The position numbers and the translations under genes are program-made. Shown piece by piece: positions 1 through 64,000 of a stretch of DNA of 64,000 bases. The DNA is from Desulfarculaceae bacterium (lineage in GTDB: Bacteria; Desulfobacterota; Desulfarculia; Desulfarculales; Desulfarculaceae). The stretch spans positions 310,001 through 374,000 of the forward strand of contig JAHLKT010000004.1 of NCBI GenBank assembly GCA_020444545.1, given 5' to 3'. Under the pieces are notes generated by a model. The model had not been told where the DNA came from. It made no database searches and saw only the letters and a list, made by a program, of their open reading frames with translations. Each line of letters opens with the position of its first letter. Within the stretch, counting starts at the first letter, position 1.

Positions 1-217
1 AATCCTTGAGGTTGCTGATGTCGGTGCCGTCGAAGGTCACCTTGCCCGAGGTCAGGGTGTGGAAGCCCGCGATGCAGTTGAACAGGGTGGTCTTGCCCGC
101 CCCGTTGGGCCCGATAAGCCCCACCACCTCGCGCTCGTTGATGTCAAAGGAGACCTCGTGGTTGGCCACCAGGCCGCCGAAACGCTTGGTTACTTTTTCC
201 ACGCTCAACAACGGCAT
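1..217 (-). CDS. livG: Branched-chain amino acid-type ABC transporter ATP-binding protein LivG (partial, cut by window start)
   Basis: The first 72 or so residues of a LivG-type ATPase are present; the rest lies outside the window. The Walker A motif GPNGAGKTT is visible near residue 36, preceded by the usual N-terminal strand (LLSVEKVTKRFGG). The protein would power import of an amino acid or small carboxylate through LivH and LivM, encoded just upstream on the same strand. Two ATG codons lie in tandem at 220 and 217. I chose 217 because the GGAGG that overlaps the end of livM is better spaced from it. The gene is the fourth of an operon running DUF1445, binding protein, livH, livM, livG. 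Family assignment is firm; the substrate is not known. Confidence 0.9.
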   Translation of the reverse strand, partial: MPLLSVEKVTKRFGGLVANHEVSFDINEREVVGLIGPNGAGKTTLFNCIAGFHTLTSGKVTFDGTDISNLKD

Positions 218-221
218 CATC

Positions 222-1223
222 TCACCTCCGGCGGGCCCGCACCGCTTCCACGATGCCGTAAACCCCGCGGGGCTGCGCCGCGGCGATGACCATGATTATG
301 AGACCGTAGAGCGCCAGGTCCATGCCCGCGAAGCCCGCCTGACCGCCCAGCCAGGAGCCCAGGTAGTTCTTCATGGGCACCAGGATGGCCGCGCCGATGA
401 TGGGGCCCCAGATGGAGCCCGCCCCGCCCAGCATGGCCATCATGGCGATCAAGACCGACAGGTCCAGGCTCATCACGTCCTCGGGCTCGATGTTGTAGTT
501 GTAGCAGGCGTGGAAGGAGCCCACCGCGGCCACGAAGGCGGTGGCCGTGGCGTAGGCCTTGATCTTGGACCAGTGCACGTCGATGCCCAGAGAGCGGGCC
601 ACGCTCTCGTTGTCCTTGATGGCCCTGAGCTGGTAGCCCAGGCGCGAGTGCCGGAAGCCGTTGACGTAGATCAGGCCGATCAGGAACATGCCCAGGAGGA
701 TGTAGTAGTAGTAGTAATCCTCGCGGAACTGCAAGTAGAGCCAGTTGGGGAAGTCGCCCTTGATGGGCAGCTCCAGGCCCCGCGCCCCGCCCACGAAGTT
801 CCACACCTCGAACAGGTCTTTGAGGACCAGGCTGGTGGCGATGGTGGCGATGGCGAAGTAGTGGCCCTTGAGCCGGAACAGCGGGTAGCCGATGATGAAG
901 GACCAACCCACCGCGAAGGCCATGCCCAGAGGCAGGGAGAACCAGAAAGGCACGTTCCAGCGGATCATCATCACCGCGGTGGTGTAGGCGCCGATGCCCA
1001 CGTACTGCGCCTTGCCCAGGTCCACCTGGCCGCCGTAGCCGCCGATTAGGTTCCAGCCCATGCCGTAGAGGCTGAAGGCCAGGAACTGGATCATGGTCGC
1101 CATGCCGAAGCTGGAGTGGGGCATCGCCGGGAAGCCCAGCAAAAACACCAGCACCGCCGACGCCAAGGCCAGCTCGGTCTTGGGCAGGTCCGAGAAGTTG
1201 AAGGCGTTTTTTATTGCTTCCAT
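222..1223 (-). CDS. livM: Liv-type ABC transporter permease LivM
   Basis: A 333-residue inner-membrane permease of the LivM family. It has about nine to ten hydrophobic segments and the LivM hallmark region GGYGGQVDLGKAQYVGIGAY, followed further on by a GLELPIKG loop and the cytoplasmic coupling stretch around AIKDNESVARSLGID. With LivH it forms the transmembrane channel that LivG and LivF energise. Its start overlaps the end of livH by 13 bases and its stop abuts livG, so translation is probably coupled. Length is normal for the family. The transported compound cannot be read from the permease; the neighbouring 5-oxoproline genes suggest a glutamate-related compound, which is inference. Confidence 0.93.
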   Translation of the reverse strand: MEAIKNAFNFSDLPKTELALASAVLVFLLGFPAMPHSSFGMATMIQFLAFSLYGMGWNLIGGYGGQVDLGKAQYVGIGAYTTAVMMIRWNVPFWFSLPLGMAFAVGWSFIIGYPLFRLKGHYFAIATIATSLVLKDLFEVWNFVGGARGLELPIKGDFPNWLYLQFREDYYYYYILLGMFLIGLIYVNGFRHSRLGYQLRAIKDNESVARSLGIDVHWSKIKAYATATAFVAAVGSFHACYNYNIEPEDVMSLDLSVLIAMMAMLGGAGSIWGPIIGAAILVPMKNYLGSWLGGQAGFAGMDLALYGLIIMVIAAAQPRGVYGIVEAVRARRR

Positions 1224-2128
1224 CCGAAGAGCCCCTGCGGCCGCAAGACCATTATCAAGAAGTAGATTGCGTACACCATGGTGTACTTGAAGGAGTGGAT
1301 GTCCAGGCCGGTGACGTCAACCAGGCGCATCATGGAATCCCACACCGGCGGAATGTTGACGATGATGCCGATGAGGATGCCCGCGACAAGGGCGCCCCGC
1401 ACGCTGCCGAAACCGCCCAGGGCCACGGTGGCGAAGGCGATCATGGTGAACAATAGGCCCACCCCCGGCTCCACCGGCCAGAAGTTGACCAGGAGCCCGC
1501 CGGCGATGCCCACCGAGGCACCGCCCACGGCCCAGGCCAGGGCGTTCATCTTCTCGGTGGAGATGCCCATATAGCGGGCGCCTTCCGCGTCCAGGCTGGT
1601 GGCGGTGAGCGCCCTGCCCACCTTGGTGCGGTTGATCAGCCACCACACCACCGCGAAGCTGACCAGGCTCAAGACCGCCACGGCCAACTTGGTGGATTCC
1701 AGCACCACCCCCGGCCCCACGATGAAGCTCTTGCCCACCAGCCAGCCCTGGTGGATGACCCGAGGCTCGCTGCCCATGAACAACAAGGCCAGGTTGCGCA
1801 GGAAAATCATAAGTCCGAAGGTGCCGAAGAGCTGGGCGATCATTGGGCCCTTGATCAAAAAGCGGATGAGCCCGAAGTAGCACATCACGCCCAGCAACGC
1901 GCCCACCAGCCCGGCGATGGGCAGGGTGAGCACCGGATCGATGCCCAATAGGGGGCTGGTGAGCAGGGTGGTGTACATGCCCACCATCAAGAACTCGCCG
2001 TGGGCGAAGTTGACGATGTCCATGACCCCGAAGATCACCGTGAGCCCCAGGGCCACCAGGGCGAAGACCAGCCCCATGAGTAGCCCCGACACCAGGGATT
2101 TGGTTGCCTGTATCGCTAAATCTTCCAT
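1211..2128 (-). CDS. livH: Liv-type ABC transporter permease LivH
   Basis: A 305-residue LivH-family permease, beginning MEDLAIQATKS. The hallmark VIFGVMDIVNFAHGEFLMVG is visible near residue 35, and GGFGSVRGALVAG near residue 235. I chose the ATG at 2128 rather than an upstream extension to 2182 because GGAG lies at proper spacing and the extra 18 residues (rich in Cys, Arg and Gly) do not resemble LivH. It pairs with LivM, whose reading frame it overlaps. An inverted repeat at 2203-2234 separates it from the binding-protein gene, which probably lets the binding protein be made in excess over the membrane subunits. Confidence 0.93.
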   Translation of the reverse strand: MEDLAIQATKSLVSGLLMGLVFALVALGLTVIFGVMDIVNFAHGEFLMVGMYTTLLTSPLLGIDPVLTLPIAGLVGALLGVMCYFGLIRFLIKGPMIAQLFGTFGLMIFLRNLALLFMGSEPRVIHQGWLVGKSFIVGPGVVLESTKLAVAVLSLVSFAVVWWLINRTKVGRALTATSLDAEGARYMGISTEKMNALAWAVGGASVGIAGGLLVNFWPVEPGVGLLFTMIAFATVALGGFGSVRGALVAGILIGIIVNIPPVWDSMMRLVDVTGLDIHSFKYTMVYAIYFLIMVLRPQGLFGWKQ

Positions 2129-2202
2129 CAAACGCTCCGCGCGGCCCGGGCAACCGGCCTCGCAGGGGGTATGAACCCGCATGAAAAATGAGGGTCAAGC
2201 GC

Positions 2203-2234
2203 CTTCCGGACCGGCCCGTGGGCCGGCCCGGAAG
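2203..2234 (-). terminator. Hairpin between binding-protein gene and livH
   Basis: CTTCCGG and CCGGAAG pair around an inner CCGGCC/GGCCGG, with one A-C mismatch and a CGTG loop. There is no U-run, so it is more likely a partial terminator or an mRNA-stabilising hairpin after livK than a full stop. A similar hairpin lies at the same place in the second Liv operon (55248-55288). Confidence 0.6.
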
Positions 2235-2270
2235 ACGGTGGTTTCGGGAATCAGGCTCCGGAAGCGGTTC

Positions 2271-3569
2271 CTAGAAGCCCTTGAAGGGGAAGATCATGGG
2301 GGCGGTGGCCATGTCGAAGGGGAACACCACCTGGAGGCCGATCTTGCCGTCCTTCATCTGGTACTGGCCGATCAGGCCGTTGCCCAGCACGTTCTGGCCG
2401 ATCTCGTCGCCCTTGGTGCTGAACTTGATGCCCACCCAAGGCACCACCAGCTGCTTGCCGGGGATGCTGATGGTGTTGGCCGCCTGCTGGATGGCCTTGG
2501 GCTCAGTGCTGCCGGCCTTCTCCAGGACGTAGACCCAGGTCTGCAGGCCGGTGAAGGAGCGGGCGCTGGCGCCGTCCATGTCGTGGCCGTGCTTCTTGGC
2601 GTACATGGAGTTGACCTCGCCGGCCAGGGGCTTCATCTTCACCACGCTGGGCAGGAACACCGAGCGGGTCAGGATGCCCTCGATCTCGCCGCCCAGGGCG
2701 CGGAACTCGGGCTTGTCAAAGCCGGCGTCCTGGCCCCAGATCACCTTGGGCTTGGCCTTCATGGACTTGAGGGTCTTGATCATCAGAAGGGCGTCGGAGG
2801 TGTAGGAGGCGAAGAGCATGGCGCCGGGCTTGGTGGCGATCATGCTCTGCACCTCGGAGCTCAGGTCCGGGCTCTTGGCGGCGTAGAGGATGTTGGCCTT
2901 CAGGTCGAAGCCGTACTCCTTGGCGAAGTTGGCGATCTCCAGGGAGACGTTGGAGCCCCACTCGGTCTTTTCGCAGGCCGAGGCCAGGGTCTTCAGTTCG
3001 GCCATGGGCACCGCCTTGACGCCCTTGACCTTGCCCTTGCTCAGGCCGACCAGGAACTCGAACAGGTCCTTGGTGAACCACTTGTCGTGCGGGGTGGTGC
3101 GCCAGAACCACTTGAAGCCGCGCTTGGTCAGGGTGGGGCTGGTGGAGGAGCCGTTGATCATGGGCACGCCGTAGCGTTCGCACACCGCGGACACGGTCTT
3201 GGTCACCGAGCTGTGGTAGCAGCCCAGGATGCCCACGACCTTGTCGTCCTTGATGAGCTTTTTGGCCAGGTCGGCGCCCAGCTGGGGGTTGCCCTGGTGG
3301 TCCTTGAAGATAAGGACGATCTTGGCCCCGCCCAGGGATTTGATGCCCGCGTTCTTGGCCATGGTCATGTCGATCTTGGGCATGACGTTGTTGGCGATCT
3401 CGGCGGCCAGCTCGGCCCCGTTGCGCAGCTCGCGGCCGGCGGCGGCCACCGAACCGGTCAGGGGGTAGATGACCCCGATTTTGATCTCCTTGGGACCGGC
3501 CACGGCCAGGGCCGGCGCCAACAGAGCCACCATTATGGCGATGGCGGCCAGGATGGCGATTTTGCGCAT
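2271..3569 (-). CDS. livK: Liv-type ABC transporter periplasmic substrate-binding protein
   Basis: A 432-residue extracellular ligand-binding receptor of the Leu/Ile/Val type (type I periplasmic binding fold). Residues 1-24 form a signal peptide ending ALAVA. The mature start, KIGVIYPLTGSVAAAG, is the classic first strand and ligand loop of the family. It delivers the ligand to LivHM. A GGAGGAG ribosome site precedes the ATG. The gene lies 73 bases after the DUF1445 gene on the same strand, so the two are probably co-transcribed. The divergent operon on the other side codes for 5-oxoprolinase, so the ligand may be an acidic amino acid or lactam; that is inference. The family also binds aromatic and short-chain acids. 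Confidence 0.92.
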   Translation of the reverse strand: MRKIAILAAIAIMVALLAPALAVAGPKEIKIGVIYPLTGSVAAAGRELRNGAELAAEIANNVMPKIDMTMAKNAGIKSLGGAKIVLIFKDHQGNPQLGADLAKKLIKDDKVVGILGCYHSSVTKTVSAVCERYGVPMINGSSTSPTLTKRGFKWFWRTTPHDKWFTKDLFEFLVGLSKGKVKGVKAVPMAELKTLASACEKTEWGSNVSLEIANFAKEYGFDLKANILYAAKSPDLSSEVQSMIATKPGAMLFASYTSDALLMIKTLKSMKAKPKVIWGQDAGFDKPEFRALGGEIEGILTRSVFLPSVVKMKPLAGEVNSMYAKKHGHDMDGASARSFTGLQTWVYVLEKAGSTEPKAIQQAANTISIPGKQLVVPWVGIKFSTKGDEIGQNVLGNGLIGQYQMKDGKIGLQVVFPFDMATAPMIFPFKGF

Positions 3570-3642
3570 CTTGCGTCTCCTCCCTTGAATGAAAAGTCTC
3601 TAGTTAGCTCTTGCTCGGTTGTCTTGGTTGTGAACAGGGGCC

Positions 3643-4464
3643 TCAAGCGGCGCAGGACACCAGGGACCTTTGCGCCAGCTTCTCGGCCTTTAAATCGGTT
3701 ATGAACATGTGCCCCGGAGCGTGGGTGATGGCCAGATCCACCTTGCTGGCGGCCACCGCCGCCTGGGGGGTGACCCCGCAGGCCCAGAACACCGGCACCT
3801 CGCCGGGATTGATGGTCACCGCGTCGCCGTAGTCCGGGCTCTCGATATTCACGATGCCTATCTCGGCCGGATCGCCGAAGTGCACCGGCTCGCCGTGGGC
3901 CTCGCCAAAGGCGCCGGACACCCGGCGGGCGTCTTCCACCATGTCCGGGTGCATGGGACGCATGGACACCACCAGGGGCCCGCCCAGGCGGCCGGCCGGG
4001 GCGGCGGGCAGGCTGGTGCGGTACATGGGCACGTTGCGCCCCATCTCCTGATGCCTGACCGGCAGGCCGGCGGCCTTCAGGGCGTCGTCGAAGCTGAAGC
4101 TGCACCCCAAGAGAAAGCTGACCAGGTCGTCGCGCCACAGGTGCTTGATGTCCGTGGGCTCCTCCACCAGCTCGCCATCCTTCCACAGGCGGTAGCGGGG
4201 CAGGCTCTCGCGCAGGTCCGCGCCCTCGGCCATCTCGCGGGTGAAGGGATTGCCCGGGTCCAGCACCTCCAGGATGGGGCAGGCCTGGCGGTTGCGCAGG
4301 CCGAACAGGAGAAATTCGAAGGCCCAGTCCTTGGGAAGTATCACCAGGTTGGCCTGAGCGTAGCCGGGGCAAAGTTGGGCGGTGTTGCCGTTTATCTCTT
4401 GCCGGGCTATGGCGCCCCGCACGGCCCGGGGGTCGTGGTGGGCGGGGTCCGGTTGGGGGCTCAT
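3643..4464 (-). CDS. DUF1445 family protein (putative hydro-lyase / D-glutamate cyclase-like)
   Basis: A 273-residue protein of the DUF1445 family, often named putative hydro-lyase (YcsI type). Recognisable conserved stretches are the N-terminal LCPGYAQANLVILP, the central FLLGCSFSFDDAL, the RNVPMYRTS segment and the C-terminal PVFWACGVTPQAA and ITHAPGHMFITD. The family is linked to D-glutamate cyclase and is commonly found next to 5-oxoprolinase genes, as here. An in-frame TTG at 4485 is possible, but the ATG at 4464 has AAGGA at good spacing and is preferred. It heads the operon with the Liv binding protein, across a divergent promoter region from pxpA. The reaction in this organism is unproven. 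Confidence 0.85.
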   Translation of the reverse strand: MSPQPDPAHHDPRAVRGAIARQEINGNTAQLCPGYAQANLVILPKDWAFEFLLFGLRNRQACPILEVLDPGNPFTREMAEGADLRESLPRYRLWKDGELVEEPTDIKHLWRDDLVSFLLGCSFSFDDALKAAGLPVRHQEMGRNVPMYRTSLPAAPAGRLGGPLVVSMRPMHPDMVEDARRVSGAFGEAHGEPVHFGDPAEIGIVNIESPDYGDAVTINPGEVPVFWACGVTPQAAVAASKVDLAITHAPGHMFITDLKAEKLAQRSLVSCAA

Positions 4465-4559
4465 GCTAATCCTTGTCTGGCTCAATAGGACGCACCGGGC
4501 TCGCGGCCCTTGCTGCGGGTCAATGGTGTATCTGCTTCCCTACCGACGTTGAATAATTC

Positions 4560-4588
4560 ATTATAAAGAAACCCGTCTCACTTTGCTA
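4560..4588 (-). promoter_or_regulatory. Likely sigma-70 promoter for the DUF1445-liv operon
   Basis: On the minus strand a perfect TATAAT (4560-4565) lies about 95 bases before the DUF1445 start. The hexamer 17 bases upstream (TAGCAA) is a poor -35, so an activator may be needed. It sits in the 226-base divergent region shared with pxpA. A small palindrome, GAATAATTC (4551-4559), lies next to the -10 and could be an operator. Confidence 0.5.
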
Positions 4589-4690
4589 GCCCCCAAGCGC
4601 CTGAAAAGCTTAGGGCTATGCGGCGTTGCCCCCATTCGGAGCTTCCTATACCATGGCTTTTAGCCCCGCCCCCTCAACGAAAGGAGCCTC

Positions 4691-5464
4691 ATGTTCGTCG
4701 ACCTCAATTGCGACATGGGAGAGAGCTTCGGCGATTACTGCCTGGGCTGCGACAACCAGGTCATAAGCCATATCACCAGCGCCAACCTGGCCTGCGGTTT
4801 CCACGCCTCGGACCCCATCACCATGGACAAGACGGTGCGGCTCTGCGCCGAGCACGGCGTGGCCATCGGGGCCCACCCCGGCTACCCGGACCTCAGGGGC
4901 TTCGGCCGGCGCAACCTGGACTCCACCCCCGAGGAGGTGCGCGGCGACGTGCTCTACCAGGTGGGGGCCCTGGCGAGCATCGCCAAGGCGCGTGGTGTCA
5001 CCTTGCAACACGTGAAACCCCACGGGGCCATGTACAACACCGCCGCCTCCCATCCGCCCACGGCCAAGGCCATTGCCGAGGCGGTGGCCTCCTATGATCC
5101 CGAACTTATTTTGGTGACCCTGGCCGGGCCGGGCGGCGAGATTTTCCGCTCCATCGCCAAGGAAACCGGCCTCCGGGTGGCCAGCGAGGCCTTTGCCGAC
5201 CGGGCCTACACCTCCGAGGGCCGCCTGGTGCCCCGGGGCACCGCCGGGGCGGTGATCCACGACCCCGAGGTGGTGGCCGCCCGCTGCCTGCGCATGGCCA
5301 CCGAGGGGGAGGTGGAGGCCATTGACGGCACCCTGGTGAAGCTCCAGGCCGACACCATCTGCGTGCACGGCGACACCCCCAGCGCGGTGGAGTTGGTCAA
5401 GGCGGTGGGCGCGGCCATGGCCAAAGGCGGGGTGGAGCTCAAGGCCATGGGACAGACGCTGTAG
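4691..5464 (+). CDS. pxpA: 5-oxoprolinase subunit A (LamB/YcsF family)
   Basis: A 257-residue LamB/YcsF protein, normal length. It shows the family start FVDLNCDMGESFG, the SANLACGFHASDP stretch, HVKPHGAMYN near residue 110 and the C-terminal CVHGDTPSAVELVKA. PxpA acts with PxpB and PxpC as the bacterial ATP-dependent 5-oxoprolinase, opening 5-oxoproline (pyroglutamate) to glutamate in the cytoplasm. AAGGAG precedes the ATG at good spacing. It is the first gene of a three-gene plus-strand operon, with only four bases before the fused pxpB-pxpC gene. The divergent DUF1445-liv operon completes a typical 5-oxoproline/glutamate neighbourhood. Confidence 0.95.
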   Translation: MFVDLNCDMGESFGDYCLGCDNQVISHITSANLACGFHASDPITMDKTVRLCAEHGVAIGAHPGYPDLRGFGRRNLDSTPEEVRGDVLYQVGALASIAKARGVTLQHVKPHGAMYNTAASHPPTAKAIAEAVASYDPELILVTLAGPGGEIFRSIAKETGLRVASEAFADRAYTSEGRLVPRGTAGAVIHDPEVVAARCLRMATEGEVEAIDGTLVKLQADTICVHGDTPSAVELVKAVGAAMAKGGVELKAMGQTL

Positions 5465-5468
5465 TCCC

Positions 5469-7106
5469 ATGCCCGCACCGCTGCCCACCAAACCCCAAGG
5501 CGAGGCCGCCCTCCTGGCCTATTTGGGATACGAGATCGATTTCGCGGTGAACTGCCGCATGAGGGCCCTGGTTGCCAAGCTGCAAGAAGCCCCCGTGGCC
5601 GGGGTGCGCGAGGTGCTGGGCTCCTACGCTTGTCTCCAGGTGCAGTTCGATCCGCTAGTCACGGACCACGACACCGTGGCCGCCTGGGTGGAGGCGGCCC
5701 ACCAGGCCCTGCCCGAAACCGGGGCGGTGCCCGGCCGCACCGTGGAGCTGCCCGTGGCCTACGGCGGCGAGGCCGGGCCGGACCTGCCCTACGTGGCCCA
5801 GCGCACCGGCCTGAGCCAGGCCGAGGTGATCCGCCGCCACGGCGCGGTGGACCACCCCTGCTACGTGGTGGGCTTTACCCCGGGCTTCCCCTATTTGGGC
5901 GGCCTGGACCCCGCCTTGACCCTGCCGCGCATGGACGATCCCCGTTTGAACAACCCGCCGGGGTCGGTTTCCATTGCCGCCGGCCAGACCGGGGTGTATC
6001 CCCTGGGCGGGCCGGGCGGATGGTGGGTCATCGGCCGCACGCCCTGGCTGCTCTACGACCCGCGCCGCGACCCGGCCACCCTGGTGAGCGCGGGCGATCT
6101 GATCCGCTTCACCCCCTGCGACGCGCGCGAGTTCCCCGAGCCCCCTCCCCTCAGCCTGGCCTGGGGCGGCGGCGAGGAGGCGTTCAAGGTGGTGCATCCC
6201 GGAGCTTTCACCACGGTGCAGGACTTTGGCCGCTGGGGCCACCAGCACCGGGGAGTGCCGGTCTCCGGCGCGCTGGACCAGGCCGCCCTGGCCCGGGCCA
6301 ACCTGCTAGTGGGTAATCCAGCCGATGCCGCCGCTCTGGAGATCACCCTGTTGGGGCCCAAGCTGAGGGTGCTTCGGCCCACGGTGATCGCGGTGTGCGG
6401 CTCGGACCTGGGCCTGGCCCTGGACGGCAAGCCCGCCCCGAGCCACCGGGCCCTCGCCCTGGAGGCGGGCCAGGTGCTCAGCTTCCGGGGGCCCCGGGCC
6501 GGAGGCGGCCGGGCGGTCATGGCCGTGGCCGGGGGCCTGGCCAGCGAGGCGCTCTTGGGCAGCCGCTCCACCTACATCCTGGGGCGCATGGGCCGTCCCC
6601 TGGTCAAGGGCGATGTGCTCAAGGCCGCGCCGGGGCCGAAGCCGGAGCTCCTGGCCTCCTGCGCTCCGCTGGAGCAGCCGGGCGAGGAGTTGGTGCTTCG
6701 GGTGGTGCCCGGGCCCAACCAAGAGTATTTCTCCCGGCAAGGCATAGACGACTTTTACGGCCAGGCTTGGCGGCTCTCCACCAAGGCCGACCGGCGGGGG
6801 GCCCGCCTGGAAGGCAAGGCGGTGGGCTTCGACCCCGCCCTGCCCGCCTCCATGGTCAGCGAGCCCAACACCCCAGGCGTGATCCAGGTGCCCCTGGGCG
6901 GCCAGCCCATCATCATGCTGCGCGAGCAGACCGTGGGCGGCTACGCCAAGATCGCCACGGTGTTCGGCCCGGACCTGGACCGCCTGGCCCGCTGCCAGGC
7001 CGGCCAGGCCATACGCTTTACGCCCCTGAGCGCGGCCGAGGCCCTGGCCGAGGCGCGCCGCCTGGGCCGCGAGCTGGACGCGCTACGCGGCGAGCTGGCC
7101 CCTTGA
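5469..7106 (+). CDS. pxpBC: 5-oxoprolinase subunits B and C, fused (PxpB-PxpC)
   Basis: One 545-residue chain combines two subunits that are separate in Bacillus and E. coli. Residues about 1-225 are PxpB (KipI-like), with VGFTPGFPYLGGLDP, NNPPGSVSIAAGQTG and GWWVIGRTPW. Residues about 240-530 are PxpC (KipA/biotin-dependent carboxylase-like), starting HPGAFTTVQDFGRWG and containing GVPVSGALDQAAL and GGYAKIATVFGPDLD. With PxpA it should form the 5-oxoprolinase. The two-domain fusion is shared with urea amidolyase/allophanate hydrolase-type proteins, but the pxpA neighbour makes 5-oxoprolinase the better call. Its TGA overlaps the TTG start of the next gene. Confidence 0.93.
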   Translation: MPAPLPTKPQGEAALLAYLGYEIDFAVNCRMRALVAKLQEAPVAGVREVLGSYACLQVQFDPLVTDHDTVAAWVEAAHQALPETGAVPGRTVELPVAYGGEAGPDLPYVAQRTGLSQAEVIRRHGAVDHPCYVVGFTPGFPYLGGLDPALTLPRMDDPRLNNPPGSVSIAAGQTGVYPLGGPGGWWVIGRTPWLLYDPRRDPATLVSAGDLIRFTPCDAREFPEPPPLSLAWGGGEEAFKVVHPGAFTTVQDFGRWGHQHRGVPVSGALDQAALARANLLVGNPADAAALEITLLGPKLRVLRPTVIAVCGSDLGLALDGKPAPSHRALALEAGQVLSFRGPRAGGGRAVMAVAGGLASEALLGSRSTYILGRMGRPLVKGDVLKAAPGPKPELLASCAPLEQPGEELVLRVVPGPNQEYFSRQGIDDFYGQAWRLSTKADRRGARLEGKAVGFDPALPASMVSEPNTPGVIQVPLGGQPIIMLREQTVGGYAKIATVFGPDLDRLARCQAGQAIRFTPLSAAEALAEARRLGRELDALRGELAP

Positions 7107-7999
7107 AGCCCGGCGAACGCATCCACCTGGGCGGCCCTCTGTGGCTCCTGGCCGGGCAAAAGCAGGGGCGCTTCCCCTATTGCCACGGGGTGCTGATCAA
7201 GGACGGAACCACCACCGCGCTCATCGACGCGGGCTGCGGCCGCGAGGTGCTGGAGCCCCTGGCCAAATCGGGCGAGGTGGATCTGGTGATCAACAGCCAC
7301 ACCCACCCGGACCACAGCGCGGGCACCCACTGGTTCGGGGGGTGCGAGATCCTGGTGCCTCAGGCGGCCTTGTCCAGCGCGGGTAGCGTACAGCGCCTTT
7401 CCGAGCGGTTGATGGCCCCGGGCGAGCCGGGCGAGCGCTGGCGGGCCTGGGTGCGAAACGACCTGGACTTTTTGGACTATGAGCCCACCGGAGGCTTCGC
7501 GCCCGGCGAGACTCTCCGGGTCGGCTCCACCCGCCTGGAGGTGGTTCCCACCCCGGGGCATCTGTCGGACCACTGCTGCTTCCGGCTGCCCGAGCTGGGG
7601 GTGCTCCTGTCGGCGGACATCGATCTGACCCCCTTTGGCCCCTTTTACGGCAACCGGGAGTCCTCCCTGGAGCAGATGCGCCGGGACATAAGCCTGGTGG
7701 CCGGCATGAACCCCCGGCTGCTGGTATCCTCCCACCGGCCCCCCCTGGAGCAGGGCATCGTTGAGGCCTGCCGGGCCTTCGCCCAGGCCATCGACGCCCG
7801 CCAGGAGACCATCCTGAAGCTCTTGGCCCAGGAGAGGACCCGCGCCGAGCTGGTGGAGGCCTCGCCCATCTACCACGGGCACGCGGCCATGCCCTACTTC
7901 ATCCCTTACTGGGAGGGGCGGATGATCGACAGGCACCTGGATGAGATGCTGGCCCAAGGGTTGATCAGCCGCACTTCGGGGGGCTTCCGGGCCGCCTGA
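7103..7999 (+). CDS. Metallo-beta-lactamase-fold hydrolase
   Basis: A 298-residue MBL-fold protein. The metal site is clear: HTHPDH at residues 66-71 (His66, His68, Asp70, His71), then TPGHLSDH and a SADID segment that supplies the bridging Asp, and a late SSHRPP histidine. A C-terminal helical region of about 80 residues resembles the extension seen in LACTB2/GloB-like proteins. Start is the TTG at 7103, whose last two bases overlap the pxpBC stop (TTGA), so it depends on coupled translation. Such hydrolases open thioesters, lactones or cyclic amides. Operon position suggests a role in 5-oxoproline or related lactam breakdown; this is inference. Confidence 0.85.
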   Translation: MKPGERIHLGGPLWLLAGQKQGRFPYCHGVLIKDGTTTALIDAGCGREVLEPLAKSGEVDLVINSHTHPDHSAGTHWFGGCEILVPQAALSSAGSVQRLSERLMAPGEPGERWRAWVRNDLDFLDYEPTGGFAPGETLRVGSTRLEVVPTPGHLSDHCCFRLPELGVLLSADIDLTPFGPFYGNRESSLEQMRRDISLVAGMNPRLLVSSHRPPLEQGIVEACRAFAQAIDARQETILKLLAQERTRAELVEASPIYHGHAAMPYFIPYWEGRMIDRHLDEMLAQGLISRTSGGFRAA

Positions 8000-8026
8000 A
8001 AAGGCCTGTAACCAGGCTGCAACTTG

Positions 8027-8043
8027 CCGCCCCCCCGGGGCGG
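8027..8043 (+). terminator. Hairpin after the 5-oxoprolinase operon
   Basis: CCGCCCC and GGGGCGG pair around a CCC loop, 27 bases after the hydrolase stop. Only a weak GTGTT tract follows, so termination would be partial or assisted. Confidence 0.45.
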
Positions 8044-8137
8044 GTGTTAAGATAACTCAGCTTCCGAGCAGGATTCATTACGGCTTCTCCCCCGTGATTT
8101 GCATGGGGGGTGGGCTTCTTATGGCCGGAGACAGGCA

Positions 8138-9490
8138 ATGACTCCACCCGAAATAATTCAGCACCTGAGGGAGATCATCGCCGCCCAGGACCGCGACGCG
8201 CTCATGGTGGAGGTGTCCCAGGACCACCCGGCCGACGTGGCCGAGGCCCTGGCCACCCTGGACCCCCACGAGATCGCCCAGTTCGTGGAGATCCTGGGGC
8301 CCCGCGAGTCCCTGGAGGTCTTTGAGTTCCTGCCCTTTGACGTGCAGAGCTTCACCCTCAAGTACATGAGCCGCCCCAGCTTGGCCCAGCTCATGAACAT
8401 CATGAGCCCGGACGACCGCGCCGACCTCATGGAAGAGGTGGACGACGACTTCCAGGAGCGCCTGCTCTCCCTGCTGCTCAAGCACGAGCGCCAGAACGTC
8501 CTCAAGCTGATCAACTACCCCGAGGACAGCGCCGGCGCGCACATGACCACCGACTACGCCATCCTGCGCCCGGACAGCGACGTGCAGACCGCCCTGGAGC
8601 AGGTGCGCCTGCAAGCGGCCACCAAGGAGACCATCTATTACATCTACGTGGTGGATGCGACCCGGCACCTGGTGGGCCTGGTCTCCCTGCGCGACCTGAT
8701 CGTGGCCCGGCGCCGCAGCCGGGTGGAAGACATCATGTCCAAGCAGGTGATCAGCGTGCGGGGCGACGCGGACATCGAGGAGGTGGCCACCCTGTCCAAG
8801 CGCTACGACTTCCTGGCCGTGCCGGTCTTGGACGCCGATGAGCGCATGTTGGGCATCATCACCTTCGACGATCTCTACGACATCATGGCCGACGAGGCCA
8901 CCGAGGACATGTACCACCTGGCCAACCTGGACACCGACGAGAAGGTGAACTCCCCGCTCATGCGCTCGGTGAAGCTCAGGGTGCCCTGGTTGCTCACCGC
9001 CTTGGGATCGGGCTTGGTGGCCGCCTACACCGTCAGCCTTTTTGCAAAGACCATTCACGAGGTGGTGGCCTTGGCGTCGTTGATGACCATCGTGGCCCTG
9101 CTGGGCGGCAATGCGGGCAATCAGTCCCTGGTGGTGGTGGTCAGGGCCCTGGCCTTGGGTGAGATCAAGGTGGCCCACGACTGGCGGGTGCTCATGAAAG
9201 AGGTGGTGGTCGGCTTGTGCAACGGGCTCATCGTGGGCCTGGTGATCGGCGCCATTGCCGGATTTTGGTTCGGCAGCCCCTGGCTGGGCTTGATAATGTG
9301 GCTGGCCATCGTGGGCAACCTGTGCATCGCCGGCTTCTTTGGCTCCATGGTGCCCATACTGCTGCGCAAGCTCAACCTGGACCCGGCCCTGGGCAGCTCC
9401 ATCTTCGTCACCACGGCCACCGACGTGGGTGGCTTCTTCCTGTTCCTGGGCCTGGCCACCTTGGTGCTGCCCCATCTCATGGGCAAGTAG
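8138..9490 (+). CDS. mgtE: Magnesium transporter MgtE
   Basis: A 450-residue MgtE-type Mg2+ channel. Residues about 5-130 form the superhelical N domain (DVAEALATLDPHEIAQF), about 135-255 two CBS domains (EDSAGAHMTTDYA, FLAVPVLDADERMLGIIT), and about 280-450 the five-helix pore with the conserved GGNAGNQS near residue 323 and DVGGFFLFL near the end. The N and CBS domains sense cytoplasmic Mg2+ and close the pore when it is high. I chose the ATG at 8138, with GGAG upstream, over an in-frame start 13 codons earlier. The gene is monocistronic. The 138-base leader is too short for a full M-box riboswitch and I saw no such fold. Confidence 0.95.
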   Translation: MTPPEIIQHLREIIAAQDRDALMVEVSQDHPADVAEALATLDPHEIAQFVEILGPRESLEVFEFLPFDVQSFTLKYMSRPSLAQLMNIMSPDDRADLMEEVDDDFQERLLSLLLKHERQNVLKLINYPEDSAGAHMTTDYAILRPDSDVQTALEQVRLQAATKETIYYIYVVDATRHLVGLVSLRDLIVARRRSRVEDIMSKQVISVRGDADIEEVATLSKRYDFLAVPVLDADERMLGIITFDDLYDIMADEATEDMYHLANLDTDEKVNSPLMRSVKLRVPWLLTALGSGLVAAYTVSLFAKTIHEVVALASLMTIVALLGGNAGNQSLVVVVRALALGEIKVAHDWRVLMKEVVVGLCNGLIVGLVIGAIAGFWFGSPWLGLIMWLAIVGNLCIAGFFGSMVPILLRKLNLDPALGSSIFVTTATDVGGFFLFLGLATLVLPHLMGK

Positions 9491-9555
9491 CCGGGGCCAC
9501 CCGGCCGATTTCTTTCCCGGCAATTCGTTACTATTGATAAAGGAAGCCGCCCCCC

Positions 9556-9770
9556 GCAGCACAGCCAGGCGGCGGCAGACAAGGCGGCCCAAGGCTTGGG
9601 CCGCCAAGGGTCTTGGCCGGGAGCATTGGGCGTTGGCGGGGGCAACTCGCCACTCGACCCGATATGCCGCCAGCGGCACGCTGGCAAGTGAGTTCCGCAG
9701 GCGTATATGTCAATACGCCGAGGAAACGAGCGATGCCCGCAACGCAGTATCCCGCCGTCTGGCGAAGCCG
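9556..9770 (-). repeat. Structured intergenic repeat, copy 1 (with internal insertion)
   Basis: This copy fills most of the gap between convergent mgtE and the PIN-PhoH gene and ends directly at the latter's stop codon. Outer arms GCCAGGCGGCGG and CCGCCGTCTGGC pair, and an inner hairpin GGCGTAT/ATACGCC is perfect. Shared blocks with copies 2 and 3 are CACAGCCAG, GACAAGGCG, CAACGC and CTGGCGAAGCCG. Roughly 90 extra bases sit in its middle. Confidence 0.75.
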
Positions 9771-11096
9771 CTACAGTAGCTGAGCTCCTAGTTCGGCTAC
9801 CTGGGAACGCTCGCCCTTGACCAGAGTGACGTGCCCGCTGATCTCCTGGCTCTTGAGCTTTTCCACCAGATAGCTCAGCCCGTTGCTGGAGGAATCCAGG
9901 TAGGGGTGGTCTATCTGCTCCGGGTCGCCGGTGAACACGATCTTGGACCCCTCGCCCACCCGGGTGATCAGGGTCTTGATCATGTGGGGGGTCAGGTTCT
10001 GGGCCTCGTCGCACAGGATGAACTGGCGGGGGATGGAGCGGCCCCGGATGTAGGTGAGCGCCTCTATCTCCAGGATGCCCTGGGCGGTCAGGTACTCGGC
10101 CGCGCCCATGGGCGGGGCGTTCTTGCCCCGGCCGCTGGGGTAGTCGCGGAAGAGATACTCCAGGTTGTCGTAGAGCGGCTGCATCCAGGGGCGCAGTTTC
10201 TCCTCCTTTTCGCCTGGCAAAAAGCCCAGGTCCTGGCCCATGGGCACGATAGGCCGGGTGACCAGCAGGCGCAAATAGGCCTTGTTTTCCAAGACCTGCT
10301 CCAGGCCCGCGGCCAGGGCCAACAGCGTCTTGCCCGTGCCCGCGGTGCCCGAAAGGCTCACCACCGCCACCGCCGGATCCATCAACAGCTCCAGGGCGAA
10401 GCGCTGCTCCTTGTTGCGCGGGGTGATGCCGAAGCACTCGGCCGGGGTGTGCACCAGGGGCAGCAGGCGGCCGCCGCGGTGCCGGGCCAGGGCCGACTGG
10501 GAGGGGCGGCTGTTGTTGCGCATCACGAAGAACTGGTGGGGCTCGGCCGGGCCCAGGCCGTTCAGGCCCAACAGGCCCTGACGGTAAAAGGCGTCGATCT
10601 CGATGCCGTCCAGCCCCACCTCGCGGATGCCGGTGTAGAGCCGGTCGTAGTTGACCTTGTCGTTGAGGAAGTCCTCGGAGGGCACCCCCAAGACATCGGC
10701 CTTCACCCGGAGGTTCAGGTCCTTGGTCACCAGGATCACCGGCTCGCCCTGCTCTTGCTTCAGGCCCCAGGCCACGCTGAGGATGCGGTTGTCCGCCTTG
10801 TCCAGCCCCAGCACCCCGGGAAAACCGCCGCCATTGTGGCTGTGGTTCAGCTCGATGCGCAGGGTGCCCCCCGCGCCGCTGTCCACGCCCTGGGCCAGGG
10901 GTCCCTGGCGGCGCAGGCGGTCCAGCTCCCGCGAGACCTGGCGCGCGTTGCGCCCGATCTCGTCCTGGCGCCGTTTCTGGTCGTCGATCTCCTCGATGAC
11001 CGCCAAGGGCAGGACCACGTTGTTTTCCTGAAATGCAAAGAGGCTGGAAGGGTTGTGTAAAAGCACGTTGGTGTCGAGCACGTATGTTTTGCTCAT
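9771..11096 (-). CDS. PIN domain-PhoH family ATPase (YlaK/PhoH2-like)
   Basis: A 441-residue two-domain protein. Residues 1-150 are a PIN RNase domain: YVLDTNVLLHNP holds Asp8 and Asn10, with further acids at about Asp100 and Asp127. Residues about 225-441 are a PhoH ATPase with Walker A GTAGTGKT (250-257) and Walker B ILCDEAQN. Related PhoH2 proteins unwind and cleave RNA in an ATP-dependent way. The ATG at 11096 was chosen because the PIN strand starts right after it; the upstream in-frame extension looks non-coding. The gene is alone, with a structured repeat directly after its stop codon. No antitoxin-like small gene lies upstream, which argues against a toxin-antitoxin pair. Confidence 0.93.
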   Translation of the reverse strand: MSKTYVLDTNVLLHNPSSLFAFQENNVVLPLAVIEEIDDQKRRQDEIGRNARQVSRELDRLRRQGPLAQGVDSGAGGTLRIELNHSHNGGGFPGVLGLDKADNRILSVAWGLKQEQGEPVILVTKDLNLRVKADVLGVPSEDFLNDKVNYDRLYTGIREVGLDGIEIDAFYRQGLLGLNGLGPAEPHQFFVMRNNSRPSQSALARHRGGRLLPLVHTPAECFGITPRNKEQRFALELLMDPAVAVVSLSGTAGTGKTLLALAAGLEQVLENKAYLRLLVTRPIVPMGQDLGFLPGEKEEKLRPWMQPLYDNLEYLFRDYPSGRGKNAPPMGAAEYLTAQGILEIEALTYIRGRSIPRQFILCDEAQNLTPHMIKTLITRVGEGSKIVFTGDPEQIDHPYLDSSSNGLSYLVEKLKSQEISGHVTLVKGERSQVAELGAQLL

Positions 11097-11313
11097 GTGG
11101 GGCGCGCACCTCCATATGGGGTAGGAGTCACTAGCCATCCACAGTATATAGTGGTTCAATTGTGAAATCCAAGCCCCAAGGCGCCTGTAACCCAATCTTC
11201 ATGATGCCGCTTCCGGAACGGCTTCTCTTGGCAAGCGGCCCCTTACCTCCTAGAATTGAGCCATACACAGCAACAACTCCGCCACAAGGGGCAGGAGAGG
11301 ATTAAGACATAAG

Positions 11314-13221
11314 ATGCGCAACACCTACTGGCCCGACGCCTATCAAAGCAAGAAACGCACCGCCGCCCAGGCCATCGGCCAGATCAAGCGGGGGCAGCGG
11401 GTATTCGTGGGCTCCTCCTGCGGGGAGCCCCAGACCCTGGTCAAGGAGATGGCCGCCCAATCCTGCAACTTCAGCGACGTGGAGGTAGTGCGGGTGCTCA
11501 GCCTGGAGACCGCCCCCCTGACCATGATCGCCGACGAGACCGCCTGCCGCAGCCTAAACATCCGCTCCTTCTATTTGGGCTCGGCCAAGCCGCGTCATCT
11601 TTCCCAAGGCAAGCGCTTCCTCACCCCCATCAACCTCTCGGCCGTGCCCCGCCTGTTCAAGAGCGGCCAGCTCCCGGTGCACGTGGCCCTGATCCAGGTG
11701 AGCGAGCCCGACGACTTCGGCTGGGTGAGCCTGGGGGTGAGCGTGGACGTGACCATGGCCGCGGCCCAGTCGGCCGATTTGGTGATCGCCCAGGTGAACC
11801 CCTGCATGCCCCGCGTCCTGGGGCGCTCCTTCATGCATTTGAACGACATCGACCTGGTGGTGGAGGCCGAGGAGCCTCTCTTGACCGTGGGCGGGCCACC
11901 GGAGTTCGAGCCGGCCCGGATGATCGCCAAGAACGTGGCCCGGCTCATCGAGGACGGGGCCACCATGCAGATGAGCCTGGGCGCCGCGCCCCACGCCACC
12001 ATGGACGCGCTCAAGGACAAGAATGACCTGGGGGTGCACACCCAGTTCCTCACCGACGGCCTGCTGAACCTGGTGAGCCAGGGGGTTATCACCAACCGCA
12101 AGAAGGGCTTCAACGAGGGCAAACTGGTGGCCTCCGGGGCCATGGGCTCGGAGGGGCTCTACGAGTTTTTGAACGACAACCCGGGCATCGAGTTCCACCC
12201 CAGCGACTATGTGAACGACCCGGCGATCATCTCCCGCCACAACAAGATGGTGGCCCTGAACGTGGTGATGGCCATGGACCTGACCGGCCAGGCCGCGGCC
12301 GACGCCCTGCCCTACAACCACTTCACCGGGGTCAGCGGCATGATGGACTTCGTGCGCGGGGCCTCCGCCTCGCCGGGCGGCAAGAACATCCTGATGCTGC
12401 CCAGCACCACCCTGGACGGCAAGTCCAGCCGCATCGTGCCCCAGCTGGAGAACCTGGCCGTGGTGGTGCCCCGGGGCGACGTGCAGTACGTGGTAACCGA
12501 GTACGGGGTGGTGAACCTCTTCGGCAAGAGCCTGCAAGAGCGGGCCATCGCCATGATCTCCATCGCTCATCCCGATTTCCGCGACGAGCTGTTCGTGAGG
12601 GCCAAGGAGCTGGGCCTGCTGGGCAGCGAGCGCACCCTGGCCGAGAGCATCAAGAGCATCTACCCCGCCTCGGTGGAGGAGACCAAGATCATCGACGGGC
12701 AGGAGGTCTTGTTCCGCCCGGCCCGGCCCACCGACGAGCGCCAGATCCAGGAGCACTTCTACAACCTGGACCGCGACGACGTGATGCGCCGTTTCCTGCA
12801 CGAGCGGGTGAGCTTCGCCCGCCAGGACATGGCCGACATGTTCCAGGTGGACTACATCCGCGACATGACCCTGGTGGCCGTGGTGGGCGAGCCCGGCTAC
12901 GAGAAGGTCATCGCGGTGGCCAACTACTTCCTGGAGCCGGCCAGCAACCTGGCCGAGGTGGCCTTCTCCGTGGCCCGCGAATGGCAGCAAAAGGGCCTGT
13001 CCAGCATCCTGTTGCAGAAGCTGACCCACAGCGCCCGCGAGCACGGCATCAGCGGTCTGACCGCCTACACCCATCCGGCCAACCGGGGCATGATCGCCCT
13101 GTTCAAGAAGCTGCCCTACAAGGTGAAGAGCGCCTACGACGGCGGGGTGCTGAGCCTCAGCGCCCGCTTCGACGAGCCCGCCCCCCCGGCCCAGCGCAAG
13201 ACGCCGCCGCCCCAGGAATAG
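11314..13221 (+). CDS. Acetyl-CoA hydrolase/transferase family protein with C-terminal GNAT domain
   Basis: A 635-residue fusion. Residues about 10-440 are a class I CoA-transferase of the acetyl-CoA hydrolase/4-hydroxybutyrate CoA-transferase family (GVSGMMDFVRGASASPGGK, YVVTEYGVVNLFGKSLQERA, IAHPDFRDEL). Residues about 465-620 are a GNAT fold with acetyl-CoA-binding stretch SVAREWQQKGLSSILLQKL. The position of the catalytic glutamate of 4-hydroxybutyrate CoA-transferase (Glu238, in HSEM) is occupied by Gln244 here (HTQF). Such fusions are known in deltaproteobacteria, and the GNAT domain may acylate the transferase half or a partner. The gene stands alone between divergent and terminator-flanked neighbours. 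AGGAGAGG lies some 16 bases before the ATG. Confidence 0.88.
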   Translation: MRNTYWPDAYQSKKRTAAQAIGQIKRGQRVFVGSSCGEPQTLVKEMAAQSCNFSDVEVVRVLSLETAPLTMIADETACRSLNIRSFYLGSAKPRHLSQGKRFLTPINLSAVPRLFKSGQLPVHVALIQVSEPDDFGWVSLGVSVDVTMAAAQSADLVIAQVNPCMPRVLGRSFMHLNDIDLVVEAEEPLLTVGGPPEFEPARMIAKNVARLIEDGATMQMSLGAAPHATMDALKDKNDLGVHTQFLTDGLLNLVSQGVITNRKKGFNEGKLVASGAMGSEGLYEFLNDNPGIEFHPSDYVNDPAIISRHNKMVALNVVMAMDLTGQAAADALPYNHFTGVSGMMDFVRGASASPGGKNILMLPSTTLDGKSSRIVPQLENLAVVVPRGDVQYVVTEYGVVNLFGKSLQERAIAMISIAHPDFRDELFVRAKELGLLGSERTLAESIKSIYPASVEETKIIDGQEVLFRPARPTDERQIQEHFYNLDRDDVMRRFLHERVSFARQDMADMFQVDYIRDMTLVAVVGEPGYEKVIAVANYFLEPASNLAEVAFSVAREWQQKGLSSILLQKLTHSAREHGISGLTAYTHPANRGMIALFKKLPYKVKSAYDGGVLSLSARFDEPAPPAQRKTPPPQE

Positions 13222-13233
13222 CCCCGACATGAC

Positions 13234-13260
13234 GGGCCGGCCGGGTCTCCGGCCGCGCCC
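13234..13260 (+). terminator. Hairpin after the CoA-transferase/GNAT gene
   Basis: CGGCCGG and CCGGCCG pair around a GTCT loop, extended outward by GGGC/GCCC with one bulge. No U-run follows. It lies 13 bases after the stop and before the symporter-kinase operon. Confidence 0.55.
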
Positions 13261-13333
13261 GAATTATAGGCGGTTCACGCCGAAGGGGTAAATTTGCTAC
13301 AATCGCGCTGGGTATTCATCAAAGGAGGGGTTG

Positions 13334-13372
13334 ATGAGCCCGGCAAAACCACCCGCCGGAGATGGCCGTTGA
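13334..13372 (+). CDS. Possible 12-residue leader peptide upstream of the small membrane protein
   Basis: ATG at 13334 is preceded by an excellent AAGGAGG site and opens a 12-codon frame (MSPAKPPAGDGR) that ends in TGA overlapping the TTG start of the next gene. Either it is a translated leader that couples to the downstream gene, or a single-base indel splits what should be one N-terminus. Confidence 0.4.
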   Translation: MSPAKPPAGDGR

Positions 13373-13602
13373 ACCGGCCCCATCGCGTATTGGGCAGCTC
13401 CGCCTTTGCGGTGCTGGTCTTCGTGATCAGCCTGGTGCTGTTCCATTGGCCCTTCCTGGCCGACGACGGCCACTGGACCCCGCCCCAACTCTATCTGACC
13501 ATGTTCGCCGCCTGGGCCCTGGTGATCCTGCTGGTGTTCCTCTTCTCCTGGTTCCTGCCTCCGGCCGGCGCCGATCAAGACGACGAAACGGACTCGGGTT
13601 AA
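13369..13602 (+). CDS. Small two-helix membrane protein preceding the symporter-kinase (CbrX-like position)
   Basis: A 77-residue protein with two hydrophobic helices (about residues 7-24 and 41-61) and an acidic tail ending DDETDSG. I do not recognise a named family by sequence. It ends six bases before the symporter-histidine kinase gene. In Pseudomonas a small membrane protein, CbrX, is translationally coupled to the similar kinase CbrA, so an analogous role is plausible but is inference from position. The only in-frame starts are TTG codons at 13369 and 13294. I favour 13369, with GGAGA upstream and overlap with the leader stop. Small subunits also accompany acetate-type symporters (see the DUF4212 gene at 17779). 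Confidence 0.7.
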   Translation: MNRPHRVLGSSAFAVLVFVISLVLFHWPFLADDGHWTPPQLYLTMFAAWALVILLVFLFSWFLPPAGADQDDETDSG

Positions 13603-13608
13603 GCCGCG

Positions 13609-16600
13609 ATGTTCGAAAGCCTCACGGTCATCACCGTCTTCTGCCTGTACATGGGCCTGATCTTCGCCCTGGCGGTGTGGGCAGAGCGGCGCCAGGCCGC
13701 GGGCAAGAGCGTGGTCAACAACCCCCTGGTCTACGCCCTGTCGCTCAGCGTCTACTGCACCACCTGGACCTATTACGGCTCGGTGGGCTACGCGGCCAAC
13801 AGCGGGCTGCTGTTTCTGACCATCTACCTGGGCCCCACCATGGTGGTGATGTTCTGGTGGGGCCTGCTGCGCAAGCTGGTGCGCATCAAGACCACCCACC
13901 ACATCACCTCCATCGCCGACTTCATCGGCGCGCGCTACGAAAAATCGGTGCCCCTGGCCGGGCTTGCCACCATCATCGCCCTGGTGGGCACCATGCCCTA
14001 CATCGCCTTGCAGTTAAAGGCGGTGCTCACCACCTTTGACATGATCACCCAGGACACCGGCATGGCCAGCGCCTTCATCGGCTCCCACGTGGGGCCCATC
14101 GTGCTGGTGCTGATGGTGGTGTTCACCATCATCTTCGGGGTGCGCCGCCTGGACCCCACCGAGCGCCACGAGGGCATCGTCATGGCCGTGGCCGCCGAGG
14201 GCCTGGTCAAGCTGGTCTTGTTCATGGCCGCGGGCGTGTTCGTGGTCTACGTGCTCTACGACGGCTTCGGCGACATCTTCGCCCGCTACGCCCGGCTGAG
14301 CGAAAATCTGCCCGGCCTGGCGGTGGGCTCGCGCACCACCAACTTCCTCACCTGGACCAGCTACCTGGTGCTTTCGGCCAGCGCGGTGATGTTTTTGCCC
14401 CGCCAGTTCCACATCGCGGTGGTGGAGAACCAGAACGAGGAGCACATCAAAAAGGCGATGTGGCTCTTCCCGCTCTACATGTTTTTGATCAACCTGTTCG
14501 TGTACCCCATCGCCCTGGCCGGGCTCTTGGACGGCCTGCCTCTGGCCTCGGCCGACACCTACGTGTTGCAGCTACCGCTAAAAAGCGGCAACCATTTGCT
14601 CACCCTGCTGGTGTTCCTGGGCGGCTTTTCGGCGGCCACCTCCATGGTGCTCATCACCTCCATGACCATGGCCACCATGATCTCCAACCACCTGCTGCTC
14701 CCCTTGGTGGACTGGATTCCGGCCCTGGGCTTTATCGAGCGCCATTTGCTCAAGTCCCGCTGGCTGGCCGTGACCTGCTTCATCCTCATGGGCTATTGGT
14801 TCGAGCGCCTGGTGGGCGGCGAGGTGATGCTGGTCAACATCGGCATCATCTCCTTCGCGGCGGTCTTGCAGTTCGCCCCGGCCATCGTGGGGGGCATCTT
14901 CTGGCGCCAGGCCAACTCCCGGGGCGCGGTGCTGGGGCTCAGCGCGGGCTCCCTGGTGTGGGCCTACACCATGCTCCTGCCCGCCCTGGTCACCGGCGGC
15001 TGGTTCTCGCCCCACCTCATTGAGCACGGCCCCCTGGGCATCGATTTCCTCAGGCCCGAGCGCCTCTTCGGGGTGCGGGGCATGGACCCGGTGAGCCACA
15101 GCGTGTTCTGGAGCCTGTTGGCCAACGTGGTGGCCTATATCCTGGGCTCCCTGGCCCGGCGGCCGGACCAGCAGGCCCAGCGCGACGCGGAGAGCTTCGT
15201 GCACGCCCTTACCGACGAGGGGCGCCTGACCCGGGGGGTGCGCCACGAGGCCTATATCAGCTTGGCCGAGAAGCGCCGCCGCATCGAGTCGCTCCTTTTG
15301 CGCTACTTCGAGCCCGCCGGCGCGGCGGCCATCACCGAAAAGAGCCTGCACGAGACCCAGCTGGTGGGCCGGGAGCGCATCTCCATCACCGAGCTGGCCG
15401 ATCTGTACAACGAGGTGGAAAAGAACCTGGCCGGCGTGGTGGGCACCGCTGGCGCGCACCGCGCCCTGATGTCGGCCGGGGTCTTCACCCCCCGCGAAGC
15501 CCAGGAGCTCAGCGAGGTCTACGGCGAGATTTTGGCCGGCCTGCGGGCGCGGCCCGAGGACCTGAAACGGCGCATCAACTATTTGCAAGAGCGCCAGCAG
15601 CTGACCAACCTGCACGCCGAGGAGCTGGAAGAAAAGGTGGTGGAGCTGCAAAACCAGATACTCAGGCGCAAGATGGCCGAGCAGCAGGTGCGCGAGAGCG
15701 AGGAGCGCTACCGCACGGCCATCGAATATTCCAACGACGGCGTGGTGTTGATCAAGGACAACATCCTCTGGTACGTGAACCGCAAGTTCGCCGAAATGTT
15801 CGGCTATGACTCGCGGCGGGAGATCGTGGGGCGCTCCCTGGGCACCATCGTGCATCCCGAGGACCGCGAGCGGGTGGTGGCCATCAGCGCGGGGCGCCGC
15901 CAGGGCCAGGTGGTGCCCAGCCGCTACGACTTCAAGGGACTACGCAAGGACGGCAGCTCCCTGTTCATCGCGGTGAGCGCCACCATCGTTTCCTACAAGG
16001 GGCGCACCGTGAACCTGGCCTATCTGCGCGACGTGACCGACCGCCGCCGCCACGAGGACGAGATACGCCAGCTCTCCCGCCGCCTGATCCAGGGGGCCGA
16101 GGACGAGCGCAAGCGCCTGGCCGCGGACCTGCACGACGAGTTCGGCCAATCCCTGACCGCCCTGCACCTGGGGGTGCGCTCCCTGGAGAGCAGCCTGCCC
16201 ACGGAGCTGGCCTTGCAGCAGGCCCGCTGCGAGCAGCTCATCCTGCGCATAGAGGACCTGGCCGAAAACGTGCGCAAGATATCTTCGGACCTGCGGCCGG
16301 ACATGCTGGACCACCTGGGCCTCATCCCCACTTTGGAGTGGTATGCCGAGGAACTTCGCCAGCGGGCCACGGGCCTGGAGGTGGAGTTCAAGGCGGTGGG
16401 TTTTAAAAGAAGGCTTGACCCCAAGGTCGAGATCGTCTTGTATCGAATAATGCAGGAAGCTCTGAACAATGTGGTGAAGCACGCCGGGGCCGGGAAGGTG
16501 AGCATTCGCCTGACCTACTCCCATCCCACGGCCATCATGGTTATCAGCGACGACGGGCGGGGCATGGATATCTCCAAAGACGCCCCGGCCCGAGAGCCTT

Positions 16601-16758
16601 CCTCTGGCATCGGCCTGATAAGCATGCGCGAGCGGGTGGCCTCGGTGGGAGGCACCATCGATATCCGCTCCGAACCGGGCAAAGGCACCACCATCCGGGT
16701 GGCCCTGCCCGACCAGCCGCCGCCGAACGCCGAACCCCTTCTCGAGGCCGAGGCCTAG
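13609..16758 (+). CDS. Sodium:solute symporter-domain sensor histidine kinase with PAS (CbrA-like architecture)
   Basis: A 1049-residue hybrid of transporter and kinase. Residues 1 to about 490 form a sodium/solute symporter domain with some 12-13 helices (YYGSVGYAANSGLLF, IADFIGARYEKS). After a coiled linker comes a PAS domain (about 690-805; ESEERYRTAIEYSNDGVV). The kinase core is of the HisKA_3 (NarX/DegS) class with phospho-acceptor His842 in DLHDEFGQ, then an ATPase domain with EALNNVVKHA, DDGRGMD and GIGLISMRERV. It probably senses flux or binding of a carboxylate or amino acid and phosphorylates the regulator encoded next, 14 bases downstream. CbrA itself pairs with an NtrC-type partner; here the HisKA_3 class matches a LuxR-type one. 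Confidence 0.93.
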   Translation: MFESLTVITVFCLYMGLIFALAVWAERRQAAGKSVVNNPLVYALSLSVYCTTWTYYGSVGYAANSGLLFLTIYLGPTMVVMFWWGLLRKLVRIKTTHHITSIADFIGARYEKSVPLAGLATIIALVGTMPYIALQLKAVLTTFDMITQDTGMASAFIGSHVGPIVLVLMVVFTIIFGVRRLDPTERHEGIVMAVAAEGLVKLVLFMAAGVFVVYVLYDGFGDIFARYARLSENLPGLAVGSRTTNFLTWTSYLVLSASAVMFLPRQFHIAVVENQNEEHIKKAMWLFPLYMFLINLFVYPIALAGLLDGLPLASADTYVLQLPLKSGNHLLTLLVFLGGFSAATSMVLITSMTMATMISNHLLLPLVDWIPALGFIERHLLKSRWLAVTCFILMGYWFERLVGGEVMLVNIGIISFAAVLQFAPAIVGGIFWRQANSRGAVLGLSAGSLVWAYTMLLPALVTGGWFSPHLIEHGPLGIDFLRPERLFGVRGMDPVSHSVFWSLLANVVAYILGSLARRPDQQAQRDAESFVHALTDEGRLTRGVRHEAYISLAEKRRRIESLLLRYFEPAGAAAITEKSLHETQLVGRERISITELADLYNEVEKNLAGVVGTAGAHRALMSAGVFTPREAQELSEVYGEILAGLRARPEDLKRRINYLQERQQLTNLHAEELEEKVVELQNQILRRKMAEQQVRESEERYRTAIEYSNDGVVLIKDNILWYVNRKFAEMFGYDSRREIVGRSLGTIVHPEDRERVVAISAGRRQGQVVPSRYDFKGLRKDGSSLFIAVSATIVSYKGRTVNLAYLRDVTDRRRHEDEIRQLSRRLIQGAEDERKRLAADLHDEFGQSLTALHLGVRSLESSLPTELALQQARCEQLILRIEDLAENVRKISSDLRPDMLDHLGLIPTLEWYAEELRQRATGLEVEFKAVGFKRRLDPKVEIVLYRIMQEALNNVVKHAGAGKVSIRLTYSHPTAIMVISDDGRGMDISKDAPAREPSSGIGLISMRERVASVGGTIDIRSEPGKGTTIRVALPDQPPPNAEPLLEAEA

Positions 16759-16772
16759 GCAAGGAGATCACT

Positions 16773-17447
16773 TTGGCCGACAAGCGGATCCGGGTATTCA
16801 TCGCCGACGACCACGCCATCGTGCGCGAGGGCATCCGGCAGCTGGTGGGCAGCCAGGAGGACATGGTGGTGGTGGGCGAGGCCGGCGACGGCCTGGAGGC
16901 CCTGGAAGCGGCCAAGACCCTTCGGCCGGACGTGATGCTCCTGGACATCGCCATGCCCGGAGTGAGCGGCCTGGAGGCGGTGAGCCTTATCAAGGACGCG
17001 GTGCCCGGCTGCCAGGTGGTGATCCTCACCATGCACAGCAAGGACACCTTCGTGCACCGGGTGCTGGACAGCGGCGCCCTGGGCTACGTGCTCAAGGCTT
17101 CGCCCACCGGCGACGTGATCAAAGCCATCCGCGCCGCCCGCCAGGGGGAGTATTTCCTCAGCTCCAAGATCAAGGCCGAGGTGGTAAACGCCTACCTGGA
17201 CAGCCGCAAGAAGGCCCCGGCGGTCAAGGGCTACGACCTGCTGTCCGAACGCGAGCAGCAGGTTTTCCGCTTGGTGGCCGAGGGCAACTCCACCAACCAG
17301 ATCGCCGACGTGCTCTGCGTGAGCCCCAAGACGGTGGAAAAGCACCGCACCAATATCATGAAGAAATTGGGGCTCAAGGACCGCCTGGATTTGGTGAAGA
17401 TGGCGGTGCGCATCGGCATCATCGACCCCCAGCTCTGGGACAACTAA
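16773..17447 (+). CDS. LuxR/NarL-family response regulator
   Basis: A 224-residue two-domain regulator. The receiver domain (1-125) has acidic pocket Asp12/Asp13, phospho-acceptor Asp58 in MLLDIAMPG, and conserved Thr and Lys (ILTMHS, YVLKASP). The C-terminal GerE-type helix-turn-helix (about 155-215) contains LSEREQQVFRLVAEG and KTVEKHRTNIMKKL. Start is TTG at 16773, with AAGGAG eight bases before. It is the evident partner of the symporter-kinase. The next downstream operon (DUF4212 and acetate-type symporter) is a likely target, and the 42-base element shared between two acetate-module promoters is a candidate binding site; that link is inference. Confidence 0.93.
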   Translation: MADKRIRVFIADDHAIVREGIRQLVGSQEDMVVVGEAGDGLEALEAAKTLRPDVMLLDIAMPGVSGLEAVSLIKDAVPGCQVVILTMHSKDTFVHRVLDSGALGYVLKASPTGDVIKAIRAARQGEYFLSSKIKAEVVNAYLDSRKKAPAVKGYDLLSEREQQVFRLVAEGNSTNQIADVLCVSPKTVEKHRTNIMKKLGLKDRLDLVKMAVRIGIIDPQLWDN

Positions 17448-17778
17448 GTAATTTTTCTCACAATCCCCCCACCCACCGAGCTTGTGAAAAAGTAGGGCCT
17501 TCCCCCGCCTAATTACGGGTTTCCCCCCATGGCCCCCGATGAGCCCCTTTTCCTAGGATGTTGCTCAGGGAAGCTGGCCTCATTACCGTTTGCGGCCATC
17601 TTCGGCGCGGGAAGCGAACCGAATCGCCGCTTTTCGTGCCTGGCGGGCTCAAAGACCGGCGGGTCCCCCATATAGCCGCTTCCCCCATATCCGCCGCCGA
17701 GCCCTATCGCAAAGGCCAACGAGGCCGGCCGATCCTACTGAGCAGCGCAATTCAAAGCTCTCGGGAAAGGAGGGTTAG
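17448..17778 (+). promoter_or_regulatory. 331-base regulatory gap before the acetate-symporter operon
   Basis: No gene is visible. A weak inverted repeat (CACAA near 17459 with TTGTG near 17483, each flanked by T or A runs) may end the regulator transcript. The conserved 42-base element and TAGGAT hexamer follow (separate entry). A direct repeat CCCCCATAT occurs at 17665-17673 and 17682-17690, 17 bases apart. AAGGAGG at 17766-17772 serves the GTG start at 17779. Confidence 0.55.
17492..17559 (+). promoter_or_regulatory. Conserved acetate-module promoter element, copy A
   Basis: A 42-base block (17492-17533; GTAGGGCC near its left end, GGGTTTCCCCCCATGGC at its right end) is followed after 20 bases by TAGGAT (17554-17559), a plausible -10. 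The same block, 37 of 42 bases identical, precedes the DUF294/exonuclease operon on the opposite strand at 27766-27807, with TAGGAT 19 bases further on. No good -35 is present, as expected for an activator-dependent promoter. Confidence 0.7.
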
Positions 17779-18030
17779 GTGGACAAAAGCCGTCAAGAGT
17801 ACTGGCGCAGGAACCTACGCATTATGGCGTGGTTACTTGCCATATGGGCATTCGTGTCCTATGGGTTGGGGATCATATTCGTTAATCCGCTCAATCACAT
17901 CCACATGGGCGGGTTCCCCCTGGGCTTCTGGTTCGCGCAGCAAGGCTCCATCTATGTGTTCGTGGTCCTCATCTTTGTTTACTGCAAGCTTATGCGCCGG
18001 CTGGACCGTGAATTCGACGTGGATGAGTAG
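17779..18030 (+). CDS. DUF4212 small subunit of a sodium/solute symporter
   Basis: An 83-residue membrane protein of the DUF4212 family, found almost always directly before a solute:sodium symporter. It begins MDKSRQEYWRRNLRIM and has two helices (about residues 13-32 and 48-70) separated by GFPLGFWFAQQGSIYVF, and ends in an acidic tail (DREFDVDE). It is thought to be a partner subunit of the symporter encoded 11 bases downstream. Start is a GTG with a strong AAGGAGG site. The upstream shared element suggests co-regulation with the DUF294/exonuclease operon. Confidence 0.92.
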   Translation: MDKSRQEYWRRNLRIMAWLLAIWAFVSYGLGIIFVNPLNHIHMGGFPLGFWFAQQGSIYVFVVLIFVYCKLMRRLDREFDVDE

Positions 18031-18041
18031 GGGGTGACCAC

Positions 18042-19835
18042 ATGGGAATTCTAGGCTGGACTTACGTATTCGTCGGAATAACCTTCGCCCTCTATATCTT
18101 CGTCGCCTGGCGCACCCGGGTGTCCGACACCAAGGGCTTCTACGTGGCGGGCATGGGCGTGCCCCCGGTGGCCAACGGCATGGCCACCGCGGCGGACTGG
18201 ATGAGCGCGGCGAGCTTCATCTCCATGGCCGGCCTCATCAGCTTCCTGGGTTATCCCGGGGCCTACTACCTGATGGGCTGGACCGGAGGCTATGTGCTGC
18301 TGGCTCTGTTGCTGGCGCCGTACCTGCGTAAATTCGGAAAGTACACGGTGCCCGACTTCGTGGGCGACCGCTACTACTCCACGGCCGCGCGTCTGGTGGC
18401 CGCGGCCTGTACGGTGTTCGTGTCCTACACCTACGTCTGCGGCCAGATGCGCGGCGTGGGCGTGGTCTTTAGCCGCTTCCTCGAGGTGGACATCAACACC
18501 GGTGTGATCATCGGTATGTGTATCGTGTTCATCTACGCGGCCCTGGGCGGCATGAAGGGAATCACCTGGACCCAGGTGTGTCAGTACTGCGTGCTGATCC
18601 TGGCCTACCTGATTCCTGCCATCGCCATCTCCATGAAGGTCACCGGGGTGCCCATCCCTCAGATCGGCTTCGGCAGCACCATCGCCGCCGGCCACGCCGA
18701 CGCGGGCAAGTACCTATTGGACACCCTGAACATCATAGCGAAAGATTTAGGGTTTGTGCAGTACACCGCGACCTTCGCCACGGTGAAGACCAACATGCTC
18801 AACGTGCTGTGCATCACCTTCGCCCTGATGGTGGGCACCGCCGGTCTGCCTCACGTCATCATCCGTTTCTACACGGTGCCCGGCGTGCGTCAGGCCCGGG
18901 CCAGCGCCGGCTGGGCCCTCCTGTTCATCGCCATCCTCTACACCACCGCCCCCGCCGTGGCGGCCTTCGCCCGCTACAACATGATCAACACCCTGGAGGA
19001 CAAGCCATACGTTGAGCGGCCCCAATGGTATACCAACTGGCAAAAGCCGGGACTGGTGGCCTGGGTGGACAAAAACGGGGACGGCATTATCCAGTACCGT
19101 CCCGGCGCGGCCTTTGTGGGCCGGCCCAACTTCCAGGTCAAGGACGGCAAGCGGGTGCTGGGTAAGTACGGCCAGCCCCTGCTGAACAACAAGATCACCG
19201 CCAATAAGAACGAACTTTACGTCGACCGCGACATCATGGTGTTGGCCAGTCCGGAGATCGGAGGCCTGTCCGCCTGGGTGGTCGGCTTGGTGGCAGCCGG
19301 AGGTCTGGCCGCGGCCCTATCCACGGCGGCGGGTCTGCTCTTGGCGGTCTCGTCTTCCATCAGCCACGACTTCTACTTCCGGGTGATAAACCCGCAGGCC
19401 ACTGAGAAGCAGCGCGTGCTGGTGGCCCGTATCTTCATCGGCCTGGCCATCGTATTGGCGGGTTACTTCGGCATCTATCCTCCAGCGTTCGTGGCTCAGG
19501 TGGTGGCCTTCGCCTTCGGCCTTGCCGCGTCGAGCATCTTCCCGGTCATCTTGCTGGGCATCTTCAGCAAGAAGACCACGCGGGAGGGTGCCATCACCGG
19601 CATGGTCTGCGGCATCCTGTTCACGGGCATCTACATCATCCAGACCAAGTTCATGGGCGTGGGCAACTGGTTCTTCGGGATCACCCCCGAGGGCATCGGC
19701 ACCATCGGCATGTGCATCAACCTGCTCGTGACCTTCGGTGTCAGCCGCGTCACCAAGGCTCCGCCCGAGGAGATCCAGGAGCTGGTGGAGAGCGTGCGCA
19801 TTCCGCGCGGCTCCGGCGAGGCCACGGACCACTAG
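18042..19835 (+). CDS. actP: Cation/acetate-type symporter (SSS family, VC_2705-like)
   Basis: A 597-residue solute:sodium symporter with about 13 transmembrane helices. Recognisable SSS segments are GFYVAGMGVPPVANGMATAA, FGKYTVPDFVGDRYY, TAGLPHVIIRFYTVPGVRQA and GGLAAALSTAAGLLLAVSSS. It belongs to the acetate-permease branch that pairs with DUF4212. The neighbouring acetyl-CoA synthetase and DUF294 proteins support acetate or another short carboxylate as substrate. A soluble loop at about residues 320-395, between membrane segments, contains an EF-hand-like stretch (DKNGDGIIQY, 343-352). The symbol actP is used in the broad sense; the substrate is not proven. Confidence 0.88.
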   Translation: MGILGWTYVFVGITFALYIFVAWRTRVSDTKGFYVAGMGVPPVANGMATAADWMSAASFISMAGLISFLGYPGAYYLMGWTGGYVLLALLLAPYLRKFGKYTVPDFVGDRYYSTAARLVAAACTVFVSYTYVCGQMRGVGVVFSRFLEVDINTGVIIGMCIVFIYAALGGMKGITWTQVCQYCVLILAYLIPAIAISMKVTGVPIPQIGFGSTIAAGHADAGKYLLDTLNIIAKDLGFVQYTATFATVKTNMLNVLCITFALMVGTAGLPHVIIRFYTVPGVRQARASAGWALLFIAILYTTAPAVAAFARYNMINTLEDKPYVERPQWYTNWQKPGLVAWVDKNGDGIIQYRPGAAFVGRPNFQVKDGKRVLGKYGQPLLNNKITANKNELYVDRDIMVLASPEIGGLSAWVVGLVAAGGLAAALSTAAGLLLAVSSSISHDFYFRVINPQATEKQRVLVARIFIGLAIVLAGYFGIYPPAFVAQVVAFAFGLAASSIFPVILLGIFSKKTTREGAITGMVCGILFTGIYIIQTKFMGVGNWFFGITPEGIGTIGMCINLLVTFGVSRVTKAPPEEIQELVESVRIPRGSGEATDH

Positions 19836-19872
19836 GCAGCGCCGCCGTAACTTGAACCTTTGACCTCACAAC

Positions 19873-19904
19873 CCGGGCGCGTCGGAGTAATCCGGCGCGC
19901 CCGG
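19873..19904 (+). terminator. Terminator after the symporter operon
   Basis: CCGGGCGCG and CGCGCCCGG form a perfect nine-base-pair stem around a 14-base loop, followed by CTTTATGCTT. It lies 38 bases after the symporter stop. Confidence 0.7.
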
Positions 19905-19951
19905 CTTTATGCTTGCCCCCGGGCCCGGGCCGCAACTAAAGTAGGAGCACC

Positions 19952-20782
19952 ATGCGCAAGCTAATGACCCCAGAGCAGCAGTTGCAACGCGAGCTGGTCA
20001 AGGGCGGCCTGGCCGCCGCCGCGCCGGGCCTGGCCGTGTTGGTGGTGGCCCTGGCCGTGGACCCCATCTCTTTGCTGGCCCGCTTCCATTTGGGCTTTTT
20101 CGGGATGCTGGGCTTGGCGGCCCTGCTGTTCGTGATGGCCTATCTTCTGCGCAAGGCCCGCTGGTGGGCCGGCTTACCGGCCCTCGCCGCCTCGGCCGGA
20201 GCCATGGTCTACTTTGCCATGAAATTTCTGCGGCCCTTGAACGCCTATTTCGAGTACAACAAGGCCGACGGCATCGGCGGGGTCCTGGAGCCCCTGATGC
20301 TGCTCTCGCCCCAGCTGGTCATGGTGCTCATCGCCCTGACCCTGGGCCTTTTGGTGCTCCGCACCGTGCGCATGACCAAGCCCATGCCGCCCCTGCCGGT
20401 GAACCGGCTGGCCTGGGGAGTGCTTTTGTTGTGGCTGGTGATTCTGGGCGGCGACGCGGTGTACCAGAACTATGCCTGGCGCTTCATGGCCGGCCCCGGC
20501 GACTTGGTCATGCGCCTGTGCCTGGGCTCGGCCGAGGACCGCGCCCTGGCTCAGAACCGGCTTTTGGGCATGGGGGCCGACGCGGCTCCGGCCCTGGTCA
20601 AGGGCCTTAGCGCCGGGGGCAACGCGGTGGACGTGCTAAATGACTGCACCCGCGAACAGAGCCTGGCCCTGTTGAAGGCCCTACGCCGCGAAGGCCTGCC
20701 CGCCCTGCGCGCCGCGGCCCGAGCCGGCGACCCCATGGCGCAACAGGCCCTAAAGAAGCTCACCTCCCGGGGGGGAAGCTAA
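19952..20782 (+). CDS. Uncharacterised membrane protein with C-terminal helical repeat-like region
   Basis: A 276-residue protein I cannot assign to a family. Residues 1-185 hold about five hydrophobic segments (near 20-37, 48-66, 72-92, 112-134 and 150-166). The last 90 residues are soluble, helical and alanine-leucine rich (LGMGADAAPALVKGLSAGG, LKALRREGLPALRAAARAG), with the rhythm of HEAT-like repeats. TAGGAG precedes the ATG. It sits alone between the symporter terminator and the convergent DUF294 gene, which ends only 13 bases beyond it. Its position inside the acetate-type module suggests, but does not show, a related role. Confidence 0.75.
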   Translation: MRKLMTPEQQLQRELVKGGLAAAAPGLAVLVVALAVDPISLLARFHLGFFGMLGLAALLFVMAYLLRKARWWAGLPALAASAGAMVYFAMKFLRPLNAYFEYNKADGIGGVLEPLMLLSPQLVMVLIALTLGLLVLRTVRMTKPMPPLPVNRLAWGVLLLWLVILGGDAVYQNYAWRFMAGPGDLVMRLCLGSAEDRALAQNRLLGMGADAAPALVKGLSAGGNAVDVLNDCTREQSLALLKALRREGLPALRAAARAGDPMAQQALKKLTSRGGS

Positions 20783-20794
20783 GTCCTTACCGAA

Positions 20795-22723
20795 TTATCC
20801 CTGATCCAGACTGAATTGATCTTTTAGCGCCGACTTGATCTCGTTCGTCACCGCAAAGGCGTCCTTCAAGGTGTGGCGCTCCAGGTCCGAGAGCTCGCTG
20901 GGGTCCAGGTAGTTGTCCGGCTCCAGGCCCTGCTCGTCCAGGCGCTGCTGGTGCAGCAGCCTCAACTGCATCTGAAACTCATAGGCCTGGATGGCCTTGG
21001 TGGTCAGCTCCGAGGAGAGGAAGCCACCGTCGCCCAGCAGGCGCAGGCGCTCCAGGGTGTTGGTCTCCTTGATGCCGTGCTTGAGGGCCAGCACCCGGGC
21101 GAAGTCCACGAAGGGCACCAGGCCCTTGGTCTTTAAGTCCACCTTGTTCTTGTGCTTGCCCTTTTTTTCCAGCACGAAGTTGCGGAACATGGTCAGTGGC
21201 GAGGGCGTGGTCAGGGTGTCGCGGGCCAGCAGGCGGAAGAACATGTCCTGGCCCCGCGCCTGCTTGGTCAGATGATCGCGCAGGCGCTCGCCCAAGGCGA
21301 GCTCGCCGAAGCCGGGACGGAAGTCGAAGAAGATGGTGGCGTAGAGCACTTCCTTGGGCTTGGGCACGCTGATCCAGCGGTCGAAGTAGTTTCGCCATCC
21401 CTTGTAGGATTGGCGCCACTTGGGGTTGGAGGCCATGACCTCGCCCGGGCAGCGCGGGAAGCCGCAGGCCACCAGGTGCTCGATGGCCTTGGCCCCGAAC
21501 TCGGCGAAGTACTCCTGTGCGAACTGGGCCAGGCCCGGGTCCTCGGAATCGGCATAGAGCAGGCCGTTGTCCTGGTCGGTGCGGAAGGTCTGCTCGCGGC
21601 GTCCCTCCGAGCCCATCAACAGCCAGCAGTAAGGCACCGGCGGCGTGCCCATCTCCGACTGCAACAGACTGAGCACCTTTTCCAGGATGTAGTCGTTGAG
21701 CAGGGTGATCATGCGGGTGATGTTGCCCGGCCGCGCGCCCTCGTAGATAAGCGAACGCACCACCAGGGGGGTGCGGCGCGATACATCGTAAATCTCGTCG
21801 TAGCTCTCGGTGGCCAGGATCTCCCGAAGCAAATAGAAGGGGCTGGCGCCCTGGGCCACCATCAGATCGTGGCCGCCCACCAGGCCCACGATCTCGCCGC
21901 GCCGTTCGATGGCCAAATGATGCACCTTGCGCTTGAGCATCTCCAGCAGGGCGTCGAAGCACACCGTGTTGAAACCGATGGTGTGCACCGGATGGCTCAT
22001 GATCTGGCGCACTGGAGCGCGGTGGTCGATGCCCTCGGCCACCACCTTGCGCAAGTCGCGGTCCGTGACCACCCCCACGATCTCGCCGTCCGGGTCGGCC
22101 ACCAACAACGCCCCTACCCGCCCGGCGGTGAGCTGGCCGGCGGCCCGCTGGATGGGCTCGCCCGCGCTGATCACCTCGGGCCGGCGCCGCACCACGTCGC
22201 CCACCTGGGCGCTGAACAGATACAGCGAGCCTTCGGTGGAGACCGCCGCGCGCGGCTGCCGTAGCTCGGTGAGCGCCTTGCCCACGTAATGCTCGGACAG
22301 GTACTTGAGGTAGTACTGGGCGAAACGGGCGCTTTTTTCGGTGAGGTTCAGAAACTCTTCGCGGGGAATCAAGAGGCAGGCGGTGTCCTCGGTGGCCTCA
22401 GCGTTCAAGTTGGACAGGCTCTCGCGGAAGATTCCCAGGGCGCCCAGGGTCTCGCCCGGGCCCCGCATCTCTTGCAGGTTTTCCGAGCCGTCCTGGCCGG
22501 GGAGGAAAAGGCGCACCTGTCCCTCGTGGATGATCAAGAGGTGGGTGACCTGGCTCTGCCCCGCTTGCAGGATAAGCTCGCCCGAGCTGTAGTGGCGCAG
22601 GGTGATCTTTTCCAACAGGCTCTCCAGGCCGGAGCGGCCCAGCTCCTGAAAGGGCGGCACCTTCAGCAGAAAGGAGATCAGGGTCTCGCGGGGAACGGAA
22701 ATCCCACTCTCGCCTTTGATCAT
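20795..22723 (-). CDS. cNMP-binding/CBS/DUF294 nucleotidyltransferase-like signalling protein, copy 1
   Basis: A 642-residue cytoplasmic regulator. Residues about 18-130 form a cyclic-nucleotide-binding-like domain (GELILQAGQSQVTHLLIIHEG). Two CBS domains span about 175-295 (GRVGALLVADPDGEIVGVVT, HHLAIERRGEIVGLVGGHDL). A DUF294 nucleotidyltransferase domain follows, with GSEGRREQ at 371-378 and metal-binding Asp383 and Asp385 in TDQDNGLL, then a DUF294 C-terminal helical domain. This is the GlnD-like fold, so it may transfer a nucleotide to a protein target in response to adenylate or cyclic nucleotide levels. Unlike its paralogue at 25686 it keeps the catalytic aspartates. A GGAGGAGG site precedes the ATG. 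It lies downstream of acs. Confidence 0.9.
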   Translation of the reverse strand: MIKGESGISVPRETLISFLLKVPPFQELGRSGLESLLEKITLRHYSSGELILQAGQSQVTHLLIIHEGQVRLFLPGQDGSENLQEMRGPGETLGALGIFRESLSNLNAEATEDTACLLIPREEFLNLTEKSARFAQYYLKYLSEHYVGKALTELRQPRAAVSTEGSLYLFSAQVGDVVRRRPEVISAGEPIQRAAGQLTAGRVGALLVADPDGEIVGVVTDRDLRKVVAEGIDHRAPVRQIMSHPVHTIGFNTVCFDALLEMLKRKVHHLAIERRGEIVGLVGGHDLMVAQGASPFYLLREILATESYDEIYDVSRRTPLVVRSLIYEGARPGNITRMITLLNDYILEKVLSLLQSEMGTPPVPYCWLLMGSEGRREQTFRTDQDNGLLYADSEDPGLAQFAQEYFAEFGAKAIEHLVACGFPRCPGEVMASNPKWRQSYKGWRNYFDRWISVPKPKEVLYATIFFDFRPGFGELALGERLRDHLTKQARGQDMFFRLLARDTLTTPSPLTMFRNFVLEKKGKHKNKVDLKTKGLVPFVDFARVLALKHGIKETNTLERLRLLGDGGFLSSELTTKAIQAYEFQMQLRLLHQQRLDEQGLEPDNYLDPSELSDLERHTLKDAFAVTNEIKSALKDQFSLDQG

Positions 22724-22785
22724 GCCTCCTCCGGGCCTGGCAAAATGATTGCGCGGGCGGCAAGCCGCCGTGGCGATGCTTTTGA

Positions 22786-22816
22786 CCCCCGGCGCGGCAA
22801 TGCGCCGCGCCGGGGG
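22786..22816 (-). terminator. Strong hairpin between acs and DUF294 copy 1
   Basis: CCCCCGGCGCGGC and GCCGCGCCGGGGG form a perfect 13-base-pair stem around a five-base loop, about 11 bases after the acs stop. On the minus strand the following bases are A-rich rather than U-rich, so full termination is uncertain; it may shape relative expression of acs and the gene after it. Confidence 0.6.
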
Positions 22817-22826
22817 GTTGGGGTTC

Positions 22827-24815
<1,989 letters not shown>

Positions 24816-24914
24816 TGCGCATCCTTTCTCCCGACTTTGCGGGTGCCCATGCAACTGGGGATCGGGGCGGGGGAAGCCGCGCGTACGCCCCTGTTTGCCT
24901 CTCAAACTATCATA

Positions 24915-24930
24915 ATAGCCCCATGGCTAT
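24915..24930 (-). promoter_or_regulatory. Small dyad upstream of acs
   Basis: ATAGCC and GGCTAT form a perfect inverted repeat with a four-base centre. TATTAT and TATGAT hexamers that could serve as a -10 for acs overlap its acs-proximal edge on the minus strand. It lies between the exonuclease stop and acs. The -35 region is not convincing. Confidence 0.35.
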
Positions 24931-24938
24931 CGCGGTTG

Positions 24939-25658
24939 CTACAAAACCCCGGCCACGGCGATCAAATCGGCTAGGGTGCTCCAGCCGCCGGCGGCCATCT
25001 CCGGCAGCAGGCGTTGCAGGATCATGGCCGTGGCCAAGGCGTCGCCCAGGGCGGTGTGCCGCTCGGGCACCTCCAGCCCGTAACGGGCGGCCAGAAAATC
25101 CAGGCTGCAACGCTTGGCCCCTTTTTTCTGCCCATAGGGATCGGGCTCCAGGTGGATGGCCCGGCACATGAGCACCGTGTCCACCACCAAATTCTGTATT
25201 CGCATCCCGTACTGGGCCCGCATCACCCGGTTCAAGAAGTACATGTCGAAGCGGGCGTAGTGGGCCACCACGATGTCGCCGCCCAGGTAAAACAAGAAAT
25301 CGCGGAACACCTCCCAGGCCGGCCGGGCGTCGCGGATGTTGTCCGGGGTGATGCCGTGCACCTTGATCGACTCCACCGGTATGCCCCGCCCCGGGTTGGC
25401 CAGCTCGGAAAACACGTCGCCCAGGCGTATCTTGCCCCCCACCACCCGAAAGGCCCCCACGCTCACCACCCGGTCCTTGGTGGGGTCCAGGCCGGTGGTC
25501 TCCAGGTCCACCACCACGTAGCGCTGCTCCTGGGCCGAAGCCTTGCCCTGCTTGCCCTCCAGGGCCATGAGGTTGCCCCGCGCCTCTGGGGGCAGCTTGC
25601 GGTGGGCCAGGCGTAGGCTTGATAGCCGGTTCAGCAGGCGCGCTTGCCACAGATTCAA
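24939..25658 (-). CDS. DEDDh 3'-5' exonuclease (DnaQ/DNA polymerase III epsilon-like)
   Basis: A 239-residue exonuclease-fold protein. The DEDDh motifs are complete: VVDLETTGLDP (Asp, Glu), VAHYARFDMYFL (Asp) and a late HTALGDALATA (His and Asp). It hydrolyses 3' ends of DNA or RNA. The epsilon-like fold is also found beside DUF294 proteins and acetate symporters in other proteobacteria, where it is of unknown purpose. Start is uncertain: TTG at 25658 keeps the frame contiguous with the upstream gene, 27 bases away, but has a poorly spaced ribosome site; the first ATG would give a protein about 30 residues shorter. It is co-directional with DUF294 copy 2 and acs. Confidence 0.87.
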   Translation of the reverse strand: MNLWQARLLNRLSSLRLAHRKLPPEARGNLMALEGKQGKASAQEQRYVVVDLETTGLDPTKDRVVSVGAFRVVGGKIRLGDVFSELANPGRGIPVESIKVHGITPDNIRDARPAWEVFRDFLFYLGGDIVVAHYARFDMYFLNRVMRAQYGMRIQNLVVDTVLMCRAIHLEPDPYGQKKGAKRCSLDFLAARYGLEVPERHTALGDALATAMILQRLLPEMAAGGWSTLADLIAVAGVL

Positions 25659-25685
25659 CTCCCGTGCCCCGTTCCCTGGCCCGGC

Positions 25686-27608
25686 TCAGGCCTGATAGCG
25701 TTGCAGGGCGAATTCCTGCAAGCGGCTGATCACCGAGAAACTTTCCTTGAGCATCTTGCGCTGCACCCGGTTGAGGCTGGCCGGGTCCAGGAAGCCGCTG
25801 GGCTGGTGGCCGTTGTTGCTCTCCAACATCCGGGAGATGCGCAACAGGGTCACGAAGCCGTAGGCCTCGCGCAGGTCCTCGGCAAAGTCGGGCTTGAGCA
25901 GGCCCAGGCGGGCGACCGCGCCCAGGCGCTCCAGGGTGTTGGTCTGGCGCAGGCGCTGCTCCAGGGCCAGCAGCCGCGCCCCCTGCACCACCGGGTCCAG
26001 GGCCGACTCGTCCAGGTTAAGCTCGTCGCTGTACTGGCCTTCGGTGTCCACCACGAAATCGCGCAAAAAGCCCACCGGCGGCCTGAGCTGGGAGGCCGCC
26101 TTGCCCATGCGCCCCAGAAAATCACGATTCGCCTCCACCGCCGCGAAGACCTTTTCCCACAGGGCCTCCACGAAGTCGGTTTCCGCGTAGACCGCGCGCA
26201 GGTCGAAGTAGCTGAGTATGGGGGTGAGGGCCTCGGGCTCGGCCGAGGCGATCCAGCCCAAAAAGCTCTGTTCCCACTGGCTCTCCGAGCGGCAGCAGGC
26301 GTCGGGGTCGGCCATGATGGCCCCGGGGCGGCAGAAGTGGCTGCAGGTCTCCAGGCCCGAGCGCACCCGCCGGATGAACTCCACGAACCACTCGCGCACC
26401 GCGGCCTCGCGTTCCGGGGGTACGTTGGCATAGACCACCGCGTAGTTCTGCCCCAGGCTCAGGGCCTGCTCCCGCCGGCCCACCGCGCCCAGGGCCAGCC
26501 AGGAGAACTGCACCGGCGCCCGGCCCTTGCCCCGGTTCTCCATCTCGCGCTGGGTGATCTTGAGCAGCCGCAGGATCAGGCGGTCGTTGAACTCGCCCAG
26601 CACGTCCTGCATGTAATCCGCGCTGCCTCCCAGGCGCAGCAGGGTCTCCATGACCCGTTTCATGCGCCCGGGCATGGCGGCCAGGTCCTCCAGCTTGGAG
26701 ACCTTGGAGACCTCTTTCATAACCCCCACCGGCGAGGAGCCGGTGACCATGGTCAGGTCGTGGTCCGAGATCACCCCCACCAGGCGGGCGCTCTCGGTAA
26801 CGGCCAGGTGGTGCACCCCGTGGCGGGCCATCTCGATCATGGCCTCAAAGGCAAAGGCCTGGGCCGAGATGGTCTTGACCAACGGGGTCATCACCTCGGC
26901 CACCGGGGTTTCGGGGTCGACCCCGGCCGCCAAGATCCGCACCCGCAGGTCGGTGTCGGTGAGGATGCCCAGGGGCGCGCCGCCGGGCTCGGTGATGATG
27001 ATGGAGCCCACCCGGCGCTGGGTCATCAGGCGGGCCGCCGCCTTGGCCGGGGTGGCGGCCAGGCAGGTGAGCACCTCCTTGCTCATCAGCTCGGCCACCC
27101 GGCTGCCGGTGAGCACCGCGTCCAGGCCCAGGGACTCGGTGCCGGTCATCTGCATGGTGTGGCGGTCGGCCGCGCGGCGCACCGCCTCGATGTTGCGCGA
27201 AAGGCCGAAGCTGAAGTGGCGCCGGAAGACCGGGTTCTCCTCCACCAGCTCGCGGAAGGGGTTGCCGGGCAGCAGGAAGCACAAGAGGTCCTCCTGGGCC
27301 AGCACCGTGAACAGGGCCAACTCGCCCTGCAACAGGCTCAGCGCGCCGAAGGTGTCGCCCTCGCCGCGCATGTCGATCAGAAGCTCCTCGCCGCTTTCGC
27401 GCGGCAGGGTGACCCGCACCGAGCCGTTCATGATCACGTAGAGGTTTTCCGAGGGGGATTCGCCGGCCTGGATGATCACCTGGCCGCGTGGGAAGTAGGC
27501 CAACTCCATCAGGCCGACAACGCGCTCCAACTCCGCCTCGTCCAAGGCGTCGAAAGGCACCACGGTCTTCAGGAAATCCTTGATGCGGGGTAGCGGGAAC
27601 TCGCCCAT
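25686..27608 (-). CDS. cNMP-binding/CBS/DUF294 protein, copy 2, with degenerate nucleotidyltransferase site
   Basis: A 640-residue paralogue of the protein at 20795, with the same order: cNMP-binding-like domain (about 10-125), two CBS domains (about 170-290), DUF294 nucleotidyltransferase domain and C-terminal helical domain. The nucleotidyltransferase motif keeps GRRE (377-380), but the two metal-binding aspartates of TDQDN are replaced by Gly386 and Asn388 (LGQNY), with no change of length. It is therefore unlikely to transfer nucleotides and may be a regulatory or decoy partner of copy 1. ATG at 27608 has GAGG upstream. It heads the operon with the exonuclease, and the shared 42-base promoter element lies about 160 bases before it. 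Confidence 0.9.
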   Translation of the reverse strand: MGEFPLPRIKDFLKTVVPFDALDEAELERVVGLMELAYFPRGQVIIQAGESPSENLYVIMNGSVRVTLPRESGEELLIDMRGEGDTFGALSLLQGELALFTVLAQEDLLCFLLPGNPFRELVEENPVFRRHFSFGLSRNIEAVRRAADRHTMQMTGTESLGLDAVLTGSRVAELMSKEVLTCLAATPAKAAARLMTQRRVGSIIITEPGGAPLGILTDTDLRVRILAAGVDPETPVAEVMTPLVKTISAQAFAFEAMIEMARHGVHHLAVTESARLVGVISDHDLTMVTGSSPVGVMKEVSKVSKLEDLAAMPGRMKRVMETLLRLGGSADYMQDVLGEFNDRLILRLLKITQREMENRGKGRAPVQFSWLALGAVGRREQALSLGQNYAVVYANVPPEREAAVREWFVEFIRRVRSGLETCSHFCRPGAIMADPDACCRSESQWEQSFLGWIASAEPEALTPILSYFDLRAVYAETDFVEALWEKVFAAVEANRDFLGRMGKAASQLRPPVGFLRDFVVDTEGQYSDELNLDESALDPVVQGARLLALEQRLRQTNTLERLGAVARLGLLKPDFAEDLREAYGFVTLLRISRMLESNNGHQPSGFLDPASLNRVQRKMLKESFSVISRLQEFALQRYQA

Positions 27609-27740
27609 TTAACCTCGCCGCTAAGCAACCCCCGAACTCCACGCGCCCATGCCCAGGCAGGGATTTCCCTACCCGGGCGGGTCCGGCTGTCTTGTCCCGG
27701 GTCAGGCGCGCCGAGCCCTTTAGTAAGAAATTCTAAAGGT

Positions 27741-27807
27741 ATCCTATGAAATGCCGCCAGAGGCCGCCATGGGGGGAAACCCGTATTTTTCCGGGGGATG
27801 GCCCTAC
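27741..27807 (-). promoter_or_regulatory. Conserved acetate-module promoter element, copy B
   Basis: On the minus strand a 42-base block (27766-27807) matches 37 of 42 bases of the block at 17492-17533, including all of GGGTTTCCCCCCATGGC, and is followed after 19 bases by TAGGAT (27741-27746). It points toward the DUF294 copy 2 / exonuclease genes. The block begins right after the stop of the cation efflux gene. Confidence 0.7.
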
Positions 27808-27808
27808 C

Positions 27809-28717
27809 CTAGTCCAGGGGTAGCTTGGCCTGAAAAGGGGCCGGGTCCACGTGAACCACCACCTCGACGGCGTCCTTCACGTCGCCCAGCACGCAGCGCT
27901 CCACCTCCTTGGCGATGTCGTGGCCCTGGACCACGCTGAGGGCGGAGTCCACCACCACGTGGAGCTGCATCTGGTAGCGGCCGCCCACCGAGCGCACCTT
28001 GAGGTCGTGCACGCCCTTGACCCCGGGCACTCCCAGGGCGCAGGCCTCGATGCCCTTGACCACCTCCTCGCCGGGGGCGGTGTCGATCATCTCCTGCAAG
28101 GCCCCCCAGAACACCCGCACCCCCACCTTTGCCACCAGCAGCGCCACCACCAGGGCGGCCCAGGAGTCCAGACTGTGCCAGGCCGGGTGGATCATGGCCC
28201 CGGCCACTCCCACCAGCACCGCGATGGAGCTGAGGGCGTCGGAGCGGTGGTGCCAGGCGTTGGCCACCACCGCCGGGCTCTTGATGCGCTTGCCCACGGC
28301 CACGGTGTAGCGGTAGAGCGCCTCCTTGGCCAGGATGGACACCACCGCCGCCGTTAGGGCCAGCCAGTTGGGGTGTTGGGCCCGGGCGGCCAGCAGGTTC
28401 TCGATCGCCTCCCAGCCCAAAAGCACCGCGATGCCCACCAGAATCAGGGCCACCACCTGGGCCGAAAGCGTCTCGATGCGGCCGTGGCCAAAGGGATGGC
28501 GGTGGTCCGGGGCGCTGCGCCCCAACCGTAGGCCCACCAGCACCACGCCGTCGGTGACCAGGTCGCTGAGGGAGTGGGCCGCGTCGGCCACCATGGCCGA
28601 GCTGTGGCCCCAGGTGCCGGCCAGGAACTTGCCAATGGCCAGGGCCAGGTTTGCCCACAGCCCCACCCAGGTTACGTGCTGGCCGTCCCGGCTCTGGCTT
28701 TCAGCCACATCATGCAT
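27809..28717 (-). CDS. Cation diffusion facilitator family transporter
   Basis: A 302-residue CDF antiporter that would export a divalent metal (Zn, Fe, Mn or Cd) in exchange for protons. Six helices are visible in residues 15-205. The metal site residues are in AADAAHSLSDLVTD (helix 2) and AWHHRSDALSS (helix 5), both of the H/D-x3-D type. The C-terminal domain (about 210-302) has the ferredoxin-like fold with HDLKVRSVGGRYQMQLHVVVD. Metal choice cannot be read safely. The gene is monocistronic and divergent from glgB, with 161 bases between them. Confidence 0.93.
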   Translation of the reverse strand: MHDVAESQSRDGQHVTWVGLWANLALAIGKFLAGTWGHSSAMVADAAHSLSDLVTDGVVLVGLRLGRSAPDHRHPFGHGRIETLSAQVVALILVGIAVLLGWEAIENLLAARAQHPNWLALTAAVVSILAKEALYRYTVAVGKRIKSPAVVANAWHHRSDALSSIAVLVGVAGAMIHPAWHSLDSWAALVVALLVAKVGVRVFWGALQEMIDTAPGEEVVKGIEACALGVPGVKGVHDLKVRSVGGRYQMQLHVVVDSALSVVQGHDIAKEVERCVLGDVKDAVEVVVHVDPAPFQAKLPLD

Positions 28718-28878
28718 CGGTCCACTCCCGGCTGTCCTCGGGCTCTTCCCGCCCGAGCAGCCTCCATGCTAGGTCTTTTGCCCTTATAACACAATTGGCA
28801 TGGCCGTCCCCCTTGCGCCCGGTGGACGGGCTGCCATAATGATAGACAAACCCAGTCATTTTCGGTTACGAGGAATCC

Positions 28879-30795
28879 ATGGCCAAGAAACAGCCCCAGC
28901 CCTTTTCCCTGCTCAGCGAGGACGACCTGTACCTGTTCAACCAGGGCAGCCATGCGGAGCTATACAACAAGCTGGGATCCCACCTGGTGGAAGTGGACGG
29001 CCAAGCGGGGGCCTATTTCGCGGTGTGGGCGCCCAACGCGCACATGGTCTTCGTCATGGGCGATTTCAATAGCTGGGACCAACACTCCGCGCCCCTGAAG
29101 GCCCGGGGCGCCTCGGGCATCTGGGAGGGCTTCGTGCCCGGCGTGGCCGCCGGGGCCCGCTACAAGTATCACATCGAGTCCGGAAACCTGGGCTATCAGG
29201 TGGACAAGGCCGACCCCTTGGCCCAGGCCGCGGAGGTGCCCCCGCTCACCGCCTCGCTGGTGGTGGACCCGGCTTACGAGTGGGGCGATGGCCAGTGGAT
29301 GGCCGCGCGGGCCCAAGGCGACCCCCTGGACCGGCCCATGGCCATCTACGAGATGCACTCCACCTCTTGGCAGCTGGGCCCGGACGGCGAGATTCTGGGC
29401 TACCGCGAGCTGGCCGGGCGACTGGGCGACTATCTGGAAGAGATGGGCTACACCCACGTGGAGCTGATGCCCATCATGGAGCATCCCTTCGGCGGCTCCT
29501 GGGGCTACCAGACCACGGGCTACTTCGCGCCCACCTCCCGGCAGGGCTCGCCCCAGGACTTCAAGTTTTTGGTGGACCATCTACACCAGCGGGGCCTGGG
29601 GGTGATCCTGGACTGGGTGCCCAGCCACTTCCCCACCGACGGCCACGGCCTGAGCTTCTTCGACGGCACCCACCTCTACGAGCACGCCGACCCGCGCCAG
29701 GGCTTCCACCCGGACTGGAAAAGCGCCATCTTCAACTACGGCCGCGAGGAGGTGCGCTCCTTCCTGCTTTCCAGCGCCATGTTCTGGCTCAAGGAGATGC
29801 ACGCCGACGGCATCAGGGTGGACGCAGTGGCCTCCATGCTCTACCTGGACTACTCCCGCAAGGACGGGGAGTGGATTCCCAACCAGTACGGGGGCAACGA
29901 GAACCTGGAAGCGGTGGAGTTCCTCAAGCGCTTCAACAAAGACACCTACGCGGCCAACCCGGGCATCATGAACATCGCCGAGGAGTCCACCGCCTGGCCC
30001 ATGGTCAGCCGGCCCACCTATCTGGGCGGCCTGGGCTTCGGGCTCAAGTGGGACATGGGCTGGATGCACGACACCCTGGCCTATTTCCGCCAGAACCCCA
30101 TCCACCGCCGGTATCACCACGACCAGCTCACCTTCCGCATGCTCTACGCCTTCACCGAAAACTTCGTGCTGGCCTTGAGTCACGACGAGGTGGTGCACGG
30201 CAAGGGCTCGCTGCTCAACAAGATGCCCGGCGACGACTGGCAGATGTTTGCCAACCTCCGACTGCTGCATTCCTACATGTACGCCCAGCCGGGCAAGAAG
30301 CTCTTGTTCATGGGCGGGGAGATAGGCCAGCGCAAGGAGTGGGACAACGAGGGCGTGTTGCAGTGGGATCTATTGCAATACGCTCCCCACGCCGGGGTGC
30401 AGCGTTTGGTGCAAGACCTTAACCGCCTCTACCGCCAGCAGCCCGCCTTGCATGTCGACCTGCATCCCGAGGGCTTCTCCTGGGTGGACTGCAATGACAA
30501 TGAAGCCAGCGTCATCTCCCTGCTCCGGCGCAACCCCGGGCAAGAGGCGGACCTGCTGGCCATTTTCAACTTCACTCCCGTGCCCCGCCACGGCTACCGG
30601 GTGGGGGTGGACCGCCTTGGCCCCTGGCGCGAAGTGTTCAACAGCGACGCGCCGGAATACGGCGGCTCGGGGGTGGGCAACGGCGGCATGGTCGAGGCTC
30701 AGCCCCAGGCCATGCACGGCCGGAACGCCTCCCTGGAGCTGACCCTGCCGCCCCTGGGGGCCTTGTTCCTGGTGCCCGCCGAACCCGAGGCCTGA
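28879..30795 (+). CDS. glgB: 1,4-alpha-glucan branching enzyme
   Basis: A 638-residue GH13 branching enzyme that makes alpha-1,6 branches in glycogen. An N-terminal CBM48 domain (about 25-125; YFAVWAPNAHMVFVMGDFNSW) precedes the catalytic barrel. Key residues are nucleophile Asp315 (GIRVDAVASML), acid/base Glu368 (NIAEESTAWP) and the ALSHDEVVHGKGS motif. The C-terminal beta domain ends at GALFLVPAEPEA. GAGG lies about eight bases before the ATG. It is the first gene of a plus-strand run (glgB, MFS carrier, trmO, sugar transferase); no other glycogen genes are in the window. Confidence 0.96.
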   Translation: MAKKQPQPFSLLSEDDLYLFNQGSHAELYNKLGSHLVEVDGQAGAYFAVWAPNAHMVFVMGDFNSWDQHSAPLKARGASGIWEGFVPGVAAGARYKYHIESGNLGYQVDKADPLAQAAEVPPLTASLVVDPAYEWGDGQWMAARAQGDPLDRPMAIYEMHSTSWQLGPDGEILGYRELAGRLGDYLEEMGYTHVELMPIMEHPFGGSWGYQTTGYFAPTSRQGSPQDFKFLVDHLHQRGLGVILDWVPSHFPTDGHGLSFFDGTHLYEHADPRQGFHPDWKSAIFNYGREEVRSFLLSSAMFWLKEMHADGIRVDAVASMLYLDYSRKDGEWIPNQYGGNENLEAVEFLKRFNKDTYAANPGIMNIAEESTAWPMVSRPTYLGGLGFGLKWDMGWMHDTLAYFRQNPIHRRYHHDQLTFRMLYAFTENFVLALSHDEVVHGKGSLLNKMPGDDWQMFANLRLLHSYMYAQPGKKLLFMGGEIGQRKEWDNEGVLQWDLLQYAPHAGVQRLVQDLNRLYRQQPALHVDLHPEGFSWVDCNDNEASVISLLRRNPGQEADLLAIFNFTPVPRHGYRVGVDRLGPWREVFNSDAPEYGGSGVGNGGMVEAQPQAMHGRNASLELTLPPLGALFLVPAEPEA

Positions 30796-30800
30796 GCCCC

Positions 30801-31955
30801 TTGCCCCCGGCGAGGAGCGCGGCCGGCCTCCAGGCCGTGGTGTTCGCCCTGGTGGCCTCGGCCATCAACTCGGTCTATCTGACCCAGCCCACCCTGCCCC
30901 TGCTCAGCCGGGAGTTCAACGCCTCGGCCCCTAGGGTTTCGCTCACCGTGTCCATGGTCACCCTGGGGGTGTGCCTGGCCGGGCTGCCCTTTGGGGTGCT
31001 GGCCGACCGCTGGCGCATCAAGCCCATCATCACCTTGGGCGGGATAATGGTGGCCCTGTGCCTGGCGGCCGGGGCTCTGAGCCCCAGCCTGGAGTTTTTG
31101 GCCGGAGCCCGCTTCGTGCAGGGCCTGTTCGTGCCCGCCCTCACCTCCTGCCTGGCCGCGTACCTGGCCCGCAGCCTGCCGCCCCAGAGCCTGGCCATCA
31201 CCATGGGGGCCTATGTCTCGGCCACGGTGGTGGGCGGCCTGCTCAGCCGCTTGCTGCCCGGCATCGTGCTGGCCGGCAACTGGCGGCTGGCCCTGAGTGT
31301 GGGCGCGGGGCTGGTGGTGGTCTTCACCCTGGTGGCCCTATTTCGCCTGCCCGCGGAGGGGCCCCGCCCGCCGCGCCACAGCGGGGACCTGAGCTACCTG
31401 GGCCTGCTCCGCTCCTGGCCCACCCTGGCCCCTTACCTGGCCACTTTTGGCAGCATGTTCGTGTTCGGCGGCATGTTCAACTACATCACCTTCCACCTCT
31501 CGGCCCCGCCCTATCTGGCCTCCACCGCCTTTATCAGCCTGATGTACCTCACCTACCTCATCGGAGTGATCGAGGGGCCCCTGGTGGGCCGCCTGGCCCG
31601 GCGCATCGGCGCGGGCAACACCCTGGCCCTGGGCGCGGCGGTGTACATGGCCGCTCAGGTGGTGTGTCTGCTGCCCTCGCTGACCGGGGTGATCCTGGGG
31701 CTGTGTTTAGTGTGCGCGGGGCATTTCATCATCCACGCCGGGTCCCAGGGTATGCTCAACACCCGCCTGCATGGCAGCCAGGGCCGGGCCAACAGCCTCT
31801 ATGTGCTGGTCTACTATATGGGCGGCTGGGCGGGCATCACCTGCGCCGGCTTCTTCTGGAACCTGGCCCGCTGGCAGGGAGTGGTGCTGCTGGGCCTGAC
31901 CGTATTAATCCTGCCCCTTAGCGTGGGGCTGGTGGACGCGCGAAAGGAAAAATAG
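30801..31955 (+). CDS. Major facilitator superfamily transporter
   Basis: A 384-residue MFS carrier with about 12 helices, close in style to the YnfM/arabinose-efflux group. The conserved loop between helices 2 and 3 reads GLPFGVLADRWRIKPIIT. It begins at TTG 30801, five bases after glgB stops, with GAGG in the end of glgB. It probably exports a drug, sugar or metabolite across the inner membrane; the substrate is unknown. The stop lies two bases before trmO, so the three genes are likely one transcript although their functions look unrelated. Confidence 0.87.
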   Translation: MPPARSAAGLQAVVFALVASAINSVYLTQPTLPLLSREFNASAPRVSLTVSMVTLGVCLAGLPFGVLADRWRIKPIITLGGIMVALCLAAGALSPSLEFLAGARFVQGLFVPALTSCLAAYLARSLPPQSLAITMGAYVSATVVGGLLSRLLPGIVLAGNWRLALSVGAGLVVVFTLVALFRLPAEGPRPPRHSGDLSYLGLLRSWPTLAPYLATFGSMFVFGGMFNYITFHLSAPPYLASTAFISLMYLTYLIGVIEGPLVGRLARRIGAGNTLALGAAVYMAAQVVCLLPSLTGVILGLCLVCAGHFIIHAGSQGMLNTRLHGSQGRANSLYVLVYYMGGWAGITCAGFFWNLARWQGVVLLGLTVLILPLSVGLVDARKEK

Positions 31956-31957
31956 GC

Positions 31958-32443
31958 ATGGAGCCCATCGTCTACAACCCCATCGGAGTGCTGCGCACCC
32001 CCTTCGCCGACCCCAAGGGCGGCCCCATCCAGCCCCGGGGCGCGGACGGCGCCCAAGGCCGGGCCGAGCTGTTGCCCGAGCTGGCCCCGGCCCTGGCCGA
32101 CCTGGAGGGCTTCTCCCACGTGATCCTCATCTACCACTGCCACCGGGCGGCGGGGTTCAAGCCCCGGGTGACGCCTTTCCTGGGCCGCGAGGATCACGGC
32201 CTGTTCTCCACCCGGGCCCCGGCGCGGCCCAACCCCATCGGCCTGTCGGTGGTGGCCCTGGAGGAGGTGCAGGGCTCGACTCTGCTGCTGAGGGGCGTGG
32301 ACATGCTGGACCACAGCCCCCTGCTGGACGTGAAGCCCTACGTGCCCGGCTTCGACCACCCGGACGGAGAAATACGCACCGGTTGGCTGGGCCAGCGGGC
32401 CGGCGAGGCAGACACGGCCAAGGCGGACGATCGTTTTGCCTAG
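31958..32443 (+). CDS. trmO: tRNA m6t6A37 methyltransferase TrmO family (TsaA-like)
   Basis: A 161-residue single-domain TrmO/TsaA protein. The beta-barrel signature is clear: IGVLRTPF, LEGFSHVILIYHCH, GLFSTRAPARPNPIGLS and DHSPLLDVKPYVPGFD. In E. coli TrmO methylates N6 of threonylcarbamoyladenosine 37 in tRNA-Thr using SAM. This short form lacks the C-terminal domain of the E. coli enzyme; short archaeal and bacterial members also exist and some accompany metal or cofactor metabolism, so the exact substrate is open. Confidence 0.88.
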   Translation: MEPIVYNPIGVLRTPFADPKGGPIQPRGADGAQGRAELLPELAPALADLEGFSHVILIYHCHRAAGFKPRVTPFLGREDHGLFSTRAPARPNPIGLSVVALEEVQGSTLLLRGVDMLDHSPLLDVKPYVPGFDHPDGEIRTGWLGQRAGEADTAKADDRFA

Positions 32444-32496
32444 GCAGGGCGCCAGCTGCTAGACTAGGGCCACCAACTTGCCAAGCGAGGTCCGAG

Positions 32497-33228
32497 ATGC
32501 CCTTTGACGTAATGGAACAAGGCGCGACGCGCGAGGCGCCGCCCGAGGTCAAGCAGACCCTGGCCTGGGCCGCCGGCCTACCCCCCCTGCCCGACCAGCC
32601 CATCAAGACGCCCTTTCTCAAGCGCTGCTTTGACATCGCCTTCTCGGGCCTGATCCTGGCGGCCACCCTGCCCCTGTTCGTCGCGGCCATGGCGGCCATC
32701 GCCCTGGAGAACCGCATGCGCGGGCAAAAGGGGCCCCTGTTCTATCTGGAGCCGCGCATCTCCCAGGGACGTGAGTTCCACTTCCGCAAGTTTTTCATCT
32801 TCAAGCCCGAGGTGATCCAGCGCCTCCATGACGAAGGCAAGTTCATTCACACCAAGTTCCTGGAGTGGGACGGGGTGAGCCTGACCAAGGTGGGGCGCAT
32901 CCTGCAAAAGACCTATCTGGACGAGCTGCCCCAGATGATCAACATCTTCGTGGGCGACATCAGCGTGGTGGGCCCCCGCCCGGTGAACCTGGAGGTGTAC
33001 CAGGAGGCCCTGGAGCGCGGGGTGCTCAATTGGAAGGTGACCCGCACCGGCATCACCGGCCCCTACCAGTCGCTCAAGGGACATGGCCTGGACCGGGCGG
33101 ATCAGTATCTATTGGACCGCAGCTACATCGAGATCCTGCGCCACCAGCCGGGCAACGAGGTGCTGCGCGCGGACCTGAAGATGGTGGGGCGCACCTTCCT
33201 GGTCATGGTCCGCGCCCAGGGGCTGTAG
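32497..33228 (+). CDS. Bacterial sugar transferase (initiating glycosyl-1-phosphate transferase)
   Basis: A 243-residue polyprenyl-phosphate sugar-1-phosphate transferase. A single membrane helix or re-entrant hairpin lies at about residues 45-65 (KRCFDIAFSGLILAATLPLF). It is followed by GPLFYLEPRISQGREFHFRK and the active-site block YLDELPQMINIFVGDISVVG with PRPVN. It would attach the first sugar phosphate of an exopolysaccharide, O-antigen or glycan to a lipid carrier. The usual KFRSM motif is changed to KFFIF. ATG at 32497 has GAGGT upstream; a longer frame is not supported. No glycan cluster is nearby, so it looks like an isolated member. Confidence 0.88.
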   Translation: MPFDVMEQGATREAPPEVKQTLAWAAGLPPLPDQPIKTPFLKRCFDIAFSGLILAATLPLFVAAMAAIALENRMRGQKGPLFYLEPRISQGREFHFRKFFIFKPEVIQRLHDEGKFIHTKFLEWDGVSLTKVGRILQKTYLDELPQMINIFVGDISVVGPRPVNLEVYQEALERGVLNWKVTRTGITGPYQSLKGHGLDRADQYLLDRSYIEILRHQPGNEVLRADLKMVGRTFLVMVRAQGL

Positions 33229-33231
33229 CAG

Positions 33232-33270
33232 AGGCCGGCTTCGCCAGTCGGCGGGATGCCGCTGCCCGCT
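33232..33270 (+). repeat. Structured repeat, partial copy (solo end)
   Basis: Starting four bases after the sugar transferase stop, CCGGCTTCGCCAGTCG and GGATGCC match, in inverted orientation, the ends of copies 2 and 3. Together with copy 2 it fills the convergent gap, so each gene's stop codon is followed by the same element end in the same mRNA sense. Confidence 0.6.
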
Positions 33271-33328
33271 TTTCGTAATTTTTCTTGATTATCCCGTTCC
33301 AGGACAAGGCCCGGGGCTTGCCAGGCAC

Positions 33329-33450
33329 CGGCACAGCCAGCCGTTGCCGGACAAGGCGACTGGCGAGCGAGGGCCGGAGGTGTAGCTGAAACTACGTCGA
33401 GGCCCGCGCGACGCCAGCAACGCCGTATGGCGTCGACTGGCGAAGCCGGG
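33329..33450 (-). repeat. Structured intergenic repeat, copy 2
   Basis: A 122-base copy ending 11 bases from the AsmA-family gene's stop. Shared blocks with copy 3 include CGGCACAGCCAG, GACAAGGCG, GCGAGGGCCGGAGG, TCGAGGCCCG, CAACGC and CTGGCGAAGCCGG. Outer arms GCCAGCCGTTGCC/GGCGTCGACTGGC pair at most positions and the inner hairpin GTAG/CTAC is kept. Confidence 0.75.
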
Positions 33451-33461
33451 CTCCCCGCTGG

Positions 33462-35828
33462 CTACTTGTTGAACAATCCCTTGATAAGCCCCTCCACCGC
33501 CTTCTCGGCCCCCGGAGCCGCGCCCAGGTCGAGCTGAGGCACCGGATGCTCCACCGTGCCACCCAGCTTGATGGGGAAGGTTCCGTCCGGGGCCAGGAAC
33601 TGCCGGAGGGTGTGGCCCACGGTACTGGCGTCGAACTTGAGGGTGGCGTCCAGGGCGTGGTCCAGCAGGTTGGTCTTGCCCAGGATCTGGGCGTCCATCT
33701 CGTCGTCGCCCGCCTTGAGGGCCACGTCGTAGTTCACCACCCCGCCGCCGATCTTGTACTTGGCCTCGAACTTGCCGAAACGCCGAGGCAGCTGGCCCAG
33801 GGCGCCTTGCCACAGGGAGGCCAGGCCGGCCACCTCGTCCAGGAAGGCCAGCTCAATGGTCACCCCGTCGCGGGCCACCAGGCTGCCGTCGCCTTTAAGC
33901 GAGCGGGCCAAGGCCTCGGAGGTGAGCCCCTCGCCCTTCATGGCCGTATCCAGGAAGAACACCCCGCTCAGGCCCGACAGAGGCAGGGCGAACAGGGGCA
34001 GATCCTGCTTGAGCTTGCGGAACACCTTGGGAGTGACCTGGAGCCCCTCGCCCTTGAGTTCCAGGATGCTGATCGGCGAGGCAGGGTTGAAATCCACCCC
34101 GGCCTTCATCTTGAGCCCGCCGTTCAGGAAGATGGCATGGGGCAGCTCCATCTCCACCTTGGCGTCCTTGATCCTGGCCTTGAGCTCCAGGTTCTTGAGC
34201 TCGTAGCCTGCCGCCTTGATCAGGCCCAGCTTGACCTCGGCCTCGGCGTCCACGCCCTGGAGGTCGCGGCGTATTTGGGCCGGGTCCGGAGCGGCCTTGC
34301 CCCCGCCCGAGCCCATGCCGCCGGCGGCCTTGCCTCCGCTGGAGCCCGCGCCGGGCGAAGCCTTGGCCGTGCGGTGGGGAGCGGCCTCGCCCTTGGCCCG
34401 GGGCGCGCCCATGGGCAGGCGCTCCAGGTCAAGATAGTCGCCCACCACCATGAGGCGCAGGATGGCCTGGTCGCCCTTGGCTTCCGCCTTGCCGGTGATG
34501 CCCAGCTTGGCAAAGGCGGTGTCCAGATCGAACTGCTTTATCTCCAGCTCCTTGGGGTCGTCCTTGATCAGGAAGCGGTACGCCGCGCGCATGTGGGCGT
34601 CCTTGAAGGGCGCGGGCATGGGCGGGCAGTAGATGTAGATGTCTTTGCCCTGGTTCTCGCCGCTTATCTCCAGCACCCCCGGCCCGGCTCCCTTGAAGCG
34701 CACCCGCTTGCTGGCCAGGCCCGAGGCCTTGACGGTCCAGGGCATCAGCGGCGAGACCAGCGAGGCCAGCTTGGCCAGGTCCACCCGTTGCTCGAACAAG
34801 GCGTCGCTCTTGCCCAGGGACTTACCCCAGCCGATGACCCCCTTCAGGCTCTGGGCGAAGCCGCCCTCGGGCGCGTTGAACTGGGCCTGCTTGATGTCGG
34901 CCAGTTCGCCGGGCAGGTCCAGGCTCATATCGGCCATGAACACTGCCCCGGGCAGGCTGAAGTAGCGCCTGCCCATGGCCGTGGTCTGGAGGCGCAGGTC
35001 CTTGGCCTGGCCCTGGGCCTGCACCGCCAGGGCCTTGGCCGGGCCGCTGGCCTTGCCGGTCATCTCGATGATGCCCCGCGCCTTGAGCCCGGGATAGAGC
35101 GGAGCCAGGCGCGCGGCCAGGGCGGCCAGGTCCAGCTTGAGGGCCAGGTCGCCCTGCTTGAGCACGAAGCTGTCGCCGTAGCCTTCGCTCTTGGCCGAGG
35201 ATTGCACGCTAAGGCCGGGCATGGCCAGGGCAAGCTGTCCGCTGGCCCCGCCGAGGCCCAGGTCGCTGGACAGGCTGAGCTGCTCCAGAGGCAACTCGCT
35301 GGACATGCCGTTGGCCAGGTTCTTCAGATAAAGCTTGGAGCCCACGACCTGGAGCGAGCTGATCACCAGATGGCCGTCGTCGTCCTTTTCGTGGCGGCGC
35401 TCACGGTCACGGTCGCGTCCGTGCTCATCCTTCTTGCCCTTGGGCAGGTCTCGCCAGTTGAGGCGGCCGTCCTTGCCCCGCACCATGGAAAGCTCCAGGC
35501 TCTTGACCTCCACCTGGCGCACCACCAGGCTGCGGGCCAACAGGGGCATGAGGTCCGCCTCCACGGTGAGGGAGTCCAGCTTGACCAGGGGCCGCGAGCC
35601 ATAGGCCGCCTTGTCCGCCACCACCAGGCCTTTGACCTGGGCCTTGAGCCCGCCCCACAGGCTGACCGAAACCTCCTGCACCGTGGCCTTGCGGCCCAGG
35701 CTGTCCTCCAGGGCCCCGGTGAGCATGGAGCCCCAGGGCATGAACATGGGGACAAAGGTTATGGCCAGCACCACCAGCAGGACCAGGGCGGCCACGATGA
35801 TGCCGAGGATCTTGAAGAGCTTGCCCAT
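33462..35828 (-). CDS. AsmA family protein
   Basis: A 788-residue AsmA-like protein anchored in the inner membrane by a helix at residues 7-29 with the rest in the periplasm. The N-terminal AsmA block (SLGRKATVQEVSVSLWGGLK, then LVKLDSLTVEADL) and the C-terminal repeating-beta block (ATLKFDASTVGHTLRQFL) are visible. The family forms elongated bridges for phospholipid or outer-membrane biogenesis. Two low-complexity inserts stand out: a charged Lys/Asp/Arg-rich run near residues 125-152 and a Gly/Ser/Ala-rich run near 485-510, probably flexible linkers. The gene is alone, divergent from the ccsA-like operon. Confidence 0.85.
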   Translation of the reverse strand: MGKLFKILGIIVAALVLLVVLAITFVPMFMPWGSMLTGALEDSLGRKATVQEVSVSLWGGLKAQVKGLVVADKAAYGSRPLVKLDSLTVEADLMPLLARSLVVRQVEVKSLELSMVRGKDGRLNWRDLPKGKKDEHGRDRDRERRHEKDDDGHLVISSLQVVGSKLYLKNLANGMSSELPLEQLSLSSDLGLGGASGQLALAMPGLSVQSSAKSEGYGDSFVLKQGDLALKLDLAALAARLAPLYPGLKARGIIEMTGKASGPAKALAVQAQGQAKDLRLQTTAMGRRYFSLPGAVFMADMSLDLPGELADIKQAQFNAPEGGFAQSLKGVIGWGKSLGKSDALFEQRVDLAKLASLVSPLMPWTVKASGLASKRVRFKGAGPGVLEISGENQGKDIYIYCPPMPAPFKDAHMRAAYRFLIKDDPKELEIKQFDLDTAFAKLGITGKAEAKGDQAILRLMVVGDYLDLERLPMGAPRAKGEAAPHRTAKASPGAGSSGGKAAGGMGSGGGKAAPDPAQIRRDLQGVDAEAEVKLGLIKAAGYELKNLELKARIKDAKVEMELPHAIFLNGGLKMKAGVDFNPASPISILELKGEGLQVTPKVFRKLKQDLPLFALPLSGLSGVFFLDTAMKGEGLTSEALARSLKGDGSLVARDGVTIELAFLDEVAGLASLWQGALGQLPRRFGKFEAKYKIGGGVVNYDVALKAGDDEMDAQILGKTNLLDHALDATLKFDASTVGHTLRQFLAPDGTFPIKLGGTVEHPVPQLDLGAAPGAEKAVEGLIKGLFNK

Positions 35829-36098
35829 GAAAACAGCCTTTCGCGTTAAAACCGGTTCAGCGCCCCCCCGGGCGGAAGATATGCCGTGCTTATCTAGAAA
35901 TTATGAAAGCAAGCGCCGGGCGAGTAAAGGTGGGGGCCGCAAAAGGGGTGCGAAGATTTTTCTTGCCTATCGTTATTTTTTAATTAATATATCGCAAGAC
36001 AAGGCCCGCGCGGGCGGACACCTCCCGGCGCGGGGTTTTTTAGAGCATCGTTATCTTTTGCATACTATAGCGAAACCAGCCGGAGGCCCCGGGACAAC
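35829..36098. promoter_or_regulatory. Divergent regulatory gap between asmA-like and ccsA-like genes
   Basis: This AT-richer gap holds a promoter-like site P1 (TTGCCT at 35963-35968, TAATAT at 35985-35990), an intrinsic terminator (36005-36041) and a second promoter-like site P2 (TACTAT at 36063-36068). P1 and P2 share the sequence ATCGTTATnTTTT, 78 bases apart. Confidence 0.5.
36005..36041 (+). terminator. Intrinsic terminator inside the ccsA-like leader region
   Basis: CCCGCGC and GCGCGGG form a stem around a 16-base loop, followed by G and six T. It faces the plus strand but no plus-strand gene precedes it, so it may end a tiny RNA from P1 or attenuate the ccsA-like operon. Confidence 0.7.
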
Positions 36099-36167
36099 AT
36101 GACCCAAGCACACCACCTAATCACGCCCGGGGCCTACTCCGGCTCCCGGTCTGGGGCCCGGCCATGA
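36099..36167 (+). CDS. Possible 22-residue leader peptide upstream of the ccsA-like gene
   Basis: ATG at 36099, with GGAGG 12 bases before, opens a 22-codon frame starting MTQAHHLITPG. Its TGA overlaps the ATG of the ccsA-like gene (ATGA). The ccsA-like ATG has no good ribosome site of its own, so coupling through this leader is plausible. Confidence 0.4.
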   Translation: MTQAHHLITPGAYSGSRSGARP

Positions 36168-36910
36168 GCGCCCTGCTCCCCTGGCTCTACTACACCTCCC
36201 TGGCCGCCTGCATGGCAGCGGCCCTGCTGGCCTGGCGCGGGCCGCAATGGGCCTGGCGCGCGGCGGGCTGGGGTCTCGCCGCCCTGTCCCTGGCCCAGAT
36301 CGCGGCGCTCGGCCTAGTCCTGAACCGCCCGCCTCTGGCCGGGGCCTATGAGACCGCGGCCCTGCTGCTTTTGTGGCTCTGCGCATTGGCCCTTTTGCCC
36401 TGCGGCGGCCCGGAGGCCCGGCGGCGCCTGTGCCTGTGGACCTGGGGCGGCGCCACGGTGGTGCTGGCCGTGGCCCTGCTGGCCGGACTGCGCCTCTACC
36501 CGGACTGGTACATGTACGAGCACCTCTGGTCGCGCCTGTTCTTCAGCTTCCGGGTGGCGGGCCTGGCCGTGTTCCTGCACGCCGCCATGGCCGCCCTGGC
36601 CTCCCTGGGGGCCGAGCCCAGCGACCGCACCAGCCTCCTGCGCTGGTCGCGGAACTTTCTGTTGGTGGGCACGGCGGTCTTCCTGGCCGGAGAGTTCAGC
36701 GGCTTCACCTGGCGGCTCTTGTGGCTGGGCGACTACTGGTGCTGGAACGCCAATTTCCTGGAAGCCACCATGTTCTTCCTGCTGGTAACCGGAGCGGCCC
36801 ACCTGCCCCCCGCCTGGGCCGCCCGGCCCCGCCTGCGGGCCACGGCCCAGGCACTGCCCGGCCTGGTCAGCGTGGCCTTGTTCATGACCCACATGCTCAT
36901 GGAATCCTGA
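36164..36910 (+). CDS. CcsA-like membrane protein (cytochrome c biogenesis/haem-handling type)
   Basis: A 248-residue integral membrane protein with about seven to eight helices. Its layout resembles CcsA/CcmC-type haem-handling proteins, but the tryptophan-rich motif (WGxxWxWD in the family) is present only in the diverged form LGDYWCWNANFLEA near residue 190. Histidines at about 126, 144, 212 and 245 lie in or next to helices and could ligate haem. It is translationally coupled to a ResB-like gene (its TGA overlaps the ATG) and followed by a TonB-dependent receptor. No cytochrome or thioredoxin-type maturation genes are present. Classical cytochrome c maturation is therefore doubtful; haem or metal traffic with the receptor is an alternative. 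Confidence 0.7.
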   Translation: MSALLPWLYYTSLAACMAAALLAWRGPQWAWRAAGWGLAALSLAQIAALGLVLNRPPLAGAYETAALLLLWLCALALLPCGGPEARRRLCLWTWGGATVVLAVALLAGLRLYPDWYMYEHLWSRLFFSFRVAGLAVFLHAAMAALASLGAEPSDRTSLLRWSRNFLLVGTAVFLAGEFSGFTWRLLWLGDYWCWNANFLEATMFFLLVTGAAHLPPAWAARPRLRATAQALPGLVSVALFMTHMLMES

Positions 36911-37725
36911 TGCAGCGTTTATCCTCACTCAAGTTCACCATGTACACCCTGTCCGGCCTCATCATCCTATTGGGCGTGGGCGTCATCCTGGGCCAACCCA
37001 AGCTCCTGGCCGCCTCCTTCGTGGACATGAACCGGATGCTCATCCGGGACTGGCTCCTGGGCCCGGCCTGGGAGCATCCCTCGGCCCCGCTGTGGTTCCT
37101 GGCCCTGTGCCTGGGCGTGGGGCTGATGCTGTTGAACCTGGGGGCCTGCACCATCACCCGCCTGTGGCCCCGCCTGCGCTCGGGCAACGCGCTCAAGGGA
37201 TGGCTGCTCACCCTGGTGCATCTGGTGATGCTGGTGGTGCTGTTGGGCCACGGGGCCGAGATGGTCTTGGGCCACAAGCAGGAGGGTCTGAGCCTGGTGC
37301 CCGGCCAGGCGGCCGCCCTGCCCGGCGGCCTTCGCCTGGAGCTGGAGGACATGGCCTTTGTGGGCGACCGCTCAGCCCTTAACCTGCCCTATCGCAAGGC
37401 CCGCTGGGTGTGGACCCGGGAGGGCTTTCAGCGCGAGCACAACTGGGCCCGCCTGCGCCTGAGCCGCGAGGGCCGCGAGCTGTGGCGCGGCGAGCTGCGC
37501 ATCCTGGAGCCGGTGGAGCTGGAGGGCCTGCGCATCACTCTCACCGATTTCCACGCCCCCACGGGCAAGGGCGCGCCGCCGGTGGGCATCCAACTGGCCG
37601 TGGTGCACAACCCCTTCACCACCCTTTTCTTCGTCGCCTATGGGCTGTGGATTTTCCTCTACGCGGCTCTGGCGGCGGTCACCTGGCGAAGCGGGCCCGC
37701 CAACGGGGCCGCCAAAAACAGTTAA
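36910..37725 (+). CDS. ResB-like (CcsB-like) membrane protein
   Basis: A 271-residue protein with about four transmembrane helices and a periplasmic domain before the last one, as in short ResB/CcsB proteins. The first helices (SLKFTMYTLSGLIILLGVGV) and LTLVHLVMLVVLLGHGAEMV are typical. The periplasmic part includes GLRITLTDFHAPTGKG. Start ATG 36910 overlaps the stop of the ccsA-like gene, so the two are made together. ResB with CcsA forms the system II cytochrome c synthase, but this pair is small and diverged. It precedes the TonB-dependent receptor gene by 52 bases, suggesting a single operon. Confidence 0.8.
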   Translation: MQRLSSLKFTMYTLSGLIILLGVGVILGQPKLLAASFVDMNRMLIRDWLLGPAWEHPSAPLWFLALCLGVGLMLLNLGACTITRLWPRLRSGNALKGWLLTLVHLVMLVVLLGHGAEMVLGHKQEGLSLVPGQAAALPGGLRLELEDMAFVGDRSALNLPYRKARWVWTREGFQREHNWARLRLSREGRELWRGELRILEPVELEGLRITLTDFHAPTGKGAPPVGIQLAVVHNPFTTLFFVAYGLWIFLYAALAAVTWRSGPANGAAKNS

Positions 37726-37777
37726 CCTAGACAACAGGGCAAGGCGGGGGCCGCTTTGCCGGCGAGGTAGGCGCAAA

Positions 37778-39868
37778 ATGAAATTCAAACAAATTACTTG
37801 GGGAATGGCCTTGGCCCTTTGTCTGTGGGCCGCGCCGGCCATGGCCGAGGCTCCGGAGCAGATGGCCAAGGCCCCGGCGGGCAAGGACTACCAAGTCTAT
37901 CAGCTGGGCGAGGTGGTGGTGGCCGGCCAGGGCGACGAGGTCAACCAGACCACCGACGTTTACTCCATCACCGCCGAGGACATCAGCGACAGCCATGCCC
38001 TCACCGTTCCCCAGGCCCTGTCCTATGCCCCGGGCGTGGTGGTGAGCTATGGCCGCAAGAACGAGCCCAGCGTGAGCATTCGCGGCTTCAACCAGCACGA
38101 GGCCCTGATCCTCATCGACGGCGTGCCCTACTATGAGACCAACTACGGCAAGCTGAACCTCAACCAGCTTCCCACAAGCATGGTGGCGCGCATCGACATC
38201 ATCAAGGGCGCGGCCTCGGTGCTCTACGGCCCCAACGCCATGGCCGGCGTGATCAACATCATCACCAAGAAGCAGGGCCTCAAACCCTCCCTGGACGCCC
38301 TGGCCGAGATCGGCGAGGACGGCGCCTACCACCTGAACGCCTCCCACGGCAACAGCCTGGGCAAGTTCAAGTACTGGATCAACGTGGACCAGCGCGAGGC
38401 CGACGGCTGGTATCTCTCCGACGACTACAGCCCCAGCCTGGGCAGCACCATCAAGAAGCCAGGCGGCACCACCAGGGAGGTGATCCAGGGCGAGGGCGAG
38501 CGGCTCAACTCCGGCTTCAACCAGACCAGCGTATGGGGCAAGATGGGCCTGGAGCTGGCCAAGGATTCCGCCTACTACCTGAGCGGCTATTACATCGATT
38601 CCAACTGGGGCATGCCGCCCTCCACCATCTCCAACATGGTCTACCCCAGCCGCCCCGCCTTTTCGCAGTACGGCACCATGAGCAAGTACGAGGACTGGGG
38701 CCTGGACCTGAGCGGCGAGCAGGGCATCGCCAAGAACTTCGCCCTGCGCGGCAAGCTTTTCTATCACAACCACATGGACGACTACACCAGCTACGCGGAC
38801 AAGAACTACGGCGAGGTGATCGCGGTAAGCCGCTACAAGGACTACGTGGCCGGCGGCGCCCTGTTCGGCGATTGGGAGATCGTGCCCCAGGACACCCTGC
38901 GCTTCTCCCTGCACTACCGGGGCGACAGCCACAAGCAGCGCGACGATTCCTATCTGCCCTTTGCCGAGAGCTTCTCCTACACCGGCTCGGCGGGCCTGCA
39001 GAACGACTGGAAGCCCTGGGACAACTTCGCGATCATCGCGGGCATCAGCTACGACTGGTTCAACGTGACCAAGGCCGAGAGCGTGGAGACCGACAAGAGC
39101 GGCAACTACACCGGCACCGACGACCTGGAAACCCCCGGCACCAGCGACAGCTTCAACCCCATGCTGGGGGCCACCTACACCTTCGGGGACCAGACCAGGC
39201 TCTTCGGCTCGGTGGCCCGAAAGACCCGCTTTCCCACCCTGCAACAGCTCTTCGGCTCTCGCAGCGGCAATATCGAGCTGGACCCGGAGCACAGCACCAA
39301 CTTCACCCTGGGAGTGTCCCGCCCCTTTGGCAAGATCTTCTACGGCGAGGCCTCGGTGTTCTACAACGACATCGACGACCGCATCTCCCGCGACGGCCCC
39401 TATCCGGACTCCATGTATCACAACTACAGCAAGGTCCGCATGTACGGCTTTGAGCTCATCGGCGAGCTGAACCCCTGGGAGAGCCTGATGATCAAGGTGG
39501 GCTACACCTTCCTGAAGGCCAAGGACGAAAGCGACGACCGGGTGACTGACGACGTGGTGAACGCGCCCGAGAACAAGCTGGACATCAAGGTGCAGTACAC
39601 CATCCCCAAGCTGCTCACCCGGCTGGACTTCATCGGGGTCTACATCGGCTCGCAGTACAGCCAGCTGCCCACTCCCTCCAGCCCGGACACCGCGGTGCTG
39701 GACAACAGCGGCTACTTCCTGGCCAACTTCAAGCTCAGCCAGCCTCTCTGGGACAACTTCGAGGTGTTCGGCTACGTGAGCAACCTCCTGGACAAGGACT
39801 ACGAGAGCGATAGCGGCTTCCCGGGCGAGGGGCGGGCCTTCTGGGCCGGCATAAGGACGCGCTTCTAA
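37778..39868 (+). CDS. TonB-dependent outer-membrane receptor
   Basis: A 696-residue receptor. A signal peptide occupies residues 1-22 (ends AMA). A TonB-box-like YQLGEVVVAG follows, then the plug domain (about 45-165; SVSIRGFNQHEALILIDGVP, GAASVLYGPNAMAGVINII) and a 22-strand barrel ending in the expected C-terminal Phe (GIRTRF). It imports a scarce ligand such as a siderophore, haem, cobalamin or metal chelate; the sequence does not decide which. I chose ATG 37778 with GAGGT upstream; an upstream extension lacks a signal peptide. Its operon with CcsA-like and ResB-like proteins hints at haem or metal. A perfect terminator follows. Confidence 0.93.
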   Translation: MKFKQITWGMALALCLWAAPAMAEAPEQMAKAPAGKDYQVYQLGEVVVAGQGDEVNQTTDVYSITAEDISDSHALTVPQALSYAPGVVVSYGRKNEPSVSIRGFNQHEALILIDGVPYYETNYGKLNLNQLPTSMVARIDIIKGAASVLYGPNAMAGVINIITKKQGLKPSLDALAEIGEDGAYHLNASHGNSLGKFKYWINVDQREADGWYLSDDYSPSLGSTIKKPGGTTREVIQGEGERLNSGFNQTSVWGKMGLELAKDSAYYLSGYYIDSNWGMPPSTISNMVYPSRPAFSQYGTMSKYEDWGLDLSGEQGIAKNFALRGKLFYHNHMDDYTSYADKNYGEVIAVSRYKDYVAGGALFGDWEIVPQDTLRFSLHYRGDSHKQRDDSYLPFAESFSYTGSAGLQNDWKPWDNFAIIAGISYDWFNVTKAESVETDKSGNYTGTDDLETPGTSDSFNPMLGATYTFGDQTRLFGSVARKTRFPTLQQLFGSRSGNIELDPEHSTNFTLGVSRPFGKIFYGEASVFYNDIDDRISRDGPYPDSMYHNYSKVRMYGFELIGELNPWESLMIKVGYTFLKAKDESDDRVTDDVVNAPENKLDIKVQYTIPKLLTRLDFIGVYIGSQYSQLPTPSSPDTAVLDNSGYFLANFKLSQPLWDNFEVFGYVSNLLDKDYESDSGFPGEGRAFWAGIRTRF

Positions 39869-39893
39869 GGGATCAATTCGGTTACGTTGCGAT

Positions 39894-39919
39894 AAGAGCC
39901 GCCCTCCGGGGCGGCTCTT
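39894..39919 (+). terminator. Terminator after the TonB receptor operon
   Basis: AAGAGCCGCCC and GGGCGGCTCTT form a perfect 11-base-pair stem with a TCCG loop, 25 bases after the stop. A short GCTATT follows. Confidence 0.8.
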
Positions 39920-40007
39920 GCTATTGCGCCCAAGGTGCGCCTGGGGCAGGATGATTAATATGGGCAGCCACGGGGGCTTCCCGCCAAAGACACAGAGGGA
40001 GGCTGGC

Positions 40008-40571
40008 ATGGCCGGCAAAAAAACCGATTACTTCGAGGCCCTGTACCAGGTGGCCAAGGTGGTCAACTCCTCCTTGGACCCCAAGAAGGTGCTGGGCGAG
40101 ATCGTCAAGAGCGTGAGCCAGGCCCTGGGCGCCAAGGCCTGCGCCATCCGCCTGCTGGATCACCGGCGCAAGGAGCTGGTCATGGGCGCGGCCCACGGCC
40201 TGTCCCAGGGCTATGTGCGCAAGGGCAAGGTGCTGGTGGACAAGAGCGGCTTGGACAAACAGGCCCTGTCTGGCGGCGCGGTGTGCCTCATGGACGCCCA
40301 GAGCGACCCGGCCTTCCAGTACGGCGCCCGGGCCAAGGCCGAGGGCATCCGCTCCATCTGCGTGCTGCCGCTGCGTGCGGGGCGCAAGACCATCGGGGTC
40401 ATCCGGGTCTACTCGGACAAGAAGCGGGAGTGGACCGACCAGGAGGTGCGTTTCCTGGAGGCGGCGGCCAACCTCAGCGCCATCGCCCTGGACAACGCCC
40501 GCCTGCACCGGGCCCTGAAAACCGACTACAACCTCCTGGTGGCCCACGAGTACCGCCTGGACGACAACTAA
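40008..40571 (+). CDS. GAF domain protein
   Basis: A 187-residue protein consisting of one GAF domain (about residues 10-170). Typical GAF features are VAKVVNSSLDPKKVLGEIV, ACAIRLLDHRRKELVMGAAHG, SICVLPLRAGRKTIGVIRVYSD and FLEAAANLSAIALDNARLH. It has no output domain. GAF domains bind small ligands or haem, or act in protein contacts. GGGAGG precedes the ATG. It lies only 13 bases before the GAPDH gene and probably shares its transcript, so it may modulate or report on central carbon flux; this is inference. Confidence 0.88.
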   Translation: MAGKKTDYFEALYQVAKVVNSSLDPKKVLGEIVKSVSQALGAKACAIRLLDHRRKELVMGAAHGLSQGYVRKGKVLVDKSGLDKQALSGGAVCLMDAQSDPAFQYGARAKAEGIRSICVLPLRAGRKTIGVIRVYSDKKREWTDQEVRFLEAAANLSAIALDNARLHRALKTDYNLLVAHEYRLDDN

Positions 40572-40584
40572 GGGAGACGATCCC

Positions 40585-41595
40585 ATGGTGCGCATCGGCA
40601 TAAACGGCTTCGGCCGCATCGGACGCCAGGTGGTAAAAGCGGTCCTGGAGCGCCACCCCGACGAGCTTCAAGTGGTGGCCATCAACGACCTCTTCGACGC
40701 GGAAACCAACGCCCACCTGTTCAAATACGACACCAACTACGGCCGCTGGCCCGGCAAGGTGGAGGCCAAAAAGGGCGCCATCGTCATCGACGGCTCGCCC
40801 CTGACCAGCTTCGCCATGCGCGACCCGGCCCAGATCCCCTGGGACGAGGTGGGCGTGGAGCTGGTGATCGAGGGCACCGGCCTGTTCCGCACCGGGCCCC
40901 TGGCCGAGGCCCATCTGGAGGCCGGGGCCAAGCGGGTGATCATCACCGCCCCGGGCAAGGAGGTGGACCTCACCGTAGTCATGGGGGTGAACCACCGCGA
41001 CTACCGCAAGACCAAGCACTACATCGTGTCCAACGCCTCCTGCACCACCAACTGCCTGGCCCCGCCGGCCATGGTGCTGCACAAGAAGTTCGGCATCGTC
41101 AAGGGCCTGATGACCACGGTGCACTCCTACACCAACGACCAGCGCATCCTGGACCTGCCCCACAAGGACCTCCGGCGGGCGCGGGCCGCGGCGCTGAACA
41201 TGATCCCCACCTCCACCGGCGCGGCGCGGGCATTGGGGCTGGTGATCCCCGAGCTGGCCGGGCGCTTCGACGGCTGCTCGGTGCGCGTGCCCACCCCCAC
41301 GGTGAGTCTGGTGGATTTCACCGCCCAGCTGGCCAAGCCCACCGACACCAAGGGCCTGCGCGCCGCGCTCAAGCAGGCGGCGTCCCGGAGCCTCAAGGGC
41401 ATCATGGCCGTGGACGAGGGGCACCTGGTGTCCATGGACCTGAAGGGCGACCCGCACTCCTCCATCGTGGACCTGGAGTTCACCCAGGTGCTGGAAGGCG
41501 ACCTGGCCAAGGTGTTGGCCTGGTACGACAACGAGTGGGGCTATTCCTGCCGGGTGGCGGACCTGGCCGCCTTCATGGCTTCCAAGGGGCTGTAG
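40585..41595 (+). CDS. gap: Glyceraldehyde-3-phosphate dehydrogenase
   Basis: A 336-residue GAPDH. The Rossmann start VRIGINGFGRIGR, AINDLFD (Asp that favours NAD over NADP), catalytic Cys153 in SNASCTTNCLAP, the active His in TTVHSYTNDQ, and the C-terminal WYDNEWGYSCRVADL are all present. It oxidises glyceraldehyde-3-phosphate to 1,3-bisphosphoglycerate in glycolysis, or runs in reverse in gluconeogenesis. It is the second gene after the GAF protein. A bidirectional terminator follows. Confidence 0.97.
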   Translation: MVRIGINGFGRIGRQVVKAVLERHPDELQVVAINDLFDAETNAHLFKYDTNYGRWPGKVEAKKGAIVIDGSPLTSFAMRDPAQIPWDEVGVELVIEGTGLFRTGPLAEAHLEAGAKRVIITAPGKEVDLTVVMGVNHRDYRKTKHYIVSNASCTTNCLAPPAMVLHKKFGIVKGLMTTVHSYTNDQRILDLPHKDLRRARAAALNMIPTSTGAARALGLVIPELAGRFDGCSVRVPTPTVSLVDFTAQLAKPTDTKGLRAALKQAASRSLKGIMAVDEGHLVSMDLKGDPHSSIVDLEFTQVLEGDLAKVLAWYDNEWGYSCRVADLAAFMASKGL

Positions 41596-41653
41596 GGGAT
41601 AGGCGAAGCAAAAGCAAGGGCGAGGCCCCGGCTCCGGGGCACGAGAAATAAGG

Positions 41654-41680
41654 AAAGGGCGGCAGGCGATGCCGCCCTTT
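41654..41680. terminator. Bidirectional terminator between gap and the STAS gene
   Basis: AAAGGGCGGCA and TGCCGCCCTTT form a perfect 11-base-pair stem with a GGCGA loop, with T-rich sequence on the plus-strand side and A-rich on the other. It serves the convergent genes on both sides. Confidence 0.85.
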
Positions 41681-41698
41681 TCTATTGGCTATCCGAGA

Positions 41699-42040
41699 TC
41701 AGCTTTGCAGGGCGCGGGTGGCTTGGGCGGCATCGGGGAACATGCGGAACACCTTGTCCAGGCGGGTGAGATGGAACAAGGACCCCAGGTTTTCATCCAC
41801 CCCGCACACCACCAGCTCTCCCTTTTTGCCGTCCAGGGCCTTGAGGGTGGAGATGATCACAGTGAGGCCGCTGGAATCCATGAAGTGCACGGTTTCCAGG
41901 TCCAGCACCACCTTGTGATGCCCGTCTTCCACGAAATCCCGGAGCTTTTGCTTGAGGGAACCGGCCACGCTGGCGTCAAGGCGTTCATGGCGTGGGGCCA
42001 CCACCAATACATCGCCCAGGACCTTGTGATCCAAGTTCAT
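41699..42040 (-). CDS. STAS domain anti-sigma factor antagonist
   Basis: A 113-residue single-domain STAS protein like SpoIIAA/RsbV. The phosphorylation site is in VHFMDSSGLTVI (Ser56/Ser57). In partner-switching systems the unphosphorylated form binds the anti-sigma kinase, and a PP2C phosphatase restores it. A PP2C-type phosphatase gene lies divergently 115 bases away, which fits. No RsbW/SpoIIAB-type kinase is in the window. GGGAG precedes the ATG. Confidence 0.9.
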   Translation of the reverse strand: MNLDHKVLGDVLVVAPRHERLDASVAGSLKQKLRDFVEDGHHKVVLDLETVHFMDSSGLTVIISTLKALDGKKGELVVCGVDENLGSLFHLTRLDKVFRMFPDAAQATRALQS

Positions 42041-42155
42041 GCAGGTGTCTCCCAGCCCCAGGCATCAAGTGTGTGATAAAGGTCTGTATCCGGGAACCCG
42101 CCTGGGTTAAGCTGTTTATGCTTTAAAGTCTAGCACAGCCTGGGAGATGAAATTC

Positions 42156-44417
42156 ATGGCCGACATCGCCTCCAAGGCCATGCCGCCCAACCAGCCTGAC
42201 GCCCAAAGCCGCCTCTGGGCCACCCTTGTGCGCTTTGTGCTGCTCTTCATCCCCGTGGCCGCCTTCCTCACCATAACTGTCTATATCTTCTATCAAATCG
42301 AGGCCAACAACGAGCGGCGCCTGCTCATGAGCGAGCAGCACAACCAGGTGCAGCTGGAGCGGGAGACCCTGGCCACCATCCTGGAGGATGTGGTAACCGA
42401 CACCCTGGTGCAGGCCCAGCACCATCTGCTCCGGGACTGGCCCACCCCCCCCACCCTCACCGCCCTGCGCCGCCTGAGCGAAGAGTTCATGGGCTTCGCC
42501 GAAACCACCCGCATGTACGGGCGCATCAGTTTCATCGACACCAAGGGCACCGAGCTGGTGCGGGTGGACTACCGGGGCGGCCGGGCCCACCTGACCCCCG
42601 AGAGCCTGGCGGTGGATTTGGCCGACCGCCCCTGGGTCCAGCGCGCCTTGGCCTTGCAGCCGGGCCAGGTCTACATCTCCCCCCTGGTCCTCAACAGCTC
42701 GTCGGCCCTGGAGCCGATCATCCGGGTGGCCGCGCCGGTGTTCAGCCAGCTGGGCGTGCGCCTGGGCCTGGTGGTAATGGACTACAAGGCCGCGCGCGCC
42801 CTGAAGAAGCTGGCCGGCCTGCGCCCCGAGCGGGGCATGAGCATGCTCCTGGGCCAGGAGGGCCGGCGCTTGATGATCGCCGACGCCACCAACCGGGAGA
42901 GCCAGAACAAGGAGCGCGGCTTTGCCGAGACCTGGCCCCAGGCCTGGCAGCGGCTCTCCAGCGAGGAGCAAGGGCAGTTCTTCGAAAAGGCCGGCCTGTT
43001 CACCTGGGCCACGGTGCGCCCGCCCGTGGAGGGCTCGGGCCATCCTTGGTGGAAAATCGTCTCCCTGGTGCCAGAGGCCCAGGTGGACGCGGCGGTGGGC
43101 ATCTACCTGATGCAGCTCACCCAGCTGCTCACCGTGGTTCTGTTCGTGGCGGGCATCATCTGCTGGTTCCTGGCCTGGGCCCAGGTGCGCCACCGCCAGG
43201 CCCAGCGGGCCCTGGCCCAGAGCGAGCAGCGCCTCCGGGACATCCTCACCTACTCCCCGGCGGTTATCTTTCTGAAGGACCTGGAGGGGCGCTACCTGCT
43301 AATCAACCGGCGCTACGAGGAGCTGTTCCACATCCCCCAGGCCGACGTGGTGGGCATGACCGACGCGGACCTGTTCCCCGCGCCCATCGCCCAGAAGTTC
43401 CGCGAGAACGACAAGGAGGTGCTGGCCAAGGGCCGCCCCCTGCACCGCGAGGAGCAAGCCCCCCAGGACGACGGCCTGCACACCTACCTCTCGGCCAAGT
43501 TCCCCCTGCGCGACCTCCGGGGGGTGAATTACGGCGTCTGCGGCATCAGCACGGACATCACCTCCCTGAAGCAGGCTCAGGCCCAGCTGAGCCAGGCCAA
43601 GGAAGAGGCCGAGGCGGTGAATCGGGAACTTTTGGAGAAGCAGGGTCGCCTGGACGAGGACCTGAAGGCGGCGGCCGGCATCCAGCGCACCCTGCTGCCC
43701 TACAACCTGCCCCGCTTCCCCCATCTGGAGCTGGCCTGGAAGTTCGCGCCCAGCGAGGTGATCGGCGGCGACCTGTTCCACGCCCAACCCCTGGGGCCGG
43801 ATCACTTGTGCCTGTACATGCTCGACGTGGCCGGCCACGGGGTGCCCGCCGCCCTGGTCACGGTTTCGGTGCACGAGACCCTGGACCCGGCCAGCGGACA
43901 CGTGATGCGCATGGACCAGGACGGCCGGGTGCGGGTGACCCCGCCCGGCGAGGTGCTGGCCATCCTGGACCGGGAGTACCCCCTGGAGCGCTTCGAGAAG
44001 AGCTTCTCCATCGTGTACATGCTCTTGGAGATGAACAGCGGCCGCCTGACCTACTCCAGCGCGGGCCACCCTCCGCCCATCCTGATGCGCGCCGGGGGCG
44101 GCCAGGAGCAGCTGGAGGCCGGGGGCACCCTCATCGGCCTGGACGGGGCGGTTCCCTTCGAGGAAGAGAGCCTGCAACTGGCCCCGGGCGACAAGCTCAT
44201 CTTCTACACCGACGGGGTGGTGGAGTACGGCGAGCCCGGCAAAGAGCTGTTCGGCATGGAGCGCTTCCTGCGCTATCTGGAGCGGCGCGCCGCCCGGCCG
44301 GTGTCGGCCCTGCTGGAAGGCATGTGGCAGGAGCTGTTGGCCTTCGGCCGGGGACGGCCCCCGGCCGACGACGTGAGCCTCATGGGTCTGGAGTACAAGG
44401 GACGGCGGGACTCATAG
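42156..44417 (+). CDS. Membrane sensor with extracytoplasmic domain, PAS and SpoIIE/RsbU-type PP2C phosphatase
   Basis: A 753-residue sensor phosphatase. Helices at about residues 22-45 and 312-335 frame a periplasmic sensor domain of the Cache kind. A PAS domain follows (about 360-470; DILTYSPAVIFLKDLEGRYLLINRRYEELF), then a coiled linker and the SpoIIE phosphatase domain (about 505-750; FAPSEVIGGDLF, LDVAGHGVPAALVT, IFYTDGVVEYG, DDVSLMGLEYKG) with its metal-binding aspartates. It probably dephosphorylates the divergently encoded STAS protein in response to an external cue. Start 42156 was preferred over ATG 42147 because GGGAG is correctly spaced only for the former. Confidence 0.92.
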   Translation: MADIASKAMPPNQPDAQSRLWATLVRFVLLFIPVAAFLTITVYIFYQIEANNERRLLMSEQHNQVQLERETLATILEDVVTDTLVQAQHHLLRDWPTPPTLTALRRLSEEFMGFAETTRMYGRISFIDTKGTELVRVDYRGGRAHLTPESLAVDLADRPWVQRALALQPGQVYISPLVLNSSSALEPIIRVAAPVFSQLGVRLGLVVMDYKAARALKKLAGLRPERGMSMLLGQEGRRLMIADATNRESQNKERGFAETWPQAWQRLSSEEQGQFFEKAGLFTWATVRPPVEGSGHPWWKIVSLVPEAQVDAAVGIYLMQLTQLLTVVLFVAGIICWFLAWAQVRHRQAQRALAQSEQRLRDILTYSPAVIFLKDLEGRYLLINRRYEELFHIPQADVVGMTDADLFPAPIAQKFRENDKEVLAKGRPLHREEQAPQDDGLHTYLSAKFPLRDLRGVNYGVCGISTDITSLKQAQAQLSQAKEEAEAVNRELLEKQGRLDEDLKAAAGIQRTLLPYNLPRFPHLELAWKFAPSEVIGGDLFHAQPLGPDHLCLYMLDVAGHGVPAALVTVSVHETLDPASGHVMRMDQDGRVRVTPPGEVLAILDREYPLERFEKSFSIVYMLLEMNSGRLTYSSAGHPPPILMRAGGGQEQLEAGGTLIGLDGAVPFEEESLQLAPGDKLIFYTDGVVEYGEPGKELFGMERFLRYLERRAARPVSALLEGMWQELLAFGRGRPPADDVSLMGLEYKGRRDS

Positions 44418-44846
44418 GTTGGACCGCGCCCATTGCACGATGCTCTCCGCGGGCAGGGCCCCGGAGGTGCGGGCTATCTCGCGGCCGCCCCGGAACATGA
44501 TCATAGTGGGGATGGAGGAGATGCCCAGGGAGGAGGCCAGGGCCTGCTCCTGCTCGGTGTTCACCTTAATGAGGCGCACCGCAGGGCCCAGCTTGGCGGC
44601 GGCCTGGGCAAAGGCCGGGGCCATCATCTTGCAGGGGCCGCACCAGGCGGCCCAGAAGTCCACCAGCAGAGGCAGGGACTCGGAGCTCATCATCTTTTGA
44701 AAGGTGGCGGTGTTCACCTCCACCGGATGGGCGGGCAACAGCTCGCCCTTGCAACGGCCGCACACCGGCCCCTGCGCCAGGCGCTCGGGGGGAACGCGGT
44801 TGGTGGCGGCGCAGGCGGGGCATACAACGTGAATGGCATCGGACAT
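44412..44846 (-). CDS. trxC: Thioredoxin 2-type protein (TrxC-like)
   Basis: A 144-residue thioredoxin with an N-terminal zinc ribbon: CPAC and, 19 residues on, CGRC, as in TrxC. The thioredoxin domain carries the redox motif WCGPC (in VDFWAAWCGPCKM) and cis-proline segment SSIPTMIMF. It reduces disulfides in the cytoplasm and the zinc ribbon modulates its redox response. ATG 44846 has AGGAGG seven bases before it. It overlaps the end of the convergent phosphatase gene by six bases. Confidence 0.94.
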   Translation of the reverse strand: MSDAIHVVCPACAATNRVPPERLAQGPVCGRCKGELLPAHPVEVNTATFQKMMSSESLPLLVDFWAAWCGPCKMMAPAFAQAAAKLGPAVRLIKVNTEQEQALASSLGISSIPTMIMFRGGREIARTSGALPAESIVQWARSNL

Positions 44847-44954
44847 GTCTTTTCCTCCTGGGTTCATGGGCCCGCCGGGGCAGCGGCGTCATATAAAATA
44901 ATAAGTCGCCTGAATGTGCTTTGCAGCCCCGCGTCCTGGGTTTAGGCTGAAAAA

Positions 44955-46112
44955 ATGACCTCCAACCCCACCCCCGCGCCCAAGCCCGGTCTGGCCGCCA
45001 TCGTATTGGCCGCTGGAGCCTCTCGCCGCATGGGCCGCTTCAAACCCCTGCTGGACCTGGGCGGCCTCAGCGTCCTGGACCGGGTGGTGGGCCTGCTCCA
45101 GGACAGTGGCGCCCATCCGGTGCTGGTGATCACCGGCAACCGGGCCGAGGAGCTGGCCCCCGTGGCGCGTGGCCTGGGGGCCCTGCCGATCCATAACCCG
45201 GCTCACGGCGAGGGCATGTTCACCTCCATCCAGGCCGGGGTGGCCGCCCTGCCCCCCGGCACGGAGGCCTTCTTCCTGCTGCCCGTGGACATACCCCTGG
45301 TGCGGCCCCACACCCTGGGCCGCCTGCTGGCCGCCCGCGCGGGCGGGCTGGGGCCGGTGCTCCTGCCCTCTTATCAAGGCGAACCCGGCCACCCCCCGCT
45401 CATCGATGCCACCCTGGCCCCGGCCATCGCCGCCTGGGACGGATCCGGCGGGCTGCGCGGCTTTTGGCTGGCCAATCCCGAGCTGACCGTGCCGGTGCCC
45501 GTGGCCGACCGCTTCGTGCTGCGCGATCTGGACACGCCCCAGCAGTATGAGGGCCTCTTGGCCGAGCTGCCCGGCCGCGCGGTGCCGGACCGGGAGGAGT
45601 GCCTGGCCCTGCTGAGCCAGGTGGCCGGGGCCAATGACGAGCTGGTGGCCCATTGCAGGGCGGTCGGGGCGGTGGCCCTGGCCCTGGCCAACGCCCTGAA
45701 CGCGGCAGGCCACGGGCTGGACCAGCGCCTGGCCCTGGCCGGGGGCCTGCTGCACGACGTGGCCAAGGGCGCGCCGGGCCACGCCGAGGCAGGCGCGGCC
45801 ATGCTGCATGACCTGGGCTATGCGAAGGTGGCGCCTCTGGCCGCGGCCCACATCGACCTGCCGGAGGGGGCGCCCCTGGACGAGGCAGCCCTGGTGCATT
45901 TGGCCGACAAGCTGGTGGCGGGCAGCAGGCTGGTGGATTTGGATGATCGCTTCGCGGGCAAGCTGGGCGCGCCCCGCCTGGAGGCCGAGGTGCGCGCGGC
46001 CATCATGCGCCGCCGGGACAGGGCGCGGGGCCTGGTGCAAGAGGTGGAGCAAACCACGGGGCGCGGCCTGGATGAGATCCTGGCGGGCCTGGACCTGCGC
46101 TTGGGGGAATAA
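44955..46112 (+). CDS. Nucleotidyltransferase (MocA/YgfJ-like) fused to an HD domain
   Basis: A 385-residue fusion. Residues about 12-205 are a MobA/MocA-like NTP transferase (VLAAGASRRMGRFKPLL, LLPVDIPLVRP). In related proteins this domain adds CMP to molybdopterin for molybdenum hydroxylases. Residues about 225-365 are an HD phosphohydrolase (GLLHDVAKGAPGH with the metal His-Asp pair, AAAHIDLPEG). Similar NTP-transferase proteins with an adjacent histidine phosphatase are seen in Desulfovibrio. Here too a histidine phosphatase gene follows by five bases. No molybdoenzyme is in the window, so the cofactor assignment is tentative; sugar or alditol nucleotide metabolism is possible. Confidence 0.85.
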   Translation: MTSNPTPAPKPGLAAIVLAAGASRRMGRFKPLLDLGGLSVLDRVVGLLQDSGAHPVLVITGNRAEELAPVARGLGALPIHNPAHGEGMFTSIQAGVAALPPGTEAFFLLPVDIPLVRPHTLGRLLAARAGGLGPVLLPSYQGEPGHPPLIDATLAPAIAAWDGSGGLRGFWLANPELTVPVPVADRFVLRDLDTPQQYEGLLAELPGRAVPDREECLALLSQVAGANDELVAHCRAVGAVALALANALNAAGHGLDQRLALAGGLLHDVAKGAPGHAEAGAAMLHDLGYAKVAPLAAAHIDLPEGAPLDEAALVHLADKLVAGSRLVDLDDRFAGKLGAPRLEAEVRAAIMRRRDRARGLVQEVEQTTGRGLDEILAGLDLRLGE

Positions 46113-46117
46113 CAGAC

Positions 46118-46702
46118 ATGATCTATCTGCTCAGGCATGGCGAAATAACCCAGAGCAAGCCGCGCCGCATGGTGGGACAGGCCGACCTGCCCCTGACCGA
46201 GCTGGGCCGCGCCCAGGCCGGGTGGTGGCGCGGCGAGCTGGCCGGGCACCAGTTCCGCGAGATCGTGTGCAGCGACCTGTCGCGTTGCGTGGGGACCGCC
46301 GAGATCGTGGCGAATGGGCGGCCGGTGCGCCAAGACCCGGCCTGGCGCGAGGTGTCCCTGGGCGAGTGGACCGGTCTGAGCCACGAGGAGATCGAGGCCC
46401 GCTTCCCGGGGGAATGGGAGCAGCGCGGGGCCAACCTGGCCCAGCACCGCACCCAGGGCGGCGAGAGCTTCGCCGAGGTGGCCGCCCGCGCCCTGCCCGC
46501 CCTGGAGGCCCTGGCCCAAGGCGAAGGCGACGTATTGGTGGTGAGCCACTCCGGGGTGATGCGCGCCCTGGTCTGCGCCGTGCTGGGCATACCCCTGGGC
46601 CGCCTGCTCAGCCTGGAGATCGGCTATGGCGGGCTGTGCCTCTTGGAGCGCCACCCCACCCGCTGGGTGCTGCACGGCCTCAACCTGCGGCCCGAGGTGT
46701 GA
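46118..46702 (+). CDS. Histidine phosphatase family protein
   Basis: A 194-residue branch-1 histidine phosphatase. The catalytic RHGE motif (residues 6-9) and the second histidine in VVSHSGVMRAL are present, with Glu in WREVSLGEWTGLS. Members include phosphoglycerate mutases and the alpha-ribazole phosphatase CobC. It lies five bases after the nucleotidyltransferase-HD gene and its stop overlaps the porin start (TGATG), so the three are one operon. The substrate is probably a phosphorylated intermediate of the same pathway, which is not identified. Confidence 0.9.
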   Translation: MIYLLRHGEITQSKPRRMVGQADLPLTELGRAQAGWWRGELAGHQFREIVCSDLSRCVGTAEIVANGRPVRQDPAWREVSLGEWTGLSHEEIEARFPGEWEQRGANLAQHRTQGGESFAEVAARALPALEALAQGEGDVLVVSHSGVMRALVCAVLGIPLGRLLSLEIGYGGLCLLERHPTRWVLHGLNLRPEV

Positions 46703-48060
46703 TGGCCCCGTCCCGTCCCCGCTTTTGTTCGGTCATGGCCCTGGCTTGTCTTTTGGTCTGCCTGTCGGCGGGGCCGGGCGGCCGGGCGCGCGCCGCCACA
46801 CCGGGCTACCTCACCGACGAGATCACCATCCCGGATTCGGTCTACCAGCGGCCCACCCCCCTGAGCAACCTTTTCGCCCCGGAGCGGGCAGAAGGCCTGC
46901 GCGTACAATTAGAGGAGAATTTGAAGGATCTGCCGCCCTTTTGGCGCGACAGCAAGCTGCACCTGAACCTGCGCTCCTTTGTGTTCTATACCCACAGCGA
47001 CCCCGGCGGCCTGGGCCGGGACTGGGCCCTGGGGGGCCGGGCGGAGTACACCTCCGGGTGGCTGGCCCAGCGGCTGCAAGTGGGCCTGGGCCTGTACACC
47101 ACCCAGCCCCTCTACGCTCCGCAAAACGACCTGCCCACCCTACTGCTCTCTCCAGACGGCGAAGGCATCACCGTGCTGGGCCTGGCCTACCTTCGCGTGC
47201 GGCTAATCGAAAAGACCGACCTGTACCTGTTCCGGCAAAGCTTTGACCTGCCTTTCCTGAACCGCCGCGACAGCAAGATGATCCCCAACACCTTCGAGGC
47301 CTACACCCTTCTCAGCCAGACCTGGCCGGTCTGCCATTTCATCTTGTCCCAGGTGACCCGCATAAAGCAGCGGGACGCCGCCAGCTTCGTGAGCATGTCT
47401 CAGGCCGCCGGCGCGGCGGGCAGCGACGAGGGGCTGTCCCTGGGCGGGCTGGTTCTATCCCCCCTGCCGGGGTTCAAGGTGGGGTTCGTGAACCAGTATT
47501 CCTGGGAGGTGACCAACACCCTCTACGCCGAGGCGGACTATGAGAACCGTCTGGGTCCGCTGGAGTACAAGCTGTCGCTGCAATACACCGACCAGCGCAG
47601 CGTGGGCGAGCAACTGGTGGGCCCCTTCACCAGCAACGCCTGGGGAGTGCAGCTCCATGCCGGCCTGGCCGGAGCGGTGCTGTCGGTGGCCTACACCGAG
47701 GTGGACCCGGAGGCCGGGCTGATCCATCCCTACGGCGGCTACCCCGGCTTCACCTCGCTGATCGTGCAGAGTTTCAACCAGGCCGGTGAAAGGGCCTGGG
47801 TGGCCGGGCTGTCCTACGACCTGGCCCGGCTGGGCCTAAAAGGCTGGAGCGCCTTTGCCAACTATGCTCAGGGCAGCACCCCCAGTTCCGAACCCGACGA
47901 GCGCGAAGCGGACCTCACCGTGGACTACCGCCCACTGGAAGGTCCGCTCCAGGGCTTTTGGCTGCGCTTGCGCGGGGCCCATGTGGAGCAAAGCGGCCCC
48001 GGCGCAAGCGACACCCAGCAGTACCAGCTAATCTTGAACTACGACCTTAACCTGCCCTAA
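46702..48060 (+). CDS. Outer-membrane porin, OprD-like
   Basis: A 452-residue outer-membrane protein. A signal peptide covers residues 1-31 (ends ARA). The mature part has OprD-family features: FWRDSKLHLNLRSFVF near the start, LGGRAEYTSGWL, IPNTFEAYTL, and a run of alternating strands to the C-terminus (YQLILNYDLNLP). It would form an 18-strand channel for small acids or peptides. The upstream start at 46702 overlaps the phosphatase stop. It is the last gene of the three-gene operon and converges on the acyl-CoA dehydrogenase gene, whose end is nine bases away. Confidence 0.87.
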   Translation: MAPSRPRFCSVMALACLLVCLSAGPGGRARAATPGYLTDEITIPDSVYQRPTPLSNLFAPERAEGLRVQLEENLKDLPPFWRDSKLHLNLRSFVFYTHSDPGGLGRDWALGGRAEYTSGWLAQRLQVGLGLYTTQPLYAPQNDLPTLLLSPDGEGITVLGLAYLRVRLIEKTDLYLFRQSFDLPFLNRRDSKMIPNTFEAYTLLSQTWPVCHFILSQVTRIKQRDAASFVSMSQAAGAAGSDEGLSLGGLVLSPLPGFKVGFVNQYSWEVTNTLYAEADYENRLGPLEYKLSLQYTDQRSVGEQLVGPFTSNAWGVQLHAGLAGAVLSVAYTEVDPEAGLIHPYGGYPGFTSLIVQSFNQAGERAWVAGLSYDLARLGLKGWSAFANYAQGSTPSSEPDEREADLTVDYRPLEGPLQGFWLRLRGAHVEQSGPGASDTQQYQLILNYDLNLP

Positions 48061-48069
48061 GGCGGCGGC

Positions 48070-49209
48070 CTAAACCAAGCGGCGGGCGATGGTGATCTTC
48101 TCCGCCTCCTTGGCTCCCTCGTAAATCTCCAGAATCTTGGCGTGGCGATAGAAACGCTGGATATCGTACTCATCGATGTAGCCGTAGCCACCGTGCATCT
48201 GCAAGGCCTTGTCCGCCACCCACACCGCGGTCTCGCCGGCGTAGTACTTGGCCATGGCGTTGAGCTTGGGATCCAGCTTACCCTGGTCGATGAGCCAGGC
48301 CGCCTTGTAGCAGGCCAGGCGGGCCAGCTCGATGCGGGTGGCCATCTCGGCCAGCTGAAACTGGAGGCCCTGGTTCACGATGAGCGGCTTGCCGAAGGCG
48401 ATGCGCTCCTGGGTGTACTTGAGGGCCAAGTCCAACGCGCCCTGGGCCAGGCCCACGCCTTCGGCGGCCACGGCGGTGCGGGTCACGTCGAAGAAGTGCA
48501 TGAGCTGGTGGAAGCCGTGTCCGGCCTCGCCCACCAGGTTGGCCACCGGCACCCGCACCTGCTCGAAGCTCACCTCGGCGGTGTCGCTGGCCCGGATGCC
48601 CATCTTGCCGTGGATCTTGTTGGCGCTCACCCCCTCCCGGTCGGCCTCCACGATGATAGTGCTGTGGCGGGCGTAACGGCCGGCCTCCTCGGGCTCGGTG
48701 ATGGCGAAGACCAGGTAGTAGTCGCAGATGGTGCCGTTGGTGATGAACATCTTGTTGCCGGTGATCACGAACTCGTCGCCTTCGCGCACCGCCTTGGTGC
48801 GGGCGGCGGCCACGTCGGTGCCCGCGTCCGGTTCGCTGAAGGCCCCGGCGGCCACCATTTCGCCGGTGACCAGGGGCGGCAGGAACTTCTGCTTCTGCTC
48901 CTCGCTGCCGTAGAAGTGGATCAGCTGGGAGCCGAAGGAGCGGGCCTCGACGCACTGGCCCACGCCCAGGTCCACCCGGCACAGCTCCTCGGTGATCAGG
49001 GCCTGCTCCAAAAAGCCGTAGCCCGCGCCGCCGTATTCTTCGGGGATGGTGGGGCCCACCAGGCCCACCTCGGCCGCCTTGAGGCACACCTCGGTGGGGT
49101 ATTTCTCTTCGCGGTCGTACTCGGCGGCGATGGGCGCTATCTCTTGGCGGGCAAAGCGCCGCGCGGTTTCCTGGATCAGGCGTTGTTCCTCGCTAAGCTC
49201 GAAATCCAT
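48070..49209 (-). CDS. Acyl-CoA dehydrogenase
   Basis: A 379-residue FAD-dependent acyl-CoA dehydrogenase of normal length. The signature AGAFSEPDAGTDVAAARTKA binds FAD and substrate, QMHGGYGYIDEYDIQRFYRHA is the second signature, and the catalytic base is expected at Glu in ILEIYEGAKE. It introduces a 2,3 double bond into an acyl-CoA and passes electrons to electron-transfer flavoprotein. ATG 49209 has GAGAGG upstream. It is the last gene of the operon that imports (Liv), activates (acyl-CoA ligase) and then oxidises one carboxylate. Short- or branched-chain acyl-CoA is likely but not proven. Confidence 0.94.
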   Translation of the reverse strand: MDFELSEEQRLIQETARRFARQEIAPIAAEYDREEKYPTEVCLKAAEVGLVGPTIPEEYGGAGYGFLEQALITEELCRVDLGVGQCVEARSFGSQLIHFYGSEEQKQKFLPPLVTGEMVAAGAFSEPDAGTDVAAARTKAVREGDEFVITGNKMFITNGTICDYYLVFAITEPEEAGRYARHSTIIVEADREGVSANKIHGKMGIRASDTAEVSFEQVRVPVANLVGEAGHGFHQLMHFFDVTRTAVAAEGVGLAQGALDLALKYTQERIAFGKPLIVNQGLQFQLAEMATRIELARLACYKAAWLIDQGKLDPKLNAMAKYYAGETAVWVADKALQMHGGYGYIDEYDIQRFYRHAKILEIYEGAKEAEKITIARRLV

Positions 49210-49251
49210 GTCAGCCTCTCTTTTGACAAGGGCCATGCGGCCGATAACAGA

Positions 49252-50148
49252 TCATCGTTTTGCCGGACCGCGGCCATAGTAGGCGGCCAGGGCCGCCCAG
49301 GGCGTGTCCGGATAGCGCCGCTCAACGTCGGCGTAGGCAATCCGCGCCTTTTCGCCGCCCAGGGTCAGGTGCTCCACCCGGGCCTGCAAGTAGGCGCGCT
49401 GGGCTTCCTCCAGCCCGGGCAGGGTGGCCACCGCCAGGCTGATCAACCCCCGCTCCCAAGAGGCGGGCAGCCAGCCCCAGGCCCGCCATAGCCAGCGCCG
49501 GGGCGCGGGCCATCCGGCCAGGGGCCGGTTGCACAGGGCCAGGCGGGGCGGACGGCAGAACCAATCCCGGTCCACTTCTTTCAAGCGTGGCTGGTAGCGC
49601 CCCGCGCAGATGTTCTGCGGCGAGGCCGGCTCTCCGCCCGGCCCTTGGAAGGTGACGCCGTAATAGACGTCCACCACCATGGCTCCGCCGCGTAGGCCGG
49701 GCCAACCCGGGGTAGGCCCCGCTCCGGGGGCCAGCAGGGCCACGCTGTGCGGGCTTTTGCCTTGGGCGTCTTGCAGAAAAGCCAGGCAGCCGCGCACCCC
49801 CCAGGGCTCGACCAGGCGCAGGTAGATGTCGCACTGCTGGTCGCACCAGCCCTTGCCGTTGAGCAGAACCCTGACCGGGCCCAGGTCTTGCTCCCGGCCC
49901 ACCGGGCGCACCAGGGCGTGCACGTAATCGCGCAACGCGGCCAGGGCCTGGTCATGCCCCGCGCCCGCGGGCAGGCGGCTCTCCACCGCCCGCAGGGCCG
50001 CATGATACACCAGGCCGGCCTGATGGCTGAGTAAAAAGCGGGCGGCCAGGCCGGACCACACCACCAGGACGGCCATGGCCAAAACCAGGGCCAGGCCCCG
50101 GATGGCCCAGGGTCCGGGCCGCCTCGCTTGGGCGGGCCCGGCCCTCAT
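49252..50148 (-). CDS. Membrane-anchored transglutaminase-like protein
   Basis: A 298-residue protein with a signal-anchor helix at about residues 16-38 and a periplasmic domain. A transglutaminase-like (papain-type) triad can be traced: Cys in NGKGWCDQQCDIYL (near 100), His in SPHSVALL (near 133) and Asp in MVVDVYYGVTF (near 160). The last 60 residues look like a tetratricopeptide-type helical pair (LEEAQRAYLQARVEH, IAYADVERRYPDTPWAALAAYYG). I do not recognise a named family. It starts seven bases after the acyl-CoA ligase gene and lies before the acyl-CoA dehydrogenase gene, an unexpected partner for a carboxylate-oxidation operon. Confidence 0.75.
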   Translation of the reverse strand: MRAGPAQARRPGPWAIRGLALVLAMAVLVVWSGLAARFLLSHQAGLVYHAALRAVESRLPAGAGHDQALAALRDYVHALVRPVGREQDLGPVRVLLNGKGWCDQQCDIYLRLVEPWGVRGCLAFLQDAQGKSPHSVALLAPGAGPTPGWPGLRGGAMVVDVYYGVTFQGPGGEPASPQNICAGRYQPRLKEVDRDWFCRPPRLALCNRPLAGWPAPRRWLWRAWGWLPASWERGLISLAVATLPGLEEAQRAYLQARVEHLTLGGEKARIAYADVERRYPDTPWAALAAYYGRGPAKR

Positions 50149-50154
50149 GGCCGC

Positions 50155-51792
50155 CTAACCCTCGCGGCGGCTCTTTTCCTCGCCGCGCACCTCGCGCCGC
50201 AGGAGCTTGCCCACCTTGGATTTGGGCAGCATGTCGCGGAACTCGATGTACTGGGGAATCTTGTACCCCGCCAGGCGGCCGCGGCAGAAGGAGATGAGAT
50301 CATAGCCGGTGATCCCCTTGATGTCCTTCTTGAGCACCACGAAGGCCTTGATGCGCTCGCCCACCTTCTCGTCCGGGATGCCCACCACGCAGGAGGCCAC
50401 CACCGCTTGGTGGTCCTGGAGCACGCACTCCACCTCGGAGGCGCTGACCCGGTAGCCCTTGTGCTTGATGGTGTCCACGGTGCGGTCCACGAAGTAGAGG
50501 TAGCCCCCCTCGTCGCGGCGCACCACGTCGGCGGTGCGGTAATAGGTCTTGCCCTCGATCTGCACAAAGGCTTCGGCCGTCTCTTCGGGCTTGTTCCAAT
50601 AGGCGTCCACCATGGGGTCGGAGTGGACCAAGAGCTCGCCGGCCTCGCCGTCGGGCACCTGGCTCATGTCCAGCGGGTCCACGATGCGAACATCCTTGGA
50701 AGGCAGGATCAGGCCCATGGAACCGGCCGGGTTCTCGCGGTCGGCCGGGCTCATGCACACGCCGCCCACCGTCTCGCTGGCCCCGTAGCCGATGTAGATG
50801 GGCCAGCCGAAGTGCTCTTTCCAGCGGGAGGCCACGTCCTGGGGCAAAACGTCGCCTCCGCAGAAACAGTACTTCAGCGAAGAGAGATCGTAAAGCTCCA
50901 GGCGGTCGTGCTCCAGGATCATGCGGTACAGAGCGGGCACGCCCACGAAGGTGGTGGCCTTGTGGCGGGTCACCGCGTCCATCATGGCGTCCAGGTTCAC
51001 CTTGGGTTGCAGGACCATGGAGCCGCCGTGCACCAGGATGGTGCCCAGACCGGTGGTCTGACCCAGGATGTGGAACAGGGGCGCCGCACCCATGACCATG
51101 TTCTCGCGCACCTTGAACAGGGCCGCGCTGGTGGATATCTGCTCGTGGGCGCAGTTGAGCAACAGCCTATGAGTGATTGGCACGCCCTTGGGGTGCTTGG
51201 TGGTGCCGCCGGTGTAGATGATCTCGGCGATGTCGTCCGGGTCGCGTTCCACCGGGGGGGCCGGGCTGGAGCCCTTGATCAGGTCCACCAGCCAGGTGGT
51301 GTGGGCCTCCTTGCTGGCCCGCCCCTTGGGCACCTTGTCGAAGGCCCAGCCGAAGAAGCGCTTGAACCCGGGCAACACATCTGCCATGCCGGAGACCACC
51401 ACCGCCTGGAAGGGATGCTCCTTCATCACCCGCTTGACGTAGCCGTAGTTACGGTCGGTGCACACGATGGCCTTGGCCCCGGTGTCGCCCGCGATGTAGG
51501 CCACGTCGTAGGGGGTGTAGATGGGGGTGATGGGCACGGCCACCGCGCCCGCCTTCTGGATGCCCAGCCAGGCCACCAGCCACTGCACGCAGTTGGGCAG
51601 ATAGAGCATCACCTTGTCGCCCGGGGCGATGCCCTTTTTTATCAGCCCTCCCGCGAAGCGGTCGGCCATGTCCTTGAGGCGCTCGTAGGTGAACGGGGTG
51701 CCCAGATACCAGGCGGCCGGCTTGTCGGGCTCCAGGGCCACCACCCGGTCAAAGGTCTGGGGAATCGTGCTCAGCTCCACCGGAGGCTTCAT
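50155..51792 (-). CDS. AMP-dependent acyl-CoA ligase
   Basis: A 545-residue ANL-superfamily ligase that activates a carboxylic acid to its CoA thioester through an acyl-adenylate. Core motifs are the P-loop region YTGGTTKHPKGVPITH, YGASETVGG, the hinge YYRTADVVRRDEGGYLYFVD and the late DTIKHKGYRVSASEVE; the catalytic C-terminal lysine is in PKSKVGKLLRR. The sequence is of the medium/long-chain or aromatic-acid type. It follows livF by 12 bases, so the acid imported by the transporter is probably its substrate. Confidence 0.93.
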   Translation of the reverse strand: MKPPVELSTIPQTFDRVVALEPDKPAAWYLGTPFTYERLKDMADRFAGGLIKKGIAPGDKVMLYLPNCVQWLVAWLGIQKAGAVAVPITPIYTPYDVAYIAGDTGAKAIVCTDRNYGYVKRVMKEHPFQAVVVSGMADVLPGFKRFFGWAFDKVPKGRASKEAHTTWLVDLIKGSSPAPPVERDPDDIAEIIYTGGTTKHPKGVPITHRLLLNCAHEQISTSAALFKVRENMVMGAAPLFHILGQTTGLGTILVHGGSMVLQPKVNLDAMMDAVTRHKATTFVGVPALYRMILEHDRLELYDLSSLKYCFCGGDVLPQDVASRWKEHFGWPIYIGYGASETVGGVCMSPADRENPAGSMGLILPSKDVRIVDPLDMSQVPDGEAGELLVHSDPMVDAYWNKPEETAEAFVQIEGKTYYRTADVVRRDEGGYLYFVDRTVDTIKHKGYRVSASEVECVLQDHQAVVASCVVGIPDEKVGERIKAFVVLKKDIKGITGYDLISFCRGRLAGYKIPQYIEFRDMLPKSKVGKLLRREVRGEEKSRREG

Positions 51793-51804
51793 AGCTTGTA
51801 TCCT

Positions 51805-52551
51805 CTACACGCCGAAGTAGGCGCTCTTGATCTCGGGGTTGTCCATCAGCTCGGGCCCGGGCCCGGTCAGGGTGAGCATGCCGTTCTCAATGACGTAGGC
51901 GAAGTCCAGCCAGGGCAACAGGGGCCGGGCGAACTGCTCGGCGATCACCAAAGTGACCCCGGTCTGGCGGCGCACGTCCTTGATGGCCTCCACCACCTGG
52001 GTCTGCATGGCCGGGCTGAGGCCCAACAGCGGCTCATCCAACAAGAGCAGCTTGGGGCCGACCATCATGGCCATGCCGATGGCCAGCATCTGCTGCTCGC
52101 CTCCGGAGAGGAAGCCGGCCTTGCGGCTGCGGTGGCGGGCCAGGTTGGGGAACAGGTCGAAGCTCAGTTCGATGCCCTTTTTCACCTCGGCCCGGTTGCG
52201 CAGATAACCCGCTATCTTCAGGTTCTCCACCACGCTGGAGTCCGGGAACACCGGATGGCGCTCGCGGCAGAGCACGATGCCCTGCTGAGCCCGGCGAAAG
52301 GCGGGCAGCTTGCTGATGTCCTCGCCCATGAAGTGCACCGTGCCCATCACCGTGATGCGCTCGCCGCCCTTGCGCTGCTCCTTGATGAGCATGTCCCAGA
52401 TCAGGCCGCTGAGGGTGTTCATCAGGGTGGTCTTGCCGGCGCTGTTGGAGCCGATAACCCCCACGATCTGGCCCTCGCGGACCTCCATGGACAGGTCGTT
52501 GACCGCGATGGCGTTTTCGTAGAAGACGATGAGGTCCTTGACCGTTAGCAC
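51805..52551 (-). CDS. livF: Liv-type ABC transporter ATP-binding protein LivF (second operon)
   Basis: A 248-residue LivF ATPase. Walker A is GSNSAGKTTL, the signature is LSGGEQQMLAIG and Walker B is LLLLDEPLLGLSP. It carries an insert of about a dozen residues after the first helix (LIKEQRKGGERITVMG) compared with the usual LivF. Start is GTG at 52551, three bases after the livG stop, with GGAGG spanning the end of livG. It forms the ATPase pair with the LivG encoded before it. Confidence 0.93.
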   Translation of the reverse strand: MLTVKDLIVFYENAIAVNDLSMEVREGQIVGVIGSNSAGKTTLMNTLSGLIWDMLIKEQRKGGERITVMGTVHFMGEDISKLPAFRRAQQGIVLCRERHPVFPDSSVVENLKIAGYLRNRAEVKKGIELSFDLFPNLARHRSRKAGFLSGGEQQMLAIGMAMMVGPKLLLLDEPLLGLSPAMQTQVVEAIKDVRRQTGVTLVIAEQFARPLLPWLDFAYVIENGMLTLTGPGPELMDNPEIKSAYFGV

Positions 52552-52553
52552 GA

Positions 52554-53312
52554 TTATTCCTCCGCCTCGCTGCCCAGGTAGGCGCCGCGCACCTGGGGGT
52601 CTTCCATAACCTCGGCGGGAACGCCCTCGGCGATCTTCTGCCCGAAGTTCAACACGATCACCCGGTCGGCGATGCGGAACAGCTCCTTGAGGCGGTGCTC
52701 GATCATCACCAGGGTCTTGCCTTGGGCCACCAGCTTTTCGATCACCGGCACCATGGAGGCCACCTCGGCCAGGGACAGGCCGGAGAACAGCTCGTCCAGG
52801 ACGATGATCTCCGGCTGCAAGGCCATGCACTTGGCCAGCTCCAGCCGCTTGAGGTAGCCGTGGGGCAGGCTCGCCGCCTGGTGGGTGATCACCCAGGAGT
52901 CGCGCTCGAAGCCCACCTCTTCCAAAAGGTCCTTGGCCATGGCGTCGCGGTCGCCGTAGCGCCCGCCGGAAAGCCGCCGGAGGCGCGGAGAGAGTAGGGC
53001 CACGTTGAGGTTCTTGAAGGCCGGCAGTTGGTAGAAGGGCTTGACCATCTGGAAGGACCGGGCGATCCCCAGGTCGGCCACCTTGTAAGGCGGCAGCTTG
53101 GTGATGTCCTTGCCCTCGAAAACCACCTTGCCCCGGCTGGGCTTCACGAACCCGGTGATGAGGTTGGCCAGGGTGGTTTTGCCGGAGCCGTTGGGGCCGA
53201 TGACCCCCAGCACCTCGTTGCGCTTCAGGGAGAAGCTCACCCCGTCCACCGCCTTGACCCCGCCGAAGTTCTTGGAGAGGTCGTTTACTTGCAGGATGGT
53301 TTCCGCGCTCAT
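52554..53312 (-). CDS. livG: Liv-type ABC transporter ATP-binding protein LivG (second operon)
   Basis: A 252-residue LivG ATPase. Walker A is GPNGSGKTTL. The signature motif is unusual (LPHGYLKRLELAK) and Walker B reads IIVLDELFSGLS, with Leu where most family members have Pro after DE. The D-loop and switch His (VMIEHRL) are normal, so it should still hydrolyse ATP. ATG 53312 overlaps the stop of livM (ATGA). Confidence 0.92.
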   Translation of the reverse strand: MSAETILQVNDLSKNFGGVKAVDGVSFSLKRNEVLGVIGPNGSGKTTLANLITGFVKPSRGKVVFEGKDITKLPPYKVADLGIARSFQMVKPFYQLPAFKNLNVALLSPRLRRLSGGRYGDRDAMAKDLLEEVGFERDSWVITHQAASLPHGYLKRLELAKCMALQPEIIVLDELFSGLSLAEVASMVPVIEKLVAQGKTLVMIEHRLKELFRIADRVIVLNFGQKIAEGVPAEVMEDPQVRGAYLGSEAEE

Positions 53313-54313
53313 CGTTCCACCTTCACCCAACGCTCGAACTGGTTGTACTTGCGCGACAGGTAGTGGAAGACGCCCTCCGGCAGGCCCACCGTGCACACCA
53401 CCAATATCACCGCGTAGATGACCACCCGGAGGCCGCCCAGCCCGCGCAGAAGCTCGGACAGCGGCACCAGGATGAAGCTGCCCAGCATGGGCCCGGCCAG
53501 GGTGCCCGCCCCGCCCACCGCCACCGAGGCGATGGGGATGATGGAGTAGTCCAGGGCGAACACCGGCATGCCCACGAACTGGTAGGCGTGGGTCATGAAG
53601 GCCCCGGCGAAGGCTCCCACCGACGAGGCCATGAACAGGGCCTGGGCCTTGTAGTAGTAGATGTTCATGCCCGCGCTCATCACCGCCCGGTCGTTGTCGT
53701 TGATGCCCTTCAGGAGCAGGCCGTAGTCGGTGCTCATCATGCGCCGGAAGCCGAACAGGGCCGTCCAAACCACCACCGCGGCCACCACGAACTCGATGTG
53801 CACGCTGCCCAGGGTCTTGATGCCGCTGATGCCCTCGGTGCCCCCGAAGATCTTGGTGGCCTCGACGATGCGCTCGATCATCAGAGGCAGGATCATGGTG
53901 ACCATGGCGAAATAGATGCCCCGGAGCCGAAGCACCGGCAAGAGCACCAGGGTGGAGACCAGCCCGCCGCCGATAGTGGCGATGGGTATGGTCAGCCAGG
54001 GGGAAATCCCTAAATAATAGTTCAGAGTGCCGGCGATGTAGGCCCCGATCCCGAAGAACAGGGACTGGCCCAGGGAGACCATGCCCGCCGAGGCCAGGAT
54101 GTCCCAGCTCATGGCCAACAGGGCGAACATGCAGGTGGTCACCAGCACCCGCTCCCAGTAAACGCTGGCCACCAGTACCAGGATGAACAGCGCCAACACC
54201 GGAAACACCCTGGGGGCGGCCAGGTAGGCCATCTCCCGCCAGGAGGTCAGCGCGAAAACGTCGTCGGAGCGTACCTTGATGCCCCGGTCTATTCTCTCCC
54301 TACGCTGTGCCAT
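53309..54313 (-). CDS. livM: Liv-type ABC transporter permease LivM (second operon)
   Basis: A 334-residue LivM permease with a longer N-terminal cytoplasmic segment (about 30 residues) than the copy at 222. Hallmarks are SWDILASAGMVSLGQSLFFG, GIYFAMVTMILPLMIERIV, LLKGINDNDRAVMSAGMN and GGAGTLAGPMLGSFILVPL. It pairs with LivH, and its start overlaps the end of livH at position 54313. The permease pair is of the type found in carboxylate or aromatic-acid importers as well as amino-acid importers. Confidence 0.93.
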   Translation of the reverse strand: MAQRRERIDRGIKVRSDDVFALTSWREMAYLAAPRVFPVLALFILVLVASVYWERVLVTTCMFALLAMSWDILASAGMVSLGQSLFFGIGAYIAGTLNYYLGISPWLTIPIATIGGGLVSTLVLLPVLRLRGIYFAMVTMILPLMIERIVEATKIFGGTEGISGIKTLGSVHIEFVVAAVVVWTALFGFRRMMSTDYGLLLKGINDNDRAVMSAGMNIYYYKAQALFMASSVGAFAGAFMTHAYQFVGMPVFALDYSIIPIASVAVGGAGTLAGPMLGSFILVPLSELLRGLGGLRVVIYAVILVVCTVGLPEGVFHYLSRKYNQFERWVKVER

Positions 54314-55185
54314 CAGATGCGCTCCTCAAGCTGCTTCTGGTGACCGAAGAGCCCGGAGGGCTTGATCACCAGGATCGCCAGGATGGCCACCAGGCTTACG
54401 ATCATCATCCAGGAGGTCTCCAGGTAGGTGGCGGTTAGGATCTGGGCGAAGCCGATCAGGAAGCTGGCCACGATGATGCCCACCGTGGAGCCCAGGCCGC
54501 CCACGATGCACACGGCCAGGGCGTTGACCAGCACGTTGTAGCCCTCGTTGACCGCGATGGTGCCCAGGGGCAGGATGACCAGGGCGGCCAGGGCGGCGTA
54601 GCCCGCGCCGAAGGCCACCGACCAGGCGGCCACCTTGTCGGCGTTGATGCCCAGGGTGAGCGAGGTGCGCTCGTCCTGGGCGATGCCCCGGAAGGCCAGC
54701 CCGGTCTTGGTGTAGTGGGTGAAGAACCACAGGAAGGCGGCCAGGACGATGCCCGCGCCCACGATGCACAATCGCTGGGCGTCCACGTAGGTGTCGCCGA
54801 TCATCACCGAGGCGTCGATCAGCGGCGGCAGGGTGTACTCGAAGCCGATGAAGCCCAGGTAGCGGAACAGCTCCAGGATGGCCAGGCCCACGCCGAAGGT
54901 GGCGATGACCTCGCTGACCACCAGGCCGCGCACCCGGAGGAGGATGAACCAGTAGATCATGGCCGCCACCCCAGCGGTGATGGCCACCGCTCCCGGCGCG
55001 GCCAGCCAGAAGGGCAGGCCCAGGGAGTGCAGCCCCAGCCAGGTCAGATACCCGGCCATGACGTATAGCGCGCCGTATGCGAAGTTGGCCACTCCGCTGA
55101 TGCCAAAGGTGACCGAGAATCCCAGGGCCACCAGCATCAAGATGACGCTGTTGATAAAGCCGTAAATCAGGGTGCCTTGCAGCAT
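54313..55185 (-). CDS. livH: Liv-type ABC transporter permease LivH (second operon)
   Basis: A 290-residue LivH permease with about eight to nine helices. The hallmark is FSVTFGISGVANFAYGALYV near the start, and GGLGSTVGIIVASFLIG near residue 225. It overlaps livM by one base at the end. A long hairpin (55248-55288) lies between it and the binding-protein gene upstream. Confidence 0.93.
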   Translation of the reverse strand: MLQGTLIYGFINSVILMLVALGFSVTFGISGVANFAYGALYVMAGYLTWLGLHSLGLPFWLAAPGAVAITAGVAAMIYWFILLRVRGLVVSEVIATFGVGLAILELFRYLGFIGFEYTLPPLIDASVMIGDTYVDAQRLCIVGAGIVLAAFLWFFTHYTKTGLAFRGIAQDERTSLTLGINADKVAAWSVAFGAGYAALAALVILPLGTIAVNEGYNVLVNALAVCIVGGLGSTVGIIVASFLIGFAQILTATYLETSWMMIVSLVAILAILVIKPSGLFGHQKQLEERI

Positions 55186-55247
55186 GGGAAGTCCGTACCT
55201 CGCCGGCGCGGGCGCGTGGGGCCCGGCCCAACTGGGGTTCTCGGGGA

Positions 55248-55288
55248 GCCGGGGGAGGGAGCGGGAACTGGTGCTCCCTCTCCCCGGC
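55248..55288 (-). terminator. Long hairpin between the second livK and livH
   Basis: GCCGGGGGAGGGAGC and GCTCCCTCTCCCCGGC pair over 15 base pairs with one extra T and a 10-base loop. No U-run follows. Its place matches the hairpin at 2203-2234 in the first Liv operon, suggesting partial termination or mRNA protection that raises binding-protein levels. Confidence 0.7.
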
Positions 55289-55308
55289 GTCGGTTACCGG
55301 TTAGAGCG

Positions 55309-56580
55309 TTACTTGGCCGACTTCATGCCCTTGGGCAGCATGATCTTGCCTTCGGCGATGGCCGGGGGATAGACGATGACCCGCTTGCCGTCGTCGGTCC
55401 ACTGGAAGAAGCAGCCCAGGGCCTCCTTGGTCGGGTCCTTGCCGTAGATCACCTGGTTGCCCTTGGTGAACTTGATACGGCCCATCACGCCCTCGGCGTC
55501 GGTGGCCCGAAGGGCCGCCACGATGGCGTCCGGGTCCAGGCTGCCCGCCTTCTCGATGGCCGCCTTGAGCAGGTACACCGAGGCGTAGGCCGGGGCCGGG
55601 CCGTGGCCGGCCTCGATGGGCTTGCCGTACTTGGCCAGGTAAGCGTCGTAGAACTTCTTGGACGGGGGATACTTGGCGCTGGGGATGCTGCCCAGCTCGA
55701 ACACCGAGTTAACCACGCCGCCGATCTTGCCGTCAAAGGTCTTCCAGGCGGTGGGGCCGGTGATGGGGCTGATGAAGCCGGCCATGACCGCCGGAATCCT
55801 CATTGCCTTCCACTGCTTGATCAGGATGCCGCTCTGGGGCATGTCGAACACCGGCATGATCACCTGGGCGCCCTTCATCTTGGCCTTCATCAAGGCCGGG
55901 GCGAAGTCGCTGGCGCCGGTGGGGAAGGTCTCGTGACCGACCACGTCCCACTTCAGCTTGCCCTTGAAGATCTTGGTCATGATGCCCGCGGTGGCCCGCG
56001 CCCAGGCAACGTCCTGGTTCATGATGAAGACCTTCTTGAAGCCGAATTCCTTGTTCATGAAGCCCATGACGCCGGCGATGTAGCCGACGAAATACTTGGC
56101 GTCCAGGCTGACGCGGAACACGTACTTATACTTGGGGTTCTTGGCCACCATGGCCTCGGTCTTGGGGCTCATGGCGATGGTGCCCAGCAGGGGCACCTTG
56201 TGCTTGGAGAGCATGTCCATGGCCGCCAGCAGGGCCTCGGAGCGGAAGGGGCCCACCACCAGCGCGTTGGGCTTCTTTTCCAGGATCAGCTTTTCGATGC
56301 CCAACAGAGCCTCGGGCACGGGCACGCCGGGCGCCGCGTCGCGGATGTCGATGGACTCGATGGCAAAGGGCAGCATCTTGCCGCCGACCTTCACGCCGCC
56401 GGCCTTGTTGATCTCTTCAACCGCCATCTTCACCGAGTTGTTGGCTTCCTTGCCTTCCAGGAAGTTCAAGGAAGTGGTCACCCCAAGGACGACTTTGTCA
56501 GCCGCCAGGGCGCCGGTCGGAGCCAGCAATAGCCCGGCCATCAGCATGGTAATGGCCAAAATGCAGGTCAATTTCCTCAT
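55309..56580 (-). CDS. livK: Liv-type periplasmic substrate-binding protein (second operon)
   Basis: A 423-residue type I binding protein with signal peptide 1-27 (ends ALAA). Mature start VVLGVTTSLNFLEGKEANNS replaces the classic LivK ligand loop (PLTG) with SLNFLEG, and a long middle region (FIMNQDVAWARATAGIMTKI) marks a distinct subfamily. It is clearly paralogous to the protein at 56924 (shared VVGPFRSE, AWAR, GHGPAP and PPAIAEG stretches). It should deliver the ligand to the LivHMGF encoded downstream. Lysine-rich surface residues contrast with its Arg-rich paralogue. A sigma-54-type promoter lies about 118 bases before the ATG. Confidence 0.92.
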   Translation of the reverse strand: MRKLTCILAITMLMAGLLLAPTGALAADKVVLGVTTSLNFLEGKEANNSVKMAVEEINKAGGVKVGGKMLPFAIESIDIRDAAPGVPVPEALLGIEKLILEKKPNALVVGPFRSEALLAAMDMLSKHKVPLLGTIAMSPKTEAMVAKNPKYKYVFRVSLDAKYFVGYIAGVMGFMNKEFGFKKVFIMNQDVAWARATAGIMTKIFKGKLKWDVVGHETFPTGASDFAPALMKAKMKGAQVIMPVFDMPQSGILIKQWKAMRIPAVMAGFISPITGPTAWKTFDGKIGGVVNSVFELGSIPSAKYPPSKKFYDAYLAKYGKPIEAGHGPAPAYASVYLLKAAIEKAGSLDPDAIVAALRATDAEGVMGRIKFTKGNQVIYGKDPTKEALGCFFQWTDDGKRVIVYPPAIAEGKIMLPKGMKSAK

Positions 56581-56697
56581 CTAAAGTCCCTCCCTTTAGT
56601 TGTGAGGTTAAAAAACTCTAAAGACCTGTTGTCCGCGTTTTGGACGCCCGTACCATGCTGTGGTCGTAAAAATGCCCGGGGCGTTGTTCCAATATCA

Positions 56698-56713
56698 TGC
56701 AATTAGCGGTCCA
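56698..56713 (-). promoter_or_regulatory. Sigma-54 (-24/-12) promoter
   Basis: On the minus strand TGGACCGCTAATTGCA has the exact GG-N10-GC spacing of sigma-54 promoters and TTGCA at -12; the -24 box TGGACC differs from TGGCAC at two positions. It faces livK at 56580. The NtrC-type activator encoded at 58170 gives it a natural regulator. Confidence 0.75.
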
Positions 56714-56781
56714 CCCCGCTGAATGCTATTCAACTCTCTGTATTTAAAGGCTTTTCTACAAAACGGCCCAAAGAGGCCTTT

Positions 56782-56798
56782 TGTAACCTATGGTTACA
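56782..56798 (-). promoter_or_regulatory. Perfect dyad, likely enhancer site for the NtrC-type regulator
   Basis: TGTAACC-TAT-GGTTACA is a perfect 17-base palindrome centred about 90 bases upstream of the -12 box, the usual place for an NtrC-family upstream activating sequence. Confidence 0.65.
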
Positions 56799-56923
56799 CC
56801 TAGGCTGGAGCGGCCAGGTGGCCCGCCGACGGCGTAGCTACTTAGTGGCTAAACAGGGCGGTTTCCGGGGTATGTGAAGCTATGTAACGGTAAAAGCGGC
56901 TTGTGGGAAGTTTGGTAACACCA

Positions 56924-58192
56924 TCAGGGGCCGGGCACGAAAGCGGGCAGCTCCACGTCGCCCTCGGCGATGGCCGGGGGGAACACGATTCGCCGCTTGC
57001 CCGAAGGGGTCCATTGGATCACCGCGGCCAGGGCCTCGCGGGCGGGGTCGTCGCCGAAGATGGCCTGGTGGCCGTGGGTGAAGGTGATGCGGCCCATGCA
57101 CCCCTGGCGGTCGGTGGCCTCCAGGGCCTTGACCATGGCCTCGGGCTCCAGGCCTCCGGCCCGCTCGATGGCCTGGGCCAGGATGTACACCGCCTCGTAG
57201 GAGGGGGCCGGGCCGTGGCCCGACTGCACCGGGCGGCCGTAGTGTTTGGCAAATGCCCGGTAAAAGCGCGCCGCAGCCTCGTAACGGGTGGAGGGCACGT
57301 TGCCCAGCTCGAAGATCACGTTGAGGCTGCCCGCGATCTGGCCGGAAAAGGCCTGCCAGGCGCTGGGCCCCACGATGGGCGAGATGAAGCCGCAGAGCAG
57401 GGCCGGCACCCGCAGGTGGCGCCACTGATAGGCCAGGCGGCCGCTGGAGGGCGAGTCGAAGATGCACAGCAGGGCCTGGGCTCCCCGGGCGCGGGCCTCT
57501 TCCAGGGCCCCGCTGAAGTCGCTGGCCGTGCTGGGGTAGGTGCGCTGGCCCAGGACCTCCCAGCCCGCCCGCCGAAAGTACAGGCGCAGCATCATGGAGG
57601 CGGTGGTGCGGGCCCAGGCCACGTCCTGGTTGAGGATGTACACCCTTTTAAAACCGAAGCGCTGCTTCAAAAAGCGCATGTTGCTGATGAGATAGTCCAC
57701 CAAATAGCGGGCGTTGAGCCCCACCCGGAACACAAAGCGGTTGGCCGGCTCCCTGAGCACCAGGGCCTCGGACACCGGGGTCATGGCGATGCTGCCCAGC
57801 AGAGGAAGGCGTCTCTCGGCGATGAGCCCCATGCTCTCCAGGAGCACCTCGGAGCGGAAGGGCCCCACCACCAGGGCGTGCAGGTGGTGCGTGTCCAAAA
57901 AGCGGCGGAAGGCGCCCACCGCGCTTTCCACCGCCACGCCGGTGTCCGCGCCTTTCAGGTCCGCGGACACCACCCTGAGCGGCAGGCGGTCCGCTCCCAC
58001 CCGCACCCCGCCCGCGGCGTTTATCTCGGCCACGGCCAGACGCACGGCCATGAGGCTCTCGCGGCCCTCCAGCATGGATAGGCTGGTGGGCACCCCGATG
58101 ACCACCTCACGGGGCGCGGCCCCGGCCGGCCCGGCCAGCGCGGCCAGGACCAGCAGCAGGCCCAGCAGTCTAGTCGCCGTCTTCCAGGCCAT
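56924..58192 (-). CDS. Periplasmic binding protein paralogue encoded with a two-component system (probable co-sensor)
   Basis: A 422-residue Liv-type binding protein, signal peptide 1-25, strongly similar in layout to the livK product at 55309: VVIGVPTSLSMLEGRE, LVVGPFRSEVLLESM, ILNQDVAWARTTASMM, GFISPIVGPSAWQAFSG and FPPAIAEGDVELP. It has no permease genes directly downstream. Its start overlaps the end of the NtrC-type regulator gene by 23 bases, making it the third gene of a kinase-regulator-binding protein operon. The likely role is to present ligand to the kinase's periplasmic domain, or to share the transporter. Both are inference from position and paralogy. Confidence 0.88.
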   Translation of the reverse strand: MAWKTATRLLGLLLVLAALAGPAGAAPREVVIGVPTSLSMLEGRESLMAVRLAVAEINAAGGVRVGADRLPLRVVSADLKGADTGVAVESAVGAFRRFLDTHHLHALVVGPFRSEVLLESMGLIAERRLPLLGSIAMTPVSEALVLREPANRFVFRVGLNARYLVDYLISNMRFLKQRFGFKRVYILNQDVAWARTTASMMLRLYFRRAGWEVLGQRTYPSTASDFSGALEEARARGAQALLCIFDSPSSGRLAYQWRHLRVPALLCGFISPIVGPSAWQAFSGQIAGSLNVIFELGNVPSTRYEAAARFYRAFAKHYGRPVQSGHGPAPSYEAVYILAQAIERAGGLEPEAMVKALEATDRQGCMGRITFTHGHQAIFGDDPAREALAAVIQWTPSGKRRIVFPPAIAEGDVELPAFVPGP

Positions 58193-59549
58193 AGCGCTCG
58201 ATCTTCTCGTAAAGCCCCTTGCGCGAGATGCCCAGGCGCTTGGCCGCCTGGCTCTTGTTGCCTCCGCACTTGGCCATGGTTTTGGCGATCAACTCCCGCT
58301 CCACCTCCTTGATGGTCACCCCCTCCTCGGGCAGGCCGGTGATCACCCCGGCTCCGGGCGCGGCCGGGGCTCCCCCGGTCAGCTCGTCGAAGTCCTCGGC
58401 TTGCAGGCGCTGGTTTTTGCTCAGGATCACCGCCCGGGCCATGACGTTTTCCAGCTGGCGCACGTTGCCCGGCCAGGGATGCTCCAGGAGCACCCGCATG
58501 GCCCCGGGGCTGACCCCCACCACCGCCTTGGAGTAGCGCCCGGCCATGCGCCGCCGGAAGTGCTCCACCAAAAGAGGGATATCCTCGCTGCGCTCGCGCA
58601 GAGGCGGCAGGTTAAGGGCGATCACCTCGATGCGGTAGAGCAGGTCCTCCAAAAACTTGCCCGCCTTGATGTGGCGGCCCAAGTCCAGGTTGGTAGCGGC
58701 CAGCAGACGCACCTCCACCCGGCGCGGGGTGTTGCCCCCCACCGGCTCGAAGGTGCGCTCCTGCAAGAAGCGCAAGAGCTTGGCTTGCAGGCCCAGGCTC
58801 ATGTGGCCGATCTCGTCCAGGAACAGGCTGCCCCCGTGGGCCAGCTCCAGACGGCCCTTCTTGTCGCTGTTGGCCCCGGTGAAGGCCCCCTTCACGTAGC
58901 CGAAGAGCTCGGCCTCCAGGAGGGTCTCGGTCAGGGCCGCGCAGTTGATGCACACCAGGGGCCCGGCCGCGCGGGGGCTCTCGGCGTGCAGGGCGCGGGC
59001 CAAGAGCTCCTTGCCCGTGCCGGTCTCGCCGTGGATCAGCACCGAGGCGTCGGTGGGGCCCACGGTGCGCACCAGGTCGAAGATGCGCTGCATGGAAGGG
59101 CTTTCGCCGATGATGCCGTGGAAGGAGCCCTCGGGGCTCACCCGGGAGCGCAGGTCGGCCAGCTCGCGGGACATGCGGCGCTGGCGGATGGCCTTGTCCA
59201 GGACGATGGAGAGCTCTTCGTAGTCCAGGGGCTTGAAAAGATAGTCGGACACGCCTTCCTTGAGCGCCTGCACCGCCGAGGTGGCCGTGGCGTGGGCGGT
59301 CATGATCACCAGGGGCGGGCAGTCGCCCAGGGCGTTCATGGACCGGTAGAGCTCCAGGCCGTTCATGCCCGGCATCTTCAAATCGGCCAGCACCACGGCC
59401 AGGTCCGGGTGCTCCTTGAACAGCTCCAGGGCCTCGTCGCCGCTGGTGGCGGCGAGCACCTCATAGCCCTCGTCGGCCAGGATGGCCATGAGCACCTTGA
59501 GGGCGTTGATGCGGTCATCCACCACCAGGATCTTCTTGGACTCAGGCAT
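58170..59549 (-). CDS. NtrC-family sigma-54-dependent response regulator
   Basis: A 459-residue regulator with three domains. The receiver (1-120) has phospho-acceptor Asp56 (VVLADLKMPG). The AAA+ domain (about 143-370) has Walker A GETGTGKE (174-181), the sigma-54-contacting GAFTGA loop (221-226) and Walker B GSLFLDEIGHM. The Fis-type helix-turn-helix is at about 415-455 (NKSQAAKRLGISRKGLYEKI). It should activate sigma-54 promoters; the one at 56698 before the neighbouring Liv operon is the obvious target. Its ATG overlaps the kinase stop by eight bases with GGAGG in the kinase's end. Confidence 0.96.
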   Translation of the reverse strand: MPESKKILVVDDRINALKVLMAILADEGYEVLAATSGDEALELFKEHPDLAVVLADLKMPGMNGLELYRSMNALGDCPPLVIMTAHATATSAVQALKEGVSDYLFKPLDYEELSIVLDKAIRQRRMSRELADLRSRVSPEGSFHGIIGESPSMQRIFDLVRTVGPTDASVLIHGETGTGKELLARALHAESPRAAGPLVCINCAALTETLLEAELFGYVKGAFTGANSDKKGRLELAHGGSLFLDEIGHMSLGLQAKLLRFLQERTFEPVGGNTPRRVEVRLLAATNLDLGRHIKAGKFLEDLLYRIEVIALNLPPLRERSEDIPLLVEHFRRRMAGRYSKAVVGVSPGAMRVLLEHPWPGNVRQLENVMARAVILSKNQRLQAEDFDELTGGAPAAPGAGVITGLPEEGVTIKEVERELIAKTMAKCGGNKSQAAKRLGISRKGLYEKIERYGLEDGD

Positions 59550-61383
59550 GGGCCGCCTCCTCTTCCGGAGGCGCGGGGCGGAAGGGCAGCTTGATGCTGA
59601 TGGTGGTGCCCTTGCCCACCGCGCTGAGCACCTCCATGGCCCCGCCGTGGCTCTGCACGATGCCCAGGCTCAGGGTGAGCCCCAGGCCGGTGCCCGCGTC
59701 CTTGGTGGTGAAGAAGGGGTCGAAGATGCTGGCCTGCTGCTGGGGCGCGATGCCCACGCCGTTGTCCTCCACGCTCAGGCGCACCCAGCCTTCCCGGCCG
59801 GGGGCGGGCAACTGGCAGGCGGTGGTGAAGGTCACGTAGCCTCCCCGGGGTAGCGCGTCCATGGCGTTGATCATGAGGTTCACCAGCACCTGCTCCATCT
59901 GGTGGGGGTCCAGCATCTGGCGGGGAAGGGCCTCGTCCAACAGGCTGTGCAGCCGGATGCCCCGCTTTTCGGCCTCGGGCCCGAATAAAGTCTGCACCGA
60001 AGCGCACAGGCTGTTCAAGTCCGTGGGGGCCAGGTGGGGCGGGGCCTGGCGGGCGAAGTAGAGGAACTCGGTCACAAAGCGGCCCAGCCGCTCGATCTCC
60101 TCGCTGATGATCTTGCCATATTCGCTTATCAGGGGATCGTCGGGGCGGCGGCGCTGGAGGTGCACCATGGCCCCGGCCATGGCGCTCAGGGGGTTTCTAA
60201 TCTCGTGGGCCACGCCGGCCGAGAGCCGCCCCAGGCTCACCAGCTTCTCATTGCGTACCAGCTCGTCGCGGGTGCGCTCCAGGTTGCGGCTCATGCGGTT
60301 GAAGGCCCTGGTCAGCTCGCCCAGCTCGTCGCGGGAGGTGACCGGCAGCTCCTGGGCCTGGCCGCCCTCGGCCAGGCGCTCGGTGGCCGCGGCCAGGCTG
60401 CGCACCGGCTTGAGCAGGTTGTAGGAGAGTATGCTCACCCCGGCCACGGCCAGAATGAGCACGATCACCACCACCTGCAACACCCGGGTGCGGATGGCGT
60501 CGGCCTCCTGGCGGAACTCCTTCACCGGGATGGTGGCGGCCACCGACCACTTCAGCTCGGGCACCGGGGCGTAGGCCGCCACCTTGTCCTCGTTCTCGAA
60601 GTGGTAGCTCTGCCAGCCGGTGCCGCCCTTGGTCATATCCTCGAGCATGTCGCGCAGGCTGGCCGGGCCGCTCTCCGGCCCCAGGCTGTAGGGCGCTTGC
60701 TGCGGGTGCACCAGGTTGCGCCCCTCGCTGTCCACCAAAAAGGCGTAGCCCTTGTGCCCCACGTGGATGGCCCGCACGATGGCGGTGATGCGCTCGAAGT
60801 CCAGGTCGATCACCACCACCCCGGTGAAGCGCTCCCAGGGGTTTGCCGTGGCCTTGGCGCAGCGCAGGAGATAGCCGCCCCGCGCCTTGGATTCGGTGAG
60901 CGGCGAAAAATAGATGTTCCCGGCCGGGTGCTGTTTAATCGCCGCGAAGAAGGGCTGCCCGGCCACGGAGGCCAGCTCCCCTCCCCCGCCCCGGCGCACC
61001 TTGATCAGCTCCCGGCCGCTGCCGTCGATGTAGCGCAGCTGCCAGTACGACGGGGTGCGGGCCAGGAAGTCCTTGAACAGGCGCACGATGTTGTCGTGGT
61101 TGAACTCGGCCTCGGCCCGGAGGCGAAAAGACCGGGCCAGGTTGTACTGTTCGATGAGGGGCAGGCCGGTGATGGTGGTCAGGTCGATGCGGGTGTTGTG
61201 CAGCACGTCGTCGATCTTTTTGGCCGCCGACTCCACCTGCACCATCTGCTCCTGGCGCACCAGGCGGTTCACCCGGTCCACCGAGGCCTGGATGGCGAAG
61301 TAGCCCACCAGGGCGATGGGCAGGCACACCAAGGGCAGGATGAAAACCAGCAGCTTGAAAAAGATGGAAGACTTTAGCTTCAT
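59542..61383 (-). CDS. Sensor histidine kinase with double-Cache-like periplasmic domain
   Basis: A 613-residue kinase of the NtrB/DctB style. Helices at residues 10-32 and 302-322 frame a periplasmic sensor of about 265 residues with double-Cache features (YWQLRYIDGSGRELIKVRRG, HKGYAFLVDSEGRNLVHP). A HAMP domain (about 323-376), HisKA with His393 in GVAHEIRNPLS, and an ATPase domain (NLMINAMDALPRGG, VEDNGVGI, GTGLGLTLSLGIVQSHGG) follow. It would detect an extracellular organic acid directly or through the binding protein encoded in the same operon. ATG 61383 was chosen; its ribosome site is inside a small hairpin. Confidence 0.95.
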   Translation of the reverse strand: MKLKSSIFFKLLVFILPLVCLPIALVGYFAIQASVDRVNRLVRQEQMVQVESAAKKIDDVLHNTRIDLTTITGLPLIEQYNLARSFRLRAEAEFNHDNIVRLFKDFLARTPSYWQLRYIDGSGRELIKVRRGGGGELASVAGQPFFAAIKQHPAGNIYFSPLTESKARGGYLLRCAKATANPWERFTGVVVIDLDFERITAIVRAIHVGHKGYAFLVDSEGRNLVHPQQAPYSLGPESGPASLRDMLEDMTKGGTGWQSYHFENEDKVAAYAPVPELKWSVAATIPVKEFRQEADAIRTRVLQVVVIVLILAVAGVSILSYNLLKPVRSLAAATERLAEGGQAQELPVTSRDELGELTRAFNRMSRNLERTRDELVRNEKLVSLGRLSAGVAHEIRNPLSAMAGAMVHLQRRRPDDPLISEYGKIISEEIERLGRFVTEFLYFARQAPPHLAPTDLNSLCASVQTLFGPEAEKRGIRLHSLLDEALPRQMLDPHQMEQVLVNLMINAMDALPRGGYVTFTTACQLPAPGREGWVRLSVEDNGVGIAPQQQASIFDPFFTTKDAGTGLGLTLSLGIVQSHGGAMEVLSAVGKGTTISIKLPFRPAPPEEEAAHA

Positions 61384-61387
61384 CAAA

Positions 61388-61410
61388 GGCCTCGCCTGGG
61401 TTGCGAGGCC
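61388..61410 (-). promoter_or_regulatory. Hairpin that covers the kinase ribosome-binding site
   Basis: On the minus strand GGCCTCGC and GCGAGGCC form a perfect eight-base-pair stem with a seven-base loop, ending four bases before the kinase ATG. The GAGG that would act as ribosome site is in the second arm, so translation may be held low. Confidence 0.5.
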
Positions 61411-61510
61411 CACCATAGCAGATTTGACCGCGCCAGGTTAATGGCCCTTCTCATGGCGGCATCTCCCCGAGCCACCGCCGCTGCTCCACTCCTTCACCCC
61501 GCATCACCTC

Positions 61511-61632
61511 CGGCACAGCCAGGGAGTGGCAGACAAGGCGGTCGGCCGGCGAGGGCCGGAGGCGTAGGCTGACCTACTTCGAGGCCCGAGCCCAGGCCGA
61601 CAACGCAGGATGCCGCTTCCTGGCGAAGCCGG
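61511..61632 (-). repeat. Structured intergenic repeat, copy 3
   Basis: A 122-base copy that ends seven bases before the stop codon position of the LivF gene at 61639. It aligns with copy 2 along its whole length with small shifts. Outer arms GCCAGGGAGTGGC/GCCGCTTCCTGGC pair with two G-T wobbles, and the inner hairpin GTAG/CTAC is kept. Confidence 0.75.
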
Positions 61633-61638
61633 CCCCGT

Positions 61639-62337
61639 CTATACCATGAGGTACTTGCGGCGGACTTCCTCGTTGGCCTTCAGTTCTTCGATAGAACCCG
61701 AGAAGCGGATCACTCCGTTGTCGATGATGTAGCCCCGATCGGCCAGCCCCAGAGCCACTTCCTGGTTCTGCTCGGCCAAGAGCACGGTGAGCCCGGTGGA
61801 TTTGAGCGCCGCGATCTGCTCGGCCAGGAGCCTCACCACCAGCGGGGCCAGGCCCTCGGTGGGCTCGTCCAGGAGCAGGAAGTCCGGGTTGACCATCAGG
61901 GCGCGGCCTATGGTGAGCATCTGCTGCTCCCCGCCGCTCAGGAACCCGGCCCTGCGGCCGTCGATGGCGGCCAGGGGCGGGAAGAACTCGTATACCCGCT
62001 CCTTGGTCCAGGCCTCGTCCCCCGGGCCGGGGCGGGCCACGATCTCCAGGTTTTCGCCCACGGTGAGGTCCGCGAAGACCCGGCGGTCGTCGGGCACGTA
62101 GCCCAGGCCCAGACGGGCCCGCAGGTGGGGCTTGACGCCGGCCAGATCCTGGCCCTTGAACACGATGGAGCCCTTCTTGGGCGGGGTCAGGCCCATGATG
62201 GAGCGCATGGTGGTGCTCTTGCCCGCGCCGTTGCGCCCCAGGATGCAAACCGCCTCGCCGCGCTCCACCTTGAGGCTTACGTCGAAGAGGATGTGGCTCA
62301 GCCCGTAGTAGGTATGGATGCCCTTGACCTCAAGCAT
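61639..62337 (-). CDS. livF: Liv-type ABC transporter ATP-binding protein LivF (third operon)
   Basis: A 232-residue LivF ATPase of normal length. Walker A is GRNGAGKSTT, the signature LSGGEQQMLTIG and Walker B LLLDEPTEGLAP. It starts inside the end of livG (eight-base overlap), so it is coupled to it. It is the last gene of a Liv operon that enters from the right edge of the window. A structured repeat follows its stop. Confidence 0.95.
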   Translation of the reverse strand: MLEVKGIHTYYGLSHILFDVSLKVERGEAVCILGRNGAGKSTTMRSIMGLTPPKKGSIVFKGQDLAGVKPHLRARLGLGYVPDDRRVFADLTVGENLEIVARPGPGDEAWTKERVYEFFPPLAAIDGRRAGFLSGGEQQMLTIGRALMVNPDFLLLDEPTEGLAPLVVRLLAEQIAALKSTGLTVLLAEQNQEVALGLADRGYIIDNGVIRFSGSIEELKANEEVRRKYLMV

Positions 62338-63073
62338 CGCCGTGGCCTCCCAGATAGGCGAGCTGCACCTGCTCGTCGCAGCGCACCTCGTCGCAGGTGC
62401 CCTGGGCGATGGTGCGCCCCTGCTGCATGACCATGATGCGGTCGGCCAGGCCGAAGACCAGCTCCATGTCGTGCTCGCAGAATAGTATGGTCAGGCCCAG
62501 CTCCTTGGTGAGCCGCTGGATCAGGGCCATGGTGGAGCGGGTCTCGTCCGGGCTCATGCCCGCGGTGGGCTCGTCCATGATCAACAGCTCGGGCCGGTTG
62601 CCCAGGGCCACGGCCAGCTCCAGCACCTTGCTGTCCCCGTGGGAGAGCGTCCCGGACACGCGATGGGCCTTGTCTTCCAGACCCACGCTTTTGATTATCT
62701 CCCAGGTCTCGTCCATGGCCACCCGGGCCGCGGGAGTGAAGAGCTTGAGCACCTTTTTCTGGCGGGCCAGCACGGCCACCTGCACGTTTTGCAATACGGT
62801 CATGCGGGAGAAGAGGTTCACCACCTGGTAGCTCAGGCTGATGCCCCGGCTGCACACCCTATGCGGCTTGAGCCCGCCGATATGCTCACCCTTGAACAGG
62901 ATCAGCCCCTTGTCCGGCTTGAGCTGGCCGGTGATCAGTTTGAACAGGGTGGTCTTGCCCGCGCCGTTGGGGCCGATCACGGCCACCATCTGCCCGGCGG
63001 CCACCTCCAGGTTGGCATCGGACACGGCCATGAAATCGCCGAAGGACTTCTTTAGATTCTGCACCGACAGCAT
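62330..63073 (-). CDS. livG: Liv-type ABC transporter ATP-binding protein LivG (third operon)
   Basis: A 247-residue LivG ATPase. Walker A is GPNGAGKTTL, the signature LSHGDSKVLELA and Walker B LLIMDEPTAGMSP. The LSHGD signature form is typical of the urea/branched amide-type Liv branch as well as others, so the substrate is open. ATG 63073 is preceded by GGAGGAG, which overlaps the end of livM. Confidence 0.94.
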   Translation of the reverse strand: MLSVQNLKKSFGDFMAVSDANLEVAAGQMVAVIGPNGAGKTTLFKLITGQLKPDKGLILFKGEHIGGLKPHRVCSRGISLSYQVVNLFSRMTVLQNVQVAVLARQKKVLKLFTPAARVAMDETWEIIKSVGLEDKAHRVSGTLSHGDSKVLELAVALGNRPELLIMDEPTAGMSPDETRSTMALIQRLTKELGLTILFCEHDMELVFGLADRIMVMQQGRTIAQGTCDEVRCDEQVQLAYLGGHGDA

Positions 63074-63075
63074 GG

Positions 63076-64000
63076 CTAGCTCTCCTCCCCGCCGGCGCGC
63101 TTGCGGCCAAAGAGGGCGGTGAAGTAGCCCAGCACCCCATCGGGCAGGAAGAAGATCAACAGCATGAGGATGATGCCCAGGACTAGGGTCCAATAGTCGG
63201 TGTAAATGCCCACCACGGTGCGCAGGATCACGATGATCGCCGCCCCCAGCATGGGCCCCAGGAAGGTGAACCACCCGCCCAGGAGGCACATGATCAAGAT
63301 CTCCAGGGACAGGGTCCAGAACATCATGTCCGGGAACACGCTGCCTTCCACGGTCACGAACAGCGTGCCCGCCACCCCGCCGAAGAAGCCCGCGATTACC
63401 AGGCCGATGAGCTGGTGGCGCATCACGTTGACCCCCACCGCCTCGGCCCGCTCGGGGTTGTCCCGGATGCCCTGGAACACCCGCCCGAAGGGCGAGTTCA
63501 CGATGAGGTACATCACCGCCAACGAGACCACGGTCACGATCAAAGTGAACCAGTAGGCCCCGTCGATGGAGCCGATGAGGCCCGGCACCGGCACCCCGTG
63601 CATGCCGTCGTCGCCGCCGGTGAAGGAGTACCAGCGGAACACGATGGCCCACACCAGGCTGCCCAGGGAAATCTGCAACATGCCGAAGTAGAGCTTGCTC
63701 AGGCGCACGCAGATGATGCCCATGACCAGGCTGAGGGCGGCGGCCACCAGGGGGCCCAGCAGATAGCCCCACCAGGGGTTCAGCCCGCCCCGCACCGTCA
63801 GGAGGGCGGCGGCATAGGCCCCGGCCCCGTAGAACACCGCGTGGTTGAACTGGTACATGCCGCCGAAGCCCAGCACCATGTTCAGGCTGCTGGCCAGCAG
63901 GCCGGTGACCAGGATCAAAGCCACCAAGTAGGTGTAGTAACGGGTGGCCAGGGCCGGCCAAAAGGCCAGCACCACCAGGATCACTCCGGCCAGGATGAGG
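63076..64000 (-). CDS. livM: Liv-type ABC transporter permease LivM (third operon; start beyond window)
   Basis: At least 302 residues of a LivM permease. The hallmark LNMVLGFGGMYQFNHAVFYG is near the N-terminal end, with LYFGMLQISLGSLVWAIVF, GIRDNPERAEAVGVN and GGWFTFLGPMLGAAIIVIL further on. A GTG at 63984 could start it, but the frame stays open to the window edge with hydrophobic residues (LILAGV), so the true start is probably outside. Its livH and binding-protein genes would lie beyond the window. Confidence 0.92.
   Translation of the reverse strand, partial: LILAGVILVVLAFWPALATRYYTYLVALILVTGLLASSLNMVLGFGGMYQFNHAVFYGAGAYAAALLTVRGGLNPWWGYLLGPLVAAALSLVMGIICVRLSKLYFGMLQISLGSLVWAIVFRWYSFTGGDDGMHGVPVPGLIGSIDGAYWFTLIVTVVSLAVMYLIVNSPFGRVFQGIRDNPERAEAVGVNVMRHQLIGLVIAGFFGGVAGTLFVTVEGSVFPDMMFWTLSLEILIMCLLGGWFTFLGPMLGAAIIVILRTVVGIYTDYWTLVLGIILMLLIFFLPDGVLGYFTALFGRKRAGGEES

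Follow-up and report, generated by a model that had tools for sequence, protein, structure and literature searches.

A DUF294-family gene located close to the acetyl-CoA synthetase gene (acs) of a Desulfarculaceae bacterium encodes a protein, hereafter P1, that is very probably a pseudo-nucleotidyltransferase maintained by selection, and the finding is real, ancient and recurrent. Pairs of a DUF294 gene and an exonuclease gene are widespread in acetate gene clusters, and the DUF294 enzyme is poorly understood. With natural copies that appear to lack catalysis but have kept the sensor and the exonuclease partner, it may be possible to tell binding and transfer roles apart, and pairing a degenerate protein with its intact counterpart might offer a ready tool in the search for partner, ligand and mark.

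A degenerate DUF294 protein at the acs locus

The window is the whole stretch of DNA that was analysed (64,000 nucleotides), and all positions below refer to it. The features at the locus and the evidence for each are as follows.

18042..19835, plus strand: sodium:solute symporter, actP-like, conserved at the locus (Pfam, synteny)
19952..20782, plus strand: 276-aa protein, conserved between the symporter and P2 (synteny)
20795..22723, minus strand: P2, intact DUF294 protein with motif GSEGRREQTFRTDQDN (Pfam, alignment)
21566..21613, minus strand: intact active-site motif of P2 (alignment)
22827..24815, minus strand: acs, acetyl-CoA synthetase, ATG at 24815 (Pfam, sequence)
24939..25658, minus strand: EXO, RNase_T / DEDDh 3'-5' exonuclease with intact catalytic residues (Pfam, motif check, spacing)
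25686..27608, minus strand: P1, degenerate DUF294 protein, 640 aa (ORF, Pfam, orthologues, tree)
26202..26204, minus strand: D469 of FDLR, candidate third acidic residue, kept throughout the degenerate and intact copies (alignment)
26442..26489, minus strand: degenerate active-site motif of P1, residues 374-389, GAVGRREQALSLGQNY; GSEGRREQTxRTDQDN in intact relatives (alignment)

Genes on the minus strand are arranged in the order P1, EXO, acs and P2, with the symporter and the 276-aa protein on the plus strand, and EXO starts 27 nt past the P1 stop codon. This layout agrees with an earlier note on this DNA, which described an active and an inactive copy flanking acs: P2 is intact and P1 degenerate by motif, with EXO lying between P1 and acs. 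Another contig (C6) holds one more DUF294 gene, the third in this genome, which likewise has an exonuclease gene of its own. The earlier note mentioned neither this third copy nor EXO, nor the minus-strand orientation of P1. A promoter scan detected no sigma-70-like site, an uninformative result. The 276-aa protein, for which Pfam and NCBIfam gave no match, persists at the locus across genera with 37-86% identity. The possibility of an antiphage system was rejected, the PADLOC matches being at domain level only (cNMP and DEDDh parts).

The P1 open reading frame has an ATG start and zero internal stops. Its Pfam domains (cNMP_binding, two CBS domains, DUF294 and DUF294_C) are arranged as they are in P2, as the earlier note had said, and this is the cNMP-CBS-CBS-DUF294-DUF294_C order of COG2905-type signalling proteins. 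P1 belongs to the DUF294 family, scoring 97 bits against a curated cut-off of 21 for PF03445 and 135 against 22.5 for PF10335; the DUF294 score is 97 bits in P1 versus 168 bits in P2. In the alignment, P1 has GAVGRREQALSLGQNYA at the position of GSEGRREQTFRTDQDNG in P2, and its metal-binding pair is G386/N388, aligned exactly to both Asp residues of TDQDN, so that the Asp pair in the GS...TDQD motif of active polymerase-beta-type nucleotidyltransferases is missing. D469 is a putative third metal ligand by comparison with nucleotidyltransferases in general. As in a pseudoenzyme, the catalytic residues are gone, and the predicted fold and purifying selection are kept across orthologues; judged from the sequence, loss of catalysis in P1 is strongly supported. 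At residue 389, the position of the Asn after the second Asp, Tyr or His occurs in many degenerate copies, including two independent losses (L105, L113, L157), and an aromatic residue at this position could fill the nucleotide pocket.

Orthologues and descent

Readable P1 orthologues at this locus were available from 15 separate genomes in four genera, and the first Asp is present in none of them. Their motifs are LGQNY, MSQDY, QGQDY (four times), SPQDH, VVQEH, AGQEH, LFQQH, TCQMN (four times) and TAQHN, with Gln between the two metal-binding positions in all 15, whereas [TS]DQDN is intact in 14/14 P2-type and 17/17 third-copy-type proteins. The second position is occupied by Asp in six orthologues, by Glu in two, and by Asn, Met, His or Gln in the others. 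Considering that an acidic residue is still found there in these eight, Asn388 is a change private to this genome; the nearest orthologue of P1 (85% identical) retains the second Asp. Thus, the earlier proposal that both catalytic aspartates have been lost is correct for this genome but does not extend to the orthologues, among which only the first Asp is uniformly gone. The same note had named orthologues with intact aspartates at this locus as a sign of local mutation; we looked for such orthologues and found none among the 15 readable ones, which rules out a local mutation or sequencing error in P1.

Maximum likelihood-based phylogenetic analysis placed the P1 orthologues in a single clade (support 100/100) whose sister is the intact third-copy (C6) clade, a relation that holds when the motif columns are omitted. 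P1 is 48% identical to the C6 copy and 29% identical to P2, so the two copies flanking acs are not each other's nearest paralogues, and the tree rules out P1 as a direct duplicate of P2. Genera g1, g4 and g7 of the same family share the order P1-exonuclease-acs-P2, which is also found in genus g5, there in two pieces on cut contigs. P1, P2 and the adjoining exonuclease are all absent in three relatives that have their own acs (G002, 81% identity of acs; G009, 78-81%; G008, 57-59%), implying that the module is either there or missing as one block.

Selective constraint

Within-genus comparison by a simple Nei-Gojobori count, which gives approximate values, yielded a median omega that is higher for P1 (0.31) than for P2 (0.19) or the third copy (0.24). 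P1 is under purifying selection (omega about 0.3), and a pseudogene is ruled out by this value and by the full-length frames. The domain constraint of P1 is inverted, with the catalytic half evolving faster than the sensor half and the opposite in both intact paralogues. In P1, dN is 0.089 for the cNMP part, 0.203 for the nucleotidyltransferase part and 0.203 for the C-terminal part; the corresponding values are 0.137, 0.122 and 0.079 in P2, and 0.144, 0.090 and 0.071 in the third copy. Across 13 genomes, divergence in the catalytic half is 1.33 times that in the sensor half for P1, compared with 0.75 times for both intact clades. Among columns that are invariant in both intact clades, P1 has lost 5/33 in the sensor half and 31/66 in the catalytic half (22/44 in the nucleotidyltransferase part and 9/22 in the C-terminal part; Fisher p 0.002 for sensor versus rest, with the caveat that neighboring columns are not independent). 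In the reverse control, the intact sister clade lost 0/18 and 0/11 columns, that is, 0/29 in the catalytic half. The earlier idea of a sensor built on a nucleotidyltransferase fits these data, in that the sensor half is better kept than the catalytic half and the degenerate state is old, was inherited and is held under purifying selection.

These patterns bear on two other explanations. That P1 is a functionless duplicate decaying toward loss is disfavoured and, in our view, very improbable: although its catalytic half is relaxed, its frames are full-length and stop-free in four genera with omega about 0.31, its sensor half is at least as conserved as that of the intact copies, and the gene order is conserved. 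We also regard as quite unlikely the explanation that P1 remains enzymatically active, either by different chemistry based on D469 and other acids or by a non-metal mechanism. D469, R471, G374, G377, R378, E380 and the motif Gln are indeed kept in nearly all P1 orthologues, and the second Asp or Glu is found in 8/15; where these acids persist together with D469, some orthologues may have weak or altered activity. However, no acid is conserved at the first motif position (occupied by G, S, C, A, V, P or F), many other invariants of the catalytic half are gone from P1, and the same site has decayed independently in other lineages.

Predicted structure and possible ligands

AlphaFold2 models based on alignments of 11 sequences (mean pLDDT 74 for P1 and 75 for P2) have the same layout in both proteins, with low confidence for the P1 loop containing residues 375-380. 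When the DUF294 and DUF294_C half of each predicted model was compared with GlnE structures, Z was 25.9 for P1 and 26.0 for P2 against 1v4a (349 residues for P1, rmsd 3.8), and 24.2 and 24.9, respectively, against 3k7d. These models suggest that P1 retains a GlnE-like fold of nucleotidyltransferase plus helical domain, which is a statement about predicted fold and not about membership in GlnE by sequence. A sequence search found no solved structure for the DUF294 part, and a profile of 30 intact DUF294 halves gave chance helical matches only and no significant match to GlnE, so a residue-level map onto GlnE is not drawn.

The CBS motifs of P1, GILTDTDL and GVISDHDL, fit the pattern G-h-h-[ST]-x-x-D and are conserved in orthologues, and by motif the CBS pair is a probable adenine-nucleotide sensor. 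The classical cAMP phosphate-binding cassette has a Glu plus Arg pattern, and the cNMP domain of P1 (FGALSLLQ...LFTVLAQ) contains neither residue, which differs from a CRP-type cAMP receptor; ligands other than cAMP are possible for this domain. Since the CBS motifs are kept and the Glu and Arg are gone, an adenine nucleotide bound at the CBS pair is the likelier signal. Acs turns ATP to AMP, which makes an adenine-nucleotide sensor beside acs plausible.

The adjacent exonuclease and the proposed role of P1

EXO carries the DEDDh residues (D-E, D and H-D), which are intact at every P1 locus. The exonuclease tree separates an acs-locus group from a third-copy group with moderate support (89/77) and mirrors the DUF294 tree. 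The simplest reading is that DUF294 gene and exonuclease gene were duplicated together, and that one of the resulting pairs then had its transferase member, and nothing else, disarmed. P2-type genes of many other members of the phylum are followed by an exonuclease gene; in this family they are not, so that no exonuclease other than EXO was seen at the acs locus. Nearly every DUF294 gene in the phylum has an exonuclease neighbor, and such a neighbor alone is thus no mark of degenerate copies. Moreover, since P1, EXO and P2 are physically linked, their joint presence is weak evidence of contact.

Among several mechanisms, we consider the best to be one in which P1 acts as a nucleotide-sensing regulatory subunit that is coupled to the exonuclease and/or tunes or opposes P2, an explanation towards which we lean slightly. 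An ancestral two-gene unit, composed of an intact cNMP-CBS-DUF294 protein and a DEDDh exonuclease, would have been duplicated in this family; one unit would have stayed intact elsewhere in the genome and the other would have joined acs, where the DUF294 protein would have lost its catalytic metal site with fold, CBS motifs and exonuclease partner retained. P1 would most likely be a nucleotide-sensing regulatory or scaffold subunit, whose CBS pair might read the adenine nucleotide state, which is altered by Acs itself, and whose nucleotidyltransferase-shaped half might make contact with P2, with the exonuclease or with a target common to both. A nucleotide mark could then be written by P2 and erased by EXO, with P1 as the gate on EXO. 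In this scheme we infer the loss of activity, ligand, partners and target of P1 as well as the writer and eraser roles, and the choice of partner for P1 is drawn from gene order and descent.

It is also conceivable, but rather doubtful, that P1 antagonises P2 alone, binding the target of P2 or forming heteromers with it and thereby limiting modification, with the exonuclease as a mere neighbor. P1 and P2 do occur together at the acs locus and are both missing in the three relatives that keep acs, and there are several independent cases of intact and degenerate copies in one cluster. However, P1 is nearer to the C6 copy than to P2 (48% versus 29% identity), so that heteromers with P2 are not favoured by descent, and P1 descends as a unit with EXO, 27 nt apart.

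Comparison with known systems

The locus may be compared with a pair of genes in Pseudomonas, pp_0354/pp_0353 (Pflu5625 in P. fluorescens), which are part of the CrbS/R (MxtR/ErdR) acetate regulon and encode a cAMP-CBS-nucleotidyltransferase protein and an RNase_T exonuclease; growth on acetate was not impaired when either gene was deleted, and a link to pyruvate use has been reported for the exonuclease gene (PMC5715377, PMC9927547). The pair resembles the locus studied here in its described domain set, the downstream RNase_T exonuclease and the acetate setting. However, the Pseudomonas protein is called a nucleotidyltransferase in these papers (by description), whereas P1 is degenerate and accompanied by a second intact DUF294 gene around acs. 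The lack of an acetate phenotype in these knockouts counts against our preferred explanation. DUF294_C belongs to a helical clan common to the C-terminal domains of GlnD/GlnE and HEPN (PMC3710099). P1 and P2 are similar to GlnE (1v4a, 3k7d) in the predicted fold of the DUF294 and DUF294_C half (Z about 24-26), but GlnE has two active nucleotidyltransferase domains per chain and a known target, whereas P1 is devoid of the catalytic Asp pair and has additional cNMP-like and CBS domains.

Among the literature on DUF294, titles and abstracts included none on loss of catalysis, and degenerate DUF294 copies are undescribed in the papers found; a search combining pseudoenzyme, nucleotidyltransferase and CBS domain gave no match. 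In eukaryotes, pseudo-nucleotidyltransferases such as OASL, NF45/NF90 and MiD51 have kept the fold, lost the catalytic acids and taken on a new binding or regulatory role. P1 similarly combines a nucleotidyltransferase fold with lost catalytic acids, but the eukaryotic proteins belong to unrelated subfamilies and have neither a CBS sensor nor an exonuclease partner.

Recurrent loss across the phylum

Among 395 sampled genomes of the phylum, 64 hold a relative, counted if full-length or near full-length with E 1e-60 or better. In a tree of 120 DUF294 proteins built with the motif columns left out, supported branches require the first Asp to have been lost four times: the P1 clade, G138/G356 (PVYDY), G149/G217/G357 (EVQPY, LPQRN and LTQRN), and G171 (FPLKL), which has a long branch and an unsure placement. 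Thus, as reconstructed from these sequences, there are at least three further independent losses besides the P1 clade. All 21 genomes with a degenerate copy also have an intact one, and an intact DEDDh exonuclease gene is present in the same cluster in 4/4 loss cases. A shared stretch with two or more DUF294 genes usually includes one without the first Asp, and the six lone degenerate copies are all at the ends of short or cut contigs. A pattern of this kind, in which loss recurs independently alongside an intact copy, lends itself to direct testing. One could imagine a recurrent three-part switch at acetate loci, in which an intact DUF294 protein writes the nucleotide mark, a DEDDh exonuclease erases it, and a pseudo-nucleotidyltransferase acts as reader and gates the exonuclease according to the adenine nucleotide level; we consider this unlikely, and if it were true, specialisation of a degenerate copy towards erasing would have arisen on four or more occasions.

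Several individual loci were also recorded. In L145 and L146 (G217 and G357), three DUF294 genes lie within about 15 kb, two intact and one degenerate, and the degenerate gene immediately precedes an exonuclease gene. G306 (L128:4191 onward) has a DUF294 gene with TEQET beside an exonuclease gene and a distant acs homologue; as both Asp are replaced by Glu, the substitution may be conservative and the copy not a dead one. The DQD motif is intact in the sampled relatives on Pseudomonadota plasmids, most of which have an exonuclease gene nearby, and those of Paracoccus, Microvirga and Skermanella adjoin acs and/or a symporter. On Paracoccus denitrificans plasmid 1 (L167, 4992-9652), a hypothetical protein and a single-domain response regulator are encoded between the DUF294 gene and a large 3'-5' exonuclease gene, and this region is located downstream of acs, DUF4212 and the symporter. 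On the Vibrio plasmids L168 and L170, the DUF294-exonuclease pair adjoins the sugar-acid catabolism genes kdgR and kduD, implying that the pair is not tied to acetate alone.

Follow-up and report, generated by a model that had tools for sequence, protein, structure and literature searches.

Two membrane proteins related to the cytochrome c synthase CcsBA are encoded behind molybdenum-control (ModE) sites and together with an outer-membrane receptor in a Desulfarculaceae bacterium, an arrangement that points to a probable role of the pair in the uptake of molybdenum (Mo) or tungsten (W). We analyzed a window of 64,000 nucleotides (contig JAHLKT010000004.1, positions 310,001 to 374,000) together with homologous loci, and we consider it very likely that the operon is a Mo/W-responsive outer-membrane acquisition system that serves neither cytochrome maturation nor haem uptake. 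The passage of scarce Mo and W through the outer membrane of Gram-negative anaerobes is poorly known, and ModABC covers the inner membrane only. With the operon come a specific receptor, sites for a regulator, and a haem-protein partner that was not expected. What is new here is the ModE regulation and the genomic context of the pair; a search of the literature found no such system, although one query was weakened by "mode" matching common words. The features of the operon, in window coordinates, are as follows.

35971..35994, + strand: ModE box 1, CGTTAT-N12-ATATCG, an exact motif match whose first base is 193 bp from the start of the CcsA-like gene
36049..36072, + strand: ModE box 2, CGTTAT-N12-ATAGCG, an exact motif match whose first base is 115 bp from the start of the CcsA-like gene
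36164..36910, + strand: CcsA-like membrane protein, 248 aa, with H213 as TM-His2 and Asn in place of the WWxD Asp (hhalign, predicted model)
36910..37725, + strand: ResB-like membrane protein, 271 aa, with H104 as TM-His1, a family-specific H114, and a short periplasmic domain (hhalign, predicted model)
37778..39868, + strand: TonB-dependent outer-membrane receptor, 696 aa (PF07715 and PF00593 both pass the Pfam cut-off)

The three genes occur in the order and at the position (36164-39868) that an earlier note on this DNA had given. The first two overlap in a TGATG, where the A that ends the CcsA-like stop codon also opens the ATG of the ResB-like gene, and the best receptor start (37778) lies 52 bp past the ResB-like stop. 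The receptor has both a plug (Pfam, 2.1e-26) and a barrel (4.5e-37) and, on our reading of its sequence, a signal peptide. Among the best 25 of 33 NCBIfam matches listed, none reached a curated cut-off; below the cut-off, the protein resembles siderophore and haem receptors. A sigma-70 scan found no + strand promoter beside the ModE boxes. Neither box appeared in the earlier note.

Both boxes fit CGNTAT-N12-ATANCG, the core of the consensus published for ModE of Escherichia coli and Geobacter. The 23 homologous loci (400 kb) contain 14 perfect boxes, every one of them in the 400 bp that precede the CcsA-like gene. These boxes were distributed over 10 loci, leaving 13 without one, and two boxes were also present at L049, L056, and L086. 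The reversed pattern gave 0 matches, and dinucleotide-shuffled upstream regions gave a mean of 0.004. Perfect boxes were likewise absent from canonical loci (0/30, with flanks of only 1.5 kb) and from CobN/Btu-type loci at 8 distinct places (10 records, L119 and L120 being larger versions of L063 and L060). Counting against the Mo/W reading are the 13 loci without a box and the equal lack of one at receptor clusters that have the secreted protein MoxTP and no pair (L151, L153, and L154). In the entire genome from which the window derives, the box pattern occurred at five sites versus three for its reverse, so the argument from the boxes depends on position and conservation. Two of the five sites are those of the operon, a third stands before modA beside a ModE gene, and a fourth precedes regulator genes and an XdhB-like gene. 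The fifth (G000:C4:285865) was taken as chance; part of it falls in the 3' end of a gene, and the following gene on that strand starts some 280 bp further on. The ModE gene of this genome matches TIGR00637 at 2.4e-22 (78.9 bits, cut-off 98.5) and encodes 126 aa, the DNA-binding part only. ModABC is encoded elsewhere in the genome, with its own ModE box.

Related loci place the pair among Mo and W genes. The search for homologous loci ran within the phylum and detected the pair in at least 16 of 395 genomes, with up to 7 candidates scored in each; the set of 23 loci omits CobN/Btu-type loci, the receptor clusters without a pair (L151-L154), and second pairs. At L050, L052, L053, L054, and L056, the pair sits between ModE and ModA-ModB(-ModC). 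One of these, L056 (also L087), comes from the cultured relative Desulfocarbo indianensis SCBM and combines the pair, ModE, and ModAB with its two boxes. At L112, ModE is encoded twice and a TupA-like gene is present. In total, 8/23 loci have ModE, Mod, or Tup neighbours, and 13/23 have at least one of a box, ModE, or a Mo/W-type binding protein. A TonB receptor with the same profile belongs to the cluster at 19/23 loci and directly adjoins the pair at 14 of them, which bears out the receptor link drawn earlier; at L056, L113, and L114 there was no receptor within the stretch examined. We also looked for multihaem cytochromes adjoining the pair with no link to receptors, the pattern that the earlier note had named as contrary to its reading, and this did not occur. 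A viral scan returned a single short match of 47 residues.

These data can be set against a reading in which the operon imports haem or siderophore iron and the ModE boxes are incidental or a sign of cross-regulation. The likeness of the receptor to siderophore and haem receptors would fit, as would L057 and L115, where Fec/Btu-type transporters replace the Mod type, and CobN-type loci, where related pairs accompany BtuCD-like transporters. However, the uniform placement of the 14 boxes before the CcsA-like gene and the Mo/W neighbours counted above argue against it, and we regard this reading as quite unlikely. Of the two cargoes proposed earlier, the metal complex is retained and haem is not, since ModE boxes, ModE, ModABC, and TupA indicate Mo/W.

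The pair itself is a shortened System II module in which both folds of CcsBA are present. Pfam and NCBIfam barely recognise it: the CcsA-like protein matches PF01578 at E = 0.74 only, and a Pfam scan of the ResB-like protein gave no match, in agreement with the view that these proteins are diverged. Profile comparison with hhalign aligned the CcsA-like protein with canonical CcsA (probability 96.8, E = 2.3e-10, 209 columns) and the ResB-like protein with canonical ResB (probability 89.9, E = 1.7e-6, 41 columns), while ten unrelated comparisons all gave 2% or less. The predicted CcsA-like model (pLDDT 91.5) gave nothing at E ≤ 0.001 with Foldseek; in a second look with VIA-align, it fitted residues 621-902 of CcsBA (7s9y) with Z = 20.7 and an rmsd of 3.0 over 244 residues. 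For the ResB-like model (pLDDT 81.3), CcsBA was the sole Foldseek match at E ≤ 0.001 (7s9y, E = 1e-4, probability 1.00). Its superposition on CcsBA 7-344 covered 218 residues with an rmsd of 4.4 and Z = 11.5, where the tool advises about 13 for helical models. A PDB sequence search with family-only profiles retrieved no CcsA (profiles A2 and A9) and no ResB (profile A6). The CcsBA match of profile A5 was set aside as biased, for one canonical CcsA and three rows of CobN type are part of that profile; the identity of the pair therefore rests on hhalign and the predicted models, which uphold the original naming of the proteins. At 271 aa, the ResB-like protein is short against canonical open frames of the phylum (mostly 426-483 aa); it shares W62, N76, and C80 with ResB. 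Among the 18 taxa having all three proteins, to which the tree comparison was restricted, the CcsA-like and ResB-like trees had 13/15 splits in common. The receptor tree agreed with the pair at only 6/15 splits, a weaker agreement that suggests that receptors may have been exchanged.

To compare residues, we aligned the family, including second pairs of some loci, with canonical CcsA (23 of 25 rows, 260-300 aa) and canonical ResB (12 of 18 rows, all 420-490 aa long and with the NxxxC motif). The membrane-haem ligands are kept. H104 of the ResB-like protein (24/25 family rows) aligns with the invariant canonical ResB His (12/12), and H213 of the CcsA-like protein (26/26) aligns with the canonical TM-His2 column (23/23); in every alignment extending that far, the two fall on TM-His1 and TM-His2. 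H114 of the ResB-like protein is also conserved (24/25), at a column with A, G, or S in 12/12 canonical rows. On the external side, P-His1 is lost: this CcsA His (23/23 canonical rows) is a gap in 26/26 family rows in all three alignments. Nearby, the column of window residue 127 holds His in 10/10 rows of the L109-L118 lineage and Phe in 16/16 rows of the window's lineage. H243 of the CcsA-like protein is kept in 13/16 rows of the window's lineage and 1/10 of the other. One of three alignments places it on P-His2 and two end the family before that column; the external haem site may therefore survive in part. H104, H114, H213, and H243 are probably the four helix-edge histidines to which the earlier note referred. 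Its altered tryptophan-rich motif was seen as well, with W183, W192, and W194 retained in 26/26 family rows and the WWxD Asp of 23/23 canonical CcsA rows replaced by N, S, G, or T in 26/26.

The occurrence of related pairs in Mod, Fec/Btu, and CobN contexts would suit a module not bound to one cargo, that is, a haem-carrying component of TonB/ABC importers of various metal complexes, acting for instance as an anchor or sensor with no electron transfer. A structural role, however, hardly needs intramembrane haem ligands as conserved as H104 and H213, and we consider this explanation unlikely.

The operon in the window encodes no cytochrome partner, as had been noted, but this does not extend to its relatives. 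MoxTP is encoded at 13/23 loci (split by an insertion in G045), and 11 of the 13 proteins contain a single CXXCH. The pair could thus export haem to MoxTP, or act as a cytochrome c synthase, for this one protein alone, an idea in line with the possible assignment of H243 to P-His2. In genome G048, moreover, loss of the MoxTP CXXCH coincides with the absence of the second pair that is present in G047 and G050. Yet G048 keeps its first pair, and the N-terminal part of MoxTP had no match in five pair-bearing genomes (the window's own, G049, G043, G055, which is 70% complete, and G269). Conversely, G046 encodes MoxTP with CQACH and lacks the pair. MoxTP therefore appears unnecessary for the pair. 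In addition, canonical ResB is present in 36/39 sampled genomes of the phylum, and P-His1 and the WWxD Asp, both lost here, are required in the synthase according to published work. We judge a synthase or exporter dedicated to MoxTP to be improbable and agree with the earlier note that the pair probably does not mature cytochrome c. In G380, MoxTP and a receptor occur with WtpA at another place in the genome.

For the Mo/W acquisition system that we favor, the following scheme can be proposed. Under Mo/W shortage, ModE would vacate both boxes, and the trio would be expressed. The TonB receptor would then bring a Mo- or W-containing complex into the periplasm. The pair, as a CcsBA-derived inner-membrane complex presumed to hold haem b, may pass electrons outward to the imported complex, and reduction could free the metal for uptake by ModABC. 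Counting against the scheme, porins would let a molecule as small as free molybdate through, and molybdate in its usual form does not have to be reduced. As a whole, from ModE control to release to ModABC, we regard it as an evenly balanced proposition; the part in which the pair is a haem-b electron carrier that releases metal in the periplasm is conceivable but somewhat doubtful.

More tentatively, the pair might be a two-haem transmembrane reductase made from a stripped-down synthase that feeds electrons to the receptor-imported Mo/W complex for ModABC. In the synthase, P-His1 is the ligand whose place a histidine of the cytochrome itself is proposed to take. An inner haem would sit on H104 and H213, and the outer site would have lost P-His1 and gained H114, which together with H243 (in the other lineage, with the His of column 127) would hold the outer haem in position. 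If this is true, a System II-derived reductase takes part in metal uptake, and a ModE-controlled TonB route exists for Mo/W. The operon is also a caution that genes resembling the ResB and CcsA genes of cytochrome c biogenesis may work in metal uptake.

Several known systems share parts of this arrangement. With CcsBA/ResBC (Helicobacter hepaticus, 7s9y and 7s9z), the pair shares the fold of both halves, TM-His1, TM-His2, and the Trp residues of the WWD region, and differs in its doubtful P-His2, its gain of H114 with loss of P-His1 and the WWxD Asp, the ModE boxes upstream, and the adjoining receptor. From the ModE regulon (ModABC, TupABC, and WtpABC), it has a box core identical to that of the published consensus, ModE and ModABC on its flanks in relatives, and a TupA-like gene near one pair. 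In contrast, neither a TonB receptor nor a CcsA/ResB pair is listed for this regulon in the accessible parts of the Geobacter and Desulfovibrio reconstructions. The PepSY siderophore reductases FoxB and HiuB, inner-membrane proteins whose genes likewise accompany that of a TonB receptor, offer an analogy for the pair: PMC13001220 describes them as receptor-linked reductases with two His-ligated haems and proposes electron transfer through these haems to the metal complex. Their regulation is by iron, however. In our pair, haem binding is predicted from its residues, and a Pfam scan (E ≤ 1) found no PepSY domain in either pair protein.

The anaerobic haem systems with HmuS/CobN are similar in that CobN-type clusters from the same class include a pair resembling CcsA and ResB and a BtuF/FecCD-type importer, several with a TonB receptor. 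The window operon lacks a CobN gene, though, and the CobN clusters lack a ModE box; the main text of the HmuS paper does not mention CcsA or ResB. Finally, BT2473-2482 of Bacteroides thetaiotaomicron is described as an iron-responsive locus with two CcsA proteins. There, metal starvation induces CcsA-annotated proteins, and the locus includes a porin, but the metal is iron rather than Mo, and the partners are a peptidase M75 and a thiol oxidoreductase.

The trio in the window is made up of a CcsA-like gene, a ResB-like gene and a TonB receptor gene, with one neighbor on each side.

Trio and flanking genes, in window coordinates
33462-35828, minus strand, gene flanking the trio on one side
36164-36910, plus strand, CcsA-like gene
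36910-37725, plus strand, ResB-like gene, overlapping the CcsA-like gene as TGATG
37778-39868, plus strand, TonB receptor gene
from 39918, GAF-type gene (identity by reading) flanking the trio on the other side

Elsewhere in the genome (G000, 4.38 Mb), contig C3 carries a canonical ResB-CcsA pair and contig C8 a further CcsA-family gene, which by our reading belongs to a cluster for haem synthesis. The pair in the window is thus an extra copy, and a diverged one. The CcsA-like protein matched PF01578 at E = 0.74 in Pfam, the ResB-like protein had no Pfam match, and NCBIfam returned nothing relevant for either. A thioredoxin-like open frame (44412-44867, minus strand; WCGPCK by reading) lies about 4.5 kb downstream, with no sign of operon membership.

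To place the pair, we compared profiles of family-only alignments with those of canonical proteins from the phylum, built from 25 open frames for CcsA and 18 for ResB. The ResB set contains some truncated or merged frames. The CcsA-like family matched canonical CcsA over 209 columns (probability 96.8, E = 2.3e-10), and the ResB-like family matched the periplasmic part of canonical ResB over 41 columns (probability 89.9, E = 1.7e-6); ten unrelated comparisons gave at most 2%. The predicted CcsA-like structure superposed on residues 621-902 of CcsBA, the System II cytochrome c synthase (7s9y; Z = 20.7, rmsd 3.0, 244 of 248 residues), with CcmF second (Z = 18.7). At E ≤ 0.001, the ResB-like model matched two CcsBA entries only, aligning with residues 7-344 (Z = 11.5, rmsd 4.4, 218 residues), although a Z below about 13 may reflect a common helical arrangement. 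By direct alignment, ResB-like W62, N76 and C80 fall on residues conserved in 11, 12 and 12 of 12 canonical rows. Because profile comparison, predicted structures and direct alignment agree, the pair is, as judged from sequence and models, a minimal version of CcsBA in which the periplasmic part is shortened.

CcsBA binds haem through a pair of membrane histidines (TM-His) and a pair of periplasmic ones (P-His) flanking the WWD domain, and exchange of P-His1 for the CXXCH histidine has been proposed (PMC6299221). Canonical TM-His2 (23 of 23 rows) shares a column with CcsA-like H213 (26 of 26 family rows), as does TM-His1 (12 of 12) with ResB-like H104 (24 of 25). The P-His1 column holds histidine in 23/23 canonical rows and a gap in 26/26 family rows in three alignments, while the WWxD aspartate, present in 23/23 canonical rows, is replaced by N, S, G or T in 26/26 family rows. 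At P-His2, the family ends before the column in two alignments, and H243 falls on it in one. By these alignments P-His1 has been lost and P-His2 is doubtful; the pair has kept the membrane haem site and lost features required of a cytochrome c synthase for haem presentation. Within the window's lineage, 13 of 16 rows retain H243. The lineage of L109-L118 has histidine at that place in 1 of 10 rows; instead, all 10 have one aligned with window residue 127. ResB-like H114 is family specific: 24 of 25 family rows have it, and all 12 canonical rows carry A, G or S there. It follows H104 by ten residues in one predicted helix and, if the topology is as expected, lies nearer the periplasmic end. Conceivably, H114 and H243 (or the other lineage's histidine) hold a second, periplasm-side haem.

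We scanned for the core CGNTAT-N12-ATANCG of the consensus for the molybdenum regulator ModE, ATCGNTATATA-N6-TATATANCGAT (PMC545781; one form in PMC2700814). The core occurs in the window twice without mismatch (35971 and 36049) and once with one mismatch (49135). Whole G000 has five sites, and three for the reversed pattern, a count that is not striking by itself. Two of the five are the perfect sites of the window, and one lies upstream of modA, beside a ModE gene; that at C4:285865 was taken as chance. The fifth, a strong match at L078:7838-7861, precedes regulator genes and a gene for an XdhB-like FAD subunit (XdhB below cut-off) and probably marks a further regulon member. The G000 ModE (L077:7482-7862, 126 aa) is the DNA-binding part only; where molybdenum is sensed has also been asked for Desulfovibrio (PMC545781).

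In 23 loci collected by homology to the pair (400,212 bp), there were 14 perfect sites, every one of them in the 400 bp that precede the CcsA-like gene. They came from 10 loci (two each in the window, L049, L056 and L086; one each in L050, L052, L053, L054, L111 and L117). The reversed pattern gave 0, and shuffled upstream regions (500 rounds) a mean of 0.004. The other 13 loci had no perfect site; among them, L112 has a one-mismatch site 55 bp upstream. Perfect sites were likewise absent from 30 canonical ResB/CcsA loci (118,662 bp, 1.5-kb flanks), 10 CobN/Btu-type records (8 places) and receptor clusters without the pair (L151, L153 and L154). What lies beyond the boxes varies from locus to locus (ModE, an unrelated gene on the minus strand or, by reading in L086, a mutase-like gene), so the CcsA-like gene is their constant neighbor.

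Counting distant CobN-type homologues, 24 of 63 genomes of the class encode a ResB-like protein (E ≤ 0.001). The CcsA-like protein was found in 11 of 60 relatives, and a profile search across 395 genomes of the phylum recovered it from at least 16. In the genome_contigs collection, 9 loci matched a strict motif, including Desulfarculaceae, Desulfocarbo indianensis and a Syntrophales MAG. Surroundings were annotated with profiles built from the loci and named by Pfam and NCBIfam. The receptor adjoins the pair in 14 of 23 loci (the window, L049, L055, L059, L086, L108-L112 and L115-L118) and lies within the cluster in 19 (also L050, L053, L054, L057 and L058); none was found within the stretch read of L056, L113 and L114. 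In genome G045 (L051/L052), an insertion of about 33 kb splits the receptor cluster. It carries an integrase-like gene (by reading) and separates the halves of a second pair (L051:4254-5012 and L052:7445-8239; G045:C1 1384313 and 1417444), whose ResB-like protein has Asn for the membrane His. In L117 (6033-8861, minus strand), ResB-like protein and receptor form one 942-aa open frame, a fusion or a missing stop.

Five loci (L050, L052, L053, L054 and L056) share the order ModE, CcsA-like, ResB-like, ModA, ModB and ModC, although no ModC was seen in L056. L112 encodes ModE twice, along with a TupA-like protein (E = 3.4e-74, below its cut-off). L113 and L114 encode an ABC importer whose binding protein is of the ModA type (above cut-off in L113). 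Their genomes, G240 and G380, have a second cluster with a receptor, MoxTP (a secreted protein described below) and a WtpA-like gene, which NCBIfam names in G380 (E = 1.5e-126, above cut-off). Fec/Btu-type importers replace Mod-type ones in L057 and L115. In L060-L067, CcsA/ResB-like pairs cluster with importers of the BtuF/FecCD type; most of these clusters also have a CobN-type chelatase, and several have TonB receptors. They may represent a variant of the module for taking up haem or corrins.

Regulation and neighbors together make it very probable that the trio serves molybdenum/tungsten acquisition. On tree evidence, the pair is inherited as a unit, with 13 of 15 splits common to the CcsA-like and ResB-like trees and 6 of 15 shared with the receptor tree. 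As to the function of the pair, which we can only infer, the simplest use of a membrane haem beside a TonB importer would be to pass electrons to the imported complex, as proposed for FoxB and HiuB (PMC13001220); we rate this mechanism as somewhat less likely than not. Related pairs in CobN-type and Fec/Btu-type clusters agree with a role shared by several metal complexes. Searches of open-access papers showed neither a ModE-controlled TonB receptor nor Mo/W uptake involving a CcsA/ResB pair. For Geobacter sulfurreducens, the predicted ModE regulon includes "several transport systems" (PMC2700814, whose main text lacks "TonB"), and PMC5343134 gave no passage on ModE. The closest published observation found is an iron-starvation locus of B. 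thetaiotaomicron with two CcsA proteins (PMC10434189).

MoxTP (signal peptide by reading) occurs in 13 of 23 loci, G045 included, and the examples listed next adjoin TonB receptors.

MoxTP genes adjoining a TonB receptor
L053:12651-14417, MoxTP
L109:1686-3464, MoxTP
L111:4392-6197, MoxTP
L112:5620-6633, MoxTP
L118:12910-13959, MoxTP

All four MoxTP scanned matched PF00174 over cut-off, and 11 of 13 have a single CXXCH, absent in L054 and L116; MoxTP may act as an electron acceptor or as a chaperone for metal. It is not a requirement for the pair, since matches in G000, G049, G043, G055 and G269 are confined to the PF00590 part; alongside this, G046 has MoxTP (CQACH) beside a receptor and lacks the pair. 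In a single case, G048, MoxTP has lost its CXXCH and the genome lacks the second CcsA/ResB pair seen in its relatives while retaining the first. The domain mix is odd, as long forms carry a C-terminal PF00590 tetrapyrrole-methylase domain on the expected exported side.
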